64,000 nucleotides of DNA, taken from NCBI GenBank assembly GCA_000153745.1, contig DS022282.1:1510066-1574065 (forward strand), in the 5' to 3' direction. The stretch's first letter is position 1. Each line of letters starts with the position of its first letter. The notes below the pieces were generated by a model. The model was not told the origin of the DNA, searched no databases, and worked only from the letters and a program-made list of their open reading frames with translations. The position numbers and the translations under genes were made by a program. The stretch comes from Rhodobacterales bacterium HTCC2255 (GTDB lineage Bacteria; Pseudomonadota; Alphaproteobacteria; Rhodobacterales; Rhodobacteraceae). Positions 1 to 64,000 of this stretch are shown piece after piece.

Positions 1-507
1 AAATGCTTTTGCATCAGCACATGCAACTGCCTGAGCCATTGAAAATAATAATGTTAAGTTACAATCAATGCCATCATTTTGTAAAATTTCAGCAGCACGT
101 ATACCTTCCCAAGTAGACGCAAGTTTTATGAGTATTTGGTTTCTTTTTATGCCACGCTTTTCATATTCTGCAATAATGTCTCTACCTCTAGTAACAGACT
201 TTTCAGTATCAAAAGAAAGACAAGCATCTACTTCTGTTGATACGCGTCCTGGAACAAGTGCTGCTAATTCAGCGCCCATTGCAACTGTTAATGTTTCGGT
301 TACTTGTTCTGGTGTCTGGCCAGTTTTTTTACCTGTATCTATTTCAGTGACAACTAATTCTTCTGTTGCTGGATCTGTTAATGCCTTTAGAACTAGTGAT
401 GGATTTGTTGTACAGTCAACTGGTTTGTATTCCTTAACGGCAGCAGCCTCTCCAGTATCTGCCACAACAACAGTCATCTCTCTAAGTTGCTCTAAAACAG
501 TTTTCAT
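1..507 (-). CDS. tal: Transaldolase (3' end lies outside the window)
   Basis: Transaldolase of the pentose phosphate pathway moves a dihydroxyacetone unit between sugar phosphates in the cytosol. The 169 visible codons give the N-terminal half of a TalA/TalB-type enzyme: the VVADTG segment with the catalytic Asp at residue 17, the DCTTNPS strand at 31-37, and the Schiff-base Lys at residue 128 in IKLAST, followed by WEGIRAAE and CNLTLLFS. The start at 507 has a good ribosome site (AAGGA, about 8 nt upstream). The gene runs off the left edge, so its C-terminus and downstream neighbours are unknown. It is divergent from allE. Confidence 0.93.
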   Translation of the reverse strand, partial: MKTVLEQLREMTVVVADTGEAAAVKEYKPVDCTTNPSLVLKALTDPATEELVVTEIDTGKKTGQTPEQVTETLTVAMGAELAALVPGRVSTEVDACLSFDTEKSVTRGRDIIAEYEKRGIKRNQILIKLASTWEGIRAAEILQNDGIDCNLTLLFSMAQAVACADAKAF

Positions 508-610
508 GTTTAATTTCCTTACATTCTCTTTTGGATATTTTGTGATTGTTTGATTATAATTTGAATTACTTATACAACTACTAGCCCAGACAAACAGTCC
601 TAAAATAATC

Positions 611-654
611 TTTGATAATAAATAAAAATTATTTAATTTAGATTTATTATCAAA
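611..654. repeat. 13-bp perfect inverted repeat between tal and allE
   Basis: TTTGATAATAAAT at 611-623 is exactly repeated in reverse complement at 642-654, with an 18-nt AT-rich spacer. It sits in the 235-bp gap between two divergent genes, so it cannot be a terminator for either. An operator, or a hairpin in one of the two leaders, is more likely. The function is inferred from position only. Confidence 0.5.
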
Positions 655-742
655 TTTTCCCTAATATTCTATTCTTCAATGTACTACTTGGCTTAAGTAA
701 TAAAATACTTGATATTAGGCGAAACTAAAATGGATTCACTAA

Positions 743-1576
743 ATGGTTAAAAGTAAGTATTTTTCTGAAATGGGTGGACACCCGGATCAAACTAATTTGT
801 TAACTGATCGGGCCGTTTTTACTGATGCATATGCAGTTATTCCTAGGGGCTCAATGCGGGATATAGTTACTAGTTTCTTACCGTTTTGGGATGAAACAAG
901 ATTATGGGTTATATCGCGCCCACTGAGTGGCTTTTCTGAAACTTTCTCACAATATATAATGGAAGTGCAGCCTGGTGGGGGAAGTGATCAACCTGAGACT
1001 GACACCGATGCGGAAGGTGTTTTATTTGTAGTTGATGGATCAATAGCTATTTCTTTTAATGGAAAAAAATATGACTTAACAGAAGGTGGTTATGCATATC
1101 TCCCAGCAGGTTTAATTTGGAAATTAAGAAATGAAACAGATAAAGTTGCTAAATTTCATTGGATAAGAAAGTCCTATCAATATGTTGATGGCTTAGATAA
1201 GCCAGAACCAATAGTTACAAATGCAAAAGATATTGAACCAACACCTATGCCAGATACAGATGGTAATTGGACAACCACACGCTTTGTAAACCCTGCTGAT
1301 ATTCGCCATGATATGCATGTGACTATAGTAACATTACAGCCTGGGGCTGTAATTCCGTTTTGTGAGACGCATGTAATGGAACATGGACTTTATGTGCTTA
1401 ATGGCAAAGCAGTTTATCGGTTGAACCAAGATTGGGTAGAGGTAGAAGCAGGTGATTATATGCTGTTACGTGCTTTTTGCCCTCAAGCTTGTTACGCTGG
1501 TGGCCCGGATGCATTCCAATATCTTTTGTATAAAGATGTTAATAGGCATATGAATTTAAAATTATCGAAAAATTAA
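743..1576 (+). CDS. allE: (S)-ureidoglycine aminohydrolase
   Basis: This Mn-dependent bicupin releases ammonia from (S)-ureidoglycine to give (S)-ureidoglycolate in allantoin catabolism. The 277-residue length is normal. The first cupin covers about residues 60-140 and the second about 185-265. The metal ligands of characterised UGlyAH enzymes (Glu, His, His, Gln) align with E208, H210, H214 and Q248 here, in ETHVMEHGLY and FCPQACYAGG. No strong Shine-Dalgarno precedes the ATG at 743, but the N-terminal sequence from there resembles the family. The rest of the pathway (allA, puuE, uraH, puuD) lies 9-14 kb downstream. The 3' end overlaps the convergent tctB gene by 4 nt. Confidence 0.9.
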   Translation: MVKSKYFSEMGGHPDQTNLLTDRAVFTDAYAVIPRGSMRDIVTSFLPFWDETRLWVISRPLSGFSETFSQYIMEVQPGGGSDQPETDTDAEGVLFVVDGSIAISFNGKKYDLTEGGYAYLPAGLIWKLRNETDKVAKFHWIRKSYQYVDGLDKPEPIVTNAKDIEPTPMPDTDGNWTTTRFVNPADIRHDMHVTIVTLQPGAVIPFCETHVMEHGLYVLNGKAVYRLNQDWVEVEAGDYMLLRAFCPQACYAGGPDAFQYLLYKDVNRHMNLKLSKN

Positions 1577-2028
1577 GGTAATGGAACAAATAAAATAAAT
1601 TTAAATAAGATAAAAAAGCTGACCATAATGATTGCACCGCTGCATCCGTAAATCAATACTGTTCTAAAGCTCCACTTATCATGCATTGCTGCAATAAGAC
1701 CTGAAGTAAAAGCTATAACTCCAGATGCTAAAAATCCAATGATTGGCATCGCAAAGCAAGTAATAAACATTGCAGAGATAAATAGTACACGTCTCCACCA
1801 TATTCCTTCACCAAAACCTCCTTCGTTAGAAGGTTTAAGCAAGCGAGTTATAAGGGAAGTTCCTGCTGTAATTATTAAAATAATTGCCACGGTTTGTGGA
1901 AATACTTGACTGTCACGGTCTGAATAAGATGTTGTGTCATATAATGTTATTAAGCCAATAAAAATGAATAATGTTGAAATAAACAGTGATCCAAATTGGC
2001 CTTGAGATTTTGATGATGATGTACCCAT
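1573..2028 (-). CDS. tctB: TTT transporter small membrane subunit (TctB family)
   Basis: This is the small integral-membrane subunit of a tripartite tricarboxylate-type (TTT) secondary transporter, which works with the large permease TctA and the periplasmic binding protein TctC. The 151-residue protein has about four hydrophobic segments (near residues 14-30, 44-60, 82-115 and 125-148) and the DTTSYSDRDSQVFPQ segment typical of TctB. The order on the minus strand is tctC-tctA-tctB, with only 4 nt between tctA and tctB, so they are probably cotranscribed. TctB is poorly conserved across the family, and the call rests partly on context. Confidence 0.85.
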   Translation of the reverse strand: MGTSSSKSQGQFGSLFISTLFIFIGLITLYDTTSYSDRDSQVFPQTVAIILIITAGTSLITRLLKPSNEGGFGEGIWWRRVLFISAMFITCFAMPIIGFLASGVIAFTSGLIAAMHDKWSFRTVLIYGCSGAIIMVSFFILFKFILFVPLP

Positions 2029-2032
2029 GATA

Positions 2033-3529
2033 TTATACTTCTTTATGAGGTTGCTTTTTGTAAGCTAGATATATCGGTAATATTAATGTCATAAGCGTGA
2101 ATGCTATAATAGCTTGAGATATTGGACGTCCAAAAAACATACCAATTAAATTATTTGTAGCAGCGCCTATAGTCCACCCTTGCACAAAACCTTGTTCAGC
2201 AATTGGTCCTAAAATTAGACCAAGGACAATTGGTGAGGCTGCAAAGCCAAACCTAGCAATCAACCAACCAAAAACACCTAAACATAACATTATAATTACA
2301 TCAGATACACTGTTTCTAATAGCAAATGTTCCAATAATTGTCATAAACCCAACAGTGGGAACCAATACTGCTTTCGGTATTGTTACAATGGATTTATATG
2401 CATATCTGCCAATTAATAAACCAGCAGGTAACATCAATATGGTTGCAATAATTAGCCCATATATAAACGTATATACGATAGACCCACTTTGTGAGAACAT
2501 AGCAGGACCTGTTCGCACCCCTTGAACCAAAAGTGCACCAAGAACGATTGCATCGGGCGGAGTTCCGGGGATTCCTAAAACTAATGTTGGGATAAACCCG
2601 CCACCCACAGTTGCACTGTTTGCAGACTCAGTAGCTATAATTCCATCTGGCTCACCCTCACCAAATTTTTGGTGATCTTTACCAGTTCGTTTTGCTTCAG
2701 AGTACGCAACAAGGCCTGCGACGGATCCGCCGGCACCAGGTAATATTCCAACGAGGGTGCCAACTACTGAAGATCGTATTAAGTTAAACTTTGAGCGCAT
2801 TGCAATTTTAAAAGCTTCACTAATGCGAACAGATTTTACATTTTCTTCAACCTTTAGGTGACGTTCTGGAGTGGCTACTAAATCTATTAAAACTGGTATG
2901 CAATAAAGGCCAATTAATGCTCCTACAACACCAAAACCACCAATCATAACTTGACTGCCAAATGTAAGTCGAATGTCTGCAGATATTTCAGCTACACCAA
3001 CAGTTGATAAGATCATGCCGAAGGCACCACCTGCTAAACCTTTCATTAAATTACCGTTTGATAAAGATGCGATTAATGAAAGACCAAAAATTGATAGCCA
3101 AAAGTATTCCACAGGCCCAAAGGCTAATGCTACTTTAGACAATGGTGGTGCTAAGAGTAATAATGCAATTGCACCAACCATGCCTCCAAATACAGAAGAA
3201 AAGCATGCGAGTGCTACTGCTAGATCACCATCACCACGTTTAGCCATAGGGTAACCATCAAAAGTAGTTGCAATTGCTGATGGTGTGCCTGGTGTGTTTA
3301 ATAATATAGCAGCATATGCACCACCATAGATTGCTCCTGTATAAATGGCTCCCAATAAAATAAGTGCAGATGCTGGATCCATGCTGAATGTTATTGGGAC
3401 TAATACTGCAAGAGCCATTGTGGCTGTTAACCCCGGAATAGATCCAATAACTGTACCAGCAACAACGCCAAACAAAGCTAATGCAATGTTAAATGGCGTC
3501 ATGGCTGATAAAAAGTGACTGAATTCCAT
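2033..3529 (-). CDS. tctA: TTT transporter large permease subunit (TctA family)
   Basis: The large permease of a tripartite tricarboxylate-type transporter moves an organic carboxylate across the inner membrane. The 498-residue protein is almost entirely hydrophobic and has the two glycine/proline-rich family signatures: GSIPGLTATMALAVL near residue 29 and GILPGAGGSVAG near 262, plus VLGIPGTPPDAIVLG near 318. These are the repeated substrate-binding loops of the family. It lies 26 nt after the tctC stop and 4 nt before tctB. The substrate cannot be read from the permease. Family members carry citrate, tartrate, terephthalate and other acids. Confidence 0.93.
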   Translation of the reverse strand: MEFSHFLSAMTPFNIALALFGVVAGTVIGSIPGLTATMALAVLVPITFSMDPASALILLGAIYTGAIYGGAYAAILLNTPGTPSAIATTFDGYPMAKRGDGDLAVALACFSSVFGGMVGAIALLLLAPPLSKVALAFGPVEYFWLSIFGLSLIASLSNGNLMKGLAGGAFGMILSTVGVAEISADIRLTFGSQVMIGGFGVVGALIGLYCIPVLIDLVATPERHLKVEENVKSVRISEAFKIAMRSKFNLIRSSVVGTLVGILPGAGGSVAGLVAYSEAKRTGKDHQKFGEGEPDGIIATESANSATVGGGFIPTLVLGIPGTPPDAIVLGALLVQGVRTGPAMFSQSGSIVYTFIYGLIIATILMLPAGLLIGRYAYKSIVTIPKAVLVPTVGFMTIIGTFAIRNSVSDVIIMLCLGVFGWLIARFGFAASPIVLGLILGPIAEQGFVQGWTIGAATNNLIGMFFGRPISQAIIAFTLMTLILPIYLAYKKQPHKEV

Positions 3530-3555
3530 TATAATATACTCCGGGGTTATCTATT

Positions 3556-4509
3556 TTATTTTATTAAGCCAGCTTCACGAGCATCTTTTAGATATTCTTC
3601 CACGCGAGCGGCCATGAAGTCTTTCATTCCAGCTGAATCAACATCTAGCATAGCAAAACCGCCGTCCAACATTTTCTTTTGAAATGCTGGGTCTGTATTA
3701 ATTTCAGCGATCATATCTGACCACATTTTTGTAGTTTCTGCACTAGCTGAATTTGGTAAAGCTATTCCACGATAAGCACCGCCAGTCATGTCATACCCAA
3801 GTTCTTTGAATGTCGGGACATCCGGAAATAGTGGGTGGCGATTCTCCATTGCTACAGCCAACATGCGCACTGCATCACCTTGTTTAGCACCAACCGTTGT
3901 ATATCCCCATTCTGCTACTGTTTGCTTCCCTAGCAAAGCTGTTACAGCTGCTCCTGTTCCTTTAAATGGAACATAGGTTGTGAGTGTACCGGCTAGTTTA
4001 TCAAATTTAATTTGTGCTAAATGGTTTGCACTAGCTTTGCCAGATCCTGACATAGTAACTTGGCCTGGATTAGCTTTTGCATCTGCGACTAGATCAGCTA
4101 AATTTTGATATGGGCTGTCCGCAGTAACTACGATTGCATCAGGTGTATAATGGAACATGTAGAAAGTATTTAAATCATCAGTTTTAAATCCAACATTTTT
4201 TTGCGCTGGTTTGATAATGATATGTGGTAAGTTTACACCCATAATAGTTTGTCCGTCACCATTCAAACCATTTAAAGATGCCCAACCTACGGCACCACCG
4301 CCACCTGGTTGATATGATACGACCATATCTTCTCCAAATTTATCTTTGAAGAAAGGTTGTTGTAAGCGAGCAGAAATATCTGATTCTCCACCAGGGCCAA
4401 AGGGAATTATGTAATTCACAGGTCCATTTATTTCAGCGCTTGCAATGCTTGCAAAGCTTGTTGCAGCTGCGATTATAGCAACCGTATTTTTTATGTGTTT
4501 CTTCAGCAT
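3556..4509 (-). CDS. tctC: TTT transporter periplasmic binding protein (Bug/TctC family)
   Basis: This high-affinity periplasmic receptor delivers its ligand to TctAB. The Bug family signature is present: the mature N-terminus VNYIIPFGPGGESDISAR, then SGSGKASANHLAQ and the TYVPFKGTGAAVTALLGKQ segment. I place the start at 4509 rather than the upstream in-frame ATG at 4557, because GGGAGA lies 6-7 nt before it and the protein then begins with a normal signal peptide (MLKKHIKNT, hydrophobic core, cleavage after SIASA). The mature protein is about 295 residues. The ligand is unknown. A LysR gene is divergent from it, the usual arrangement for such transporters. Confidence 0.92.
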   Translation of the reverse strand: MLKKHIKNTVAIIAAATSFASIASAEINGPVNYIIPFGPGGESDISARLQQPFFKDKFGEDMVVSYQPGGGGAVGWASLNGLNGDGQTIMGVNLPHIIIKPAQKNVGFKTDDLNTFYMFHYTPDAIVVTADSPYQNLADLVADAKANPGQVTMSGSGKASANHLAQIKFDKLAGTLTTYVPFKGTGAAVTALLGKQTVAEWGYTTVGAKQGDAVRMLAVAMENRHPLFPDVPTFKELGYDMTGGAYRGIALPNSASAETTKMWSDMIAEINTDPAFQKKMLDGGFAMLDVDSAGMKDFMAARVEEYLKDAREAGLIK

Positions 4510-4576
4510 TTTATTTCTCCCTATTTCTGCTGTTTCGTTGTTCTTAAACATTATCATCAGTTAAATTTTGAATGAT

Positions 4577-4591
4577 ACAAATCATATTTGT
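4577..4591. promoter_or_regulatory. Candidate LysR operator between tctC and its LysR gene
   Basis: ACAAAT-CAT-ATTTGT is a perfect 6-bp palindrome with a 3-nt centre, and flanking GATA/TATC bases nearly extend it. It contains the T-N11-A spacing typical of LysR-type sites. It lies 68 bp from the tctC start and 69 bp from the LysR start. Assignment to this regulator is inferred from position. Confidence 0.45.
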
Positions 4592-4659
4592 TTATCGTAA
4601 TGTAAAATTTTTCTTTACTTGGTTAAATTCACAATAATATTGTTAAGTTGGAGGGCAAG

Positions 4660-5541
4660 ATGTCAATTTCACTATTTAAAACATTAATCGCTATTTCAGA
4701 AACTGGTAGCTTTAGCGGTGCATCACAAAAAGTCTTTGTTACTCATGCTGCTGTTGGACAACAGATGAGAAGACTTGAAGAATTATTATCCGTAGATCTC
4801 TTTGACCGGACAGAAAAAACACCCAGACTGAATCAGCTTGGTAATGCTTTAATACCCAAAGCAAAAGCAATTGTGTTTTCTTATGAAACGATTTTGGATG
4901 ATTTAACAGGTGATCCGCAAATGATTGGAGAATTAACTTTAGGAGCTGTCCCCTCAACGATACGTGGGTTAATACCTATGGCTGTAAAGCGACTGATTAA
5001 TACTTATCCTAATCTGCATATAAAAGTAGTCCCAGGTATTTCTTCAAAATTATTAGATCAGGTAGAAAGTGGTAATCTTGATGCTGCGGTAATTAGTGAA
5101 CCTATAAGGATTCCTACTAATTTCAATTGGATGCCTATTATCAAGGAAGAATTAACATTATTAACTGCTCCTGAAATTACTGAAAAAAATCCAATCAAAA
5201 TTCTAACCTCGGCACCATATATTAGGCATACTCGGCAAGCATCAGTTGGTCAGTTAGCAGATGAATGGTTATTCATAAATAATGTCATTGTAAAAGATAG
5301 TATGGAAATGGAGTCTTTAGAAAATATTGCTAGTATGGTTGCGCATAATCTAGGAGTTTCAATTGTACCAAATATTTGTGTGCCAGATGACCTTTTTCGA
5401 AGTTTGCAAAAGATTTCCCTAGGAGATAATTCTATTTATAGATCATTAGGAATTATTATGCGAAATGATTGTTCAAAGATAAAATTAGTTCAACGGCTTT
5501 ATGATCAGTTTTGTGAGACAACAATAAAAAATATATCATAA
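4660..5541 (+). CDS. LysR-type transcriptional regulator, likely of the TTT transporter
   Basis: A 293-residue LysR-family regulator: the N-terminal winged helix-turn-helix (residues 1-60, with GSFSGASQKVFVTHAAVGQQMRRLEELL) is followed by an effector-binding domain from about residue 90. The ATG at 4660 is chosen over the one at 4648 because GGAGGG stands 6 nt upstream and the protein then begins directly at the HTH. It is divergent from tctC with 150 bp between starts, so it probably controls the tctCAB operon, autoregulates, and senses the transported acid or a metabolite. The gene downstream (a 2-hydroxyacid dehydrogenase) is on the same strand. Confidence 0.9.
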   Translation: MSISLFKTLIAISETGSFSGASQKVFVTHAAVGQQMRRLEELLSVDLFDRTEKTPRLNQLGNALIPKAKAIVFSYETILDDLTGDPQMIGELTLGAVPSTIRGLIPMAVKRLINTYPNLHIKVVPGISSKLLDQVESGNLDAAVISEPIRIPTNFNWMPIIKEELTLLTAPEITEKNPIKILTSAPYIRHTRQASVGQLADEWLFINNVIVKDSMEMESLENIASMVAHNLGVSIVPNICVPDDLFRSLQKISLGDNSIYRSLGIIMRNDCSKIKLVQRLYDQFCETTIKNIS

Positions 5542-5646
5542 TGAAAGTGTAAAATTTTTTTTTACTAAACGTTCAATTTTTATGATTTGCTAAAAAATGA
5601 TTATTACAAGAATGTGTCTCCACATTGTCTTTAAGGAGATCTTTTA

Positions 5647-7083
5647 ATGCAGACTGTGCAGCTTAATCAACCAAGTGAAAATCTTTTAGATGAAATAAAG
5701 CTGTTGGTTGGTAGCAACGGATGGAAAAGTGCAGATGAAATGCCTCGTTATTTTGATGATCCAAGAGGTCGCTTTGAAGGTTTTGGAGCAATAATTGTTT
5801 TGCCAAATTCTACAGAACAAGTTTCATTAATTGTAAAGCTTTGTAATGCAAAAAAGGTGGGGCTTGTTCCATATAGTGGAGGCACAGGAGTTGTCGCAGG
5901 ACAACTATCAATTGATAGTAAAGATGTCATTATTTTATCATTAGAAAGAATGAATAAAGTTAGGGAAGTATCTCTTGATGATAATGTTGTGATTGTTGAA
6001 GCGGGGTGTGTTCTTGAAAATATTCACAGTTCAGTTGAAAAACATAATCTAATTTTCCCTCTTAATATGGCGTCAAAAGGTAGTTGTTGTATTGGGGGTA
6101 ATTTGGCAACAAATGCAGGTGGTATTCAGGTGCTAAGGTATGGAAATGCGCGTGATCTATGTATTGGTATCGAAGCTGTTTTGCCATGCGGAACGGTTCT
6201 CAGTGAATTAAATCCATTACATAAAAATAATACAGGCTATGATTTAAAAAATCTGCTTATTGGAAGCGAAGGAACACTGGGAATCATTACTGTTGCAACA
6301 TTGAAATTAAAGCCGATTGATTCTGAAAGTGGAACTGCCCTAGTAGCTATAAAATCTCCTCATGATATACATAAAATTTATAAATCATTAAAAACACATG
6401 TATCTGAAAATATATCTGCGATTGAATTAATGAGTGGGTTTGGCGTTTCCCTTGTTACTTCAAAATTTTCTAAATTACGTAACCCTTTCAATATTGATTA
6501 TGAATGGTTTCTTTTAATTGAAGTAACTGGTGCTAATGGCATTGCAGAGCGACTAGAAGGTGCTTTGAATGATTGTTTTGAGCGTGATATTTTATTAGAT
6601 GCTATAATAGCACAGTCACAACAACAAAAAGATGATTTATGGAATTTACGTGAAATGACACCTGAAGCTAATAGAATATCTGGTGCTTTTTGTAATAGCG
6701 ATACTTCAGTTCCAGTTAGTAAAATTAGTAATTTTATTGAAGATGCACATTGTGCAATTCAAAAAGTATATCCCAATCTTAGAATAAATAGCTATGGGCA
6801 CATTGGTGATGGGAACATTCATTTAAATGTACTTCCACCTAAAGAAATTTCAAAAGATGATTTTCTAAAAAGTAATCCAAAAGTTAGGGAACAAGTGCGA
6901 ATGGCAATCAATGAAACCACACATTTACTTGGTGGATCAATTAGCGCTGAGCATGGGATAGGTAGATTGAAGACTAGAGATTTAGAAATGTATGCAAGCA
7001 AGGCTCGCTTAAAAGCGATTAAATCCATAAAATCAGCACTTGATCCAAATAATATAATGAATCCAGGAGTTATTATCCCCTAA
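5647..7083 (+). CDS. FAD-linked D-2-hydroxyacid dehydrogenase/oxidase (GlcD / D2HGDH family)
   Basis: A 478-residue flavoenzyme of the vanillyl-alcohol-oxidase superfamily. The PCMH FAD-binding domain (about 35-215) shows PYSGGTGVVAGQ, GNLATNAGG and NNTGYDLKNLLIGSEGTLG. The C-terminal oxidase domain carries the GHIGDGNIHLNV motif near residue 385 and SAEHGIGRLK near 435, which hold the metal- and substrate-binding histidines. Relatives oxidise glycolate, D-lactate or D-2-hydroxyglutarate, and I cannot choose between them. There is no GlcE/GlcF partner, so a stand-alone D-lactate or D-2-hydroxyglutarate type is favoured. A strong ribosome site (AAGGAG) precedes the start. The TTT transporter, LysR and IclR neighbours suggest an uptake and oxidation module for a hydroxy-acid. 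Confidence 0.88.
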   Translation: MQTVQLNQPSENLLDEIKLLVGSNGWKSADEMPRYFDDPRGRFEGFGAIIVLPNSTEQVSLIVKLCNAKKVGLVPYSGGTGVVAGQLSIDSKDVIILSLERMNKVREVSLDDNVVIVEAGCVLENIHSSVEKHNLIFPLNMASKGSCCIGGNLATNAGGIQVLRYGNARDLCIGIEAVLPCGTVLSELNPLHKNNTGYDLKNLLIGSEGTLGIITVATLKLKPIDSESGTALVAIKSPHDIHKIYKSLKTHVSENISAIELMSGFGVSLVTSKFSKLRNPFNIDYEWFLLIEVTGANGIAERLEGALNDCFERDILLDAIIAQSQQQKDDLWNLREMTPEANRISGAFCNSDTSVPVSKISNFIEDAHCAIQKVYPNLRINSYGHIGDGNIHLNVLPPKEISKDDFLKSNPKVREQVRMAINETTHLLGGSISAEHGIGRLKTRDLEMYASKARLKAIKSIKSALDPNNIMNPGVIIP

Positions 7084-7108
7084 TTATTGATTCATTTTTT
7101 AAAAAACT

Positions 7109-7933
7109 TCAAAAATTAGAGTTAACATCTGCACCTAGTGCTTTAGAAACTTCTCTTGCAGTGTTTACTACAGATCTACTAAATTCAGCAATCTGATCGC
7201 TGGCAACACGGCTGGTTGGCCCAGATACGGATATTCCTGCTATAACTTCTCCGTATGCATTTTTTATTGGCGCAGCTATACAACGCATGCCAATATTGCG
7301 CTCTTGATCATCAATTGCATAGCCGCGTTCTAGTGTAATTGTCATGTCACCTTGTATTAATTCTAAAGTTGATTTGGTGTATTGTGTAAAAGATTCTAAG
7401 CCTGATTTAACAAATTTTTCTAATCTTGATAAAGTATATTGAGTTAATAGTACTTTTCCTATTCCTGATGCATGTAGTGGTGAAAGTGTTCCAGGTGGAA
7501 AAAAAGCACGGATAGGAGCATGTGTTTCCACCTGACTTAAAAATAAAACATTACCGTTATTTTCTATCCCTAGGTTTGCTGTTTCTCCGGTCTCTTCCAT
7601 TAAGTTTCGCAAGAATGGACGGCTGGTTTCTATTAGGCTTGTTCTCCGCAGAAATGATGACCCAATCTGAAAAGAGCCTGGTCCAATATTCCAAGTTTGT
7701 AATTTATCATCACATTCTACAATTTGATGTAGAGCCATTGTAGAAAGTATTCTGTAAATAGTTGATGGTGACTCTCTCAACTCTTTTGACAAATCTGTTA
7801 AGGTTTTATTCTGATTTTTTGAAAGAGTAGTAAGTACTGTGAGTGCACGATCTAAAGATTTTATAGTGTTCTGTTCTATTTTGTCATTAAATGCTCTTGG
7901 TCGACCAAGGCTTCTGTTACTCTTTGATTTCAT
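7109..7933 (-). CDS. IclR-family transcriptional regulator
   Basis: A 274-residue IclR-type regulator with an N-terminal winged helix (about residues 25-85: SLDRALTVLTTLSKN and ESPSTIYRILSTM) and a C-terminal effector domain (DQERNIGMRCIAAPI, AGISVSGPTSRV). I start it at 7933, where GGAGAG lies 5 nt upstream; the longer frame from 7966 adds 11 unlikely residues. Two overlapping TGAAA/TTTCA palindromes lie just upstream. The gene is convergent with the FAD dehydrogenase (25 bp between stops) and is a plausible repressor of it or of the carboxylate genes nearby. Confidence 0.9.
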   Translation of the reverse strand: MKSKSNRSLGRPRAFNDKIEQNTIKSLDRALTVLTTLSKNQNKTLTDLSKELRESPSTIYRILSTMALHQIVECDDKLQTWNIGPGSFQIGSSFLRRTSLIETSRPFLRNLMEETGETANLGIENNGNVLFLSQVETHAPIRAFFPPGTLSPLHASGIGKVLLTQYTLSRLEKFVKSGLESFTQYTKSTLELIQGDMTITLERGYAIDDQERNIGMRCIAAPIKNAYGEVIAGISVSGPTSRVASDQIAEFSRSVVNTAREVSKALGADVNSNF

Positions 7934-7950
7934 AGTGCTCTCCACAATAA

Positions 7951-7975
7951 TGAAATAGTATTTCATATTATGAAA
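7951..7975. promoter_or_regulatory. Candidate IclR autoregulatory operator
   Basis: TGAAATA-G-TATTTCA (7951-7965) and TTTCATA-T-TATGAAA (7961-7975) are two perfect palindromes that share a half-site. Both resemble IclR-family boxes built of TGAAA and TTTCA arms. The element lies 18 bp upstream of the IclR start codon, where bound protein would block its own transcription. Confidence 0.5.
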
Positions 7976-8279
7976 AAATTAAGCTACTGACAATAAATGA
8001 TTTTTTAAATATTTATAAAATTATAAAAAATTTTCGAAAAAATTGTCTTTAGAATAGGGATGGTTTAAATTAATCAGTAAATTAGATCTAAGATACAAAA
8101 ATTTTCACCTTTTTAATAATTAATTTTAAATATAAGCTAGAATATCAGCTAAAGTGGTATAAAAATTTTTTTAAAATAATAAGCTGAAAAACTAATTATT
8201 TTTTAAGATTAAACATTTTAATAAACCTAGGACTATAAATAAATTTTAAAGTATTTACACCCTATTAAAGGAAACAACA
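7976..8279. other. AT-rich gap between the IclR gene and maeB
   Basis: About 300 bp with no credible ORF, RNA gene or terminator on either strand. Composition is extremely AT-rich with many A and T runs. It must hold the maeB promoter and leader; I cannot single out convincing -35 and -10 boxes. The ribosome site AAAGGAAA lies just before the GTG of maeB. Confidence 0.6.
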
Positions 8280-10556
8280 GTGGCTAAAGAAACAAAGAAA
8301 TCAATCGAAAAACAAGCTGCATTGGATTATCATGAATTTCCTCGCGCAGGAAAATTAGAGATAAGAGCTACAAAACCTATGGCGAATGGACGCGACTTAA
8401 GTCGTGCATATTCCCCGGGTGTAGCTGAGGCTTGTTTGGAAATTGAAAAAAATCCAGATGATGCAAGACGTTATACATCACGAGGTAATTTGGTTGCTGT
8501 TATATCAAATGGAACAGCTGTTTTAGGTTTGGGTGATATTGGTGCTTTAGCTTCAAAACCTGTTATGGAAGGTAAAGCTGTTTTATTCAAGAAATTTGCA
8601 GGTATTGATTGTTTTGATATTGAAGTAAATGAGCCAGATCCTAAAAAATTAGCAGAAATTGTTTGTAGTTTAGAGCCAACATTTGGTGCTGTTAATCTTG
8701 AAGATATAAAAGCTCCTGATTGTTTTATTGTGGAGAAAATTTGCCGTGAAAAAATGGGTATTCCTGTTTTTCATGATGATCAACATGGTACAGCAATAGT
8801 TGCAGCAGCGGCGGCATCGAATGCATTAATAGTAGCAAAAAAATCTTTTTCAGATATTAAAATCGTCGCCTTGGGTGCAGGTGCAGCAGGTATTGCCTGT
8901 TTGAAAATGATGATGGTTATGGGCGCTAAAAAAGAAAACATAACAATGATAGATAGTAAGGGGGTCGTTCATACTCAAAGAAATGACTTAACTGCTGAAA
9001 AATCAGAATTTGCCCGTAATACGACCAAACGTACTACTATGGAAGCAATGGAAGGTGCTGATCTGTTTTTAGGTGTTTCGGGTCCTGGGCTCTTAACGCA
9101 AGAAATGGTTAAGAAAATGGCATCTCACCCAATTATATTTGCATTGGCAAACCCAACCCCTGAAATAATGCCAGAGGAAGCCAGAGAAGCATCGGCTGAT
9201 GCTTTGATTGCAACTGGAAGATCAGATTATCCAAATCAAGTTAACAATGTATTATGTTTTCCATTTATCTTTCGTGGAGCTCTAGATGTGGGTGCAACCA
9301 CAATAAATGATGAAATGAAAGCAGCCTGTGTTGAAGCTATCGCAGGTCTTGCACGTGAAACTGCAAGTGCTGAATTAGGTGCTGCTTATCAGGGTGAGAG
9401 GTTAGCTTTTGGGCCAGATTACTTAATACCAAAACCTTTTGATCCTCGATTATTGCCTACAATTGCTTATGCCGTAGCAAAAGCAGCTATTGATAGTGGC
9501 GTAGCTAAAAATAAATTAGACCTAGATGCATATCATGCAAAATTGCAGACACAAGTTTATAGATCCGCAGTGACAATGCGGCCAATTTTTGAAGCTGCTA
9601 AAACTGACAACAGACGAGTTGTTTTTGCTGAAGGTGAAGATGTAAAAGTACTTCGTACAGTGCAAGCAATGTCAGAAGAATTATCAGAAACTGCAGTTTT
9701 AATTGGGCGTCCAAATGTAATTGAATCTCGAATTGAACGTGAAGGTTTGTCAATAAAAGCTGGAGTAGATTTTGAACTTGTAAACCCTGAAAAAGATACA
9801 AGATACCGTGATTATTGGCAATCTTATCATGATATAATGGCTCGAAAAAGTATTACTCCAGATTTAGCAAAAGCAATCATGAGAACAAATACAACTGCAA
9901 TCGCAGCAGTAATGGTGCACCGTGGTGAAGCAGATAGTATGATTTGTGGAACCTTTGGCCAATATCATTGGCATTTGAAGTACATAAAGCAAGTTTTAGC
10001 TAACCAAGATTTAACTCCAGTGGGAGCATTATCATTAGTAATTTTAGATCAAGGTCCTTTATTTATTGCTGATACGCATGTGAATATTGAACCTTCTGCA
10101 CAACAAATTGCGAATACAATGATTGCGGCAGCGCGTCATACAAGGCGTTTCGGTATCGAACCTAAATTAGCATTATGTTCAAGCTCACAATTTGGAAATG
10201 CGGATACGCATTCTGGACGCGTTACTCGCGAAGCTCTAGCTATCCTAGATTCTCATAAAGTAGATTTTGAATATGAAGGTGAGATGCACACTGATGCAGC
10301 TTTAGATGAAGATCTTCGCGAAACTATGATGCCGAATAATCGATTAAAAGGAAAAGCAAATATTTTAGTTTATGCTAATTCAGATGCTGCAGGTGCAACG
10401 CGTAACGTTTTAAAGTCTGTTGCAGGGGGTTTAGAGGTTGGGCCAATTTTAATGGGTATGGGAAATCGTGCGCACATAGTTACTCCAGGTGTTACAGTTC
10501 GTGGTTTACTAAATATAGCGGCATTAGCAGGCTCGCCAGTTTCAAGCTACGAGTAA
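8280..10556 (+). CDS. maeB: NADP-dependent malic enzyme with phosphotransacetylase domain
   Basis: This enzyme oxidatively decarboxylates malate to pyruvate with NADP, supplying acetyl-CoA precursors and NADPH during growth on TCA intermediates. The 758-residue length is that of the MaeB class. The malic N-terminal domain (about 20-160) shows SRAYSPGVAEACLEI and VFHDDQHGTAIV; the NAD(P)-binding domain (about 165-400) has ALGAGAAGIACLKMM; a phosphotransacetylase-like domain runs from about 430 to the end. In characterised relatives that domain is usually regulatory (acetyl-CoA sensing) rather than catalytic. The start is GTG, preceded by AAAGGAAA. It is convergent with allA, 6 bp apart, with no obvious terminator. 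Confidence 0.95.
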   Translation: MAKETKKSIEKQAALDYHEFPRAGKLEIRATKPMANGRDLSRAYSPGVAEACLEIEKNPDDARRYTSRGNLVAVISNGTAVLGLGDIGALASKPVMEGKAVLFKKFAGIDCFDIEVNEPDPKKLAEIVCSLEPTFGAVNLEDIKAPDCFIVEKICREKMGIPVFHDDQHGTAIVAAAAASNALIVAKKSFSDIKIVALGAGAAGIACLKMMMVMGAKKENITMIDSKGVVHTQRNDLTAEKSEFARNTTKRTTMEAMEGADLFLGVSGPGLLTQEMVKKMASHPIIFALANPTPEIMPEEAREASADALIATGRSDYPNQVNNVLCFPFIFRGALDVGATTINDEMKAACVEAIAGLARETASAELGAAYQGERLAFGPDYLIPKPFDPRLLPTIAYAVAKAAIDSGVAKNKLDLDAYHAKLQTQVYRSAVTMRPIFEAAKTDNRRVVFAEGEDVKVLRTVQAMSEELSETAVLIGRPNVIESRIEREGLSIKAGVDFELVNPEKDTRYRDYWQSYHDIMARKSITPDLAKAIMRTNTTAIAAVMVHRGEADSMICGTFGQYHWHLKYIKQVLANQDLTPVGALSLVILDQGPLFIADTHVNIEPSAQQIANTMIAAARHTRRFGIEPKLALCSSSQFGNADTHSGRVTREALAILDSHKVDFEYEGEMHTDAALDEDLRETMMPNNRLKGKANILVYANSDAAGATRNVLKSVAGGLEVGPILMGMGNRAHIVTPGVTVRGLLNIAALAGSPVSSYE

Positions 10557-10562
10557 GTACCT

Positions 10563-11045
10563 TTAAATAATAGTCCAAGCTTTTTTGAACCAATGCTCTT
10601 CTAAGTTTGGACCTTCTCCAATTCTATCAATTGCAGCAAATAAGCCTGGAGAATAAAGTGGGCATAATACTCCATGCCAAGTATTTTTGGATATATTAAT
10701 ACCTTGTCCTGGTTTTGAAATAAATGAAATAGGTGTATCGGGCACACCATTTTTATCATGAGCGACTATTATTAAAAATGAATTTTGATGCATTGGTATA
10801 AATGCCTGGGTGCCCTCTGGATGACGCTCCATCATTTCCAAGTTAAAGGGTAAGCTGCGTGCTTTAGCATTAAATACGCTGACACCCACCTTCCCAGAAG
10901 GAAAATCTAACTTTGCTAAATCATGGTGCCTTCCGCACATGCCTTGATTAATAATTTTATCTGGTTCACCTGATGCATCTATAATTTCGCCAAATGGTTT
11001 GAAAGCATCTGCTGTTAATGGTTGTGTGGAAACTTCATAAATCAT
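10563..11045 (-). CDS. allA: Ureidoglycolate lyase
   Basis: AllA splits (S)-ureidoglycolate into glyoxylate and urea, the last step of this branch of purine catabolism. Read from the ATG at 11045 the protein is 160 residues, the normal family length, beginning MIYEVSTQPLTADAFKPFGE. The family segments FNAKARSLPFNLEMMERHPEGTQ and ISKNTWHGVLCPL are present. The start overlaps the stop of the upstream puuE-uraD fusion by ATGA, which argues for translational coupling and against the longer frame from 11096. Its substrate would come from AllE, encoded 9 kb away. Confidence 0.93.
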   Translation of the reverse strand: MIYEVSTQPLTADAFKPFGEIIDASGEPDKIINQGMCGRHHDLAKLDFPSGKVGVSVFNAKARSLPFNLEMMERHPEGTQAFIPMHQNSFLIIVAHDKNGVPDTPISFISKPGQGINISKNTWHGVLCPLYSPGLFAAIDRIGEGPNLEEHWFKKAWTII

Positions 11046-12451
11046 GGCAAAAGATCCATTAAGCGAAATTCTGCGATTCTCTCGACTTGTTTGCAAGCTT
11101 CTGAAAACTCAGTATCACCATCATTATTAATACGTTCTTCAAATGCATTTAAAATACTCGCTTTGTTATGATCCCTAACGGCAATAATAAATGGAAAGCC
11201 ATGCTTTTTGACATATGCTAAATTTAATTGTGTAAATTTTTCTCTTTCATGATCGGTTAAACTATCCATTCCTGCAGATGCTTGTTCTGATGTGCTTTCT
11301 GCTGTTAATCGTTTAGCTTGAGCTAATTTACCTGCTAAATCTGGATGTGCTTTCAAAACACTTAACTGTTGCTCTTTAGGGGCTGACCTAAAAGCTCGAC
11401 ATAAAGCATTGTGCAATCCAATAGCTGTATCATGAGAATGGCTTAATTCAAGATCGTAGGCATTATTTGCTACCCAAGAAGAATGTTCAAATATTCCACC
11501 GTATTCATTGATAAATTTCTCTCGATTCATATTACTTGGCCTTTCAAATCGATTGTGTGGATGATTTTTTTTCCAATGATCTGCTATTTGCTCTCGTGTC
11601 GCCATCCAAACACTATCATGTTCATTTACAAATTCTAAAAACTTTTTAATTGCTTCAAATCTGCCAGGGCGACCAACCAAACGACAATGTAATCCAATTG
11701 ACATCATTTTTGGTGAGCCATTAGCACCTTCCTGATATAGTGTTTTAAAACTATCTTTTAAATATTCTAGGAATTGTGTTCCAGAATTAAAACCCTGTGG
11801 TGTCGCGAATCTCATGTCGTTTGCGTCTAAAGTATAGGGAACTATCAATTGATCATTATCGGAAAATTCTGTCCAATACGGTAAATCATCAGCATAGCTG
11901 TCAGCTATATATGAAAAAATACCAGTACTAGCAGCTAACTTAATTGTATTTTCGGAAGATCTCCCAGTATACCAACCTTTTGGGGCGCTGCCTGTCACTT
12001 CGGTGTGAAGACGAATGGCTTCGTTCATATCAGCTTTTTCGTCTTTTTCTTCAAAGTCTTTATAATCAATCCATTTTAATCCATGACTGGCTATTTCCCA
12101 GTTTGCAGATTTCATGGCATGAACATGATTAGGTGATCTAGCTAATGCAGTTGCGACGCCATAAACTGTTACAGGTAATTCTTTAAATATATCATATAAG
12201 CGCCAAAAGCCTACTCTAGAACCATATTCATAAATTGATTCCATATTTGCGTGACGTTGATTTGGCCAAGCGCTGGCTCCAACTATTTCAGATAAAAATG
12301 CTTCAGACGCATTGTCGCCATGGAGAATATTGTTTTCACCACCTTCTTCAAAATTGATAACAATTTGTAATGCAATCTTTGCATTATTCGGCCACTGGGC
12401 TTTTGGAGTATTTTTACCATAGCCATACATATCTCGTGGATAGCGTTTCAT
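11042..12451 (-). CDS. puuE: Bifunctional allantoinase (PuuE) / OHCU decarboxylase (UraD)
   Basis: A 469-residue fusion. Residues 1 to about 300 form the cofactor-light allantoinase PuuE of the polysaccharide-deacetylase fold (MYGYGKNTPKAQWPNNAKIA, NFEEGGENNILHGD, SHGLKWIDY, GLHCRLVGRPGR). Residues about 310-469 form OHCU decarboxylase, with the catalytic-type AHPDLAGKLA, the SEQASAGMD loop and FPFIIAVRDHNK. Together the two halves make (S)-allantoin from OHCU and hydrolyse it to allantoate. This fusion is known in alphaproteobacteria. The domain order is the reverse of the reaction order. AllA follows with a 4-nt overlap. GGAGAT lies about 8 nt before the start at 12451. Confidence 0.94.
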   Translation of the reverse strand: MKRYPRDMYGYGKNTPKAQWPNNAKIALQIVINFEEGGENNILHGDNASEAFLSEIVGASAWPNQRHANMESIYEYGSRVGFWRLYDIFKELPVTVYGVATALARSPNHVHAMKSANWEIASHGLKWIDYKDFEEKDEKADMNEAIRLHTEVTGSAPKGWYTGRSSENTIKLAASTGIFSYIADSYADDLPYWTEFSDNDQLIVPYTLDANDMRFATPQGFNSGTQFLEYLKDSFKTLYQEGANGSPKMMSIGLHCRLVGRPGRFEAIKKFLEFVNEHDSVWMATREQIADHWKKNHPHNRFERPSNMNREKFINEYGGIFEHSSWVANNAYDLELSHSHDTAIGLHNALCRAFRSAPKEQQLSVLKAHPDLAGKLAQAKRLTAESTSEQASAGMDSLTDHEREKFTQLNLAYVKKHGFPFIIAVRDHNKASILNAFEERINNDGDTEFSEACKQVERIAEFRLMDLLP

Positions 12452-12595
12452 CCTTAAAGATCTCCTGTTTTATTGTTATTATAAACTATCTATTATGGTT
12501 TTATATCAAATAATATTTGAAGGAGTATTACTGAATTAGCTCTTTAATAATGTAAAAATCTTATTAAAAATAGAATGAATTAGGAGGAATATTTA

Positions 12596-12949
12596 ATGGC
12601 TGGATATCTGACAACTCATGTTTTGGACACTGCTCGAGGTTGCCCTGCCGCGGGCCTGAGAATTGAACTTTATAAGATAGTTAGTAATAGTAGAAAATTT
12701 CTATCTGAGGCGCTCACGAACGATGATGGTAGAACTAACGAACAAATTTTAAATTCAGCTGAGTTTGAAATTGGAGAGTATGAGTTACTTTTTCACTGTG
12801 GTGACTACATTTCGCGTCACAGTCAAGTATCAGAGGGCGTTCAATTTCTCAATATTGTGCCCATCCGATTTGGAATGTCAGAAAATCTTCACTATCACGT
12901 GCCATTATTATTATCACCATATGGGTATTCAACTTACCGAGGGAGTTGA
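12596..12949 (+). CDS. uraH: 5-hydroxyisourate hydrolase (transthyretin-like)
   Basis: This enzyme hydrolyses 5-hydroxyisourate, the unstable product of urate oxidation, to OHCU. The 117-residue protein has all family hallmarks: LTTHVLDTARGCPAAGL at the N-terminus (active-site His8), an internal Arg in VPIRFG, HYHVPLLLSPYGYSTYRGS at the C-terminus with the diagnostic YRGS ending. A strong AGGAGG ribosome site lies 10 nt upstream. It is divergent from puuE-uraD, which uses its product, and its last 21 nt overlap the convergent LysR gene. Confidence 0.96.
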   Translation: MAGYLTTHVLDTARGCPAAGLRIELYKIVSNSRKFLSEALTNDDGRTNEQILNSAEFEIGEYELLFHCGDYISRHSQVSEGVQFLNIVPIRFGMSENLHYHVPLLLSPYGYSTYRGS

Positions 12950-13870
12950 TTGTTTCTTATGAAATGGACCTGAGATTGCATCACTAATATGCTCTATCAT
13001 AAACTCCATAAATAAACGTGCCTTTGGATCTTGATGACGCCTATGTGTGTATAAACAGGCCATTTGCACATGGGAGGGTCTTGTTTTTTCAGCTACAATT
13101 ATGAGTTTGCCGCTTTTTAGATGATCATAAACTTCAAATACAGGCTTCATAGCAATACCGGCGCCAGCAAGAGCCCAGTCCGTTAATACATCTCCATCAT
13201 CACTTTCTAATCTTCCCTTTACATCAAACTTTCTTAACCCATCAGGAGTATTTAATTCCCACTGGAATTCAGTCGATCCAGGAAATCGTAACATGAGGCA
13301 ATTATGTTTGCCTCTTTGAAGTTCGAATCCATCTACTGGATGACCATTTTTTGCAATATATTCTGGACTAGCGCATAAAACTCGAGGGCAATCAGCTATC
13401 TTGCGAATTCTAAGATTAGAATCAGTTGGGTGGCCTAGAAAAAAAGCAATATCTAGTCCTTCAGCTGTTAAATCAACTTTTCGATCACTCAAGCGTAACC
13501 TTAAGTCAACCAAGGGATATTTACTCGTAAATGCAGGAGAATTTGGAGCTATTAAACTTCTACCAACACCAAGTGGCGCAGCAACATGTAAAACACCACG
13601 AGGGTTCTCTGTAACATCTCCAATGTCAGCTTCAGCCATTTGTACTGATTCTAGAATTACTCTAGCGCCTCGATAAAATATCTGACCTTGTTCAGTTGGC
13701 GACAAACTTCTCGTTGTACGTTGAAATAAACGGACACCTAAGTGAGTTTCAAGTTGTGAAATTCGTGCTGATGCCACAGCAGGCGATATCCTTTGATCTC
13801 TTGCAGCAGCAGACATGCTACCTAATTCATAGATGCGTGTAAAAGTGCGTATGTTTTCGAAATATGACAT
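12929..13870 (-). CDS. LysR-type regulator, likely of urate catabolism
   Basis: A 313-residue LysR-family protein with the N-terminal helix-turn-helix (residues 1-60: YELGSMSAAARDQRISPAVASARISQLETHLGVRLFQR) and a substrate-binding domain that resembles the broad CrgA/DsdC-like group. It is divergent from puuD with 94 bp between the starts and lies within the urate gene block, so control of puuD and perhaps uraH is likely. The effector (urate or an intermediate) is inferred. Its C-terminus is read across the end of uraH on the other strand. Confidence 0.88.
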   Translation of the reverse strand: MSYFENIRTFTRIYELGSMSAAARDQRISPAVASARISQLETHLGVRLFQRTTRSLSPTEQGQIFYRGARVILESVQMAEADIGDVTENPRGVLHVAAPLGVGRSLIAPNSPAFTSKYPLVDLRLRLSDRKVDLTAEGLDIAFFLGHPTDSNLRIRKIADCPRVLCASPEYIAKNGHPVDGFELQRGKHNCLMLRFPGSTEFQWELNTPDGLRKFDVKGRLESDDGDVLTDWALAGAGIAMKPVFEVYDHLKSGKLIIVAEKTRPSHVQMACLYTHRRHQDPKARLFMEFMIEHISDAISGPFHKKQSTPSVS

Positions 13871-13964
13871 TGTTGTCTTTTTTTTGATACTGTTTTACCA
13901 ATAACAAACCTAGCAAGAAAATAAAAGTGCATGTAAGAAAGAAAAAATTTAGAAAGATATATTA

Positions 13965-15212
13965 ATGGATGATTTTATAATTATGTGGGAGTGGTTTGCA
14001 TTTGCAGTTCGTTGGCTTCATGTCATTACTGCAATAGCATGGATAGGCTCTTCTTTTTATTTTATTGCATTAGATCTGGGGCTGAAAAAATCCCCAAATT
14101 TACCAGCAGGTGCTTATGGTGAGGAGTGGCAAGTCCATGGTGGAGGATTTTATCATATTCAAAAGTATTCAGTGGCTCCAGAAAATATGCCTAATCATTT
14201 AACTTGGTTTAAATGGGAAAGCTACGCTACGTGGCTTTCTGGTGCTGCTATGTTAATGATTGTTTACTGGCTTGGAGCGGAATTGTATTTAATTGACCCT
14301 GCAAAAGCTGATTTATCAGTTTTTCAAGCAATTATCATTTCTGCAGGATCTTTATTAGTGGGTTGGGTTGTATATGATTTTTTATGTAAATCTGCTTTGG
14401 GAAATAATCCTACAGGATTAATGCTTTTATTGTTTGTTGTTCTGGTTGTAATGTCTTGGGGTTATAATCAAATATTTACTGGTCGTGCTGCTATGCTTCA
14501 TCTGGGAGCATTTACTGCAACTATAATGTCAGCAAATGTTTTTCTAATAATAATGCCAAATCAAAGAATTGTTGTTAAAGATTTAAAGGAAGGCCGTACC
14601 CCTGATCCAAAATATGGAAAAATAGCAAAATTACGGAGTACACATAATAATTATTTAACCTTACCAGTTCTATTTTTGATGTTGTCCAATCATTATCCAT
14701 TAGCATTTGCTACTGAATACACATGGATTATTGCATCATTGGTTTTTTTAACTGGCGTTACAATTCGGCATTATTTTAATACATTGCATGCTACTGGATC
14801 AGGCCCAACTTGGACTTGGATGGCAACTTTAGTATTATTTTTAATTATCGCGGCACTTTCAACAGCATCTTCATGGAATGGAGATTATGATGATTTAGAA
14901 AACCAACCGCTAACAAAAAAGCAAGAGAGCCTAATGTTAGCAAAAGGTTTTGATGATATCTCGGATATTATTATCAGTAGATGTTCCATGTGTCATGCCC
15001 GAGAGCCTGTATGGGATGGTATGATAAATGCACCAAAGGGTGTTTTTCTTGAAACAGATTATGACATTGTTCGAGGAGCAAAGGAAATCTATATTCAAGC
15101 TGGTGTGAGTCATGCAATGCCACCAGCAAATATAACTAATTTGGCAAATGAAGATCGAATTAAGATAGTGAAATGGTTTCGAGCTGCAGTGCCTAATAAA
15201 CTTTTAAATTAA
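13965..15212 (+). CDS. puuD: Membrane urate oxidase (PuuD) with cytochrome c domain
   Basis: PuuD is the membrane-bound, cofactor-free-oxygen-independent urate dehydrogenase that passes electrons to its own cytochrome c domain. Residues 1 to about 310 form the DUF989 domain with eight or so membrane helices (WEWFAFAVRWLHVITAIAW at the start). A periplasmic cytochrome c domain follows, with CSMCH near residues 340-344 and HAMPPAN supplying the likely axial Met. At 415 residues it is full length. It feeds 5-hydroxyisourate to UraH, encoded 1 kb upstream. It is convergent with betA, 7 bp apart. Confidence 0.94.
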   Translation: MDDFIIMWEWFAFAVRWLHVITAIAWIGSSFYFIALDLGLKKSPNLPAGAYGEEWQVHGGGFYHIQKYSVAPENMPNHLTWFKWESYATWLSGAAMLMIVYWLGAELYLIDPAKADLSVFQAIIISAGSLLVGWVVYDFLCKSALGNNPTGLMLLLFVVLVVMSWGYNQIFTGRAAMLHLGAFTATIMSANVFLIIMPNQRIVVKDLKEGRTPDPKYGKIAKLRSTHNNYLTLPVLFLMLSNHYPLAFATEYTWIIASLVFLTGVTIRHYFNTLHATGSGPTWTWMATLVLFLIIAALSTASSWNGDYDDLENQPLTKKQESLMLAKGFDDISDIIISRCSMCHAREPVWDGMINAPKGVFLETDYDIVRGAKEIYIQAGVSHAMPPANITNLANEDRIKIVKWFRAAVPNKLLN

Positions 15213-15219
15213 ATAAATT

Positions 15220-16881
15220 TTACCTCTGTTTTGTTTTCCACTTTGGATGAATCCAAGGCTTTGCATTTGACTTGGGTAGAGGCTGCTTTCCTAGAATATG
15301 ATCTGATGCTTTTTCACCAGTCATTATTGATGGTCCATTTAGATTTCCATTGGTAATTCTTGGGAAAATAGAACTATCTGCTAGTCTTAAATTTTTTACA
15401 CCTATAACTTTACATTCTGAATCGACAACAGACATTGGGTCATCAATAGATCCCATTTTGCATGTTCCACATGGATGATACGCACTTTCTACATTCTCAA
15501 GTAAAAATTCGTCTAGAGCAGAATCTGATTGTATATTTTGCCCGGGTTGGATTTCTTTCCCTGCATATTCTTTAAATGCGTCTTGACCGAAAATCTCTCG
15601 CGTAAGTTTAATACAATTTCTAAAATCAACCCAATCCTCTGATTTGCTCATGTAGTTAAATATTATTTTTGGGGCATCATTTGGATCTTTTGAGTTTAAA
15701 GTTACTGAACCTCTAGAAGTGGATCTCATTGGCCCAACATGTGCTTGAAACCCATGCCCTTCAGCAGCTGCCTGCCCATCATATCTGACGGCAATTGGTA
15801 AAAAGTGATATTGTATATCAGGATACTCTACACCTGCTTTTGAACGTATAAATGCAGCGCTTTCAAATTGATTAGATGCGCCTAAACCAGATTTTGTTAA
15901 TAGCCATTGAGCTCCAATGAGCGCTTTTGAGAAAATGTTCCAGTATCTATAAAGTGTAATTGGTTTCAATGATGCAATTTGGAGGTAAATTTCTAAGTGG
16001 TCTTGTAAATTTTGCCCTACGCCAGGCCTATCAGCTATGACTTCAATTCCATGATTTTCTAGGTGCTCTGCTGGGCCAATTCCTGATAACATTAAAAGTT
16101 TTGGTGAATTAATTGATGAGGCCGAAATTATCACTTCGCGTGTTGCATTTATAACTTGAACCTTGCCATTTATCTCTACTTCAACACCTATGGCGTGACC
16201 ATCTTTTATGATTATTTTACGTGCAAAAGCACGAATAATTTTGCAATTCTTTCGTTTTAAAGCTGTATGCAGATATGCATTTGCAGCAGACCAGCGACGC
16301 CCTTTATAAACAGTTTGCTCCATTGGTCCAAAGCCTTCTTGCTTCTCACCATTGTAATCATCAGTTGTTTCATAACCGGCTTGTTTTCCAGCTTTTACAA
16401 AAGCTTTAAACAGTGGGTTTTGTCTGGGGCCACGAGATATGTGTAGTGGACCTTTACGACCACGCCAAGATTTATCTCCTCCATGCCCACCACTTCTCCA
16501 ATTCTCCATTCTTTTAAAGTAAGGTAAAACATCTGCATAAGACCAACCTGAAGCACCAGATTGTTCCCAATAGTCATAATCTTTTGCATGCCCTCTTACA
16601 TATACCATTCCATTTATTGAAGATGATCCGCCTAGTACTTTCCCTCTTGGTGTAGCTAATCTGCGATTTTTCAAATATGGCTCAGGTTCTGATTGGAACC
16701 CCCAGTCATATGTTTTCATATTCATTGGATATGATAATGCTGCAGGCATTTGTATTAAAGGACCCATATCTGAGCCACCATATTCGATTATAATCACAGA
16801 ATTTTTTTCATCTTCTGAGAGCCTATAGGCCATAGCACAACCAGCAGAACCTGCTCCAATAATTACAAAATTAGCTTCCAT
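15220..16881 (-). CDS. betA: Choline dehydrogenase
   Basis: BetA is an FAD-dependent GMC-family oxidoreductase that oxidises choline to betaine aldehyde at the inner membrane. The 553-residue protein has the N-terminal dinucleotide fold [17 protein letters not shown], the GMC signatures [20 protein letters not shown] and [17 protein letters not shown], and the catalytic His in [12 protein letters not shown] (about residue 468) with the later NLNGPSIM Asn segment. It is the last gene of a betC-betB-betA series on the minus strand, 11 bp after betB. GMC enzymes vary in substrate, but the context makes choline the best call. Confidence 0.94.
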
Positions 16882-16892
16882 TAGTATTTTTC

Positions 16893-18350
16893 CTAATATG
16901 GTGAATCAACATTTCCCATTCGCACATAAACAGTTTTAAGCTGACTGAAATGTTCTATTGCTGCTTTAGAATTTTCACGGCCAACACCAGAACCTTTAAT
17001 GCCTCCAAAAGGAACTTCAACGGGCGCATCATTGTATGAATTAATAAAGCATGTTCCTGCTTCTAATTGATCCACAACGCGATGGGCTCTTTTGATGTCA
17101 TTAGTAAAAACTCCACCTGCTAAACCCAAATCTGTGTCGTTTGCTCTAGCAATTACTTCATCTTCATTTTCAAAGTCAAATACAGACATTACAGGACCAA
17201 AGATTTCCTCCTTAGCTATTGTCATTTCATCTGTAACATCTGAAAAAACTGTTGGCTCAATAAACCAACCACTACTTTCAATGATGTTTCCTCCAAAAGC
17301 TAGTGTTGCACCTTCTGCTTTCCCTTTTTCAATGAAACTCATAACTATATCTCTTTGTTTTTCAGAAACCATTGGTCCAAATTGTGTTTCTTCATCCATA
17401 GGATCACCAATTATAATCTTAGTGGCTCGTTCAATAAAACGTTTTAGAAAAACTTCTTTGATACTGCTTTGGACAAATACTCTAGTTCCATTCGAACAGA
17501 CTTGGCCAGTTGAATACATATTGGCTAACATTGCTCCACTAACAGCATTTTCAATATCAGCGTCATCAAAAATTATTAGAGGAGATTTACCACCAAGCTC
17601 CATGGTTACATTTTTCATGCCTAACGCTGCCGAAGAATACACTTTTTTTCCAGTTTCTGCAGAACCGGTTAGTGAAACTTTATCTACTCGTGGATCAGAA
17701 ACTAACTTAGCGCCAACGTCTCCATATCCTTGAATAACATTATATATACCTTTTGGGGCACCGGCCTCAATTAAAATTTCTGCAATTTTTAATGCGCATA
17801 ATGGTGTCATTTCGGATGGTTTAAATACCATTGAATTACCACAGGCTAATGCCGGTGCACCTTTCCAACATGCAATTTGTGTAGGATAATTCCACGCACC
17901 AATTCCTACGCATAAGCCAATTGGAATTCTTTTTGTATATGCCCAATCTTCTCCAAGTGGTATGTGTTCTCCAGTAATGGATCCGGCTAGGCCGCCAAAG
18001 TATTCTAATGCATCTGCAGCTGAGGTAGCATCAACGTATAGTGTTTCTTGTAATGGCTTACCTGTGTCATAAGTTTCCAGAACTGATAATTCACGATTGC
18101 GTTCACGAATAATATCAGAAGCTTTACGTAATATGCGCCCTCTTTCAGTCCCTGATAGTTTGGCCCAAGATTTTTGGGCATGTTTTGCTGATTCTAATGC
18201 CATTTCTATAATTTTAGGCGTTGCAGAATGTAATTTTGCAATTTTTTCACCAGTCGCTGGATAGATACATTCAATTATTTTTCCATCAGTGTCTTCTATG
18301 TACTCACCATCAATAAAGTGACTTGCTGTTGGTTGACATTTTAGTGCCAT
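16893..18350 (-). CDS. betB: Betaine aldehyde dehydrogenase
   Basis: BetB oxidises betaine aldehyde to glycine betaine with NAD(P). The 485-residue aldehyde dehydrogenase has the catalytic Glu251 ([10 protein letters not shown]) and the nucleophile Cys285 ([11 protein letters not shown]), plus the NAD-binding [10 protein letters not shown] loop at 229-238. Residues such as [18 protein letters not shown] are characteristic of BetB rather than generic ALDHs. It lies between betC and betA on one strand, with gaps of 48 and 11 bp, so the three are probably cotranscribed. Product betaine may serve as osmolyte or carbon and nitrogen source; no betaine demethylation genes are in the window. Confidence 0.95.
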
Positions 18351-18398
18351 AATTTTTTGTCTCCAGTTTATTATAAATCATGATTTTTAATAAATAAT

Positions 18399-19907
18399 CT
18401 ATTCACCCCGAGGGAATCTATTATCATTTTCTACTTCATTTAAATCCATATGATTTCTCATATAACGTTCAGACGCATCTTGTAAGGGCTGATAGTCCCA
18501 AGGGAAATAATTACCATTACGTAATGCCTCATAAACTATCCACCGCTTAGCTTGGCTTTCCCGAACATCAGTATCAAATTTATTTAAATTCCAGCGCTTT
18601 TCTGACTTAACTCGAAGTTGATTTAATGTTCCCTGATGTTTGTGAGTATTGACGAGATTAATTAATTCATTTGGATCTTCATCTAGATTGAAAAGTTGAT
18701 CTTCATCTAGCAAGCATCTGTTATATTTCCATGGTCCGTATCTCAGGGATACCATAGGGGAATAAGAGGCCTCGGCAGCATATTCCATAGCTACTGGACT
18801 TGTACGCTCTCCACCTTGCCCTAAATGGACTAGACTTTCACCTTCACACCATGGTGCTATTTCTTCAATAGATACATCAGCTAAATCACAAAGTGTTGGT
18901 GCGAGATCAATATTTGAAACTGGATAAGTGACTAGTCCTGGTTTCATTTTTGGCGAACAAACCATTAAAGGTACTCTTGCTGAACCTTCATAAAAAGACA
19001 TTTTAAACCAAAGTCCTCTCTCACCCAGCATATCCCCATGATCAGATAAAAATAGAATTGTTGCTTCTTGTTTTGTAGTCTCCAAAGCTTCTAAAATCTC
19101 GCCAATTTTATCATCAAGATAACTGATATTTGCGAAATAGGCACGCCTTGAGCGCTTTATATCATCATCAGTAATATCAAAATCCCGCCAATTATTAGCA
19201 TCAAAGATACGTTTTGAATGGGTGTCATGTTTTTCGTATTCAAATGCAGAAACAGTGGGCATTAAATGTGCACAATCTTCGTACAAATCCCAATATTTTT
19301 TTCTTGCTACATATGGATCATGTGGATGCGTAAAACTAACAGTTAAAGACCATGGCCGGTTATCTTTACCCTTAGAAAGATCATAAATTTTTCGTTTTGC
19401 ATTGTATGCCACTTCATCATCATATTCCATCTGATTAGAAATCTCAGCAATTCCTGAGCCCGTTACTGAACCCATATTATGATACCACCAATCTATTCTT
19501 TCACCTGGTTTGCGATAATCTGGTGTCCAACCAAAGTCAGCGGGATAAATATCTGTTGTTAAGCGTTCTTCAAAACCATGCATTTGATCAGGTCCAACAA
19601 AATGCATTTTTCCAGATAGACATGTTTGATACCCAGCGCGTCGCAAATGGTGGGCATAAGTGGGTATGTCTGATGAAAATTCAGCGGCATTGTCATACAC
19701 TCTTGATTTTGATGGCAACAAGCCTGACATGAATGATGCCCTGCCGGGTGCACACAAAGGAGAAGCAGTATAACAATTTTTAAATCTAGTAGATTTTCCA
19801 GCTAATTTTTTTAAATTTGGAGCGTGAAGCCAATCTGCTGGTCCATCTGGAAAAAATGTTCCATTTAATTGGTCTACCATGAAAATTAATAAATTTGGTT
19901 TTGTCAT
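18399..19907 (-). CDS. betC: Choline-sulfatase
   Basis: BetC hydrolyses choline-O-sulfate to choline and sulfate. The type I sulfatase signature CAPGRASFMSG is at residues 52-62; Cys52 is the residue that becomes formylglycine. The metal-binding N-terminus (NLLIFMVDQLNGTFFPDGP) and a C-terminal region typical of choline-sulfatases (EALRNGNYFPWDYQP) are present. I start it at 19907 (MTKPNLLIF, the family N-terminus, 502 residues); an in-frame ATG at 19934 adds nine residues without a ribosome site. It heads betC-betB-betA. Neither a betI repressor nor a choline transporter is adjacent. Confidence 0.93.
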   Translation of the reverse strand: MTKPNLLIFMVDQLNGTFFPDGPADWLHAPNLKKLAGKSTRFKNCYTASPLCAPGRASFMSGLLPSKSRVYDNAAEFSSDIPTYAHHLRRAGYQTCLSGKMHFVGPDQMHGFEERLTTDIYPADFGWTPDYRKPGERIDWWYHNMGSVTGSGIAEISNQMEYDDEVAYNAKRKIYDLSKGKDNRPWSLTVSFTHPHDPYVARKKYWDLYEDCAHLMPTVSAFEYEKHDTHSKRIFDANNWRDFDITDDDIKRSRRAYFANISYLDDKIGEILEALETTKQEATILFLSDHGDMLGERGLWFKMSFYEGSARVPLMVCSPKMKPGLVTYPVSNIDLAPTLCDLADVSIEEIAPWCEGESLVHLGQGGERTSPVAMEYAAEASYSPMVSLRYGPWKYNRCLLDEDQLFNLDEDPNELINLVNTHKHQGTLNQLRVKSEKRWNLNKFDTDVRESQAKRWIVYEALRNGNYFPWDYQPLQDASERYMRNHMDLNEVENDNRFPRGE

Positions 19908-20020
19908 TAGGGTGCCTATTAAAAAACAATTCATTTCAAAATTACTGATATAAAAGTAATATTTGTAACAATAATATTTTAATGCTTAAAAGCGACAAAA
20001 TATTTAAATTATTTATTTTT

Positions 20021-20062
20021 GTGGAAAAACACCACTTTTACACAAACTTTAGAAAAGTGGTG
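20021..20062 (-). terminator. Rho-independent terminator overlapping the tRNA-Lys 3' end
   Basis: Read on the minus strand, CACCACTTTT is followed by a 13-nt loop, then AAAAGTGGTG and a TTTTT run (plus-strand 20053-20062, 20030-20039 and 20025-20029). The first five bases of the stem, CACCA, are the discriminator-side end and CCA tail of the tRNA. The terminator stem thus competes with the mature 3' end. Confidence 0.75.
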
Positions 20063-20133
20063 AGCCGGTCGGGGCTCGAACCCGAGACCTACTGATTAAA
20101 AGTCAGTTGCTCTACCAACTGAGCTACCGGCCC
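20058..20133 (-). tRNA. tRNA-Lys (anticodon UUU)
   Basis: Read on the minus strand this is a 76-nt cloverleaf. The acceptor stem GGGCCGG pairs with CCGGCTC, with one G-U pair. The D arm holds AGCTCAGTTGGTAGAGC, the anticodon arm ACTGACTTTTAATCAGT has a CTTTTAA loop (anticodon TTT), and the T arm is CGGGTTCGAGCCCCG. CCA is encoded. It stands alone between betC and dapF and ends in its own terminator. Confidence 0.97.
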
Positions 20134-20236
20134 ACTAGGGCGCGTATTATGATGATGACAGGGGAGGGTCAAGTCTTATTGTTATAAAATTAATACCTAT
20201 CTGGAATGATTGTTTTGATTGGGCTATATCATCATC

Positions 20237-21079
20237 ATGACAAATCTTGATATATACCCAAATGGTGTCCCGTTTTTAAAAATGCATGGATTAGGAAATG
20301 ATTTTGTAATCATCGATGCAAGAGAATCAGAATCACCTGTGAATGCTCAGATTGCAAAAGTAATTGGTGATAGGCATTTCGGCGTTGGTTATGATCAATT
20401 AGTAGTAATAACTAAATCCAAAAAAGCTGACGTTGAGGTGGTATTTTGGAATTCTGATGGTTCATTATCAGATGCATGCGGGAATGCTAGCAGGTGTGTT
20501 GCTAAATTAATAATGGATGAAAATAATATAGAAGAAATTACGCTAAAAACAGGAAGTGGGGTTTTGGTTGCTCAAAAAGGCCAAAACGATTTAATAAGTG
20601 TAAATATGGGACATCCACAGCTAGATTGGGATGTAATACCATTAAAAGAAAAAGTAGATTTAATTGAATTGCCAATTGAAGGCAGTCCAGGTGCGGTTGG
20701 TATTGGGAATCCACACTGTGTATTTGTAGTTGATGATGTAAATTCAGTTGACCTTATAAGCTGGGGATCAAAAATAGAAACTCATGAGTTATTTCCAAAG
20801 AAAACAAATGTTGAATTTATTCAAATCATAGATCAAAAAAACATTAGACAGCGCACTTTTGAGCGTGGTGCTGGAGAAACTCTGGCTTGTGGTTCAGGAG
20901 CTTGCGCAGTTGCAGTTGTTGCTCACCTTAAAGGATTAACTGAACGAAATGTAAGCGTTCATCTAGATGGAGGTGAATTGAATATAAACTGGGCAAAAGA
21001 TGGAATATGGATGACTGGACCGACTACATTAGTTTTTAAAGGTGTTCTGAGCCCTGATTTTTTGGAAAGTGCAAAATGA
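20237..21079 (+). CDS. dapF: Diaminopimelate epimerase
   Basis: DapF converts LL- to meso-diaminopimelate for lysine and peptidoglycan synthesis using two cysteines. The 280-residue protein has KMHGLGNDFVIID at the N-terminus, the signature NSDGSLSDACGNASR with catalytic Cys81, and the second cysteine in AGETLACGSGACA. The TTG at 20219 is possible, but the ATG at 20237 leaves a normal N-terminus. The next gene, mtaB, starts inside its stop codon (ATGA), and a GST-like gene follows in the same way, making a three-gene coupled operon. Confidence 0.95.
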   Translation: MTNLDIYPNGVPFLKMHGLGNDFVIIDARESESPVNAQIAKVIGDRHFGVGYDQLVVITKSKKADVEVVFWNSDGSLSDACGNASRCVAKLIMDENNIEEITLKTGSGVLVAQKGQNDLISVNMGHPQLDWDVIPLKEKVDLIELPIEGSPGAVGIGNPHCVFVVDDVNSVDLISWGSKIETHELFPKKTNVEFIQIIDQKNIRQRTFERGAGETLACGSGACAVAVVAHLKGLTERNVSVHLDGGELNINWAKDGIWMTGPTTLVFKGVLSPDFLESAK

Positions 21080-22338
21080 CCTCTCCAAAATTTATGACAC
21101 AAGGTTGTCGATTAAATGCTTATGAGACAGAGGCAATGAAAGAATTAGCTGATGCTGCTGGTTTGAAGAATATAGTAGTTGTAAATACATGCGCAGTTAC
21201 TGCGGAAGCAGTTAGGAAATCCAAACAAGAAATAAGAAAACTTAGAAGAGATAATCCAAATTCTCAAATGATTGTCACAGGATGTGCAGCTCAAATCGAA
21301 CCGAAAACATTTTCAGAAATGTCGGAAGTAGATTTAGTAATTGGTAACACAGAAAAAATGGACTCTAATACTTGGAATGAAATTTCAAACAAACCAGACT
21401 TTGTTGGAAAAACAGAAAAAGTAATGGTTGATGACATTATGTCAGTTAAAAATACAGCTGGACATTTAATTGATGGATTTGGCACTCGAAGCCGAGCGTA
21501 TGTTCAAGTTCAGAACGGATGTGATCACAGATGTACTTTTTGTATTATTCCTTATGGGCGAGGAAATTCAAGATCAGTACCTGCTGGGGTTGTTGTAGAT
21601 CAAATTAAACGATTAGTTGATACTGGGTATAACGAAGTCGTCCTTACAGGTGTTGATATTACAAGTTGGGGTGCTGATTTACCTATGGTTCCAAAATTAG
21701 GAGATCTAGTTCAAAGAATTTTAAAACTCGTACCAGATTTGCCAAGATTACGAATTAGTTCCATTGATAGCATTGAAGCGGATCCTGCATTGATTGATGC
21801 TATTTCATCTGAAATGAGATTAATGCCACATTTACATCTTTCGCTTCAGGCTGGGGATGACATGATCTTGAAGCGAATGAAAAGAAGACATTTACGTGAT
21901 GATGCTATCGAATTTTGTTCAAAAATGAGAAGTGTGAGGCCTAACATAGTTTATGGAGCAGATATTATTGCTGGATTTCCTACTGAAACAGAAGAAATGT
22001 TTGAGAATAGCTTAAACTTAATAAAGGAATGCGGTCTAACTTGGTTGCATGTTTTTCCTTTCTCCCCCCGTGAGGGCACACCTGCTGCTAGAATGCCACA
22101 GATGGATAGGTCAATTATAAAAGAACGGGCTGCCCGTTTACGTTTGTGTGGTGAACTGGCCGTAAAAGATCATTTAGCTGCACAAATAGGCTTAGAGCAT
22201 AATGTATTAATTGAAAATGAACGAATGGGTAGAACTGAAGGCTTTACAGAAGTATTATTTAATAAAGATCAAATAAAAGGATCTATTGTAAATGCAAAGA
22301 TTGTTGATAAATCATTGAAACAATTAATAGCACAATGA
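21076..22338 (+). CDS. mtaB: tRNA t6A37 methylthiotransferase
   Basis: MtaB is a radical-SAM enzyme that adds a methylthio group to N6-threonylcarbamoyladenosine at position 37 of ANN-decoding tRNAs. The UPF0004 domain carries the auxiliary-cluster cysteines C11, C39 and C70. The radical-SAM cluster CDHRCTFC is at 149-156. The 420-residue size and the TQGCRLNAYETEAM start fit MtaB rather than MiaB or RimO. A C-terminal TRAM-like part is short. Coupled to dapF upstream and a GST-like gene downstream by 4-nt overlaps; the dapF-mtaB pairing recurs in alphaproteobacteria. Confidence 0.92.
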   Translation: MTSPKFMTQGCRLNAYETEAMKELADAAGLKNIVVVNTCAVTAEAVRKSKQEIRKLRRDNPNSQMIVTGCAAQIEPKTFSEMSEVDLVIGNTEKMDSNTWNEISNKPDFVGKTEKVMVDDIMSVKNTAGHLIDGFGTRSRAYVQVQNGCDHRCTFCIIPYGRGNSRSVPAGVVVDQIKRLVDTGYNEVVLTGVDITSWGADLPMVPKLGDLVQRILKLVPDLPRLRISSIDSIEADPALIDAISSEMRLMPHLHLSLQAGDDMILKRMKRRHLRDDAIEFCSKMRSVRPNIVYGADIIAGFPTETEEMFENSLNLIKECGLTWLHVFPFSPREGTPAARMPQMDRSIIKERAARLRLCGELAVKDHLAAQIGLEHNVLIENERMGRTEGFTEVLFNKDQIKGSIVNAKIVDKSLKQLIAQ

Positions 22339-22949
22339 AAATATCAACTTTATATTCTTTTCGCCGTTGTCCTTATGCAATGCGGGGCAGATTGGCTATT
22401 TCCACATCTGGTATTAAAGTAGAGTTACGAGAAGTTGTTCTGCGGGACAAGCCTACAGAAATGTTGGAGGTGTCTCCTAAAGGTACGGTTCCTGTATTAG
22501 TTCTTCATAATGGTGAAGTAATAGAGGAAAGCTTGGATATAATGATTTGGGCTTTTAAAAATAATTTACCAAAACCAGAAGAATACGAATTAGTTAAGTT
22601 TTGTGATGAAAATTTTAAACCTTGGTTAGATAGATATAAATATCCAAGCAAATATAATGATTGCACTCAGGAACTTGTTTTGGAAAATGCTTTGTATTTT
22701 TTTGAGTTATTAGAAAAAAAACTAGAAAAAAATATTTTTTTGTTTGGTAATAGCCGTGGTTTTTCTGATATCGGGATTGCACCATTTATAAGACAATTTG
22801 CCCATGTGGATATTGATAGGTTTTTAAATTTAAAATATCCAAAATTAATTGAATGGTATGAAGAATTTGTTGACTGGCAAGGTTTTAAATCAAGCATGAA
22901 AAAATACCCTAAATGGGTTGATGATCAGCCTGTAGTTTTTTTCCCTTAA
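22335..22949 (+). CDS. Glutathione S-transferase-like protein
   Basis: A 204-residue protein with an N-terminal thioredoxin fold (SFRRCPYAMRGRLAI, with a CPYA active-site-like motif at 12-15; SPKGTVPVLVLHNGEVIEESLDI is the cis-Pro and glutathione-binding region) and an all-alpha C-terminal domain. The CPxA cysteine suggests thiol-transferase or disulfide chemistry rather than classical conjugation. Substrate is unknown. It starts in the mtaB stop codon and ends the dapF-mtaB operon. It converges with trmL. Confidence 0.82.
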   Translation: MKISTLYSFRRCPYAMRGRLAISTSGIKVELREVVLRDKPTEMLEVSPKGTVPVLVLHNGEVIEESLDIMIWAFKNNLPKPEEYELVKFCDENFKPWLDRYKYPSKYNDCTQELVLENALYFFELLEKKLEKNIFLFGNSRGFSDIGIAPFIRQFAHVDIDRFLNLKYPKLIEWYEEFVDWQGFKSSMKKYPKWVDDQPVVFFP

Positions 22950-22967
22950 TTTTTATGATCTATTTAT

Positions 22968-23411
22968 TTATTCTCTAACTTGTTTCAGGGCCTCCGATAA
23001 AGCCATTCCCGCAGTCATAGCAACGTTAAGTGACCGTGCTTTGCCATACATGGGTAATTTGATGTGTGAGTCACAAGCATTATGGACTTCATTTGGAACT
23101 CCTGCACTTTCACGACCCATAACTAAGGTATCGGTACTTTTAAATTTAAAATCCCACAAAATTGCATCAGCTTTTGTTGTTAAGAGAATTAGCCTACCTG
23201 GCTCACGGTTAGCTTGAAACGTTTCCCATGAATCATGTCGCACCATGTCAGTGATATCTGCATAATCCATTGCGCTTCTACGTAAGGATTTTAGTGATAA
23301 CGGAAATCCACATGGTTCAATGATGTCTAAAGAGACACCAAAACATGCACAAAGTCGAATCATGGAGCCTAAATTAGGTGCAATATCGGGTTGATAACTA
23401 GCTAATCGCAT
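22968..23411 (-). CDS. trmL: tRNA (cytidine/uridine-34 2'-O)-methyltransferase
   Basis: A SPOUT-family methyltransferase that methylates the wobble ribose of tRNA-Leu isoacceptors. The 147-residue protein has the knot motifs N-terminal PDIAPNLGSMIRLCACFG, the middle LVMGRESAGVP and the C-terminal LPMYGKARSLNVAMTAGMALSEAL. Length and motifs match TrmL rather than the larger TrmH. It is divergent from petA with 128 bp between starts and convergent with the GST-like gene. Confidence 0.92.
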   Translation of the reverse strand: MRLASYQPDIAPNLGSMIRLCACFGVSLDIIEPCGFPLSLKSLRRSAMDYADITDMVRHDSWETFQANREPGRLILLTTKADAILWDFKFKSTDTLVMGRESAGVPNEVHNACDSHIKLPMYGKARSLNVAMTAGMALSEALKQVRE

Positions 23412-23539
23412 TTTTTTACCTTTGTTTTGCTGGTGCGTCCAAAAGGCCGCTAGACGAATGTAACATGTGCGTGTAAACCGCGTTCAGACAGTCAGATTCC
23501 GTCTGATTTTAAGTGTTTATTAAGCCCAGTAAGTAGGGC

Positions 23540-24127
23540 ATGGCAAGGGAGACGCTAATCGTGTCCGAAGATAAAGGAAACCGCCGCGACTTTTTGTACG
23601 TGGCAACTGCAGGCACTGGAGCAGTTATTGGTGGGGCGGCTGTATGGCCAATGATCAATCAAATGAATCCAAGTGCTGATGTTCAAGCTCTATCATCTAT
23701 TGAAGTTGATGTATCTGATGTAGAACCTGGAACCCAAATCACAGTTAAGTGGCTTGGAAAACCAGTATTTATTAGACGTAGAACATCTGACGAAATAAAA
23801 GCAGCACGAGCTGTTCCATTAGCAGATTTACCTGATGTGGATGCACGCAATGCAAATGCTTCTCCAGTTGTTGGAGAAACAGAAACTTATGCAGAAGATT
23901 CTAATAGGTCATTAGATGAAACTGGTGAGTGGTTAGTTATGATGGGTGTCTGTACTCATCTAGGCTGCGTACCTTTGGGAGATGCTGGTGACTTTGGTGG
24001 CTGGTTCTGTCCATGTCATGGTTCACATTATGATACAGCTGGGCGAATTCGCAAAGGTCCTGCACCAGAAAACTTACCAGTGCCTGTAGCTACGTTTATA
24101 GACGCAAATACGATTAAATTGGGTTAG
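23540..24127 (+). CDS. petA: Ubiquinol-cytochrome c reductase Rieske iron-sulfur subunit
   Basis: This subunit carries the 2Fe-2S cluster of the bc1 complex. The 195-residue protein has a twin-arginine-type anchor ([12 protein letters not shown] at 14-25, then a hydrophobic helix) and the Rieske motifs CTHLGC (C138, H140, C143) and CPCHGSH (C157, C159, H160). The ATG at 23540 lacks a strong ribosome site; a GTG at 23561 is an alternative start. A small hairpin, TCAGA-TTCCG-TCTGA followed by TTTT (23492-23510), lies in the leader. First gene of petABC, 10 bp from petB. Confidence 0.95.
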
Positions 24128-24137
24128 GAGAAAGATC

Positions 24138-25427
24138 ATGGCTGGAATTCCACACGATCATTACAAGCCAAAAACTGGCATGCAAAAATGGTTTCACGAG
24201 CGCTTACCTATAGCTTCTCTCATATATGACACATTAACAATTCCTACACCAAAGAATTTAAATTGGATGTGGATTTGGGGTATTGTTTTAACATTTTGTT
24301 TAGCACTTCAAATTATTACTGGAATTATTCTAGTTATGCATTACACGCCTCATGTTGATTTAGCGTTTGATTCAGTTGAACACATCATGCGTGACGTTAA
24401 TGGTGGATGGGCTTTTCGTTATTTACATGCAAATGGAGCATCTTTATTTTTTATTGCTGTTTATGCTCACATTTTTCGTGGATTGTTTTATGGTTCATAT
24501 AAAGCTCCCAGAGAAATAACTTGGATACTTGGTATGCTAATTTATTTAATGATGATGGCAACAGGGTTTTTAGGCTATGTTCTTCCATGGGGCCAAATGT
24601 CATTTTGGGGTGCTACAGTTATAACCGGCCTGTTCGGTGCAATTCCTGGTGTTGGAGGTATTCTTCAAGAATGGTTGCTAGGTGGACCTGCTGTAGACAA
24701 TGCTACTTTGAACCGATTCTTCTCGCTTCACTACTTGCTACCTTTTGTAATAGTTGGACTAGTGGCTCTTCATATTTGGGCTTTTCATACCACGGGGAAT
24801 AATAACCCGACAGGTGTAGAGGTTCGACGTAAATCAAAGGCCGAAGCTCAGAAAGATACAGTACCTTTCTGGCCGTATTATGTAATTAAAGATTTATTTG
24901 CATTAGTAATGATATTAATTGTTTTCATGGCTATTGTAGGATTTATGCCAAATTATTTGGGTCACCCTGATAATTACATACCAGCAAATCCTTTGGCGAC
25001 ACCTGCACATATTGTTCCTGAATGGTACTATTTACCGTTCTACGCAATTTTACGTGCAATCACCTTTGATGTTTTATTTTTAGACGCAAAATTTTTGGGT
25101 GTTCTAGCAATGTTTGGTTCTATTGCGGTTATGGCCTTGGCGCCATGGACGGATACTTCACCAGTGAGATCTGGACGATATCGCCCAACATTTAAAATTG
25201 CATTTTGGGTTTTGGGATTTGATTTCATGTTACTTATGTGGTGTGGAGCTCAACCTGCAGAAGGCCTGGTGCCTCTAGTTTCATTAATTGGTGCTATTTA
25301 TTGGTTTGCATATTTCTTAATAATCTTACCAGTTCTGGGATGGACAGAAAAAACTTTACCTGTTCCTGAAACAATCGAAGCTGATTTTGATGCACACTAT
25401 CCACCAAAACCTAGTACAGTTAAGTAA
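24138..25427 (+). CDS. petB: Ubiquinol-cytochrome c reductase cytochrome b
   Basis: Cytochrome b holds hemes bL and bH and both quinone sites of the bc1 complex in the inner membrane. The 429-residue polytopic protein has the Qo-site PEWY motif ([17 protein letters not shown]), the heme-ligand histidines in [12 protein letters not shown] and [17 protein letters not shown], and [16 protein letters not shown]. The full-length, unsplit form is typical of proteobacteria. GGAGAAAGATC precedes the start. It sits between petA and petC in one operon. Confidence 0.97.
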
Positions 25428-25447
25428 TTGAAAGAGGATATAATATT

Positions 25448-26227
25448 ATGAAAAAACTACTTCTTTCAGCAATACTTGTTTTTGGATTAGTTACAAATGC
25501 AAATGCGGAATCTGGGAAAACTCATATTGAAGATTTTGATTTTTCATTCGAGGGCCCATTTGGTAAATTTGATCAATACCAATTACAGCGTGGTTTGCAA
25601 GTATACACAGAAGTTTGTTCTGCATGCCATGGGCTACGTCAGGTTGCATTCCGAACTCTAGGTGATGAAGGTGGACCACACTTAGATCCTGAAACTGTAA
25701 AGGCATACGCTGCTGAAAATTTTGAAGTCTATGATGCTGAAAAAGATGAAGATCGAGCAGCAATACCTTCTGATAAGTTCCCAGAATCAGGCCTTGAAAA
25801 CGCTCCTGATTTGTCACTTATGGCCAAAGCTCGTGCAGGATTTCATGGGCCAAATGGTCTAGGTATAAATCAAATTATTAAAGGCATGGGTGGACCTGAA
25901 TATATTGCTTCTGTCTTAACTGGTTATACTGGAAAAGAAAAAGAACAAGCTGGTACTACTTTTTATGAGAATACGGCATTCCCAGGCGGGTGGATAGCAA
26001 TGTCTCCACCACTGTCAGATGAATTGGTTGAGTTTGCAGATGGGCACAGTAATGACGTTCATCATATTGCAGAAGATGTTTCAGCTTTCTTAATGTGGAC
26101 TGCGGAACCTAAAATGATGGCAAGGCAACGTGTAGGATTAATTTCTGTTGGAATGCTTATCCTATTAGGTGTATTATTGTATTTCACCAATAAAAAACTC
26201 TGGCGTGATATAAAACGCAAAACTTAA
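25448..26227 (+). CDS. petC: Ubiquinol-cytochrome c reductase cytochrome c1
   Basis: Cytochrome c1 passes electrons from the Rieske centre to soluble cytochrome c. The 259-residue protein has a signal peptide (residues 1-20, ending NANA), the heme-binding CSACH at 57-61, the axial-Met region near EPKMMARQ and a C-terminal anchor helix with a basic tail ([10 protein letters not shown]). AGAGGAT lies before the ATG. It ends the petABC operon and is followed by a terminator. Confidence 0.96.
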
Positions 26228-26245
26228 TATTAAAATAAATTATTA

Positions 26246-26277
26246 AGGGGTCCTGATTTATACAGGGCCCTTTTTTG
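26246..26277 (+). terminator. Terminator of petABC
   Basis: AGGGGTCCTG and CAGGGCCCTT form a stem with G-U pairs around a 6-7 nt loop, followed by six T, starting 19 bp after the petC stop. Confidence 0.8.
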
Positions 26278-26291
26278 TGTTTTATTAAACT

Positions 26292-26990
26292 TTAAGCACC
26301 TAAATATTTAATTAATTCAGGAGGTGGGTCTGAAAATAATTCAGAAGTATTTTCTGGAATATTTGCTATTCCACCTGACACTAAAATAGTTTCATCTGAA
26401 ATGTGTAATGCATCTTCAGGCTGGTGTGTGACCATTAGCAAAGTAGCATTCGTACTTTCTACTATTTCTTTAACTAAGCTCAGCATTTCTTTTTTCATTG
26501 CAGGACCTAATGCTGCAAAGGGCTCATCTAAGCATAATACAGGTTTTTTACGTAATAAGCATCTTGCCAATGCTACTCTTTGTTGTTCTCCACCGGAAAG
26601 CTCAAAAGGCATCTTGTTATCATAGTTTTTTAACCCGACACGAGATAAAGCTTTATTTACTATATCTAGCTCAGTCTCGGTGAGGTTTAGGGATGTATTG
26701 ATTCCTAAGCTAACATTCTTTTTAACAGAAAGGTGGGGGAATAAATTATGATCTTGAAATAATAAAGCTACAGGGCGTTCAGATGGTGAAGTTAATGTTA
26801 CATCATTCCCATTGATGAATACTTTGCCTTGATCAGGAGATTTAAACCCAGATATTGTTGATAGGAGTGTTGATTTTCCACCACCGGAAGGTCCTATTAT
26901 GGCAATCTTTTTGGCTGACTCAATTTTTAAATTTGCTGTTAGATTAAATGCGCCATGGCTTAATTTAATATTATCTAATGTTATGCTCAA
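26292..26990 (-). CDS. thiQ: Thiamine ABC transporter ATP-binding protein
   Basis: ThiQ energises thiamine or TPP import. The 232-residue ABC ATPase has Walker A GPSGGGKSTLL, the signature LSGGEQQRVALARCL and Walker B PVLCLDEPFAALG. I start it at the TTG at 26990 because GAGGAGG lies 5 nt upstream and the protein then begins MSITLDNIKLSHG, as in the family; the long frame to 27056 has no ribosome site. The start lies 20 nt inside the end of thiP, so the two are translationally coupled. It converges with petABC. Confidence 0.92.
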   Translation of the reverse strand: MSITLDNIKLSHGAFNLTANLKIESAKKIAIIGPSGGGKSTLLSTISGFKSPDQGKVFINGNDVTLTSPSERPVALLFQDHNLFPHLSVKKNVSLGINTSLNLTETELDIVNKALSRVGLKNYDNKMPFELSGGEQQRVALARCLLRKKPVLCLDEPFAALGPAMKKEMLSLVKEIVESTNATLLMVTHQPEDALHISDETILVSGGIANIPENTSELFSDPPPELIKYLGA

Positions 26991-28557
26991 GTTGGCCTCC
27001 TCGGTCAAAAACCCAGAAAAGTAAGATGCTAAGTGATACCAACAATAATGCAACACCAGATGCCGCTGATATTTGGTAACTCGACATAAGTCTATACATA
27101 ATCAACGGTAAAGTTGCTACGTCCACTGGTGCAAATAGTGTGATGACACCAAGGTCTCCCATTGATAGTGCGGCAGCTAATCCAGCAGAAAACCCAACGG
27201 GTCTACGTAACCGGGGCCAAATCGCAATACGAAAACGAGAAAACTTTGTCATGCCTAAACTATCAGCTAACTTTCCATAATTTTTTTCAGCGCGTGCCAT
27301 GGCTGGCAAAATCATTCTTAAGGCAAAAGGTAAAGCCATAGCTGCGTTAACTAAAGCTGTAATGGGGAGAGCAATGGTAAATGGGGAAATATATGGGAAT
27401 ATTAAAATAAACAAACCAGTACCGATAATAAACGGCGATGCAGCAAGTGTCAGAAAACTCACAATTTCTATTGTTTGTGAAGTAATAGGAAATTTGTGAG
27501 ATACACGAACAATAAGCCCCGACATTGAGATTGCCATTCCTATTGAAATTATAGATGAAACAATTGCAACCAATATAGAATTAAATGCTGCTATCCAAAC
27601 TGTATTAGGTAAACTGAATATTGGTATAATGCCTCGAATGAAGATAGATAATAATGGCAAAAATAGAAACAAACACACAAAAGTTAAAATAAAAATATCA
27701 AATAATAGATATCGAAAATGAGTTCTGTCCCATCGTTCAATTTTTATGTCTAGACCACTTGAAAATTGAACTGGCTTTGAAAACAGTACCGTCATAATGC
27801 CCAAAATAGCACAAAGGCTAAATTGGATTATTCCAAGTTGAGCTGCCTTTGCAAAGTTGAAATCAAATCTAAGAGATTGATATATAGCTAGCTCTATAGT
27901 TGTTGCTTTTGGTCCTCCACCTAGTGCGAGTGCCACAGCAAAACTTGAAATGCATAATAAAAATATTATAAGAAAAATTCCTGGAATAACAGATTTTAAC
28001 ATAGGCCGCTCAATATGTTGTGAAATACCTGATGTATTGATTCCAAGCTGTGCAGATAATCTAAAGTGCTCGATTGGTATTGCTGCCCAACCCTGAACAA
28101 TAAATCGAGTTGCTAGGGGTATGTTAAAAAATACGTGAGCTAAAACTACACCGGTAAATCCATAAATGTTCAGAGGATTAATATTAAAGTTTGATATAAA
28201 TTCAGAAATATACCCAGATCTACCCCAAACTGCTATAATTCCTAGAATAGCAACAATAGTTGGTAAAATAAAAGGAGCGCCCATTATTGTAAGAATAAAT
28301 TTGCGTCCTTTAAAGTTTCGGAAAAAGAGTGCGCGAGCTGTTGGTATTGCAATTAATACAGATATTGTAGCTGAAACTATGGCTTGGCTGACTGTGAAGC
28401 GTATAATTGACCAATCTGAAGAACTTAATGTGGCTTTAATATCTGCATTCAACCACAAAACTAATACAGTACCCAAAGTTAATAGTAGCAATAGCGCAAA
28501 TGCGCTACTGCCAAATATTAGATGTATTAGTTTTATTGGCTGAGTGCTGTAAGCCAT
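26971..28557 (-). CDS. thiP: Thiamine ABC transporter permease
   Basis: ThiP is the double-length permease of the thiamine uptake system: 528 residues with two homologous halves, each with about six membrane helices and an EAA-type cytoplasmic loop (HFRLSAQLGINTSG in the first, NYGKLADSLGMTKFSRFRIAIWPRL in the second). It overlaps thiB by 25 nt upstream and thiQ by 20 nt downstream, and lies behind a TPP riboswitch. That setting separates it from iron or putrescine relatives with the same architecture. Confidence 0.92.
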   Translation of the reverse strand: MAYSTQPIKLIHLIFGSSAFALLLLLTLGTVLVLWLNADIKATLSSSDWSIIRFTVSQAIVSATISVLIAIPTARALFFRNFKGRKFILTIMGAPFILPTIVAILGIIAVWGRSGYISEFISNFNINPLNIYGFTGVVLAHVFFNIPLATRFIVQGWAAIPIEHFRLSAQLGINTSGISQHIERPMLKSVIPGIFLIIFLLCISSFAVALALGGGPKATTIELAIYQSLRFDFNFAKAAQLGIIQFSLCAILGIMTVLFSKPVQFSSGLDIKIERWDRTHFRYLLFDIFILTFVCLFLFLPLLSIFIRGIIPIFSLPNTVWIAAFNSILVAIVSSIISIGMAISMSGLIVRVSHKFPITSQTIEIVSFLTLAASPFIIGTGLFILIFPYISPFTIALPITALVNAAMALPFALRMILPAMARAEKNYGKLADSLGMTKFSRFRIAIWPRLRRPVGFSAGLAAALSMGDLGVITLFAPVDVATLPLIMYRLMSSYQISAASGVALLLVSLSILLFWVFDRGGQLEHNIR

Positions 28558-29537
28558 TCTGAGAGTGCCTCGCTTCTTACATTTTCAGCTTTGTCTGAAG
28601 GAATAAGTAAACTTTTAGATGGTGATATTAACTTCTCAAATCCATCAGGCAAACCATTTTTTGCTAATACTGCTGGGTACATCCAATTGGTTGTTGGTAT
28701 AATTGATTGAAAATCATTAGAAGTCATGAATTCTAAAAATTTATCTGCTAACACTGGATTTTTACTAGATGCTAACTTTGCAGCTACCTCTATTTGCATA
28801 TAGTGACCTTCATCAAAATTAGCAGCTGATTTTGTTTCGTCGTTTTCAGCAATGATATGATATGCAGGTGATGTTGTATATGATAATACCATATCTGCTT
28901 CACCTTCAGTAAACATTCCGTATGCTTCTGACCACCCTGCTGTTACAGTTAAAATTTTAGGAGCAAGGCCTTCCCAAATTTCCGCAGCACGATCAGGATA
29001 GGCTTCTTTTACCCATAATAACAAACCAAGCCCAGGTGTTGATGAGCGAGGGTCTTGAATGACAATCTTAAAATCATCTGGCATCATAATCAGTTCTTGA
29101 AAACTCTTCGGTGGGTTTTTGACTTTAATATTATCATAAATAAAAGCAAAATAACCCCAGTCGTATGGAATGAAGAGATCATCAGACCAATCGATTGGAA
29201 GGTTTAGGTTTTTTAAACTGTTGTTATGATTTGCAAATAATCCAGTAGATGCAGCTCTTGCTGTTAAGTTTGTATCTAACCCTAGGGCAATATCTGCTTG
29301 CGTGCGCATTCCCTCAAGTTGAAGGCGAGATAGCAATGCAGCTCCATCTCCGGCGCCAACTAAATTAAGTTCACAGTTACAAGTTTTTTCGAAAGCTTTT
29401 TTGATTGCTGGGCCTGGGCCCCAATCAGAAACAAAACTATCATATGTATAAATAGTTAATTTTGGTAAATCGTCCGCTGAGGCTGTTGTGACTGATGCCA
29501 ATAAAAAGCCCGCAGCAAAGTTTATAAATTTATTCAT
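28533..29537 (-). CDS. thiB: Thiamine-binding periplasmic protein
   Basis: ThiB is the extracytoplasmic receptor of the ThiBPQ importer. The 334-residue protein has a signal peptide (residues 1-21, ending SADD) and the family segments LTIYTYDSFVSDWGPGPAIKK, FIPYDWGYFAFIYD, LLWVKEAYPDRAAEIWEGL and TAGWSEAYGMFTEGEADMVLSYTTSPAYH. GGAGAATTGAA is the ribosome site. A TPP riboswitch precedes it. No thiamine biosynthesis gene is in the window, so whether the cell makes or only imports thiamine cannot be said. Confidence 0.95.
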   Translation of the reverse strand: MNKFINFAAGFLLASVTTASADDLPKLTIYTYDSFVSDWGPGPAIKKAFEKTCNCELNLVGAGDGAALLSRLQLEGMRTQADIALGLDTNLTARAASTGLFANHNNSLKNLNLPIDWSDDLFIPYDWGYFAFIYDNIKVKNPPKSFQELIMMPDDFKIVIQDPRSSTPGLGLLLWVKEAYPDRAAEIWEGLAPKILTVTAGWSEAYGMFTEGEADMVLSYTTSPAYHIIAENDETKSAANFDEGHYMQIEVAAKLASSKNPVLADKFLEFMTSNDFQSIIPTTNWMYPAVLAKNGLPDGFEKLISPSKSLLIPSDKAENVRSEALSEWLTALSQ

Positions 29538-29583
29538 TTCAATTCTCCAATTGCTACAAGCGTAAGGGGGTCGTTTGAAACGA

Positions 29584-29667
29584 AACCTTCCCTACGCCGG
29601 TATGATCCGGTTCAGGTTCGACGGGTTCGCGTAAACGCATCTCAGCCAAATTGGCCCCCCGAGGTAA
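29584..29667 (-). ncRNA. TPP riboswitch (THI element)
   Basis: Read on the minus strand the region has the conserved CTGAGATG segment, the ACCCGTCGAACCTGA pyrophosphate/pyrimidine-binding core and CCGGATCATACCGGCGTAGGGAAGG. ACCT and AGGT flanks can close P1. It ends about 45 nt before thiB. A short palindrome (TCGTTTCAAACGA) lies between it and the thiB ribosome site and may form the expression platform. It should shut off thiBPQ when TPP is plentiful. Confidence 0.95.
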
Positions 29668-29763
29668 AGATGTTTTTAATCATGTATTAAAAAATAATCA
29701 AGGATGGGTTTTCTTTTATACTCTTACTAGGTTAATGATTAAAAAAGCATTGGAGTATGGCAT

Positions 29764-30864
29764 ATGGCTACGAATTCATTTGGACGTTTGTTTACAGTAA
29801 CGACATGGGGAGAAAGTCATGGGCCAGCACTTGGGGCAACTATTGACGGCTGTCCTCCTAATGTAGAATTAAATGCAAGTGATTTGCAGTATTGGCTTGA
29901 TAGACGCAAGCCAGGACAAAATAAATACACAACTCAAAGACGTGAAGCAGATGAAGTAAAAATTCTTTCTGGCATGTTTGAAGGAAATACAACCGGGCAT
30001 CCAATTCAGTTAATGATTGAGAATACGGATCAGAGATCTAAAGATTACTCAGAAATTATGGATAAGTTTAGGCCGGGTCATGCAGACATAACTTATTGGC
30101 AAAAATATGGGATTCGTGATTATCGCGGTGGTGGCCGTTCGTCTGCTAGGGAAACTGCTGCAAGAGTCGCGGCAGGAGGTGTTGCAAGAAAGGCTTTGGA
30201 GTCTTTAGCGCCAGATATTAAGATTTGTGCGTATATGGTTCAAATGGGTCCACATAAAATTAATAGAACTAAAATTGATTTAAATGAAATAGAAAAAAAT
30301 CCATTTTGGACTCCTGATGCTGACGCAGCAATATTATGGGCAGAATATTTAGACAAATTACGCAAATCTGGAAACTCTGTTGGAGCAGTTATTGAAGTTA
30401 TTGCAAGTGGTGTACCAGCTGGCCTTGGAGCTCCAATTTATGGTAAAATAGATACTGATATTGCTACCGCTATGATGTCAATTAATGCCGTTAAGGGTGT
30501 CGAAATTGGTGCAGGATTTGAATCAGCTGAGTTTACTGGAGAAAGTAATGCAGATGAAATAGGATTTTCTGAAGGTAAGCCTCAATATAACTCCAATCAT
30601 GCTGGTGGTGTTTTGGGCGGAATTTCAACTGGACAAGATATAGTTTGTCGATTTGCAGTAAAGCCAACTTCGTCTATACTTAAAGAACGAGACACTATTA
30701 CTAAATCTGGCAATCAAACCTCAATAATAACAAAAGGTCGTCATGATCCATGTGTTGGTATTAGGGCTGTTCCTGTGGGAGAGGCAATGATGGCATGTGT
30801 GATACTAGATCATTTGATGTTGCATCGAGGGCAAATTGGTGAAAATCAAGGTGAAATAGGATAG
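29764..30864 (+). CDS. aroC: Chorismate synthase
   Basis: AroC makes chorismate from EPSP, the last shared step of aromatic amino-acid synthesis, using reduced FMN. The 366-residue protein has the three family signatures: [19 protein letters not shown] at the N-terminus, [19 protein letters not shown] near residues 122-140 and the C-terminal [22 protein letters not shown] lies 8 nt before the ATG. It is divergent from thiBPQ and converges with the DMT permease with a 1-bp gap. Confidence 0.97.
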
Positions 30865-30865
30865 T

Positions 30866-31726
30866 TTAAATTTTTGATTTTTGCACAGCAAAAATACCTA
30901 ACATAATTATCACTACTCCGATCATATCATAATAAGATAATTCTTCGTCCAGCAACATTGCAGCAATAGCTACACCAAAAAACGGATTTAAAAAATGAAA
31001 TGTTGCAGCCTTTGTAGCACCAATACGCTCAACTAAAAGAAACCAAATGTAAGTGGCAATAATTCCAGGCACGACAATAGTATATGCTAATGCAAGCAAT
31101 GCTTTTGTATTCCAAACAACATTCCAAGTTTCTAATGCAATGGCAGGGATAGTTAGTGCAGCGGAGCCTACTAGCATTTGCAATCCAACTACCATAAAAA
31201 GATTGCCACCAGTAGAAGCAGACTTAACAGATAAAGTAGCTACTGTTAATGCTAGGACACCCAGTATGCATTGAATAATTCCAATAATATTGATGCCACT
31301 GGATAATCTAGAGGACATTATTAATATTACTCCAGAGAACCCTATGATTAGTCCTAAATAGCCAAAAGGAGATAACTTTTCATTAAATACTATAACCAAA
31401 ATAAGGGCGACTAATAGAGGCATGCTTGATGCTATAATTGATGCAGCGGATGCTTCAATTTTTGTCATGGCCATGAAAAAAAACCCTAAATAAATTGCAT
31501 TTTGGCATAAACCAAACAAGATAATTCCAAACCATTGTTTGTGTGTAAATTTTGCTCTTTGACCTAAGAAATAAGCAATACTGACAGCAATTAATCCCGC
31601 AATTAAAAATCTTAAAGCCGATATTGATAACGGTGGAGCTACCTGAACAATAATACGCGCAGAAGTGAAAGCGCTTGACCAAATAAGGGCAAAAACAAAT
31701 CCCATAATTGCTGATTTTATATCCAT
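30866..31726 (-). CDS. EamA/DMT-family permease
   Basis: A 286-residue inner-membrane protein with ten predicted helices in two EamA repeats (about 5-135 and 145-283). The first repeat begins MGFVFALIWSSAFTSARIIV and the second contains LTVATLSVKSAS. Members export amino acids or other metabolites; substrate is unknown. It ends 1 bp from the end of aroC on the other strand. The HU terminator separates it from the gene upstream. Confidence 0.88.
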   Translation of the reverse strand: MDIKSAIMGFVFALIWSSAFTSARIIVQVAPPLSISALRFLIAGLIAVSIAYFLGQRAKFTHKQWFGIILFGLCQNAIYLGFFFMAMTKIEASAASIIASSMPLLVALILVIVFNEKLSPFGYLGLIIGFSGVILIMSSRLSSGINIIGIIQCILGVLALTVATLSVKSASTGGNLFMVVGLQMLVGSAALTIPAIALETWNVVWNTKALLALAYTIVVPGIIATYIWFLLVERIGATKAATFHFLNPFFGVAIAAMLLDEELSYYDMIGVVIIMLGIFAVQKSKI

Positions 31727-31734
31727 GAATACCT

Positions 31735-31767
31735 CAATAAAAAAGGTCGCCTTAATATGGCGACCTT
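31735..31767 (-). terminator. Terminator of the HU gene
   Basis: AAGGTCGCC (31743-31751) and GGCGACCTT (31759-31767) form a perfect 9-bp stem with a 7-nt loop. On the minus strand it is followed by a T-rich run, placing termination after the HU gene and before the permease. Confidence 0.85.
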
Positions 31768-31814
31768 AGTCATGAAAATTTATTCGTCGAGGATAAAATA
31801 CTCCTCCAAAAAAA

Positions 31815-32105
31815 TTAATCGTTAATTACGTCTTTTAGTGCTTTTGCGATAGTCACTTTAGCAACTCTGTCTGCTGCTTTCATGAACTGCTCACCAGTAG
31901 CTGGATTTCTTACCATGCGCTCAGGGCGTGCGCGACATTGAAATTTTCCTAATCCTGGAAGTGTAACTGCTCCACCAGCAGCGACTTCTTTTGAGACGAT
32001 ATCAGCTAAAGCTTCTAGTGCTCTATTAGCTGTTACTTTATCGCTGCCTGTTGCTTCTGCAAGATTGGCAACCAATTGGGTTTTTGTCATTGGTTTCTGT
32101 GACAT
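31815..32105 (-). CDS. HU-family nucleoid DNA-binding protein
   Basis: A 96-residue histone-like protein that bends and compacts DNA as a dimer. It has the N-terminal helices (TKTQLVANLAEATGSDKVTANRALEALADIV), the GLGKFQCRARPERMVRNPATGEQF arm with the intercalating-Pro region, and a C-terminal helix ending in KALKDVI. The Cys in the arm strand is uncommon but tolerated. AAGGAGC precedes the ATG. It could also be an IHF-like paralogue, but length and arm favour HU. Single-gene unit with its own terminator. Confidence 0.92.
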   Translation of the reverse strand: MSQKPMTKTQLVANLAEATGSDKVTANRALEALADIVSKEVAAGGAVTLPGLGKFQCRARPERMVRNPATGEQFMKAADRVAKVTIAKALKDVIND

Positions 32106-32448
32106 TTGCTGCTCCTTAAGTTAAATGAATACAAAATATTCTACTTTGTAATGATATTATAACCACATATTGTGCCTAAAAATCAAATTATCCAAGGAAA
32201 AAATGCAAAATTACCTTATTTTTATGGGTTTTGGCGATAAATGGCCTAAAAATCTATGTATTTTATGATTTTAATCCATATTTTTATTGAAAATTGCAAG
32301 TAAACTAACAAATTTTATTGAAAATATTTATCTATATATTACTTAATCCAACCTTCCGTGTATAAAATAATAGAGAAAGTCTAAAGAAAAATATTTAAAA
32401 ATAATCTCATATTGGTAGTTTATTTAATTAAATTGGGATTATTAAATA
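32106..32448. other. AT-rich gap with an 11-bp direct repeat
   Basis: About 340 bp upstream of the HU gene and downstream of cobD without a credible gene. GCCTAAAAATC occurs twice, at 32174-32184 and 32244-32254, exactly 70 bp apart. No terminator for cobD is clear. The HU promoter must lie in the right-hand part on the minus strand. Nothing else is recognisable. Confidence 0.5.
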
Positions 32449-33375
32449 TTAAAAGATTAAAGGATAAAAATTAGCAATTGAAACAATTATAATTAATATA
32501 AGCCACGATCTGTTAAGTACTTTTAGTGCATCATTAATATCTGTTCTATCCATATCATGCCTTCCCGATGAATTTATGAATTCATAATGAGTTAATTTGC
32601 CGTGATAACTTCTTGGTCCTGCTAGCGCCACGTTTAAAATTGAAGCCATTGCTGCTTCTGGCCAGCCGGCATTTGGAGATGCATGTAATTTTGCATCTTT
32701 TAACATTATTAAGAAGTTTGATTTTGATAAATATGCTGCACACATTAATGTACCGCAGATTCTAGATGGTATCCAATTCATCAAATCATCAAATTTTGCT
32801 GCTCCAAATCCAAATAATAAATATTTTTCTGATTTATAGCCAATCATACTGTCAGCTGTATTTGTCATTTTATATAAAAACAGACCAGGTAATCCTAATA
32901 ATAAATACCAAAAAATGGGGGCGATTACTGCGTCAGAAAAGTTCTCTGCTGCACTTTCTACTGCTGCTCTACTTACATTAGATTCATCTAAATTCTTTGT
33001 TTGGCGGCCAACTATGCATGCTACTGCATTTCGGCCTTCATTTAAGCTATTATTTAAACCAATTAAAACATCCTTAACATGTTTGACTAGTGAGTTATGT
33101 GCTAGAAGAATTGTAGTAATTAATAATTCAATTAACCCATAATCAGGTAATAAATGTATAAACTGACCTATTAAACATGCCATTATAGATAAAGAAAAAA
33201 TTGCAAAGATACCTTTAAATTTTAACGCTGAGCCAAAATTAAAATTATTATCAAACCATGATATTAATTTGCCCATTATTACAGCAGGATGAGGTATTTT
33301 AGACCAAACCTTAATTGGGTCTCCAATCAAATAATCTAAAATTAAAGCTATTAATAAAATTTGAATTGTATTCAT
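32449..33375 (-). CDS. cobD: Adenosylcobinamide-phosphate synthase (CobD/CbiB)
   Basis: This membrane enzyme joins the aminopropanol (phosphate) arm to adenosylcobyric acid. The 308-residue protein has several membrane helices and the family segments IGDPIKVWSKIPHPAVIMGKLI (start), GRQTKNLDESNVSRAAVESAAENFSDAVIAP, KMTNTADSMIGYKSEKY and HASPNAGWPEAAMA. It starts directly after the stop of cobC. With cobC and DUF1636 it forms one minus-strand unit facing away from the main cobalamin operon. Confidence 0.94.
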   Translation of the reverse strand: MNTIQILLIALILDYLIGDPIKVWSKIPHPAVIMGKLISWFDNNFNFGSALKFKGIFAIFSLSIMACLIGQFIHLLPDYGLIELLITTILLAHNSLVKHVKDVLIGLNNSLNEGRNAVACIVGRQTKNLDESNVSRAAVESAAENFSDAVIAPIFWYLLLGLPGLFLYKMTNTADSMIGYKSEKYLLFGFGAAKFDDLMNWIPSRICGTLMCAAYLSKSNFLIMLKDAKLHASPNAGWPEAAMASILNVALAGPRSYHGKLTHYEFINSSGRHDMDRTDINDALKVLNRSWLILIIIVSIANFYPLIF

Positions 33376-34326
33376 TTATTCCTCTAAAGCTTTTGCAAGT
33401 CTTTCCCATTCTGATTGATCGCCAGGAATACCAAGCCTAAGCCAATTTTCAGAATATGGGAAAACTCGAGACCAAATAAAGTTCTGTGCTAATTTATTTT
33501 GGATCTTTTGAGCATTTGTTGTTTTATATAACCGAAATAAGTCTGTGCCACCTATAGGTTTAATATTGTTACTAGATATTAATTTGTCTAATCGAACGCT
33601 ATCTTTCTTTAATCTAATACGAGTATTATGAATCCAATTATTATCTGAGAGTGCAGCTTTTCCAATAAATTGAGCGGGACCAGAAATAGACCACGGGCCT
33701 ACATGGCTTATGATGGTTTTTATTAACTCTGGTGATGCAATTGCAAAGCCAAGCCTCAAACCGGCAAGCCCCCAAAACTTTCCTAAACCTTTTAATATTA
33801 TTACATTATTTTGTTTGGCCAGATGAATTAGTGATTTATCAGGTGAAATATCACAAAAGCTTTCATCGATTATATTAAGGTCGAAATTTTTTGTATCTTT
33901 TTCAGAAATCAAATGATAGTTGCCGTCGGGGTTATTTGGGTTCACAATGACTTGAACGTTACCTGCGTCTCCAACTTCCCAGCCGTTCGATCTGAAAGCA
34001 GCAGCATGTTCGTTATATGTTGGACTGATAATTTTCACTCGATTTACTGGAAGTAAATTTGGCAAAACTGCAATTAATTGAGATACGCCAGATGCAGCCA
34101 TGATATCAGAATTATTTGGAACATCCCAAAATTCACTAGCTTGTATTAATAGTTCTTTTTGAGCTTTGCTATCTGGTAAAGAATTCCAAAAATGCTTTGG
34201 AATTTTTGGGATGGTGTAAGAAGATGGATTTATTCCTGTTGATAAATCTATCCATTGTTCACGAGTACCGCCATATTTTGAAATGGCAACATCAAGACCA
34301 CCACCATGATCTCTTGCATCTGACAT
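33376..34326 (-). CDS. cobC: Threonine-phosphate decarboxylase (CobC/CobD-type, PLP)
   Basis: A class I/II aminotransferase-fold PLP enzyme that makes (R)-1-amino-2-propanol phosphate from threonine phosphate for the nucleotide-loop side arm. The 316-residue protein has HGGGLDVAISKYGG and LSTGINPSSY at the start, VNPNNPDGNYH, the Lys in LKGLGKFWGLAGLRLGFA that should bind PLP, and a C-terminal RLGIPGDQSEWERLAKAL. It overlaps the DUF1636 stop by 1 nt and abuts cobD, its functional partner. Weak similarity to histidinol-phosphate aminotransferase is expected; context decides. Confidence 0.92.
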   Translation of the reverse strand: MSDARDHGGGLDVAISKYGGTREQWIDLSTGINPSSYTIPKIPKHFWNSLPDSKAQKELLIQASEFWDVPNNSDIMAASGVSQLIAVLPNLLPVNRVKIISPTYNEHAAAFRSNGWEVGDAGNVQVIVNPNNPDGNYHLISEKDTKNFDLNIIDESFCDISPDKSLIHLAKQNNVIILKGLGKFWGLAGLRLGFAIASPELIKTIISHVGPWSISGPAQFIGKAALSDNNWIHNTRIRLKKDSVRLDKLISSNNIKPIGGTDLFRLYKTTNAQKIQNKLAQNFIWSRVFPYSENWLRLGIPGDQSEWERLAKALEE

Positions 34327-34697
34327 TATTTATTACCTAATACTGGCAGGCGAGCCCGAAAGTGGCCTTTTATTTCTTTAGGCCAATCTCTAAAAGGTAC
34401 TTGGCCTTTATCGCTAGCATTATGTAATTTTGCGTACTCTATTATACCTTTTGCACTTTCAATGTTTGGAGAAAAATTACCTAATACATAATTTAATTTA
34501 TCTTCACTTTGAATTGCTACATTACATGCAAAATCGCAACCCATTAGACAAGCATGTCTTCTAATATTAATATTTGGAGCTTCATCAGACATTGATTCAA
34601 TTAAATCAGCTAAAACTTCACCATCAGTTTTATTATCTATTTCAGCATTCCAGTTTGTTCGTTTGCAAGTTTCACATACTGTAATTGTGGTTGACAT
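34326..34697 (-). CDS. DUF1636 cysteine-rich protein, cobalamin-associated
   Basis: A 123-residue protein of the DUF1636 family, whose members cluster with cobalamin genes. It looks like a small thioredoxin-type ferredoxin: a CxxC pair (C8, C11) and a second cluster C50, C54, C58 in RRHACLMGCDFACNVAI, so a metal or iron-sulfur centre is likely. It is the first gene of the DUF1636-cobC-cobD unit (1-nt overlap with cobC). The role is unproven; electron transfer or cobalt/iron handling for corrinoid synthesis is possible. AGGAGC is the ribosome site. Confidence 0.82.
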   Translation of the reverse strand: MSTTITVCETCKRTNWNAEIDNKTDGEVLADLIESMSDEAPNINIRRHACLMGCDFACNVAIQSEDKLNYVLGNFSPNIESAKGIIEYAKLHNASDKGQVPFRDWPKEIKGHFRARLPVLGNK

Positions 34698-34810
34698 GCT
34701 AAGCTCCTTATTTTTGAACTTGCTTGCACATAAGTAGCATACAGCGCAATTATTTTTATTTAGATTTAGATTTTAATTTCACTCAATATTAAAAATAAGC
34801 TTCAACTTGG

Positions 34811-35785
34811 TCAAAAATTGCGTTCATAAGATTCATTCCAATCAATTACTGGATTTATTGGAATAATTCTATTTGGATTTATAGTTTCGTGACTAAAATG
34901 GTAATGACGCACAATATGATCAAAATCTATGGTCTCTTTTATGCCATTAAAATGATAAAGTTCACGAACATAATTCCAGATATTATGATAATCTACTACA
35001 CGTTTTCTATTACATTTAAAATGCAAGACATAAACGCTATCGAAGCGAACCAATGTTGTAAATAAACGCCAGTCTGCTTCTGTTAAAGTATCCCCTAAAA
35101 GATACTGGTTATCTTGTAATCTGTTTTCAACCCAATCAAGGCCATCAAATAAAACATTTACAGCATTATCATACGCTATTTGTGTAGTTGCGAAGCCCGC
35201 TTTATAGACGCCATTATTTATTTCTGAATATATCTTGGCATTAATCTCTTCTATTTCATTATGTTTATTAGATGGCCAATAATTATCATTATTTCCAGTA
35301 ATATGGTCGAATGCAGAATTAAACATGCGGATAATTTCTGAAGATTCATTTGATACAATTGTACTAGTTTTCTTATCCCACAAAATAGGCACTGTTACAC
35401 GAGTATTTGCTGTAGGGTTGGCTCTGGTATAAATCTCATGAGCAAATTTAGATTGAAATAAGCTATCTCCTTTAGCTGCTCCACGCTGTTCAAAAGTCCA
35501 TCCTTCATTCATCATATCAGGATGAACTACATCTACTGATATGTGGTCCTGCAAGCCCTTAAGTTCTCGAAATATAAGTGTTCTGTGTGCCCATGGGCAT
35601 GCCAATGAAACATATAAATGGTACCGCCCACTTTCAGCTTTGAAGCCAGATTTACCGCTTACACCAGCTGATCCATCTGATGTAATCCAATTGCGAAATC
35701 CAGCATCTTGGCGAATAAACTTACCACCACTTGCTTTGGTGTCATACCATTTATCAATCCATTTTCCGTCAACAAGCAAACCCAT
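34811..35785 (-). CDS. Glutathionyl-hydroquinone reductase (Xi-class GST)
   Basis: A 324-residue glutathione transferase of the YqjG/ECM4 type, which reduces glutathionyl-hydroquinones. The signature CPWAHR is at 63-68 with catalytic Cys63. RVTVPILWDKKTSTIVSNESSEIIRMFN is the glutathione-binding region, and the LFTTLVRFDSVYVLHFKCN segment is specific to the Xi class. It is divergent from the cobalamin leader with no evident functional link. Start at 35785 gives the standard MGLLVDGKWID N-terminus. Confidence 0.92.
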   Translation of the reverse strand: MGLLVDGKWIDKWYDTKASGGKFIRQDAGFRNWITSDGSAGVSGKSGFKAESGRYHLYVSLACPWAHRTLIFRELKGLQDHISVDVVHPDMMNEGWTFEQRGAAKGDSLFQSKFAHEIYTRANPTANTRVTVPILWDKKTSTIVSNESSEIIRMFNSAFDHITGNNDNYWPSNKHNEIEEINAKIYSEINNGVYKAGFATTQIAYDNAVNVLFDGLDWVENRLQDNQYLLGDTLTEADWRLFTTLVRFDSVYVLHFKCNRKRVVDYHNIWNYVRELYHFNGIKETIDFDHIVRHYHFSHETINPNRIIPINPVIDWNESYERNF

Positions 35786-35874
35786 GTTAAATCCTATTAA
35801 TTTTGTTTATTAACGATTTTTTCCAAAGTAGATTCAATGAAAAGACTGGCAACTTATTATATGCATAAAGGAAA

Positions 35875-36060
35875 CAATAATTAGGTCGGTTTCATAAGAC
35901 AGTCCGGCGCGAATCTATTGCGCCTATTTTTCTGCTGATCTATACGTTATTTGACGAAGCCCCAGAGGGCCGGAAAGATGTGTTGTATATGGTTGACCCA
36001 ATTTGGGAACTGATGCCAACATCGTCAGGCAAATTGCCAACTTTTCGCTCATCTGTAATT
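35875..36060 (+). promoter_or_regulatory. Structured leader of the cobalamin operon, class unknown
   Basis: This 5' region of the DUF6732-cbiX-cob operon is much less AT-rich than other gaps and full of stem potential. GGCGC/GCGCC (35909-35927) is followed by TATTTTT, like an attenuator. TGACGA (35952-35957) pairs with TCGTCA (36022-36027), enclosing GCCC-CAGA-GGGC and CCCAATTTGGG. GGCAAATTGCC follows. A leader regulating this operon would be expected to bind cobalamin, but the B12-box GCCACTG and the usual riboswitch core are absent. The pairing is read by eye, not computed. Confidence 0.45.
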
Positions 36061-36071
36061 AAGGAAGTAAC

Positions 36072-36296
36072 ATGCAGTTTTTTGTGATTTTATTCTTTTT
36101 GGTACCATTGCCGGCTTTTGCGCACTGGGGCCATTTGCCAGAACTAGCTGGGCATAGCCATTGGATTGGTATGGCGGCTGCGGCTGCGGCTGCGGCAGCC
36201 GCTGCAGCTGCTTGGGGGGTGCGTGAAAATTCTGAGGAATTGTCAAAAGATGAAGAAGTTAGTGAAGAAACTGAAGAAGAATTGCAGGAGGCATAA
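36072..36296 (+). CDS. DUF6732-like small membrane protein of the cobalamin operon
   Basis: A 74-residue protein: signal-like N-terminus (MQFFVILFFLVPLPAFA), a His-rich segment (HWGHLPELAGHSHW), a membrane stretch of thirteen consecutive alanines, and an acidic tail rich in Glu. Similar small His-containing proteins head cobalamin gene clusters in alphaproteobacteria (DUF6732). The histidines would face the periplasm and could bind cobalt, which is inference. The alanine run is encoded by three copies of the hexamer GCGGCT plus mixed Ala codons (36174-36212), strikingly GC-rich for this genome. AAGGAAG precedes the ATG. It lies 3 bp before cbiX. Confidence 0.8.
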   Translation: MQFFVILFFLVPLPAFAHWGHLPELAGHSHWIGMAAAAAAAAAAAAAWGVRENSEELSKDEEVSEETEEELQEA

Positions 36297-36299
36297 ATT

Positions 36300-37385
36300 A
36301 TGGTAAATAAAATTGGCGTTATGATCTGTGGCCATGGCTCACGTAGTCAATCAGCAGTTGATGAATTTGCAACACTGGCTGAGAAATTACCTCCATATTT
36401 GCCTCCTGAATGGGATATGGAATATGGATATTTAGAATTTGCTAATCCTCTTATTAGGGATGGATTAGATAAATTGCGCAAGAACGATTGTGACAAAATA
36501 CTTGCTGTGCCTGGAATGCTTTTTGCTGCAATGCATTCTAAGAATGATATTCCAACTGTATTAAATACATATGCAGCTAAGCATAATATTGATGTAAATT
36601 ATGGTAGAGAATTAGGTGTTGATCCAAAAATGGTAGCTGCTGCAGCTGGCCGTATTCAAGATGCTGTTAATACTGCTAACCTTGAATATGGAGAAATGGC
36701 ATTACATGATACCGCTTTAGTCGTTATCGGAAGAGGTGCATCAGACCCTGACGCAAATTCCAATGTATCAAAAGTTGCGCGAATGCTATGGGAAGGTATG
36801 GGGTTTGGGTGGTGTGAAGTTGGCTATTCTGGGGTAACATTTCCATTAGTTGAGCCATGCTTAGATCACGTCTCAAGGCTTGGATATAAAAGAGTAATAG
36901 TTTTTCCGTATTTTTTATTTAGTGGGATATTAATAGATCGCATATATGGTTTTACTGATAAGTGTGCTGAAAAATATCTAGATATTCAATTTATCAAAGC
37001 AGGTTATCTAGGTGATCACCCAAAAGTATTAGAAACATTTGCTGAGCGAATTACTGAGCAAGTAGGTGAGATACCTCCACCAAATTGTGCGCTTTGTAAA
37101 TATAGAACGCAAGTTCTAGGTTTTGAAGCTGAAGTTGGTTCTGTACAAGAAAGCCATCATCATCATGTTGAAGGTCAAGGTGCATCAGCGCCTGGGTCAA
37201 ATGTTGAGGATTGCAACTTGTGTGATACCTTTTGCACAGGAGAGTGCAGGCTCGGTATGATGGATCACCATCACCATCACCATCACCATGATGACGATCA
37301 TGGGCACCATCATCATGACCATTCCCATCCTGAGTATCCTCAAGCAAAACATCCACTGGGCCCTGAGTCTGCGCGAAAGAAGTGA
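36300..37385 (+). CDS. cbiX: Sirohydrochlorin cobaltochelatase-like protein (CbiX, long form)
   Basis: CbiX inserts cobalt into sirohydrochlorin at the start of the cobalt-early route. The 361-residue long form has two CbiX domains: the first (about 1-125) with the metal-ligand His in ICGHGSRSQSA and PGMLFAAMHSKNDIP, the second (about 135-245) with VVIGRGASDPDAN and VFPYFLFSGILIDRIY. The tail carries cysteine pairs CALC (near 262) and CNLC...CTGEC (near 304-316), suited to an iron-sulfur cluster, and an extreme His/Asp stretch near 320-345, probably metal storage or delivery. Its stop overlaps the cobH GTG start. Confidence 0.88.
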   Translation: MVNKIGVMICGHGSRSQSAVDEFATLAEKLPPYLPPEWDMEYGYLEFANPLIRDGLDKLRKNDCDKILAVPGMLFAAMHSKNDIPTVLNTYAAKHNIDVNYGRELGVDPKMVAAAAGRIQDAVNTANLEYGEMALHDTALVVIGRGASDPDANSNVSKVARMLWEGMGFGWCEVGYSGVTFPLVEPCLDHVSRLGYKRVIVFPYFLFSGILIDRIYGFTDKCAEKYLDIQFIKAGYLGDHPKVLETFAERITEQVGEIPPPNCALCKYRTQVLGFEAEVGSVQESHHHHVEGQGASAPGSNVEDCNLCDTFCTGECRLGMMDHHHHHHHHDDDHGHHHHDHSHPEYPQAKHPLGPESARKK

Positions 37386-38032
37386 TTAGACAATTGATAC
37401 CATACGAACGTGACCCAAAATTAATATATGCAGCAAGTTTTGCTACAGTAAAAAAAGAAGCAAATCTTGCAAGGTTTTCTCCTGAAATGCAGTCTGTGGT
37501 TATTAGATTGATACATGCGTGTGGTATGACTGAAGTAGCTGATAGAGTTGCATACTCAGTTAATGCAGCTAATGTGGGCTCTCTTGCACTTGCAAAGGGT
37601 GCTCCAATCTTATGCGATTGTGAAATGGTAGGAGCTGGGATTATACGGCGCTATTTGCCTGCAAATAACAAAGTAATTGTGACTTTGAACGAGCCTAATG
37701 TACCAGAATTAGCAAATAGTATTGGGAATACAAGATCAGCAGCCGCAGTAGAGTTATGGGAACCACATATAAAAGGTGCTGTAGTAGCAATAGGCAATGC
37801 GCCTACTGCACTTTTTCATCTTTTGGAGTTGCTTGATCAAGGGTTTCCAAAACCAGCATGTATTCTTGGCTTTCCTGTTGGTTTTGTGGGCGCGGCTGAA
37901 AGTAAAGCTGCACTTGCGGCATTTCCACGTAATTGTGAATTTATTGCGCTTCGTGGACGTAGAGGTGGATCTGCTATCGCATCAGCAGCAGTAAATGCAT
38001 TATCGGCTGGATTGCCGGAGATATCATCATGA
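37382..38032 (+). CDS. cobH: Precorrin-8X methylmutase (CobH/CbiC)
   Basis: This enzyme moves a methyl group from C11 to C12 to give hydrogenobyrinate or its cobalt form. The 216-residue protein has the family segments YERDPKLIYAASFATVKKEA, VVIRLIHACGMTEVADRVAYS (with the catalytic-type His), GAPILCDCEMVGAGI and AIGNAPTALFHLLELL. It starts with GTG inside the cbiX stop (GTGA) and ends in an ATGA overlap with cobL. The central operon is therefore tightly coupled. Confidence 0.95.
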   Translation: MIRQLIPYERDPKLIYAASFATVKKEANLARFSPEMQSVVIRLIHACGMTEVADRVAYSVNAANVGSLALAKGAPILCDCEMVGAGIIRRYLPANNKVIVTLNEPNVPELANSIGNTRSAAAVELWEPHIKGAVVAIGNAPTALFHLLELLDQGFPKPACILGFPVGFVGAAESKAALAAFPRNCEFIALRGRRGGSAIASAAVNALSAGLPEISS

Positions 38033-39225
38033 CGGCTTGGTTGCATATTGTAGGTATTGGTGAAGAAGGAATTGAAGGCTTAACTCCGGTTACTCGAGCA
38101 GTTGTAGAGGCTGCTGAAATTATTGTTGGAGGATCAAGGCATCAAAGTTTAATTAATGTTAATGCAGAAAGAATTTCTTGGCCAAGTCCGTTCGATGCCT
38201 TAATTGAAATTTTAAAATCTAAATCTGGAAAAAGAGTAGTAGTATTAGCTACAGGTGACCCACTCTGGTACTCCGTAGGAGCAAGAATAGGCCGTGAAAT
38301 AGATCCTTCAGAAATCTCTTATCATCCCCAAGTTGGAGCTTTTCAATTAGCTGCAGCTCGGATGGGATGGTCAATGGCAGATTTGGAAACTCTTACAGTT
38401 CATGGACGACCCGTGGAGCAAATGATTGCATTCATTCAACCTAATCAAAGGTTATTAATTTTAACTACAGGTGCTGAAACACCAAAGCAAATTGCAGGTT
38501 TTTTAACTGAGCGTGGATTTGGGGCATCAAAATTAACTGTATTTGCGTCTATGGGCGGTAAGGATGAAGCTAGATTTGATGGCAACGCAAAGACATGGCA
38601 ACACGATGTACCGGCGTTCAATACACTCGCTGTGGAATGCATAGCTGCTAAAGATGCAGCTATGTTACCGAGAGTGCCAGGTTTATCTGATGAGTTGTTT
38701 CAAGGCGATGGGACAATGACTAAACAAGAAATCAGAGCAACATCTGTAGCTAAATTAATGCCAATGCGTGGCGCTTTATTGTGGGACGTTGGTTGTGGAT
38801 CTGGATCAGTTGCTGTCGAGTGGATGAGAGCTGCAAGATACGCAAGAGCAATTGGCATTGAACCCCGAGCGGATCGAAGGACATATGCAGCTAACAATGC
38901 TCTCGCCTTAGGTGTCCCTAAGCTTAAGTTAATTGATGGATTTGTACCAAATGCACTTAATAATTTAGAACCTCCAGACGCAATTTTTATTGGTGGTGGT
39001 TTGAGCATAGAAACTTTTGAAGCTTGTTGGATGGCTTTGCGACCTTTGGGTCGATTGGTTGTTAATGCAGTCACATTAGAATCTGAACAAATTCTATTAA
39101 AATTATATTCAAAATATAAAGGTGACCTTGTTCGCATTCAAGTTAGTCGAGCGGATGGTATTGGTAAGGTCACTGGTTGGAGGCCATCTATGCCTGTAAC
39201 TCAATGGAGTTTAGTTAAACGATGA
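38029..39225 (+). CDS. cobL: Precorrin-6Y C5,15-methyltransferase, decarboxylating (CobL; CbiE-CbiT fusion)
   Basis: CobL methylates C5 and C15 and decarboxylates the C12 acetate. At 398 residues it is the usual fusion. The N-terminal CbiE part (about 1-205) is a class III methyltransferase with VVLATGDPLWYSVGARI and VHGRPVEQMIAFI. The C-terminal CbiT part (about 225-398) has the SAM-binding LLWDVGCGSGSVAVEWMRAA and DAIFIGGGLS. It overlaps its neighbours cobH and cobI by ATGA on each side. Confidence 0.95.
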   Translation: MTAWLHIVGIGEEGIEGLTPVTRAVVEAAEIIVGGSRHQSLINVNAERISWPSPFDALIEILKSKSGKRVVVLATGDPLWYSVGARIGREIDPSEISYHPQVGAFQLAAARMGWSMADLETLTVHGRPVEQMIAFIQPNQRLLILTTGAETPKQIAGFLTERGFGASKLTVFASMGGKDEARFDGNAKTWQHDVPAFNTLAVECIAAKDAAMLPRVPGLSDELFQGDGTMTKQEIRATSVAKLMPMRGALLWDVGCGSGSVAVEWMRAARYARAIGIEPRADRRTYAANNALALGVPKLKLIDGFVPNALNNLEPPDAIFIGGGLSIETFEACWMALRPLGRLVVNAVTLESEQILLKLYSKYKGDLVRIQVSRADGIGKVTGWRPSMPVTQWSLVKR

Positions 39226-39923
39226 GTGGTGTATTGTATGGGGTTGGGCTGGGTCCGGGTGATCCAGAATTAATGACACTCAAAGCTTATCGACTAATAT
39301 CTAATGCAAAAGTCATAGCCTACCCAACTTTAGAAGGTAGTGAAAGTTTTGCTAGGTCAATTGCTTTAGATGCTATCCAAACTGATGTTGAAGAAATTAT
39401 TGTAAATATTCCTATGTCTGTAGAGCGAGGGCCAGCTCAAGCGGCTTATGATTTAGGCGCTTTAATGATTGCAGAGAAATTAGATGATGGGAAGGATGTA
39501 GTAGTGTTATGTGAAGGTGATCCGTTTTTTTATGGATCCTTTATGTATTTATTTTCGAGATTAAGCGAAAAATACAAATGTGAAATAGTCCCTGGTGTTA
39601 CATCCGTAACTGCATGTGCTGCTTCAATTGCAACACCACTCACTGCGCGAAATGAAGTTCTAACTATTATTCCTGGACCTATTGATGAGGATTTATTGGA
39701 GCAACGCATAGCTGGATCTGAAGCTATAGCGATTATGAAAGTTGGTAGGCATTTGGCAAAAATCTGTAGAGTTCTAGAAAAATTAGATCTTATAAAATAT
39801 GCGCAATATATAGAACGTGCTACTCTTCCTAATGAATTGGTTTTACCTTTATCTGCTGCGCCTAAAAAAGCCCCATATTTTTCAATGATATTAGTGACTA
39901 AAGGAAATGACCCATGGCTATAA
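39222..39923 (+). CDS. cobI: Precorrin-2 C20-methyltransferase (CobI/CbiL)
   Basis: CobI makes precorrin-3A from precorrin-2 (or the cobalt form) with SAM. The 233-residue class III methyltransferase has YGVGLGPGDPELMTLKAYRLI at the N-terminus, LCEGDPFFYGSFMYL near residue 98 and EIVPGVTSVTACAAS near 120. The sequence cannot distinguish whether the natural substrate already carries cobalt. It starts in the cobL stop and its last 10 nt overlap the next gene. Confidence 0.94.
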   Translation: MSGVLYGVGLGPGDPELMTLKAYRLISNAKVIAYPTLEGSESFARSIALDAIQTDVEEIIVNIPMSVERGPAQAAYDLGALMIAEKLDDGKDVVVLCEGDPFFYGSFMYLFSRLSEKYKCEIVPGVTSVTACAASIATPLTARNEVLTIIPGPIDEDLLEQRIAGSEAIAIMKVGRHLAKICRVLEKLDLIKYAQYIERATLPNELVLPLSAAPKKAPYFSMILVTKGNDPWL

Positions 39924-41710
39924 GCCCTATTGTTTTATGCCTTTCTCAATCAGGTTATAAGACTGCTCGAAAGATTGCGAACATATTAGGTTCTAAAATA
40001 CATGGCAGAGAAGGTCGTGTTGAAGGTGTTGATGCAACATTCGAAAATGCTTTAGATCATATTCGAGTTTTGTTTGGAGCTGGAACACCAATAGTTGGCG
40101 TGTGTGCAGCTGGAATATTGGTTAGAGGTGTTGCGCCAATGCTAGTTGATAAACTAAATGAGCCAGCTGTCATTTCAGTCCCGGATGATGGATCGACGGT
40201 CATACCATTATTGGGTGGGCATCGTGGTGCAAATAGATTGGCTCGGCAAATTGCAAATGGATTAAAATCGCACGCATCAATTACAACTGCAGGCGATATT
40301 GCAATGGGTGTAGCTTTAGATGAACCTCCAATTGGATATAGGTTGCAAAACTTTAAAGATGCAAAACCTGTAATGGCATCTCTCTTAAATGGTTCAACAG
40401 TACGCGTTTCAGGGGAAAATATATTTGATATTAATAGTTCTCCAAGTGCTGAAATTACTTTGGTTGTTTCTGAGGCACCAATGATTGGTGATGAGATGAC
40501 ATTAGTTTACCACCCTCAAAAATATGCTCTTGGTTTAGGGTGCGCGCGAGGATGCTCAATAGATGAAATGTGGGATTTAGTTTCAAAATGTCTGCTAGAT
40601 TCCAACATCGCTGCAGGATCAATTTCTAGTATAGGATCATTGGATCTGAAGGGAGATGAGCCTGCAATAATAGAAACTGCAACACGTTTAGGTGTTCCGT
40701 TTAGATTATTTGAAGCAAATGAATTAGAGTCTTTAACCCCTAAATTAGCCAATCCATCTGAAGTTGTTTTTGCAGAGGTGGGTTGTCATGGTGTATCAGA
40801 GGCAGCAGCATTAGCACTTAGTGGTGGAAGCCTTGTGGTAGAGAAGAAAAAAACTGTTAATGCGACATGTGCTATCGCCAAATCAGATAATGTAATTATT
40901 GAAATGAATGGCCGATCTAGAGGAAAATTATCTATTATCGGTATTGGTCCTGGTCAGCACTCTTGGCGCACACCTGAAGCTTCTGCATTGGTAGCTGAAG
41001 CTGAAGAACTAGTTGGTTATGGACTTTACATAGATATTTTAGGGCCTTTGGCCGTTGGAAAAGATAGATCAGATTTTCCATTGGGCGGTGAAGAGGCACG
41101 CTGCAGGTATGCCTTGGAGCAAGCAGGAAAAGGTAAAAATGTGGCGCTTATTTGTTCAGGGGATGCTGGAATTTATGCAATGGGTGCTTTAGTTTTTGAG
41201 CTGTTAGATCGCAATGAAAATGAAATGGGCGTATCAGATGCAGCAAAACGGATTGAGGTGCAGTGTGCCCCAGGCGTTTCAGCATTGCAGGGAGCTGCAG
41301 CAAGAGCAGGTGCACCTTTAGGGCATGATTTTTGTACTATAAGTTTGTCAGATTTGCTAACACCAAGGGAAGATATAATAAGGCGATTACATGCAGCTGC
41401 AGAGGGTGATTTTGTAATTGCTTTTTATAATCCGGTATCTAAAACTCGAAGAACACTTTTGGCAGAGGCACGTGAGATTTTATTAAAATATCGTCCTGAT
41501 GACACACCTGTAATGTTAGCATCTTCATTGGGTCGCCCAGAAGAAGAGGTCAGATATCGCCGATTAGATGAATTAGAAGTTGATGAAGTTGATATGCTAA
41601 CTGTTGTTTTAATAGGTTCAAGTAATTCACGCTTGGCGAATTTAGGTGAAGGTCCAAGAATGTTCACACCCCGTGGCTATGCGCGCAAAATTGATGGTGA
41701 TTTATCATGA
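39914..41710 (+). CDS. cobJ: CbiG/CobJ fusion: cobalt-precorrin-5A hydrolase-like plus precorrin-3B C17-methyltransferase
   Basis: A 598-residue fusion. The N-terminal part (about 1-335) is CbiG-like: VGVCAAGILVRGVAPML, VPLLGGHRGANRLAR-type core (VIPLLGGHRGANRLAR) and the CbiG C-terminal segment LGLGCARGCSIDEM. From about 345 comes a full CobJ/CbiH ring-contraction methyltransferase: LSIIGIGPGQHSWRTPEA, VALICSGDAGIYAMG, CAPGVSALQGAAARAGAPLG and IAFYNPVSKTRR. CbiG opens the lactone formed by ring contraction in the cobalt-early route, so fusing it to the contraction enzyme makes chemical sense. It lies between cobI and cobM, overlapping both by 10 and 4 nt. Confidence 0.92.
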   Translation: MAISPIVLCLSQSGYKTARKIANILGSKIHGREGRVEGVDATFENALDHIRVLFGAGTPIVGVCAAGILVRGVAPMLVDKLNEPAVISVPDDGSTVIPLLGGHRGANRLARQIANGLKSHASITTAGDIAMGVALDEPPIGYRLQNFKDAKPVMASLLNGSTVRVSGENIFDINSSPSAEITLVVSEAPMIGDEMTLVYHPQKYALGLGCARGCSIDEMWDLVSKCLLDSNIAAGSISSIGSLDLKGDEPAIIETATRLGVPFRLFEANELESLTPKLANPSEVVFAEVGCHGVSEAAALALSGGSLVVEKKKTVNATCAIAKSDNVIIEMNGRSRGKLSIIGIGPGQHSWRTPEASALVAEAEELVGYGLYIDILGPLAVGKDRSDFPLGGEEARCRYALEQAGKGKNVALICSGDAGIYAMGALVFELLDRNENEMGVSDAAKRIEVQCAPGVSALQGAAARAGAPLGHDFCTISLSDLLTPREDIIRRLHAAAEGDFVIAFYNPVSKTRRTLLAEAREILLKYRPDDTPVMLASSLGRPEEEVRYRRLDELEVDEVDMLTVVLIGSSNSRLANLGEGPRMFTPRGYARKIDGDLS

Positions 41711-42498
41711 CTGTTTACTTTATAGGAGCTGGTCCAGGTGATCCTGATTTGATCACTCTTAAAGCAAAAGCGTTAATTGAAAAATGTCCTGTATGCCTGT
41801 TTGCTGGCTCACTTGTCCCTGAGGCTGTTGTTGCATGTGCTCCCATAGACGCAATTGTTAAAGATTCGGCAGTGATGACTTTGGATGAAACGCATGCAGA
41901 TATAAAAAAAGCGCATAAGAATGGACAAGACGTAGCACGCGTACACTCTGGAGATCCCTCTTTATATGGTGCAATTGCAGAGCAAATTCGTCGGCTCAAA
42001 GCTGACAACATTCCATATAAGATAATACCAGGTGTGCCAGCTTATGCTGCTATGGCTGCTGAAATGGGGCAGGAATTAACTATACCTGAAATTGCACAAT
42101 CAATTGTTTTGACTAGAATGTCTATGCAGTCAACATCTATGCCTGAAAATGAAACGTTAAATAATTTTGGTAGAACCGGAGCAACTTTAGCAATACATTT
42201 AGCGGTAAGAAATATGCGTGAAATAGAAAGACAATTAATACCACATTATGGTGAAGAATGTCCCGTTGTAGTGGGTTATCGTGTAGGTTGGCCTGATCAA
42301 TTAATTATCAGAGGAACACTGAGTAATATTCGTAAGAAAATACGAAAAGAAAAAATTACTCGAACTGCATTAATAATGGTTGGCCCTGCATTGGCATTAA
42401 GTCATGATTTTGTTGATAGTGCTCTATACGACCCAAGTATTCCCCATGTTCTTCGACCGGTTGTGGGTGTTGATTTGATCGAGGACCATAATACGTAA
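41707..42498 (+). CDS. cobM: Precorrin-4 C11-methyltransferase (CobM/CbiF)
   Basis: CobM methylates C11 of (cobalt-)precorrin-4. The 263-residue protein has VYFIGAGPGDPDLITLKA at the start, the ARVHSGDPSLYGAIAEQI loop near residue 80, KIIPGVPAYAAMAAEMGQELT and the C-terminal TALIMVGPAL. It overlaps the fusion gene by ATGA and is the last gene of the operon. CobF or CbiD, CobK, CobG/CobZ, the cobaltochelatase subunits and the amidases are not in this window. Confidence 0.95.
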   Translation: MTVYFIGAGPGDPDLITLKAKALIEKCPVCLFAGSLVPEAVVACAPIDAIVKDSAVMTLDETHADIKKAHKNGQDVARVHSGDPSLYGAIAEQIRRLKADNIPYKIIPGVPAYAAMAAEMGQELTIPEIAQSIVLTRMSMQSTSMPENETLNNFGRTGATLAIHLAVRNMREIERQLIPHYGEECPVVVGYRVGWPDQLIIRGTLSNIRKKIRKEKITRTALIMVGPALALSHDFVDSALYDPSIPHVLRPVVGVDLIEDHNT

Positions 42499-42543
42499 AT
42501 ATTAAAAAAAAGATCAAGTTTTTTAAGGAAGATATTCTAATTT

Positions 42544-42597
42544 TATTTTTAAATATGAAGATTGTACTTTATATTTAAAAATAATCGAATAATCTTC
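42544..42597. promoter_or_regulatory. Two overlapping inverted repeats between cobM and dgcN
   Basis: TATTTTTAAATAT (42544-42556) is perfectly repeated in reverse at 42571-42583. GAAGATT (42557-42563), in the loop of the first, is perfectly repeated in reverse at 42591-42597. The two pairings cannot both form, so the region could switch between them. It lies 45 bp after cobM and 90 bp before dgcN. The first repeat alone is too AT-rich for a strong terminator. Operator or attenuator functions are inference. Confidence 0.45.
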
Positions 42598-42686
42598 TAA
42601 AAAATTTCTTATAACGTTAATTTTAGCAATTTAATAAGTTTAAATTAATGGCACTAGTAATTAGTATAATAGAAGTGAGATAGATT

Positions 42687-43688
42687 ATGATTAAATCCCC
42701 TTATTTGTTGTTTCTTGGAGATGCGGCTGATGGTTTAGCTGCTAAAGTTGCTCAAGGTATTAAAGATTGGCGCCCAGATTTGAGTGTGGGTCAATATCGA
42801 ATGAATGGCTGTAATGCTGATTTAGGATTAAGTGACATGACCTTTGATCAAGCTGTTGATGCAGGTGCAAAAACACTAGTAATAGGTGTTGCAAATCGAG
42901 GAGGTGTAATTTCAGCTGAATGGAAAGCTAAATTGATTGAAGCACTAGAGGCTGGTTTGGATATCGCGTCCGGTTTACATAATTTATTAAAAGATGAGAA
43001 AGTTTTGGTTGATAAGGCTGAAGAATTAGGACGAAGTTTATTCGATGTGCGTATACCAACTGAAGCTTATCCTATTGCTTCTGGCATTAAGAGAACTGGC
43101 AAACGTTGTTTGGCTGTAGGTACAGATTGTTCTGTTGGAAAAATGTACACCGGACTGGCTATTGAAAAGGAAATGCTAAGCCGTAACATTAAGGCTACAT
43201 TTAGATCCACTGGACAAACTGGCATTTTAATCACTGGAAATGGTGTTCCACTAGATGCTGTTATTGCAGATTTTATGGCAGGTTCAGTTGAGCATTTGAC
43301 GCCTGACAATGATGAAAATCACTGGGATTTAATTGAAGGGCAAGGAAGTTTATATCACGCTTCATATTCAGGCGTAACAATGGCTTTAATTCATGGAGGC
43401 CAACCTGATGCTTTGATTTTATGTCATGAACCAACACGTGAACATATGCGTGGTCTGCCAGATTTTAAATTACCAAGTTTAGATGAATTGCGTGATACAG
43501 CACTAATTATGGCTAAAATTGTAAACCCAAATGTAAAAGTAGTCGGCATATCAGTAAATACTCAACATCTAGATGAAGTTTCAGCTAATGAATATTTAAG
43601 TTCTACAGAACAAAGAATGGGTATTCCAGCAGTAGATCCATTTCGCCATGGCGCTGCTCGTTTAGTTGATGCATTAGAGGCTTGTTGA
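42687..43688 (+). CDS. dgcN: D-glutamate N-acetyltransferase DgcN (DUF1611)
   Basis: A DUF1611 protein of 333 residues. In a marine D-glutamate pathway described for Pseudoalteromonas, the DUF1611 protein DgcN acetylates D-glutamate and DgcA then racemises the product. The N-terminal domain shows LLFLGDAADGLAAKVAQGI and IGVANRGGVISAEWK. The C-terminal P-loop-like domain has AVGTDCSVGKMYTGLAIEKE, FRSTGQTGILITGNGVPLDAV and EGQGSLYHASYSGV. The next gene, 7 bp on, is the DgcA homologue, and a D-amino-acid transaminase follows, which strongly supports this assignment over the bare DUF1611 label. Confidence 0.88.
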   Translation: MIKSPYLLFLGDAADGLAAKVAQGIKDWRPDLSVGQYRMNGCNADLGLSDMTFDQAVDAGAKTLVIGVANRGGVISAEWKAKLIEALEAGLDIASGLHNLLKDEKVLVDKAEELGRSLFDVRIPTEAYPIASGIKRTGKRCLAVGTDCSVGKMYTGLAIEKEMLSRNIKATFRSTGQTGILITGNGVPLDAVIADFMAGSVEHLTPDNDENHWDLIEGQGSLYHASYSGVTMALIHGGQPDALILCHEPTREHMRGLPDFKLPSLDELRDTALIMAKIVNPNVKVVGISVNTQHLDEVSANEYLSSTEQRMGIPAVDPFRHGAARLVDALEAC

Positions 43689-43695
43689 TTTATCA

Positions 43696-44664
43696 ATGAA
43701 AATTTCTGTCGAATTTAATAGTTTTAAGTTAGCCCAAGTTTTTACGATTTCTCGAGGTTCGCGAACTCAAGCAGATGTTTTGACTGTTGTCATCACTAGA
43801 GGTGATTACCATGGTATGGGTGAATGTGTCCCGTATTCTAGATATGGTGAAACTATGGAGACAGTTAGTCAGCAAATTGGAGAACTTCCTAAAGATTTTG
43901 ATAGAGAAACACTTCGCAATATATTACCAGCGGGCGCAGCACGAAATGCTGTTGACTGTGCTCTTTGGGATTTGGAAGCTAAGGAAGCGGGTTTGCCTGT
44001 ATGGCAATTAGCTGGATTAACTAAACCTAAAGCGATAAAAACTGCATATACTTTGTCTTTAGACAGCCCAGAAAAAATGAATGTGCAGGCAGCTAAAAAT
44101 TCATTTCGCCCACTTCTGAAAACAAAACTTGGTGGGGGAGATGATGATATTGAGAGAATTCGAGCAGTTCGAGCTGGGGCATTATCATCAAGAATTATAG
44201 TTGATGCAAATGAAGGATGGACACCAAGCCAGTATGAAAGTTTAGCACCAACTTTATTAGATCTTGGCGTTGAAATGGTTGAACAGCCTTTTCCAGCTGG
44301 TGAAGATAATGTTCTGTTAGACTTAAAAAGAATTTTACCTGTATGCGCAGATGAAAGTTGTCATGATCGAACCAGTTTAAATAATCTCGTTGGAAAATAC
44401 GATATGGTGAATATCAAATTAGATAAAACGGGCGGATTGACTGAAGCGCTTGATTTAAAACAAACAGCTTTAAAAATGGGTTTTGAAGTGATGGTTGGAT
44501 GTATGGTTGGGTCATCTTTGGCTATGGCGCCCGCAGTATTAGTTGGGCAAGAAGTTTCGGTTGTTGATCTTGATGGGCCACTTTTGCTAAGTGAAGATCG
44601 TAACCACAAATTATTTTATGATGCTGACGGAGTACATCCTGCGCAGCCAGAATTATGGGGATAG
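43696..44664 (+). CDS. dgcA: N-acetyl-D-glutamate racemase DgcA (enolase superfamily)
   Basis: A 322-residue enzyme of the muconate-lactonizing/dipeptide-epimerase branch of the enolase superfamily. The catalytic set is visible: the KTK lysine pair (LLKTKLGGG), metal ligands in IVDANEGW, MVEQPFPAGE and CADESCHD, and the second-side lysine in NIKLDKTGG. Alone it would be called an L-Ala-D/L-Glu epimerase. Placed directly after dgcN it is better read as DgcA, which interconverts N-acetyl-D- and N-acetyl-L-glutamate. It ends 2 bp before the chosen start of dat. Confidence 0.88.
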   Translation: MKISVEFNSFKLAQVFTISRGSRTQADVLTVVITRGDYHGMGECVPYSRYGETMETVSQQIGELPKDFDRETLRNILPAGAARNAVDCALWDLEAKEAGLPVWQLAGLTKPKAIKTAYTLSLDSPEKMNVQAAKNSFRPLLKTKLGGGDDDIERIRAVRAGALSSRIIVDANEGWTPSQYESLAPTLLDLGVEMVEQPFPAGEDNVLLDLKRILPVCADESCHDRTSLNNLVGKYDMVNIKLDKTGGLTEALDLKQTALKMGFEVMVGCMVGSSLAMAPAVLVGQEVSVVDLDGPLLLSEDRNHKLFYDADGVHPAQPELWG

Positions 44665-44666
44665 TT

Positions 44667-45530
44667 ATGTCAAGAATTGTATATTTAAACGGTGAATTTT
44701 TAGATGAAAATGAGGCTAAAGTTTCAATATTTGATCGAGGCTTTTTAATGGCAGATGGCGTATACGAAGTTACGTCAGTTATAAATGGAAAGTTGATTGA
44801 TTTTGATGGGCATGCTGTTCGATTAGAGCGCTCCATGAAAGAATTAATGATGGATTCAGCAATTTCTAAAGAAAATCTTTTAGAAGTTCATAGGCAACTA
44901 ATTGTGCAAAATAACTTAAACGAGGGAATGATATATTTGCAGATAACCCGTGGCTCTCCTAACGATCGTGATTTCGTATTTCCTGATCCAAAAGAAGTTA
45001 AGCCAACAATTGTGTTATTTACACAATCTAACTCCAATATGGTCCAAAATCCAAAAGCTAAGATTGGCATGAAGGTTGTATCAATTCCTGATGAACGATG
45101 GGGTCGTCGCGATATCAAAACTGTTCAATTATTATATCCATCCATGGGCAAAATGATTGCCAAGTCTCAAGGTGCGGATGATGCTTGGATGGTTGAGGAT
45201 GGAATGGTCACTGAAGGAACATCTAATAATGCTTATATTGTAAAAGATGACTCTATTATTACAAGGGAACTATCAAATGATATTTTGCACGGTATAACTC
45301 GTGCAGCTGTTTTGCGATTTGCTAATGAAGCACAAATGACTGTTGAAGAACGAAATTTTTCAATAGAAGAAGCTAAGAATGCTGACGAAGCATTCATTAC
45401 TTCAGCTTCCACATTTGTGATGCCAGTAGTTAATATTGATGGTGTTGATGTTGGAACAGGAAAGCCTGGGAAAATAGCAGCAAGACTCAGAGAAATATAT
45501 TTAGAAGAAACGCTAAAAACAGCAATATAA
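44667..45530 (+). CDS. dat: D-amino-acid aminotransferase (class IV, D-alanine type)
   Basis: This PLP enzyme transfers the amino group of D-alanine and other D-amino acids to 2-oxoglutarate, giving D-glutamate. The 287-residue fold-IV protein has VYLNGEFLDENEAKVSIFDR at the N-terminus, the PLP lysine K151 in RRDIKTVQLL, and E183 in MVTEGTSNNAYIV. The ATG at 44667, preceded by GGGGAT, gives the standard start; one at 44655 adds four residues. Branched-chain or ADC-lyase relatives look alike, but SMGKMIAKSQGADDAW and the dgcN-dgcA context favour a D-amino-acid enzyme. A terminator follows. Confidence 0.88.
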   Translation: MSRIVYLNGEFLDENEAKVSIFDRGFLMADGVYEVTSVINGKLIDFDGHAVRLERSMKELMMDSAISKENLLEVHRQLIVQNNLNEGMIYLQITRGSPNDRDFVFPDPKEVKPTIVLFTQSNSNMVQNPKAKIGMKVVSIPDERWGRRDIKTVQLLYPSMGKMIAKSQGADDAWMVEDGMVTEGTSNNAYIVKDDSIITRELSNDILHGITRAAVLRFANEAQMTVEERNFSIEEAKNADEAFITSASTFVMPVVNIDGVDVGTGKPGKIAARLREIYLEETLKTAI

Positions 45531-45540
45531 ACTCATTATT

Positions 45541-45570
45541 TGGCTGAGATATTTTTTATTCAGCCTTTTA
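45541..45570 (+). terminator. Terminator of dgcN-dgcA-dat
   Basis: GGCTGA and TCAGCC form a 6-bp stem around a 12-nt AT loop, followed by TTTT, 11 bp after the dat stop. It also lies just past the 3' end of the convergent DUF1244 gene. Confidence 0.65.
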
Positions 45571-45576
45571 GTTGCA

Positions 45577-45867
45577 TTATTTATGAGTTGCTTTGAATGA
45601 TGCTTTTTGCTCATCAGTTGCTTCAACTTGATACCTGTTTTTCCATTCGTTAAATGGCATACCATAAAATAATTCGCGTGCATTATCTTTAGAGATTGCA
45701 ATTCCTTTTGTGCCGGCTGCTTCTTGATACCATCGCGATAAACAGTTTCTACAAAAGCCTGCCAAGTTCATCATATCAATATTTTGGACATCTGTTCTTT
45801 TTGCTAGGTGATCTCTTAAAGTTCTAAATGCAGCAGCTTCGATTTCTGTTTGTGTTTGTAAGTCCAT
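45577..45867 (-). CDS. DUF1244 family protein
   Basis: A 96-residue protein of the DUF1244 family, widespread in proteobacteria. It is helical and carries the conserved MNLAGFCRNCLSRWYQEAA (a CxxC pair) and MPFNEWKNRYQ. The function is unknown; the conserved cysteines suggest metal or redox use. It is a single gene, convergent with dat and divergent from pyk (215 bp gap with no other feature I can identify). Confidence 0.85.
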   Translation of the reverse strand: MDLQTQTEIEAAAFRTLRDHLAKRTDVQNIDMMNLAGFCRNCLSRWYQEAAGTKGIAISKDNARELFYGMPFNEWKNRYQVEATDEQKASFKATHK

Positions 45868-46082
45868 AATTGATTCTTTTCGGTAAATTTTAAATGCTTA
45901 GGTATAATAGTAATACTTATTTTTGGTTTTTTTAATACTAATTTCCCAAATACATAAAAATTAATTAACATTAAATATTAGATATAATAGTTTATGGTTG
46001 TTTTTTCCATATGAGGTATTTATTTGAATGATGAAAAAACGACATAAATAAAAAAATTAAGACACTTCCAAGGGGAAATATA

Positions 46083-47525
46083 GTGAGAAGAAATCGAAAT
46101 GTTAAGATCGTTGCCACTTTAGGTCCCTCTTCAGATACATATGAGATGATCAAAACATTATTTGAAGAAGGTGTTGATGTATTTCGCTTGAATATGAGTC
46201 ACGGCACTCATAGTGAAATGCGAGATCGATATCAAATGATACGTGATATTGAGAGAGCCGTTGGAAGGCCAATTTGTATATTAGCAGATTTGCAAGGGCC
46301 AAAACTTAGATGTGGCTCATTTCTCAATGGAAAAGAAACACTAGAAGTTGGGTCGACTTTTAGATTTGATTTAAATGAAGCAGAAGGTAACCAAGATAGA
46401 GTTTGTTTACCTCACAAAGAAATATTTGCAGCTCTAAAGGTTGGGTCTACTTTACTCATAAATGATGGGAAATTGAGAGTTAAGGTTTTAGATTGTGGTA
46501 AAGATTTTGCCAATTGTGAGGTTATAGTTGGTGGTGAAATATCAAATCGTAAAGGTGTAAATGTTCCAGATGTTATTTTGCCTTTGGCGGCTTTGTCTGA
46601 AAAAGATCGAAAAGATTTAGAATTTTCATGCCAATTGGGGGTTGATTGGTTGGCTTTATCATTCGTCCAGCGCCCAGAAGATGTAGAAGAAGCACGTGTT
46701 TTGACTAATGGACGAGCTGCAATATTATCAAAAATTGAGAAGCCAGCCGCTGTTAATGCCTTCAATGAAATACTTGCTGTTTCAGATGGAATTATGGTGG
46801 CTCGAGGGGATCTCGGAGTAGAGTTACCAGTTCAAGATGTGCCGCCAATTCAAAAACGTCTTGTTACTTCGTGCCGAGATGCAGGAAAACCTGTTATTGT
46901 AGCTACTCAGATGATGGAAAGTATGATCGAAAGTCCGGTGCCTACTAGAGCTGAAGTGTCAGATGTTGCAACAGCAATTTATGAAGGTGCTGATGCGGTA
47001 ATGCTATCTGCTGAATCTGCTGCTGGTAGCTATCCAGTCGAAGCGGTGAGAACAATGAATGCTGTAGCGGTAGAGGTTGAAAAAGATCAAACATACAGAA
47101 CAGGAATAGAAGCAACAAGAAGTACTGCCCGAAGTAAAGTTGCAGACGCAATTACGGCAGCGGCACGAGAAATTGCTGAGACAACAGATGTAAAAGCAAT
47201 ATGTTGTTTTACATCCTCTGGTACTACAGCAGTCTTGGCATCTCGTGAGCGGCCAAAAGTTCCAATTATTGCTTTAACTTCACTTCCTACTGTTGCGAGA
47301 AGATTAGGTTTAGTGTGGGGTTTGCATTGTGTCGTTACTGGAGAGGTTACAAGATTTAAACATGCAGTGATTAGTGCCGCCCGAGCAGCAAGAAGTTATG
47401 AATTTGCCGAAAATAATGATAAAATAGTAGTAACTGCAGGTGTGCCGTTCAATACAGCAGGTTCTACAAATATTATTAGGGTTGCTTCAGTGGATGAAAA
47501 AATTATTACTGCATTAGAATCCTAG
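46083..47525 (+). CDS. pyk: Pyruvate kinase
   Basis: Pyruvate kinase makes ATP and pyruvate from phosphoenolpyruvate, the last step of glycolysis. The 480-residue protein shows KIVATLGPSSDTYEMIKTL, FRLNMSHGTH, the active-site segment AAILSKIEKPAAVNAFNEI with the catalytic Lys, IMVARGDLGVELP, IVATQMMESMIESPVPTRAEVSDVA and a C-terminal allosteric domain. The GTG at 46083 is preceded by AAGGGGAAA. It stands alone, with the ribosomal protein genes behind it. Confidence 0.96.
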   Translation: MRRNRNVKIVATLGPSSDTYEMIKTLFEEGVDVFRLNMSHGTHSEMRDRYQMIRDIERAVGRPICILADLQGPKLRCGSFLNGKETLEVGSTFRFDLNEAEGNQDRVCLPHKEIFAALKVGSTLLINDGKLRVKVLDCGKDFANCEVIVGGEISNRKGVNVPDVILPLAALSEKDRKDLEFSCQLGVDWLALSFVQRPEDVEEARVLTNGRAAILSKIEKPAAVNAFNEILAVSDGIMVARGDLGVELPVQDVPPIQKRLVTSCRDAGKPVIVATQMMESMIESPVPTRAEVSDVATAIYEGADAVMLSAESAAGSYPVEAVRTMNAVAVEVEKDQTYRTGIEATRSTARSKVADAITAAAREIAETTDVKAICCFTSSGTTAVLASRERPKVPIIALTSLPTVARRLGLVWGLHCVVTGEVTRFKHAVISAARAARSYEFAENNDKIVVTAGVPFNTAGSTNIIRVASVDEKIITALES

Positions 47526-47579
47526 TTACTTCTAACTATAATATATTTCGAAATATAAATGGTTTTATCAATGACTAGG

Positions 47580-47683
47580 GCTTGCAATTATTAATTTTGA
47601 GTCATAAAAGCGCGTACTGAGAAACATTACCGGCTTATAGGGTATGCCGAGTGGTGTGTTAACCAACTCAAAAGGAGATGGAA
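47580..47683 (+). promoter_or_regulatory. rpmI-rplT leader with a hairpin before the ribosome site
   Basis: GAGTGGT (47649-47655) pairs with ACC-A-ACTC (47662-47669) as a 7-bp stem with one bulged A and a 6-nt loop, immediately upstream of AAAGGAG. A weaker GGC/GCC pairing lies just before. TTGCAA at 47582 could be part of a promoter. A leader structure for L20 autocontrol is known in other bacteria; its presence here is inference. Confidence 0.4.
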
Positions 47684-47884
47684 ATGCCCAAAATGAAGAC
47701 TAAATCGGGCGCAAAAAAGCGCTTCAAGATGACTGCCTCTGGTAAAGTCAAATCCGGTCAAGCCGGCAAACGACATGGTATGATCAAACGTTCAAATAAG
47801 TTTTTGCGCAATGCACGTGGTACAACCACTTTGTCAGCAGCAGATGCTACGATCGTTAAAAAATACATGCCTTACGCGCGCTGA
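47684..47884 (+). CDS. rpmI: 50S ribosomal protein L35
   Basis: A small, highly basic protein of 66 residues with the full L35 pattern ([42 protein letters not shown]). The ATG at 47684 is chosen, 6 nt inside the longer frame, because AAGGAG stands 8 nt upstream of it. It forms a two-gene operon with rplT, 15 bp downstream. infC is not adjacent. Confidence 0.97.
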
Positions 47885-47899
47885 TAGGAGATTTGAACA

Positions 47900-48259
47900 A
47901 TGGCAAGAGTTACATCTGGTAAAGTTACACACGCTCGTCACAAAAAGGTCATTAAGGCCGCTAAAGGTTATTACGGTGCACGAAAAAATGCATTCCGTAC
48001 TGCAACCCAAGCTGTAGACAAAGCGAATCAATATGCAACACGTGATAGGAAGAACCGTAAGCGGAACTTTAGAGCACTTTGGATTCAACGTATAAACGCT
48101 GCAGTGCGTTTAAACGATGAGACGCTAACGTATAGTCGCTTCATCAATGGAGTGCAAAAAGCTGGCATAGAAGTTGATCGTAAAGTTTTGGCTGATTTAG
48201 CAGTTCATGAACCTGAAGCATTTGGTGCAATAGTTGAGCAAGCTAAAGCTGCACTCTAA
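47900..48259 (+). CDS. rplT: 50S ribosomal protein L20
   Basis: A 119-residue basic protein, the normal L20 length, with the long N-terminal helix ([29 protein letters not shown] in segments) and the RNA-binding globular C-terminus ([35 protein letters not shown]). L20 is an early assembly protein that also autoregulates its operon in several bacteria. A strong terminator follows. Confidence 0.97.
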
Positions 48260-48280
48260 AAAAAGTTATATCACAATTTT

Positions 48281-48312
48281 AAAGCCTTACAGTAAACTGT
48301 AGGGCTTTTTTT
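48281..48312 (+). terminator. Terminator of rpmI-rplT
   Basis: AAAGCC-T-TACAGT pairs with ACTGTA-G-GGCTTT around a 2-3 nt loop, followed by seven T, 22 bp after the rplT stop. Confidence 0.88.
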
Positions 48313-48482
48313 GTTTTTAATATGCAGAAATTTCAAGTATCAAAAACAATAATTTTTACCAAAGCTTTCTATGAATTTAGAAGATTAAATGATTAAAGAA
48401 TGTTTAGGTATATTTTACTGATGCCGAGCTTGCATCTGGATGCTGTTGTGATAATTCATTAGACAACAAAAGGGACATGACC

Positions 48483-49565
48483 ATGGAAGCTTTAAATGCT
48501 TTAAAATCTAAATATTTAAATGCTGTCTCAGAGGCAGTTGATGAAACATCTTTAGAAAATGTGCGAATAGCAGCCGTAGGTAAAAAAGGTGAAGTAAGCT
48601 TAAAAATGCGTGAGCTTGGTAAAATGTCACCTGAAGAACGCCAAATAGCTGGACCAGCATTGAATGCATTAAAAGATGAGATTAACTCTGCATTATCTGC
48701 TAAAAAATCTGCACTTTCTGATGCAGCATTAAACGAAAGGCTGCAAAATGAATGGCTTGATGTTTCGATGTCAGGGCGGCCTCGCCGTCAAGGATCGCTT
48801 CATCCGATCTCTCAAGTAACAGAAGAAATAATTGCGATATTTGCATCATTAGGATTTTCAGTTGCAGAAGGCCCGCAAATTGAAAATGATTATTACAACT
48901 TTGATGCATTAAATATAGCCCCAGAACATCCAGCGCGCCAGGAGCATGATACATTCTATATGCATCGAAATAAAGATGATGAACGTGCACCTAATGTACT
49001 GCGTACGCATACAAGTCCTGTGCAAATTCGTCATTTAGAAGCGAATGGTGCACCGTGTAGGATTATTTGTCCTGGTCGAGTATATCGTGCGGATTATGAT
49101 CAAACTCATACGCCCATGTTTCATCAATATGAGGGAATGTGTATTGATGAAAATATATCAATGGCAAATTTGAAATGGACACTCGAAGAATTTTGTCGAG
49201 CCTTTTTTAACATTGATAATATTGAATTGCGGTTTAGGGCTTCCCACTTTCCTTTTACTGAACCAAGCGCAGAAGTTGATATACGATGCTCATGGGCTGG
49301 GGGTCAGCTAAAAATTGGTGAAGGTGATGACTGGATGGAAATTCTTGGATCTGGGATGGTTCATCCGAAAGTATTGCATGCAGGTGGAATTGATGCCGAA
49401 AAATATCAAGGATTTGCTTTTGGGATGGGTATAGATCGTCTGGCTATGCTCAAGTATGGCATTCCAGATTTAAGAGCATTTTTTGATAGTGATTTGCGTT
49501 GGTTGCGTCACTACGGATTCGTAAGCTTAGATACGCCTAATTTACATAATGGTATTAGTCGTTAA
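48483..49565 (+). CDS. pheS: Phenylalanyl-tRNA synthetase alpha subunit
   Basis: PheS is the catalytic subunit of the alpha2-beta2 enzyme. Read from 48483 it is 360 residues: an N-terminal coiled coil (about 1-85), then the class II core with [16 protein letters not shown], the [19 protein letters not shown]-type motif 1 region, [12 protein letters not shown], the motif 2 region [20 protein letters not shown] and motif 3 [21 protein letters not shown] spaced 8-9 nt favours the ATG at 48483 over that at 48477. An unusual small gene separates it from pheT. Confidence 0.95.
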
Positions 49566-49614
49566 CAATTTATTATATAAATAAATATAATAAATTTTCA
49601 AAAAGGCATTTAGA

Positions 49615-49803
49615 ATGAAAAATTTTTTAAACATAGCCCAAAAATTTGGATTTGGTCTTTTTACAATTGTCTTGCTTAATATCTTGTCTGGAATTTTTTT
49701 TGGCAAAATATTTTTTAGTGTATTTATAAGCTTCTGGATCTTTACAATTGGCTTGGCTTTAGTTGTATATCCAGCAGTTTTAAATAAACGTAATGAAGAT
49801 TAG
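49615..49803 (+). CDS. Small membrane protein of unknown function between pheS and pheT
   Basis: I do not recognise this 62-residue protein. It has two predicted membrane helices (about residues 12-30 and 32-54) joined by a short GKI turn, and a charged C-terminal NKRNED. AAAGG lies 8 nt before the ATG, and the frame is clean. It occupies most of the 312 bp between pheS and pheT, genes that usually adjoin. It may be a real accessory gene in the operon or a chance frame in AT-rich DNA; the ribosome site and well-formed helices favour a gene. Confidence 0.55.
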   Translation: MKNFLNIAQKFGFGLFTIVLLNILSGIFFGKIFFSVFISFWIFTIGLALVVYPAVLNKRNED

Positions 49804-49877
49804 TTTGTGTTTGGGGACTTCAGATTGCAATTCACAGCTATTACTAATTAATAATAAATTCTTAACATGGTAGACTT

Positions 49878-52292
49878 ATGAAATTTACATTATCTTGGTT
49901 AAAAGAACACCTTAAAACTGATGCATCTCTTAATGACATCACTGAAGCTTTAACAGACCTTGGGTTAGAAGTTGAAGGCGTTGAAAATCCATTGGACAAA
50001 CTGGAAAATTTTACTGTTGGATATGTTTCAAATGCTGAAAAACATCCAGACGCGGACAAGCTTCGAGTATGCAAAGTTGATACTGATGAAGGCGAACTTC
50101 AAATTATATGTGGTGCACCTAATGCTAGAGAAGGCATTTACGTTGTGGTGGCAAAGCCTGGAGTTTACGTTCCGGGATTAGATATCACAATCGGTGTTGG
50201 AAAAATTCGTGGAATTGAGTCATTTGGGATGATGGCTTCAGAGCGTGAAATGGAGTTATCTGATGAACATGATGGTATAATTGAGTTAGATGGTAATCCA
50301 GCAGTTGGTTCGAAATTTGTTGATTATTTGAAGAAAAATAGACCAGAATCTGTTGATCCAATTATTGAAATAGCAATAACACCAAATCGGCCTGATGCCT
50401 TAGGTGTTAGAGGAATAGCAAGAGACCTTGCAGCTCGAGGTGTTGGGGAATTAATTAATCGTGATACAGTGCCTCAAATCGATGAAAAATTCACATCTAA
50501 TCTAGAGGTAAGTATTGATAGTAATACACTAGATGGCTGCCCATTGTTTGTTGGGCGAGAAATTAAAGGTGTCAAAAATGGCCCAAGTCCTGACTGGCTT
50601 CAAGCTGCATTGCGTGCGATTGGTTTAAGACCAATTTCACTACTAGTAGATATTACAAACTATTATACTTATGATCGTAATCGACCCCTTCATGTTTTTG
50701 ATATGGATAAGGTTTCTGGAAACTTACGAATCCATAAAGCAGAAGGTGGAGAAACTATTACTGCACTGGATGATAAGGAATACGTATTACAAAAAGATAT
50801 GATGATTATATCAGATGACAATGGTGTAGAAAGTATTGCTGGAATTATGGGTGGACTGGATACTGGCTGTGATGAAAGCACAATAAATGTTTTTGTTGAA
50901 AGTGCGTATTGGGATCCAACTAAGATTGCTATTACTGGACGTAAGTTGAAAATTAACTCTGATGCGCGGTATAGATTTGAAAGAGGTGTAGATCCATTAT
51001 TTACAATTAATGGATGTGATCATGCTGTAACACTGATACAAAAGTATGGTGGTGGGGAAGCTTCAGCGCTTGTAAAAGCAGGAGCAGTTCCAGATGTATC
51101 TCGATCATATACACTTGATACTAACAGAATTGAATCGCTCGTTGGAATGGAGATTTCGTCAGAGGATCAAATAAAATACCTTACAGATTTAGGATTTATC
51201 ATTAAAGGTGATCAGGCCCAAGTGCCAAGCTGGCGTCCTGATATTCTTGGTTCTGCGGATCTTGTTGAAGAAGTCGCGCGAATTGCATCACTTACTAAGC
51301 TTGTTGGTGTGCCTCTGCCTCAATTAGCTGAAGGTGTTCCTAAGCCTATTTTAACACCAATGCAGCGTAGAGAAGCTATGGCGCGACGAACTATTGCAGC
51401 GTTAGGATATAATGAATGTGTTACATATTCTTTTATTGATAAAAAATCTGCAGAACTTTTTGGTGGTGGTGCAAATGATGTTATGATTGGCAACCCAATA
51501 TCATCTGAAATGAGTCACATGCGGCCATCACTGCTTCCTGGATTATTGCAAGCAGTTCAACGAAATCAAGCACGGGGCGTAATGGACTTGGCATTGTTTG
51601 AGGTAGGGCCAGTTTTTCATGGTGGTGAACCTGAAGAGCAGGAGCTATTGGCCTCAGGATTACTTGTGGGTCATACAGGTCCTCGCGATGCATTTGGCGT
51701 TAGACGACCAGTTGATGCTTTTGATGCAAAAGCTGATGCAGAAGCAGTATTATCTGCCATAGGTGCACCTGACAAATTAATGGTATTACGTGGCGCTAAA
51801 TCTTGGTGGCACCCTGGCAGATCAGGGAAGCTCTCATTGGGCCCTAAAAATATAATGTGTGCATTCGGTGAATTACATCCAAAAATTGTGGAAGCTTTTA
51901 ATATTAAAGGCCCTGCAGTTGCATTTGCCATACATTTAGAAAATCCACCGCTCCCAAAGAAAAAAACAACAACACGAGCTGCTCTAAAAACAAGTGATTT
52001 TCAATCTGTTGATAGAGATTTCGCTTTTGTAGTGGATAATAAAGTTGAAGCATTAAGTGTTTTAAACGCTGCAAAAGGAGCTGATAAATCGCTTATAACT
52101 GATGCTCATGTTTTTGATGTATTTGATGGTGTTAAAGCTGATGGTCAAATGGGGTTAGATAAAAAATCCATTGCTATAACAGTAAAACTACAACCAAAAG
52201 ATGCCACCCTGACTGATAAAGATATTGAGGCTGTTTCTGAAAAAATTATTGAAAAAGTGACAAAAGCAACTGGTGGGGTTTTAAGGGGATAA
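49878..52292 (+). CDS. pheT: Phenylalanyl-tRNA synthetase beta subunit
   Basis: The 804-residue beta subunit holds the editing and tRNA-binding domains. In order: start MKFTLSWLKEHLKTDASL, an EMAP-like tRNA-binding domain (about 40-150, HPDADKLRVCKVD and GAPNAREG), the B3/B4 editing domain (RPISLLVDITNYYTYD), the B5 domain (SWRPDILGSADLVEEVARI), a catalytic-like core, and the C-terminal anticodon-binding FDX domain (FQSVDRDFAFVVDNKVEA). Full length and intact. No clear ribosome site precedes it. ytoQ follows 1 bp later. Confidence 0.96.
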   Translation: MKFTLSWLKEHLKTDASLNDITEALTDLGLEVEGVENPLDKLENFTVGYVSNAEKHPDADKLRVCKVDTDEGELQIICGAPNAREGIYVVVAKPGVYVPGLDITIGVGKIRGIESFGMMASEREMELSDEHDGIIELDGNPAVGSKFVDYLKKNRPESVDPIIEIAITPNRPDALGVRGIARDLAARGVGELINRDTVPQIDEKFTSNLEVSIDSNTLDGCPLFVGREIKGVKNGPSPDWLQAALRAIGLRPISLLVDITNYYTYDRNRPLHVFDMDKVSGNLRIHKAEGGETITALDDKEYVLQKDMMIISDDNGVESIAGIMGGLDTGCDESTINVFVESAYWDPTKIAITGRKLKINSDARYRFERGVDPLFTINGCDHAVTLIQKYGGGEASALVKAGAVPDVSRSYTLDTNRIESLVGMEISSEDQIKYLTDLGFIIKGDQAQVPSWRPDILGSADLVEEVARIASLTKLVGVPLPQLAEGVPKPILTPMQRREAMARRTIAALGYNECVTYSFIDKKSAELFGGGANDVMIGNPISSEMSHMRPSLLPGLLQAVQRNQARGVMDLALFEVGPVFHGGEPEEQELLASGLLVGHTGPRDAFGVRRPVDAFDAKADAEAVLSAIGAPDKLMVLRGAKSWWHPGRSGKLSLGPKNIMCAFGELHPKIVEAFNIKGPAVAFAIHLENPPLPKKKTTTRAALKTSDFQSVDRDFAFVVDNKVEALSVLNAAKGADKSLITDAHVFDVFDGVKADGQMGLDKKSIAITVKLQPKDATLTDKDIEAVSEKIIEKVTKATGGVLRG

Positions 52293-52293
52293 T

Positions 52294-52743
52294 ATGGGAT
52301 TAAAGGTTTATTTAGCAGGAGAAATTCACACAAATTGGCGTGAAGATATTGCCCATGGTTGCAAAGGTTTGGATGTAGAATTCACTTCGCCCGTAACAGA
52401 TCATGATTCATCTGATGATTGTGGCGTAGCAATAATGGGCCCTGAAAAAGATAAATTCTGGCATGATAATAAGGGTGCAAAACTAAATGCAATAAGGACA
52501 CGAAAAGCCATTGAAGATGCTGATATCGTCGTCGTTAGATTCGGTGATAAATACAAACAATGGAACGCCGCTTTTGATGCTGGGCAAGCATATGCAATGG
52601 GCAAATCATTAATAATAATGCATCAAGACGAACATCAACATCCATTGAAAGAGATTGATGCAGCTGCATTGGCTGTTGTAAAGTCACCATTGCAGGTATC
52701 ACAAATTTTAAAATATACTTTAGATGGTTCTTTGCCAAAATAG
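52294..52743 (+). CDS. YtoQ family protein
   Basis: A 149-residue protein of the YtoQ family, related to the nucleoside 2-deoxyribosyltransferase fold (VYLAGEIHTNWRED at the start, ADIVVVRFGDKYKQWNAAFDAGQAYAMGKSLIIM in segments). Function is unknown; the fold suggests nucleotide or sugar-nucleotide chemistry. AAGGGGAT at the end of pheT is its ribosome site, and the 1-bp gap makes it part of the pheS-pheT unit. It is convergent with the ArsR-type gene, 4 bp apart. Confidence 0.85.
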   Translation: MGLKVYLAGEIHTNWREDIAHGCKGLDVEFTSPVTDHDSSDDCGVAIMGPEKDKFWHDNKGAKLNAIRTRKAIEDADIVVVRFGDKYKQWNAAFDAGQAYAMGKSLIIMHQDEHQHPLKEIDAAALAVVKSPLQVSQILKYTLDGSLPK

Positions 52744-52747
52744 GTTG

Positions 52748-53077
52748 TTATTTTTCTAAAATTTCCTCACTTTGGAGAAATTTTTCAAATGCTTCTAAGT
52801 TCATTTGTTCTATTTGACCAAAGCTTTCCATCCAGAGGGATGCGTCTCGCATTGCGTGAACTTGTAGCTTGCACCACTTCACACGCCCTCTTTTTTCTTG
52901 AACAATTAGCCCAGACTTCGATAAAATACGTAGGTGTTTTGATATTGCTGCTAATGACATGTCAAAAGGTTCTGCAACGTCTGTTACAGCCATGTCATCC
53001 TCTAACAACATAAATAATATTTCTCTTCGGGTAGAATCTCCAAGAGCTGCAAATATATTATCAAGATCATATGCCAT
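52748..53077 (-). CDS. ArsR-family transcriptional regulator
   Basis: A 109-residue winged-helix repressor: IFAALGDSTRREILFMLLEDDMAVTDVA, the recognition helix FDMSLAAISKHLRILSKSGLIV and the wing QEKRGRVKWCKLQ. No CxC metal motif of the arsenic or cadmium sensors is present, so it probably belongs to the metal-independent ArsR group that often sits next to SRPBCC or methyltransferase genes. No such partner is adjacent here. Targets are unknown. It is divergent from the atp operon with a 293-bp gap. Confidence 0.9.
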   Translation of the reverse strand: MAYDLDNIFAALGDSTRREILFMLLEDDMAVTDVAEPFDMSLAAISKHLRILSKSGLIVQEKRGRVKWCKLQVHAMRDASLWMESFGQIEQMNLEAFEKFLQSEEILEK

Positions 53078-53305
53078 GATAATTTCTATCTTTTATTGAA
53101 TGGATAGGTCAACTTATTGCTTGATAAAATATTATCTTATTAGCTTCATAACTTTAGTCACTTTAATACTTAACCAAAAGGTTGAATGACGGATTCATGC
53201 TGTTTTTTTATTATAATTTATTAAAAATTTTTTTTTAATAAAAACTATACAATTAAATTGTTTGTTTTCAATGAGATGCATGCTTTTTAAAAGTACGTAA
53301 ATTCG

Positions 53306-53334
53306 TTGACACCAATACACATGCATTCTATTAA
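53306..53334 (+). promoter_or_regulatory. Sigma-70-type promoter of the F0 ATPase operon
   Basis: TTGACA (53306-53311), a 17-nt spacer and TATTAA (53329-53334) match the vegetative consensus closely. Transcription should start near 53341, about 30 nt before the atpI start codon. Confidence 0.7.
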
Positions 53335-53370
53335 ACCTCAAACTGTCCTTTGTTTTCAAGCGAGGTGTTT

Positions 53371-53721
53371 ATGGCTGATAAAATCGACCCCAAACGTCTT
53401 TTTGATTTGGATGATAGGTTAAATGCAAAAAAAAACGCCTCTAAAAGTGAGGTTCAGCATGAAAACCATTATTCAGGTGCTCAAGTAGGTTGGAGGATGG
53501 TTACTGAGTTGGTTGTGGGGATGCTCATGGGGCTTGGTATAGGATATGGTTTGGATCACTTGCTTGGCACTCTGCCTTTGTTTTTGATCATTTTTATAAT
53601 GTTAGGCTTTGCTGCTGGTGTGCGTACGATGATGCGAACCGCAGAGGAAGTTCAAAGAAAGAATATCACAGTTGATGATGATGAGTTATCAACAAAAAAT
53701 ACAGGTAAAAGTGACGATTAA
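53371..53721 (+). CDS. atpI: ATP synthase subunit I (AtpI)
   Basis: AtpI aids assembly of the c-ring of the F0 sector. From the ATG at 53371 (ribosome site GCGAGGTG) the protein has 116 residues: a charged N-terminus, two membrane helices ([22 protein letters not shown] and [19 protein letters not shown], the second holding the family's GxxxG pattern) and a charged tail. A frame from 53350 would add seven residues with no ribosome site. First gene of the F0 operon. Confidence 0.9.
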
Positions 53722-53753
53722 AAACTAATCGTTACAGTAAAAGGAATTTTAAC

Positions 53754-54503
53754 GTGGCAAAAGAAGAAGCAGGTAACGGTTTAGTTTTCCATCCAATGGA
53801 TCAGTTTGAAATCAAAACGTTGTTTGGTGATGGTCCAGTTCATTGGTATAGCTTTACTAACGCCACGCTTTGGATGGGGCTTACCGTATTAGCAGTTTTT
53901 GCATTATTGGTTTTGGGTACCTCGCGGCGCGCAATGGTTCCAAATCGTGTACAATCAATTGGTGAGTTGGCGTATGGCTTTATCTATCGAATGATTGAAG
54001 ATGTAGCAGGAAAAGACGGCGTAAAATACTTTCCCCACATAATGACACTCTTTATGTTTATCGTATTTTCAAATTTTCTTGGTTTGCTGCCTATGGCATT
54101 TACTACAACATCACATATTGCTGTCACAGGTGTATTAGCGATGGGAGTGTTTTTGTCGGTTACTATTTTGGGCTTTGTAAAACATGGATTTAGCTTTTTT
54201 GGTTTATTCTGGATCAGCTCAGCTCCATTGATACTAAGACCTATTCTGGCACTTATTGAAATAATCTCGTACTTCGTTCGTCCACTTAGCCATTCTATTC
54301 GTCTGGCGGGAAATATGATGGCAGGCCATGCTGTGATAAAAGTGTTTGCAGCTTTTGCGGCGGTATTAGCGATCTCACCTTTTGCTATTATAGCAATCAC
54401 AGCAATCTACGCATTGGAAGTTTTAGTAGCTTTTATCCAAGCTTATGTATTTGCAATTTTAACCTGCGTGTATCTTAAAGATGCATTGCACCCGAACCAC
54501 TAA
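53754..54503 (+). CDS. atpB: ATP synthase F0 subunit a
   Basis: Subunit a forms the proton half-channels against the c-ring. The 249-residue protein has six or so helices, the essential Arg in [17 protein letters not shown] and the C-terminal [22 protein letters not shown]. The start is GTG, with AAAGGAA upstream. It is 32 bp after atpI and 50 bp before atpE. The F0 genes without F1 genes nearby is the common alphaproteobacterial arrangement. Confidence 0.96.
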
Positions 54504-54553
54504 ACTAAACACAATATTAAATTTAAAACATACTAATCTTAAGGAGATTTAAA

Positions 54554-54790
54554 ATGGAAGGCGACATCGTACAAATGGGCGCATATATCGGCGCAGGCCT
54601 CGCATGTACTGGCATGGGCGGCGCAGCCGTTGGTGTGGGCCATGTAGTTGGCAACTTTTTATCAGGTGCATTACGTAACCCGTCAGCAGCTACAGGCCAA
54701 ACAGCGACAATGTTCATTGGTATCGCGTTTGCTGAAGCATTAGGAATTTTCTCATTCCTAGTAGCGCTACTACTAATGTTTGCTGTTTAA
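54554..54790 (+). CDS. atpE: ATP synthase F0 subunit c
   Basis: The proteolipid of the c-ring, 78 residues with two hairpin helices: [37 protein letters not shown] in two parts and [21 protein letters not shown], with the proton-binding Glu in FAEALG. The polar loop RNPSA is as usual. TAAGGAG precedes it. This gene's codons are noticeably more GC-rich than its neighbours, as expected for a very highly expressed gene. A hairpin follows. Confidence 0.97.
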
Positions 54791-54832
54791 GCAAATAAAG
54801 ATTGTGTGAATTCGTTTGCACTCAAAGAAATG

Positions 54833-54854
54833 CGAGTGAGGTTTGCCTCACTCG
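54833..54854 (+). promoter_or_regulatory. Strong hairpin between atpE and atpF'
   Basis: CGAGTGAGG, a TTTG loop and CCTCACTCG form a perfect 9-bp stem, followed by TTTACC rather than a full T run. Within an operon this may act as a partial terminator or as a stabiliser of the upstream atpE message, which must be made in excess over the b subunits. Confidence 0.65.
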
Positions 54855-54878
54855 TTTACCTAATTGGAGAGCAATAAT

Positions 54879-55415
54879 ATGGCTGATAAAGTAGAAGGCG
54901 CAGCACAAGCAGCAGAATCTGCACCTGGCATGCCTCAGTTGGACTTTAGTACATTTCCAAATCAAATATTTTGGTTGGTTGTAACTTTAATTGTCCTGTA
55001 TCTTGTTTTAAGTCGAGTAGCATTGCCCCGAATAGCTACAGTTTTGTCAGAACGTCATGGTGCAATTCAGCGTGATCTTGATAAAGCTGAAGAGATGAAA
55101 AGATCTGCTATTGAAGCAGAAAATACATATAACAAAGCACTAGCTGACGCTCGTGCAAAAGCAAATGATATTGTTAATGAAGCTAAAGCTGAAATTCAAA
55201 AAGATTTGGATAAAGCCATAGCAAAAGCTGATTTGGAAATCGCGGCGAAAGCAGCTGAATCTGAAAAAGCAATTAGCGCTATCAAAGATAGTGCAGTTCA
55301 ATCTGTTGAAGAGGTTGCTAATATAACTGCTAATAATATTGTAGACGCTATTCTACCAGAAGCTGCTGATACAAAAAAAATTAAAGTGGCAGTGGCTACA
55401 AGGTTGAAAGGTTGA
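54879..55415 (+). CDS. atpF': ATP synthase F0 subunit b' (peripheral stalk)
   Basis: One half of the heterodimeric b/b' stalk. The 178-residue protein has one N-terminal membrane helix (FPNQIFWLVVTLIVLYLVLSR) and a long Ala/Glu/Lys-rich coiled coil. GGAGAGC before 54879 sets the start; the frame from 54864 adds five residues. A longer N-terminus (about 30 residues before the helix) is typical for b'. Two b-type genes in tandem match alphaproteobacteria and photosynthetic lineages. Confidence 0.93.
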   Translation: MADKVEGAAQAAESAPGMPQLDFSTFPNQIFWLVVTLIVLYLVLSRVALPRIATVLSERHGAIQRDLDKAEEMKRSAIEAENTYNKALADARAKANDIVNEAKAEIQKDLDKAIAKADLEIAAKAAESEKAISAIKDSAVQSVEEVANITANNIVDAILPEAADTKKIKVAVATRLKG

Positions 55416-55419
55416 TTTG

Positions 55420-55977
55420 ATGCGTAATATTTTAACATCGCTTATAGTTTTATTAGCAACCCCTGTACTTGCTGCTTCAGGACCATTTGTATCATTAAGT
55501 AACACTAATTTTGTAGTGCTTATAGCATTTTTATTATTTGTAGGATTACTTATATATTTAAAAGTACCTGGAAAATTAAGTGGTATGTTGGATGAAAGAG
55601 CAAATGGTATTCAGTCTGAACTAGATGAAGCAAGATCATTAAGGGAAGAAGCTCAAAGTATTTTAGCTGAATATGAGCGAAAACAAAAAGAAGTTCAAAA
55701 TCAGGCTGATCAAATTATTTTACATGCGAAAGAAGAAGCAAAAAATGCTGCTGCTGCTGCTAAAGACAATCTAAAAGCATCCATAAAGCGTAGACTAGCT
55801 TCAGCAGAAGACCAAATTCTATCTGCTCAAACAGCAGCTGTAAAAGAAGTTAAAGATACTGCTGTCATTGTTGCTATCGCTGCTGCAAAAGATGTCATTT
55901 CTTCAGGTATGAATGCTTCCCATGCTAACGAATTAATTGAAACTGCCATTAAAGATACAAATGGAAAATTCCATTAA
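55420..55977 (+). CDS. atpF: ATP synthase F0 subunit b (peripheral stalk)
   Basis: The second stalk subunit, 185 residues: a signal-like N-terminus (MRNILTSLIVLLATPVLA), the membrane helix NTNFVVLIAFLLFVGLLIYLKVP, then a coiled coil rich in Ala and charged residues. I start it at the ATG at 55420, preceded by AAAGG; the TTG at 55417 is the alternative. It lies 4 bp after atpF' and is followed by a terminator, closing the operon. Confidence 0.92.
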   Translation: MRNILTSLIVLLATPVLAASGPFVSLSNTNFVVLIAFLLFVGLLIYLKVPGKLSGMLDERANGIQSELDEARSLREEAQSILAEYERKQKEVQNQADQIILHAKEEAKNAAAAAKDNLKASIKRRLASAEDQILSAQTAAVKEVKDTAVIVAIAAAKDVISSGMNASHANELIETAIKDTNGKFH

Positions 55978-56000
55978 GTAACAATTAATTTAGATTTATT

Positions 56001-56034
56001 AAAATCCACTTGTATAACCTACAGGTGGATTTTT
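56001..56034 (+). terminator. Terminator of the F0 ATPase operon
   Basis: AAAATCCACTTGT pairs with ACAGGTGGATTTT (one G-U pair) around an 8-nt loop, ending in a T run, 23 bp after atpF. Confidence 0.85.
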
Positions 56035-56045
56035 AGTTTAAAGAC

Positions 56046-56813
56046 TTAACTTGTTGTTGTGTGGTCGAGACGAAGTTTGGCAATTTCTTCATTAGCCTCA
56101 GCTTTTTTTACTTCTTGCATGCATGTTTTGATAAAGTCCATATGGTCTTCAATTGCTTTTCGCGCTCCTTTTGCATTGCGATTTTGAATAGCATTGCAAA
56201 TTAATCTGTGTTGTTCAAGAAGTGTACCGCGCGTAGTATGTCTGCTAAACATAACTTGCCGATTGTAAAAAATACCTTTTTTCAGCATTTCGAACATTGA
56301 TCTAACCATATGTAAAAGAAATACATTATGTGAGGCTTCTATTATAGCCATATGGAATTGTGCATCTAACGAAGCCTCTTCTGAAGAGTTTTTATTGTCA
56401 TGTGCAACTTTCATTTTGTCAAAAATAGCTTGAATGACCTTGAGATCAGTTTCTGATCCTAAATTTGCTACACGTTCAGCTGCCATACCTTCTAAATCAC
56501 TTCTAAATGATATGTAGTCAAAAACTGCTTCATCGTGAGTTGAAAATAATTCTGTAAGTGATGGTGAAAATGGAGCACCTAAAAGTTCTGCAACGAAAAC
56601 ACCTGCATTCGCTTTGGTTGTGAGCAAGCCTCTGATTTGGAGTGTTGATATGGCTTCACGAAGTGAGGGTCTTGAAACCCCTAATCGATCAGCGAGGTCA
56701 CGCTCTGAGGGAAGACGTTCACCTGGTCTTATTATCCCTCTCAAAATTAATTGCTCAATTTGAGTTATTACAGATTCAGCAACTCTATCGAGTTCAATTT
56801 TTTGAAATGGCAT
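56046..56813 (-). CDS. GntR/FadR-family transcriptional regulator
   Basis: A 255-residue regulator with the GntR winged helix (about 10-75: IRPGERLPSERDLADRLGVSRPSLREAISTLQIRGLL) and an FCD effector domain (DAQFHMAIIEASHN, EQHRLICNAIQNRNAKGARKAIEDHMDF, with the metal-ligand His residues). FCD regulators of this type often sense small organic acids such as lactate, glycolate or pyruvate. No target gene is adjacent; it ends next to the atp terminator. AGGATC lies before the start. Confidence 0.9.
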   Translation of the reverse strand: MPFQKIELDRVAESVITQIEQLILRGIIRPGERLPSERDLADRLGVSRPSLREAISTLQIRGLLTTKANAGVFVAELLGAPFSPSLTELFSTHDEAVFDYISFRSDLEGMAAERVANLGSETDLKVIQAIFDKMKVAHDNKNSSEEASLDAQFHMAIIEASHNVFLLHMVRSMFEMLKKGIFYNRQVMFSRHTTRGTLLEQHRLICNAIQNRNAKGARKAIEDHMDFIKTCMQEVKKAEANEEIAKLRLDHTTTS

Positions 56814-56875
56814 TTGATCCTCCAGATTTATAGACTTTATTGTTAAATCTAAAGCTAAACAAGTTAATCATTTGA

Positions 56876-57574
56876 TTATAGACGCACAGAGAGGTTCAAA
56901 CCAACATTTGGAAGTTTTGCATTTTGGTCAATTAAGGGGGTAATCATTATTTCGACTCTACGATTTGATGCACGACCCTTTGAGGAGTTATTTGACATCA
57001 TTGGCTCGATTTCACCACGACCGTACGCTTTTATACGAGATCTAGAAACATCATTTTGAGCCAAAATTGAAGATACACTTTCGGCTCGGCGAGTAGATAA
57101 TTTTTGATTATAATCTTGTCCACCAACATTATCTGTATGGCCAATAATTTCAACATTAGTTTTTGGATATTTATTTAGACTTTTTGATAATCTTATTAAA
57201 GTGTCCTCTAATGAATATCGCACTTCTGAACTATCGATATCAAATGTTATAGCTTCAGGTAATGTAACTATTAATTGATTACCTGTATTTTTTATAAGTG
57301 CACCACTGCCTTCTAAATTTTTACGTAATTCTTCTTCTTGTACGTCTAATTCATTTCCAATCGCTGCACCTAATGCACCACCTGCTATCGCACGTTTGAT
57401 AGTACCATTACTATCATCACCTGTAAGAAAACCAGACATTATGCCTGCAGTAGCTCCAATTATTGCGCCTTGTTTTGCATTATAAGGATTGTCTGTACAT
57501 GCCGACATGCATAATAAGCTTATTGTTAGGATTGAAATTATTTTAAACGGTTTATGCAAAATATTGATCCTCAT
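56876..57574 (-). CDS. OmpA-family outer-membrane lipoprotein
   Basis: A 232-residue lipoprotein: signal with lipobox (LLCMSAC, Cys about residue 26), a glycine-zipper stretch (QGAIIGATAGIMSGFLTG, AIAGGALGAAIGNELD) and a C-terminal OmpA peptidoglycan-binding domain (VEIIGHTDNVGGQDYNQKLSTRRAESV, YGRGEIEPM, NRRVEI). It resembles the YiaD/Pal-like anchors that tie the outer membrane to the wall. Single gene between the FCD regulator and ogt. Confidence 0.9.
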   Translation of the reverse strand: MRINILHKPFKIISILTISLLCMSACTDNPYNAKQGAIIGATAGIMSGFLTGDDSNGTIKRAIAGGALGAAIGNELDVQEEELRKNLEGSGALIKNTGNQLIVTLPEAITFDIDSSEVRYSLEDTLIRLSKSLNKYPKTNVEIIGHTDNVGGQDYNQKLSTRRAESVSSILAQNDVSRSRIKAYGRGEIEPMMSNNSSKGRASNRRVEIMITPLIDQNAKLPNVGLNLSVRL

Positions 57575-57638
57575 CTAAATATAACGGTATTATTAATTTA
57601 ATCATTTTTTAGAAGATTTCCATAAAAATAAAAATTTT

Positions 57639-58268
57639 TTATAATTCAGAAATTAGAAGATTATTTTTGATATTTAGACCCCATCGATAACCACCCATGC
57701 CGCCTGATTTTCTTATTACTCTGTGGCATGGTATTAACAAGCAGATAGGGTTTTTCCCAATTGCAGTAGCAACTGCTCTAACAGCACTCGGATTTCCTAT
57801 TTGATAAGCAATATCACTGTAAGTTGTTACTTTTCCAATAGGAATTTTGAGTAACGCTTTCCAAATAGTAGTTTGAAAAGGACTGCCTATCATGTGAATA
57901 TCTAGTGGATATTTATTTTCTAATATTGATGCTGCGTAATCAGATACAAAACTTTCATCACGATGAAAATTTGCATGCGGCCAGTATTTGAAAATATTTG
58001 ATTTTATTTCTTCTTTATTAAAGTTGCCAGCAAAAGCTACGCCACAAATACCGTTTTTTGTTGATGATAAAAGCATTGAACCATAAGGGCTCTTAAACCA
58101 TCCGTAGGTTATTTCATGTGGAGCATTCGGTAAGGTTTCGGATATAATTTTTATATTTTGCGAATAATTTTTTGTAGATAATAATTTATGATTTACTAAG
58201 CGCTTTTTAAGAATTTCTTCTTTAATATCTTTATCAGTTGTTTCTTTTTCTTGATTAGACTTTTCCAT
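57639..58268 (-). CDS. ogt: Methylated-DNA-[protein]-cysteine S-methyltransferase
   Basis: A suicide repair protein that takes the alkyl group from O6-alkylguanine. The acceptor Cys lies in LLIPCHRVIRKSGGMGGYRWGL; SPFQTTIWKALLKIPIGKVTTYSDIA and NPSAVRAVATAIGKNPI form the helix-turn-helix. From the ATG at 58268 the protein has 209 residues, with an odd Lys/Glu-rich N-terminus of about 45 residues before the usual fold. The frame extends to a TTG at 58331, overlapping the likely promoter region, so the true start is unsure. Divergent from nth, another repair gene. Confidence 0.88.
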   Translation of the reverse strand: MEKSNQEKETTDKDIKEEILKKRLVNHKLLSTKNYSQNIKIISETLPNAPHEITYGWFKSPYGSMLLSSTKNGICGVAFAGNFNKEEIKSNIFKYWPHANFHRDESFVSDYAASILENKYPLDIHMIGSPFQTTIWKALLKIPIGKVTTYSDIAYQIGNPSAVRAVATAIGKNPICLLIPCHRVIRKSGGMGGYRWGLNIKNNLLISEL

Positions 58269-58343
58269 TTTTTGATTTTGGTATAAAATTAAAAATTTAG
58301 CTATACATAATTTTAATACTTTACTTGGCAAAAGTATATTTTA

Positions 58344-59006
58344 ATGACACAAGAAAGAATGCCAAAACAATTAAATTATCAGAATATATATGAAATTTTT
58401 TCACGCTTTCGCGAACATGAGGCAGAACCAAAAGGTGAACTTGATCATGTTAATGCATTTACGTTGGTTGTTGCTGTAGCCCTTTCGGCGCAATCTACTG
58501 ATTTAGGTGTTAATAAAGCTACAAAGAAACTTTTTGCGATTGCTGACACACCAGAAAAGATGATTGCTTTAGGTCTGAATGGCGTTATGGAACATATTAA
58601 AACGATTGGATTGTATCGCCAAAAAGCTAAAAATGTAATTAAAATGAGTAAACTTTTGATTGAAAAATACAATAGTGTTGTTCCTTCATCTAGAGCGGCT
58701 TTAGAAGGGTTGCCTGGCGTTGGCCGTAAAACTGCAAATGTTGTATTAAATATGTGGTTTGGGCAGCCAACTCAGGCTGTAGATACACATATATTACGTT
58801 TTGGAAATCGATCTGGAGTTGCAATAGGCAAAGATGTTGTAGCGGTTGAAAGAGCAATTGAAGATCATGTGCCTGCAGAGTTTCAACACCATGCGCATCA
58901 TTGGATGATATTACATGGCAGATATACTTGTAAGGCGCGTAAACCAGTCTGCATGAATTGTATTATTGAAGATTTATGCCAATTTGAGGAAAAAATCATT
59001 GAATAA
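58344..59006 (+). CDS. nth: Endonuclease III
   Basis: Nth is a base-excision glycosylase/AP lyase for oxidised pyrimidines. The 220-residue protein has the helix-hairpin-helix LEGLPGVGRKTANVVLN with the catalytic Lys, the catalytic Asp in AVDTHILR, and a 4Fe-4S site with the exact C-x6-C-x2-C-x5-C spacing (CKARKPVCMNCIIEDLC). Methionines at 58344 and 58359 are both possible starts. The next gene overlaps its end by 8 nt. Confidence 0.95.
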   Translation: MTQERMPKQLNYQNIYEIFSRFREHEAEPKGELDHVNAFTLVVAVALSAQSTDLGVNKATKKLFAIADTPEKMIALGLNGVMEHIKTIGLYRQKAKNVIKMSKLLIEKYNSVVPSSRAALEGLPGVGRKTANVVLNMWFGQPTQAVDTHILRFGNRSGVAIGKDVVAVERAIEDHVPAEFQHHAHHWMILHGRYTCKARKPVCMNCIIEDLCQFEEKIIE

Positions 59007-59991
59007 GAATTATAAAGTAGTTGGAATAGGCAATGCGATTGTTGATGTGTTGGCAAAATGTAGTGATGAATTTTTAATATCTAAAGGTATTGAAAAAGGC
59101 ATCATGCAGTTAATTGATACTCCACGTGCAGCAGAAATATACAACTCGATGGATGCTGGCGTGGAAATATCTGGTGGATCTGCAGCCAATACGATTTCGG
59201 GTATTGGGACGGTTGGTATAAAAACAGCATTTGTGGGTAAAGTTAAAGATGATCAATTAGGTCGTATCTTTGCTCATGATATACGTGCTCAAGGTGTAGC
59301 TTTTAATACTCCGATGGTAAGCTCTGATTCAGATGATGAGACAGGTAGGAGTATGATTCTAGTAAGCCCCGACGGTGAAAGATCTATGAATACTTATTTA
59401 GGCGTCGCAAACCAGTTAAATGTAACTGATATTGACCCTGATTTAATGGCAGATACAGATTGGTTATATTTAGAAGGTTATCTATTTGATCGTCCAGATA
59501 GCCAAGCAGCATTTATACGTGCTGTAGAATTATGTAATGGCGCAGGTGGTCAGTCGTCACTTAGCTTATCTGACCCTTTTTGTGTTGAACGCCACCGCGA
59601 GGCATTCCAAGATTTAATTGCCAATCATATAAACATGTTATTTTGCAATGAACATGAACTCTTATCCATGTATGGTGGTAAAAGTTTAAATGAAGCAATT
59701 GAAGTTGGAGCGCAATATGTTGATATTTTAGTTTGTACAGCAGGTGCTGAAGGAGCTTACATTGCTAGTGGTGGAGAAACTATTCATGTATCTGCAAATC
59801 CAGTTAATGTTGTTGATGCAACAGGTGCAGGTGACTTGTTTGCTGCAGGTTTTCTGGCAGGTTTGTCGCAAAATAAAGATCTTGAAGTTTGTGGTAAGAT
59901 GGGATGTGTTGCTGCAGCTGAAGTAATTTCTAGCATGGGCGCGCGACCTAAGAATAATTTGCAAGATTTATTTGATATTAATAAGCTATAG
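58999..59991 (+). CDS. PfkB-family kinase, probable adenosine kinase
   Basis: A ribokinase-fold sugar/nucleoside kinase of 330 residues. YKVVGIGNAIVDVLAKC begins the fold, EISGGSAANTISGIGTVG is the first family signature and NVVDATGAGDLFAAGFLAGL the second, with the catalytic Asp in GAGD. The closest family is adenosine kinase, but nucleoside versus sugar preference is not certain. I start at the TTG at 58999, with GAGGAAAA about 8 nt upstream inside the end of nth, giving an 8-nt overlap; the frame to 58966 would overlap more. Confidence 0.85.
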   Translation: MNKNYKVVGIGNAIVDVLAKCSDEFLISKGIEKGIMQLIDTPRAAEIYNSMDAGVEISGGSAANTISGIGTVGIKTAFVGKVKDDQLGRIFAHDIRAQGVAFNTPMVSSDSDDETGRSMILVSPDGERSMNTYLGVANQLNVTDIDPDLMADTDWLYLEGYLFDRPDSQAAFIRAVELCNGAGGQSSLSLSDPFCVERHREAFQDLIANHINMLFCNEHELLSMYGGKSLNEAIEVGAQYVDILVCTAGAEGAYIASGGETIHVSANPVNVVDATGAGDLFAAGFLAGLSQNKDLEVCGKMGCVAAAEVISSMGARPKNNLQDLFDINKL

Positions 59992-60021
59992 AAAGCTGTG
60001 AAATAAAAGAGACATAAAATT

Positions 60022-60396
60022 ATGGCGTATAAATATGATGATGAAAATATATTTGCAAAAATTCTACGAGGAGAAATTCCAAATGATACAGTCCTTGAAA
60101 ATGAATATGCATTAGCTTTTCGTGATATAAATCCACAACGGCCACATCATGTCCTGATAATTCCAAAGGGTCGATACGTAAGTTTTGATCATTTTGCAAA
60201 AGAAGCAGCTGATGATCAGATAATTGGCTATATACAAGCTATAGGAGCTGTATGTGATTTACTTAATGTCTCCATTGATAATGGTGATGGATTTAGAATG
60301 ATTGCAAATAGTGGTCAGCACGGTGTTCAGGAAGTTCCACATCTTCATGTACATATATTGGGTGGAAGCTCCTGTGGGAAGATGATTCAATCTTAA
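60022..60396 (+). CDS. HIT-family (HinT-like) nucleotide hydrolase
   Basis: A histidine-triad phosphoramidase that cleaves AMP-N bonds. The 124-residue protein shows [18 protein letters not shown] at the start, [19 protein letters not shown] and the triad [13 protein letters not shown]. Length and GEIP motif match HinT. It is 30 bp after the PfkB gene and 52 bp before the zinc-finger gene, and is likely in the same transcription unit. Confidence 0.94.
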
Positions 60397-60448
60397 ATAT
60401 AATACCTCAATTGGCTATGATATTAAATTATTATTAAGGAAGATATTA

Positions 60449-60625
60449 ATGAGTAAGCTCTCAAAAGAAATTATAGAAGTAACTAGTTCTCGTGTTGCTT
60501 GTGATGGTGGTGTTGGTGGTCATCCACGTGTTTGGTTGCAAATCCCTGATGATCAAGGTTGGGTTGAGTGCCCATATTGTGATTGTAAATACGTACTAAA
60601 AAATAATGCAAAAAAAGGTGCTTAA
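60449..60625 (+). CDS. Zinc-finger domain protein (zf-CHCC, NDUFS6-like)
   Basis: A 58-residue protein from the ATG at 60449, with AAGGAAG 8 nt upstream. It has the zf-CHCC set Cys18, His25, Cys41 and Cys44 in [18 protein letters not shown] and [14 protein letters not shown]. The family is the bacterial counterpart of the complex I accessory subunit NDUFS6 and is common in alphaproteobacteria. It is short and easily missed. Ends 3 bp before polA. Confidence 0.9.
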
Positions 60626-60628
60626 ATA

Positions 60629-63427
60629 GTGACATTTGGTAAAGGTCATCATCTTCATTTAATTGACGGCTCAGGATTTATTTTTCGGGCGTATCATGCT
60701 TTACCGCCTCTTACACGTAAATCTGATGGCCTGCCTGTTGGTGCAGTAAGTGGATTTTGTAATATGCTCTTCAAAATTATTGAGGACCAAAAAGGATCTG
60801 ATGCACCTACTCATTTAGTGGTTGTTTTTGACGCAAAAGGTAAAACATTCAGATCTGATATTTATCCTGAATACAAAATGAATAGGCCACCTGCACCAGA
60901 GGATTTAATTCCCCAATTCCCACTAACTCGAGACGCGACGAGAGCTTTTGGATTAGCTTGCATTGAGCAAGAAGGTTTTGAAGCAGATGATATTATGGCA
61001 ACTTTAGCAGTCCAAGCTCGTGAGGCTGGTGGCCAAGTCACTATTGTTTCTTCGGATAAAGATTTAATGCAACTTGTTGGAAATGGTGTTGAAATGTACG
61101 ATGCCATGAAAAATAAACGAATTGGTCCTGAGCAAGTAGAAGAAAAATTTGGAGTTGCTCCTAACCGTGTCATTGATGTGCAATCACTTGCGGGTGATAG
61201 TGTGGACAATGTACCTGGGGCACCAGGTATTGGTGTGAAAACCGCAGCACTTTTAATTAATGAATATGGTGATCTTGATAGTCTTTTAGAGCGTGCCTCT
61301 GAAATTAAACAGCCAAAACGAAGAGAAACATTAATCGAAAATGCGGATCAAATTCGTACAAGTCGTGACCTTGTTACATTAAAAACAGATATGGAAATGG
61401 ATTGTGATTTTGATGATTTTCAAGTGCAAGCCCCTGATCCTGAAGTTGTATTGAAATTTCTTGCTGAAATGGAATTTAGAACTATGTCTGCTCGCATAGC
61501 AAATAAGCTTGGTGTTAGTGCTCCAGAAATTTCTTCAGACAGAATTAATAATGAAGATCAGATAACAGAAGCAGAGTCTATTTCTATCAATACAGAAAAA
61601 TATGAACTTATTGATAATATTAATGACTTAAATCGCTGGGTAACAAAAATATACCAGCGTGGTTATGTTGCTGTTGATACAGAGACTACTGGATTAAATG
61701 ACATGATTGTTGATTTAGTTGGAATATGTCTGTCAGTAGAAATTGGAGAAGCTTGTTACATTCCTGTTGGCCATACTAATGGTGAGAATGACTTGTTTGG
61801 AGGTGCGTCTCTTTGTAATGGCCAAATAAACCTCGATGAAGCATTAGAAATTTTACGGCCTGTTTTGCAAGACCCCTCAATTATAAAAATTGGTCAAAAT
61901 GTTAAATATGACACAAAAATATTTGCAAGATATGATGTTAATTTAGCTCCAGTAGATGACACTATGCTGCTCTCCTACGCAATAAATGGGGGCAAACATA
62001 ATCATGGTATGGATTATCTTTCAGAAAGATACTTAAATCATAAGCCTATAAGTATAAAAACTTTATTAGGATCTGGAAAATCTGCTATTACTTTTGATAA
62101 AGTATCAATTAATGATGCGGTAAATTATGCTGCTGAAGATGCTGATATTACGCTCCGACTTTGGAAGCTATTTAAGCCAATGTTGCATGAGAGCAGTGTG
62201 ACTAAAATTTACGAAACATTGGAAAGACCTCTTATACCTGTATTGGCTAAAATGGAAATGAATGGCATTAAGGTCGACCGAAATACATTAAGCCGAATGT
62301 CTAATAATTTTGCACAATCAATGTCTGGACTTGAAGCAGAAATCTATAATTTAGCAGGCCAAACTTTTAACGTTGGATCACCAAAACAATTAGGTGAAAT
62401 ACTATTTGATAAATTAGAATTGCCGGGCGGGAAAAAAGGTAAAACAGGTGCGTATGGTACAGGTGTGGATGTATTAGAGGATTTGGCATCAGAGGGCCAC
62501 GAGCTGCCTGTTAAAGTGCTTGATTGGCGTCAAATGTCCAAATTAAAGAGTACTTATACAGATGCCTTGCAAGGTCATATTAATCCAAATACTGGGCGAG
62601 TACATACATCATATGTAATATCGGGTGCATCAACTGGGCGCTTATCATCCACTGACCCAAATTTACAAAATATCCCAATTCGATCAGAAGCAGGGCGAAA
62701 GATCCGAGAAGCCTTTATTGCTGAAGAAGGCAATGTTTTGTTATCTCTTGATTATAGTCAAATTGAACTTCGTATTTTGGCACACATCGCAAAAATTGAT
62801 ACTCTTAAGCAAGCGTTTCATGAAGGCCAAGATATTCATGCACTTACAGCATCACAAATGTTTAATGTTCCATTGGAGAATATGGATCCAATGGTTAGGC
62901 GCCAAGCAAAGGCAATAAACTTTGGTGTTATTTATGGTATAAGTGGGTTTGGACTTGCTAGAAATCTGCGTATACCTAGAAAAGAAGCGCAATCGTTTAT
63001 TGATACGTATTTTGAAAGATTCCCAGGGATTAGAACTTATATGGATGAAACGGTTAGTTTTGCCAAAGAAAATGGATATGTTGAAACCTTATTCGGTAGA
63101 AAAATTCATACCAGTGAAATCAATGCGAAAGGACCACAAGCGGGTTTTGCAAAGCGAGCTGCTATAAATGCACCAATTCAAGGAACAGCAGCAGATGTTA
63201 TTCGGCGTGCGATGGTGCAAATGCCGAATGCTATTTCGCATTTGCCAGCTAAAATGTTGCTTCAGGTGCACGATGAATTAATATTTGAAGTAAACAAAGA
63301 TGCTCTAAATGAAACTACAGAAGTCGTAAGAAATATAATGGAAAAAGCAAGTGAGCCAGTTGTTAAACTTGATGTACCATTAGTTGTTGATGCTGGTTTC
63401 GGTAATAATTGGGCAGATGCGCATTAA
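60629..63427 (+). CDS. polA: DNA polymerase I
   Basis: PolA repairs gaps and removes RNA primers. The 932-residue protein has all three domains. The 5'-3' exonuclease covers about 1-290 (HLIDGSGFIFRAYHALPPLTR, SSDKDLMQLV, GDSVDNVPGAPGIGVKTA). The 3'-5' exonuclease covers about 320-510 with DEDD residues in AVDTETTG, GQNVKYDTKI and YAAEDADITL, so proofreading is probably active. The polymerase has motif A LLSLDYSQIELRILAHI, motif B RRQAKAINFGVIYGIS and motif C LLQVHDELIFEV. The start is GTG, with AAAGGTG upstream. Confidence 0.97.
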   Translation: MTFGKGHHLHLIDGSGFIFRAYHALPPLTRKSDGLPVGAVSGFCNMLFKIIEDQKGSDAPTHLVVVFDAKGKTFRSDIYPEYKMNRPPAPEDLIPQFPLTRDATRAFGLACIEQEGFEADDIMATLAVQAREAGGQVTIVSSDKDLMQLVGNGVEMYDAMKNKRIGPEQVEEKFGVAPNRVIDVQSLAGDSVDNVPGAPGIGVKTAALLINEYGDLDSLLERASEIKQPKRRETLIENADQIRTSRDLVTLKTDMEMDCDFDDFQVQAPDPEVVLKFLAEMEFRTMSARIANKLGVSAPEISSDRINNEDQITEAESISINTEKYELIDNINDLNRWVTKIYQRGYVAVDTETTGLNDMIVDLVGICLSVEIGEACYIPVGHTNGENDLFGGASLCNGQINLDEALEILRPVLQDPSIIKIGQNVKYDTKIFARYDVNLAPVDDTMLLSYAINGGKHNHGMDYLSERYLNHKPISIKTLLGSGKSAITFDKVSINDAVNYAAEDADITLRLWKLFKPMLHESSVTKIYETLERPLIPVLAKMEMNGIKVDRNTLSRMSNNFAQSMSGLEAEIYNLAGQTFNVGSPKQLGEILFDKLELPGGKKGKTGAYGTGVDVLEDLASEGHELPVKVLDWRQMSKLKSTYTDALQGHINPNTGRVHTSYVISGASTGRLSSTDPNLQNIPIRSEAGRKIREAFIAEEGNVLLSLDYSQIELRILAHIAKIDTLKQAFHEGQDIHALTASQMFNVPLENMDPMVRRQAKAINFGVIYGISGFGLARNLRIPRKEAQSFIDTYFERFPGIRTYMDETVSFAKENGYVETLFGRKIHTSEINAKGPQAGFAKRAAINAPIQGTAADVIRRAMVQMPNAISHLPAKMLLQVHDELIFEVNKDALNETTEVVRNIMEKASEPVVKLDVPLVVDAGFGNNWADAH

Positions 63428-63481
63428 TTAGATAAAATTTAATTCTTGAACGATAATTTTTTTTATTTAGCATGATTGTTA

Positions 63482-63504
63482 ACTCATATCTTTCTGACAT
63501 GAGT
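63482..63504. repeat. Inverted repeat between polA and the cupin gene
   Basis: ACTCAT (63482-63487) and ATGAGT (63499-63504) flank an 11-nt spacer. It lies 55 bp after polA and 89 bp before the cupin gene with no T run. An operator for the cupin gene is possible; chance is also plausible for a 6-bp repeat. Confidence 0.3.
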
Positions 63505-63592
63505 GAAAATATTATTGAGATCGCTTTGTTGAAAAGCCTTATTTGAGAAAAAGCTTATATATTTAGTACCTCAATTCATTAAGGAGAAAAGA

Positions 63593-63964
63593 ATGTCGAA
63601 TTTATATTCAAAGAATTTTGATGATGCTGATGAAGTGAAAACACCTCCAAAAGCAAGAGTAGATATTGTAAAATTAGGAAATATTAATGCATCAAAATTA
63701 GTTCTTCAACCAGGCTGGGTATGGTCAGAGTGTATCAAGCCAACAGTTGGGGGACACAGTTGCCAGGCAGGCCATGTTGGTGTTGTTATTTCAGGCCGTC
63801 TAGGTTGCTCACATGATGATGGTTCAAAAATTGAAGTTGGGCCTGGGGATGCTTACTATTTTGCCCCTGGGCATGATGGTTGGGTCGTTGGTGACGAACC
63901 ATGTGTAATGTATGAAATTGTTGAGGCCGGTAAAGATTTTGGCCCATGGACAAAGGCTAATTAG
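63593..63964 (+). CDS. Cupin-domain protein
   Basis: A 123-residue single-cupin protein. Cupin motif 1 resembles GGHSCQAGHVGVVISGRLG and motif 2 GPGDAYYFAPGHDGWVVGDEP, with histidines that could bind a metal. Function cannot be given; relatives include small-molecule isomerases, dioxygenases and sensor domains. AAGGAGA lies just before the ATG. It appears to be a single-gene unit at the right edge of the window. Confidence 0.82.
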   Translation: MSNLYSKNFDDADEVKTPPKARVDIVKLGNINASKLVLQPGWVWSECIKPTVGGHSCQAGHVGVVISGRLGCSHDDGSKIEVGPGDAYYFAPGHDGWVVGDEPCVMYEIVEAGKDFGPWTKAN

Positions 63965-64000
63965 TTTCTTTTATCAATATCTGGGATGCAAATTATCTCA

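Follow-up and report, generated by a model that had tools for sequence, protein, structure and literature searches.

A conserved dgcN-dgcA-dat gene unit with a distinct D-amino-acid transaminase subtype in Rhodobacteraceae and its possible role in D-amino-acid salvage

Introduction

Why does a gene for a class IV D-amino-acid transaminase (DAT) lie directly behind the two genes of a known D-glutamate route? This question is raised by a 64,000-nucleotide stretch of DNA from Rhodobacterales bacterium HTCC2255 (the window), which carries dgcN, dgcA and dat in immediate succession. The DgcN-DgcA pathway was reportedly described by Yu et al. (ISME J 2023), whose account may already show dat adjacency, and DgcR is said to be the regulator of the dgc locus in the Pseudoalteromonas model. 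The pathway is also named in the accessible parts of PMC10845958, PMC12363236 and PMC11747546.

A first-pass annotation proposed that the three genes act as a funnel, which collects nitrogen from D-Ala and other D-amino acids as D-Glu and converts it to the L series without a D-amino-acid oxidase, and regarded the coupling with dat as the less described part. We show that this linkage is real and conserved, although dgcN-dgcA itself, two-thirds of the unit, is already published, widespread and the ordinary part of the locus. In the literature searched, which was mostly non-subscription, we found neither a description of the three-gene unit or of the R-D-F type of DAT defined below nor a biochemical test of that type.

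Gene content and layout of the locus

The three genes form one tight co-directional unit that fills positions 42687-45530 and retains its catalytic lysines; the coordinates and gene set first assigned to the locus were exact. The product of dgcN (42687..43688, + strand) is a predicted D-glutamate N-acetyltransferase of the DUF1611 family, an acetylator of D-Glu with acetyl-CoA: it passes the NCBIfam equivalog NF041892 (546 bits, cut-off 480), has Pfam domains PF07755/PF17396 and matches PDB 7xrj, the nearest solved structure by sequence, over its full length (E 2.7e-161). After a 7-bp gap (43689-43695) follows dgcA (43696..44664, + strand), for an N-acetyl-D-Glu racemase of the enolase superfamily, which passes NF042940 (480 bits, cut-off 400) and has PDB 4gfi as its best match by sequence. 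Both Lys of the KxK motif, the D and N of DxN, an E, a D, the second-barrel-side K and both D of DxD are invariant in 112/112 aligned DgcA rows, and these residues we take to be the two catalytic lysines and the metal ligands of the enolase superfamily.

The dat gene occupies 44667..45530 (+ strand), with an alternative upstream ATG at 44655 from which the reading frame would overlap dgcA by 10 nt. The second ATG, 2 bp past the dgcA stop and with TGGGGA ahead, is the likelier start, and it is for this start that the 2-bp spacing reported earlier holds. An AT-rich intergenic stretch of 188 bp upstream of dgcN (42499..42686, + strand) is the presumed promoter region of the unit, whose genes would probably be co-transcribed. 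A scan of 42400-45950 returned no convincing consensus promoter or terminator and no signal above shuffled sequence (8 sites resembling promoters where shuffles gave 12.9, and 1 resembling a terminator where they gave 2.2). The unit is flanked by the cobalamin gene cobM upstream and by a convergent DUF1244 gene and then pyk (named from position and sequence) downstream, so that no regulator or transporter adjoins it in the window. This absence had been counted among the less described parts; it stands for the locus but is no peculiarity, being usual in near relatives as well.

Conservation of the linkage

The survey of dgcN-dgcA-dat adjacency suggested by the first-pass annotation revealed conservation within Rhodobacteraceae. 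Among the near loci, which are the best 80 of at least 583 confirmed dgcN loci and hence close relatives, dgcA was present in 80/80 and dat followed it on the same strand in 77/80, at a distance within 200 bp in 65 and of 548-962 bp in 12; the records of four of these loci (L050, L094, L060, L063) are titled as Rhizobiaceae or Desulfovibrio-type organisms. Two of the three loci without dat end at a contig edge (L037, L108) and one, from Martelella (L104), truly lacks the gene there. Of 37 genomes of the family, 35 had a dgcN match (G030 only in part), and in 33 of these 35 no more than 3 kb separated dat from dgcN. The genome G012 (98% complete) carries the two genes on different contigs, and in G008 dgcN lies near a contig end and no DAT exceeds the cut-off. 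The nearest relative of the window's dgcN in named records, from an uncultured Amylibacter MAG, is 92% identical (very near records were perhaps excluded), and the dgcN of the relative G027 is 94% identical.

These adjacency counts indicate that the linkage is not due to chance. The upstream neighbour varies, being cobM in Amylibacter-like loci and a malyl-CoA lyase gene in Ruegeria, and since the flanking genes differ between lineages the three genes appear to travel as a unit. Outside the family, 43 loci were read (from 103 dgcN-positive non-family genomes): dat adjoined dgcN-dgcA in 3 of them and lay at a distance of about 8 kb in 2 more, and the pairing was seen again, with a DAT of the same subtype, in families f138 and f59.

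Other genes were also seen near these loci. A minority of near loci have, about 2.5-3 kb upstream, a LysE-type exporter (12/80) or an AsnC-type regulator (10/80), named by eye and from an annotated Ruegeria record. An N-formylglutamate-amidohydrolase-type gene (FGase) was considered as a part of the unit and rejected, as the family taken for FGase by eye is nearer to pyk than to dat in 31/80 loci; in the HTCC2255 genome the FGase gene (PF05013, C1:1140141) is too distant to be a linked deacylase.

The transaminase and its active site

The DAT passes NF005209, 'D-amino-acid transaminase' of the PRK06680 subfamily (377 bits, cut-off 320), and falls under the stricter D_amino_aminoT equivalog TIGR01121 (240 bits, cut-off 277). 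An identity as branched-chain aminotransferase or aminodeoxychorismate lyase was rejected, as all such models listed score under their cut-offs. The best PDB matches are D-amino-acid aminotransferases (DAATs), both by sequence and by predicted fold, with archaeal branched-chain aminotransferases close behind in the fold comparison; the predicted structure (mean pLDDT 86.7, from an 18-row alignment) only confirms a DAAT-like fold. The Lys of the RRDIK motif is conserved in 92/92 rows compared.

Canonical DAATs are defined, in the accessible part of PMC10003956 (Table 2), by F26, Y31, [VA]33, [KRPT]35, YxQ at 88-90 and RxH at 98-100, and the same motifs are given for bsDAAT in the accessible part of PMC10671532; the non-canonical motif of the former table is R26, F31, [TY]33, [LA]35 and [RK] in the 88 motif. 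The window DAT fits neither. It keeps Y31, V33, YxQ and R98 of the canonical set and has M26, S35 and F100 instead of the remainder, and at the non-canonical positions it has M, Y, V, S and YxQ. Its carboxylate trap thus reads RDF and not RxH. Because the active site departs from that of canonical DAATs, this enzyme may or may not accept D-Ala or 2-oxoglutarate, and both its substrate range and its direction are predictions for a protein with an altered motif.

The altered residue is a constant feature of the linked proteins. Position 100 is F in 77/77 linked rows (the window and 76 near loci), in 3/3 linked and 2/2 near-linked (about 8 kb) rows of other families, and in G012; the occurrence of Phe for the trap His in all linked DATs aligned is, on this alignment, new here. 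Unlinked DATs had H in 17/22 and F in 5/22 rows from dgcN genomes, and H in 24/32 and F in 8/32 rows from genomes without dgcN, in a sample drawn from family-genome matches and the best-scoring rows of a longer list, which may under-represent F-type proteins and includes some near-copies from one family.

A tree of 76 DAT rows, in which the bootstrap had not settled, had a clade of 22 rows (99/95) that united every one of the 19 linked DATs included with the DAT of G012 and two unlinked ones (L214, L216), each member coming from a dgcN-positive genome. Just outside it lie the two near-linked DATs, within a 27-row clade (100/99) in which DATs from genomes lacking dgcN also occur. The non-family members of the 22-row clade came from dgcN genomes in 5/5 cases, compared with 22/54 of the other sampled rows (p 0.016). 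F100 also occurs in L149, L151, L228 and L238, well outside the F-type clades, and has therefore arisen more than once. As it is found in unlinked DATs and scattered outside the clades, F100 alone was rejected as a marker of linked DATs; judged by alignment, it is a wider signature, rather than this single residue, that marks the subtype.

Nor do we claim that the F-type clade is exclusive to dgcN genomes: on plasmids, DATs with this signature also occur apart from dgcN. A plasmid search returned 157 records with a related DAT, and R-D-F and RRDIK were present in the DATs of all four records read. In the Ruegeria TM1040 plasmid record the related DAT sits in a dgc unit. On plasmids of Agrobacterium pusense and Sinorhizobium meliloti it is preceded by genes for an ABC transporter of family 5 (peptide-type) and for a serine hydrolase belonging to the beta-lactamase fold family, with no dgcN or dgcA annotated in the 7-kb flanks (where annotation is incomplete). 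In A. fabrum C58 there are genes of the amino-acid transporter, M20 peptidase and enolase families upstream of it. These contexts show that the DAT subtype is not tied to a position beside dgcN, and the neighbouring peptide-type transporter and serine hydrolase on the rhizobial plasmids place it in a catabolic type of setting, suggesting a catabolic role.

Genome setting and proposed pathway

The host genome (2.30 Mb, 2 contigs, 99.75% complete) is that of an Amylibacter-like member of the Rhodobacterales, and the linked DAT is its only match over the DAT family cut-off. MurI (over cut-off) and Alr are both encoded, so that DAT is unneeded for wall D-Glu or D-Ala; this rules out DAT as their only source here. 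ArgJ and an ArgE-type (acetylornithine-deacetylase-type) M20 enzyme (PRK07522, over cut-off) are present too, giving N-acetyl-L-Glu two plausible fates.

We consider it rather probable that dgcN-dgcA-dat salvages D-amino-acid nitrogen into L-Glu or arginine. The three genes would form a cytoplasmic salvage unit for D-amino acids, presumably mainly those derived from peptidoglycan. From D-Ala or another D-amino acid plus 2-oxoglutarate, DAT would produce D-Glu, with pyruvate or another 2-oxo acid as the second product; DgcN would form N-acetyl-D-Glu from D-Glu and acetyl-CoA; and DgcA would racemize this to N-acetyl-L-Glu, which may enter arginine synthesis or lose its acetyl group to an ArgE-type M20 enzyme, encoded elsewhere, to yield L-Glu. 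The acetylation step would pull the reversible transamination toward D-Glu. The funnel first envisaged agrees with the gene identities and the linkage, but its entry step would be a transaminase with a non-standard trap motif (RDF, not RxH).

A route without a D-amino-acid oxidase is what the locus itself contains, but elsewhere the genome encodes three FAD proteins that resemble DadA, each scoring below the curated cut-off (150-211 bits against 383, in a scan covering 10 of 17 DAO-family proteins with near-full matches). These weak DadA-like proteins could oxidize D-amino acids instead.

Alternative explanations

We examined co-occurrence in 387 Alphaproteobacteria genomes of at least 90% completeness (dgcN E<=1e-100, DAT E<=1e-85, MurI E<=1e-25), of which 108 had dgcN, 254 a PRK06680-type DAT and 114 MurI. 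DAT was present in 103/108 genomes with dgcN and in 151/279 without, counts that ignore kinship and in part reflect shared ancestry. Over the same genomes, by counts that likewise ignore shared ancestry and with a MurI threshold that may miss divergent MurI, we found no association of MurI with either DAT or dgcN (Fisher p 0.29 and 0.54).

The main rival to salvage is a role in wall D-Glu balance, which we regard as rather unlikely: DAT would be a second supply of wall D-Glu beside MurI, and DgcN-DgcA would drain the surplus to L-Glu, making the unit a make-and-drain valve and not a nutrient funnel. D-Glu supply by D-amino-acid aminotransferases is established, according to the accessible part of PMC8788868, and a DAT of the PRK06680 family was present with MurI not detected (E<=1e-25) in 184/387 genomes. 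Among 23 family genomes, G012 has no MurI match and G007 only stop-containing fragments, and both carry DAT and dgcN; the less complete G008 and G013 also have no MurI match. In a further genome (G325), dgcN-dgcA is immediately followed not by dat but by an Asp/Glu-racemase-family gene, which scores 139 bits with the MurI model, under the cut-off of 146.65. Against homeostasis, the HTCC2255 genome has MurI over cut-off, and the linked-DAT relatives on the two rhizobial plasmids adjoin import genes. Outside the family, MurI is also commoner in genomes with an F-core clade DAT than in those with another DAT (7/10 vs 13/47 genomes, Fisher p 0.024), in a score-ranked sample with kinship ignored.

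It is improbable that DgcA is mainly an L-Ala-D/L-Glu (murein dipeptide) epimerase, in a unit that handles murein peptides and in which DgcN acetylates the freed D-Glu as a side step. DgcA scores 298 bits with PRK15129 and resembles PDB 1jpd (E 2.3e-71), and both Asp of the D-L-D motif, which binds the dipeptide ammonium group, are kept in 112/112 rows. The PRK15129 score is nevertheless under the cut-off of 343; the epimerase equivalogs fail where the DgcA equivalog is clearly passed, and in 42/44 diverse loci no more than 150 bp separates dgcA from dgcN. There is similarly little chance that dat is a passenger without functional ties to dgcN-dgcA, its adjacency simply inherited within one family: although the linkage is mainly a Rhodobacteraceae trait, the gene order is kept whether cobM or the malyl-CoA lyase gene lies at its flank, and the pair recurs with the same DAT subtype in f138 and f59.

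Discussion

Here we have characterized a three-gene unit in which a known D-Glu pathway is joined to a transaminase of a distinct type. Salvage is the reading favoured by the curated-model identity of all three products and the conserved gene order, by the co-occurrence of dgcN and DAT, by the presence of ArgJ, ArgE-type, MurI and Alr genes, and by the catabolic setting of the rhizobial plasmid DATs. It is also favoured by growth on D-amino acids of a Rhodobacteraceae strain with DAT, DgcN and DgcA genes, for which the accessible part of PMC11747546 lists D-Glu, D-Ala, D-Ser, D-Phe and D-Lys and says nothing of whether the three genes adjoin. This reading is weakened by the altered DAT active site and the score under TIGR01121, by the loss of linkage in G012 and L104 and the separate position of dat in most of the 43 loci outside the family, by the share of common ancestry in the co-occurrence and by the alternative that the weak DadA-like proteins offer.

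A broader proposal, which we put forward tentatively and with some doubt, is that the dgc-linked DAT represents a distinct subfamily whose carboxylate trap has been rebuilt (R-D-F, RRDIK, SNN) and which would be specialized in D-amino-acid catabolism, feeding D-Glu to DgcN. Together with DgcN-DgcA it might provide peptidoglycan recycling in Rhodobacterales with its metabolic exit, and the same DAT type may have been recruited into rhizobial peptide-uptake sets. The accessible part of PMC9790009 describes Rhodobacterales as mostly without AmpG and notes that A. tumefaciens, without Mpl, may break wall peptides down to amino acids, a breakdown that would supply the dgcN-dgcA-dat unit. If salvage is right, roseobacters, which are major marine heterotrophs, would gain a route from dissolved-peptidoglycan D-amino acids to L-Glu, and the transaminase would widen the D-Glu pathway to D-Ala and others. 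A DAT subtype without the trap histidine offers a direct test of D-substrate binding in fold-type-IV transaminases. In Alphaproteobacteria the name 'D-amino-acid transaminase' covers at least two types, whose reactions may proceed in opposite senses in vivo.

Comparison with known systems places the locus as follows. With the published DgcN-DgcA pathway it shares both enzymes, adjacent and over equivalog cut-offs, and an origin in marine Rhodobacterales, but differs in the addition of a linked DAT and in having no adjacent regulator gene. The window DAT resembles the Bacillus sp. DAAT (PDB 1daa/3lqs) in fold, catalytic Lys, Y31, V33, YxQ and R98, whereas it has F for H100, M for F26 and S for K35, and R replaces C before DIK. 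Finally, the rhizobial plasmid sets of A. pusense and S. meliloti have in common with the window the DAT subtype with R-D-F and RRDIK, but are equipped with their own transporter and LysR-type regulator.

Gene neighbourhoods

In 31 of the 80 best-matching dgcN loci, a family resembling N-formylglutamate amidohydrolase (FGase; PF05013), named by eye, lies approximately 4.8 kb past the dgcN start, close to the DUF1244 and pyk genes. In the corresponding region of the window (45577-46083), the gap at 45868-46082 is too short for an FGase-like gene, and the FGase of this genome is encoded elsewhere, away from the DUF1244/pyk region. On two rhizobial plasmids (L243 and L244), genes for a peptide-type ABC transporter, a serine hydrolase of the beta-lactamase-fold family and an F-type DAT (Phe at the carboxylate-trap position) are consecutive, a row that possibly forms a unit for uptake and degradation of D-peptides. 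Elsewhere in the window, consecutive minus-strand genes of GMC oxidoreductase, aldehyde dehydrogenase and choline-sulfatase type (15220-19934) are likely to constitute a choline-sulfate to glycine-betaine set.

DAT and MurI as possible sources of wall D-Glu

In one genome (G325), dgcN-dgcA is immediately followed by an Asp/Glu-racemase-family gene (PF01177; 7374-8255 of locus L163, G325:C2:72000-84000), which occupies the slot held by dat in Rhodobacteraceae and scores 139 bits with the MurI model, below the cut-off. The family relative G007 carries dgcN and dat, and its MurI is present solely as fragments with in-frame stops on contigs C78 and C24, reflecting either decay or an assembly error. 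Among 387 Alphaproteobacteria genomes, 184 encode a PRK06680-type DAT without a MurI match (E<=1e-25) and 89 have neither protein at the survey thresholds. Supply of wall D-Glu by DAT or by a MurD2/MurL-type route (PMC8788868) may be common in this class.
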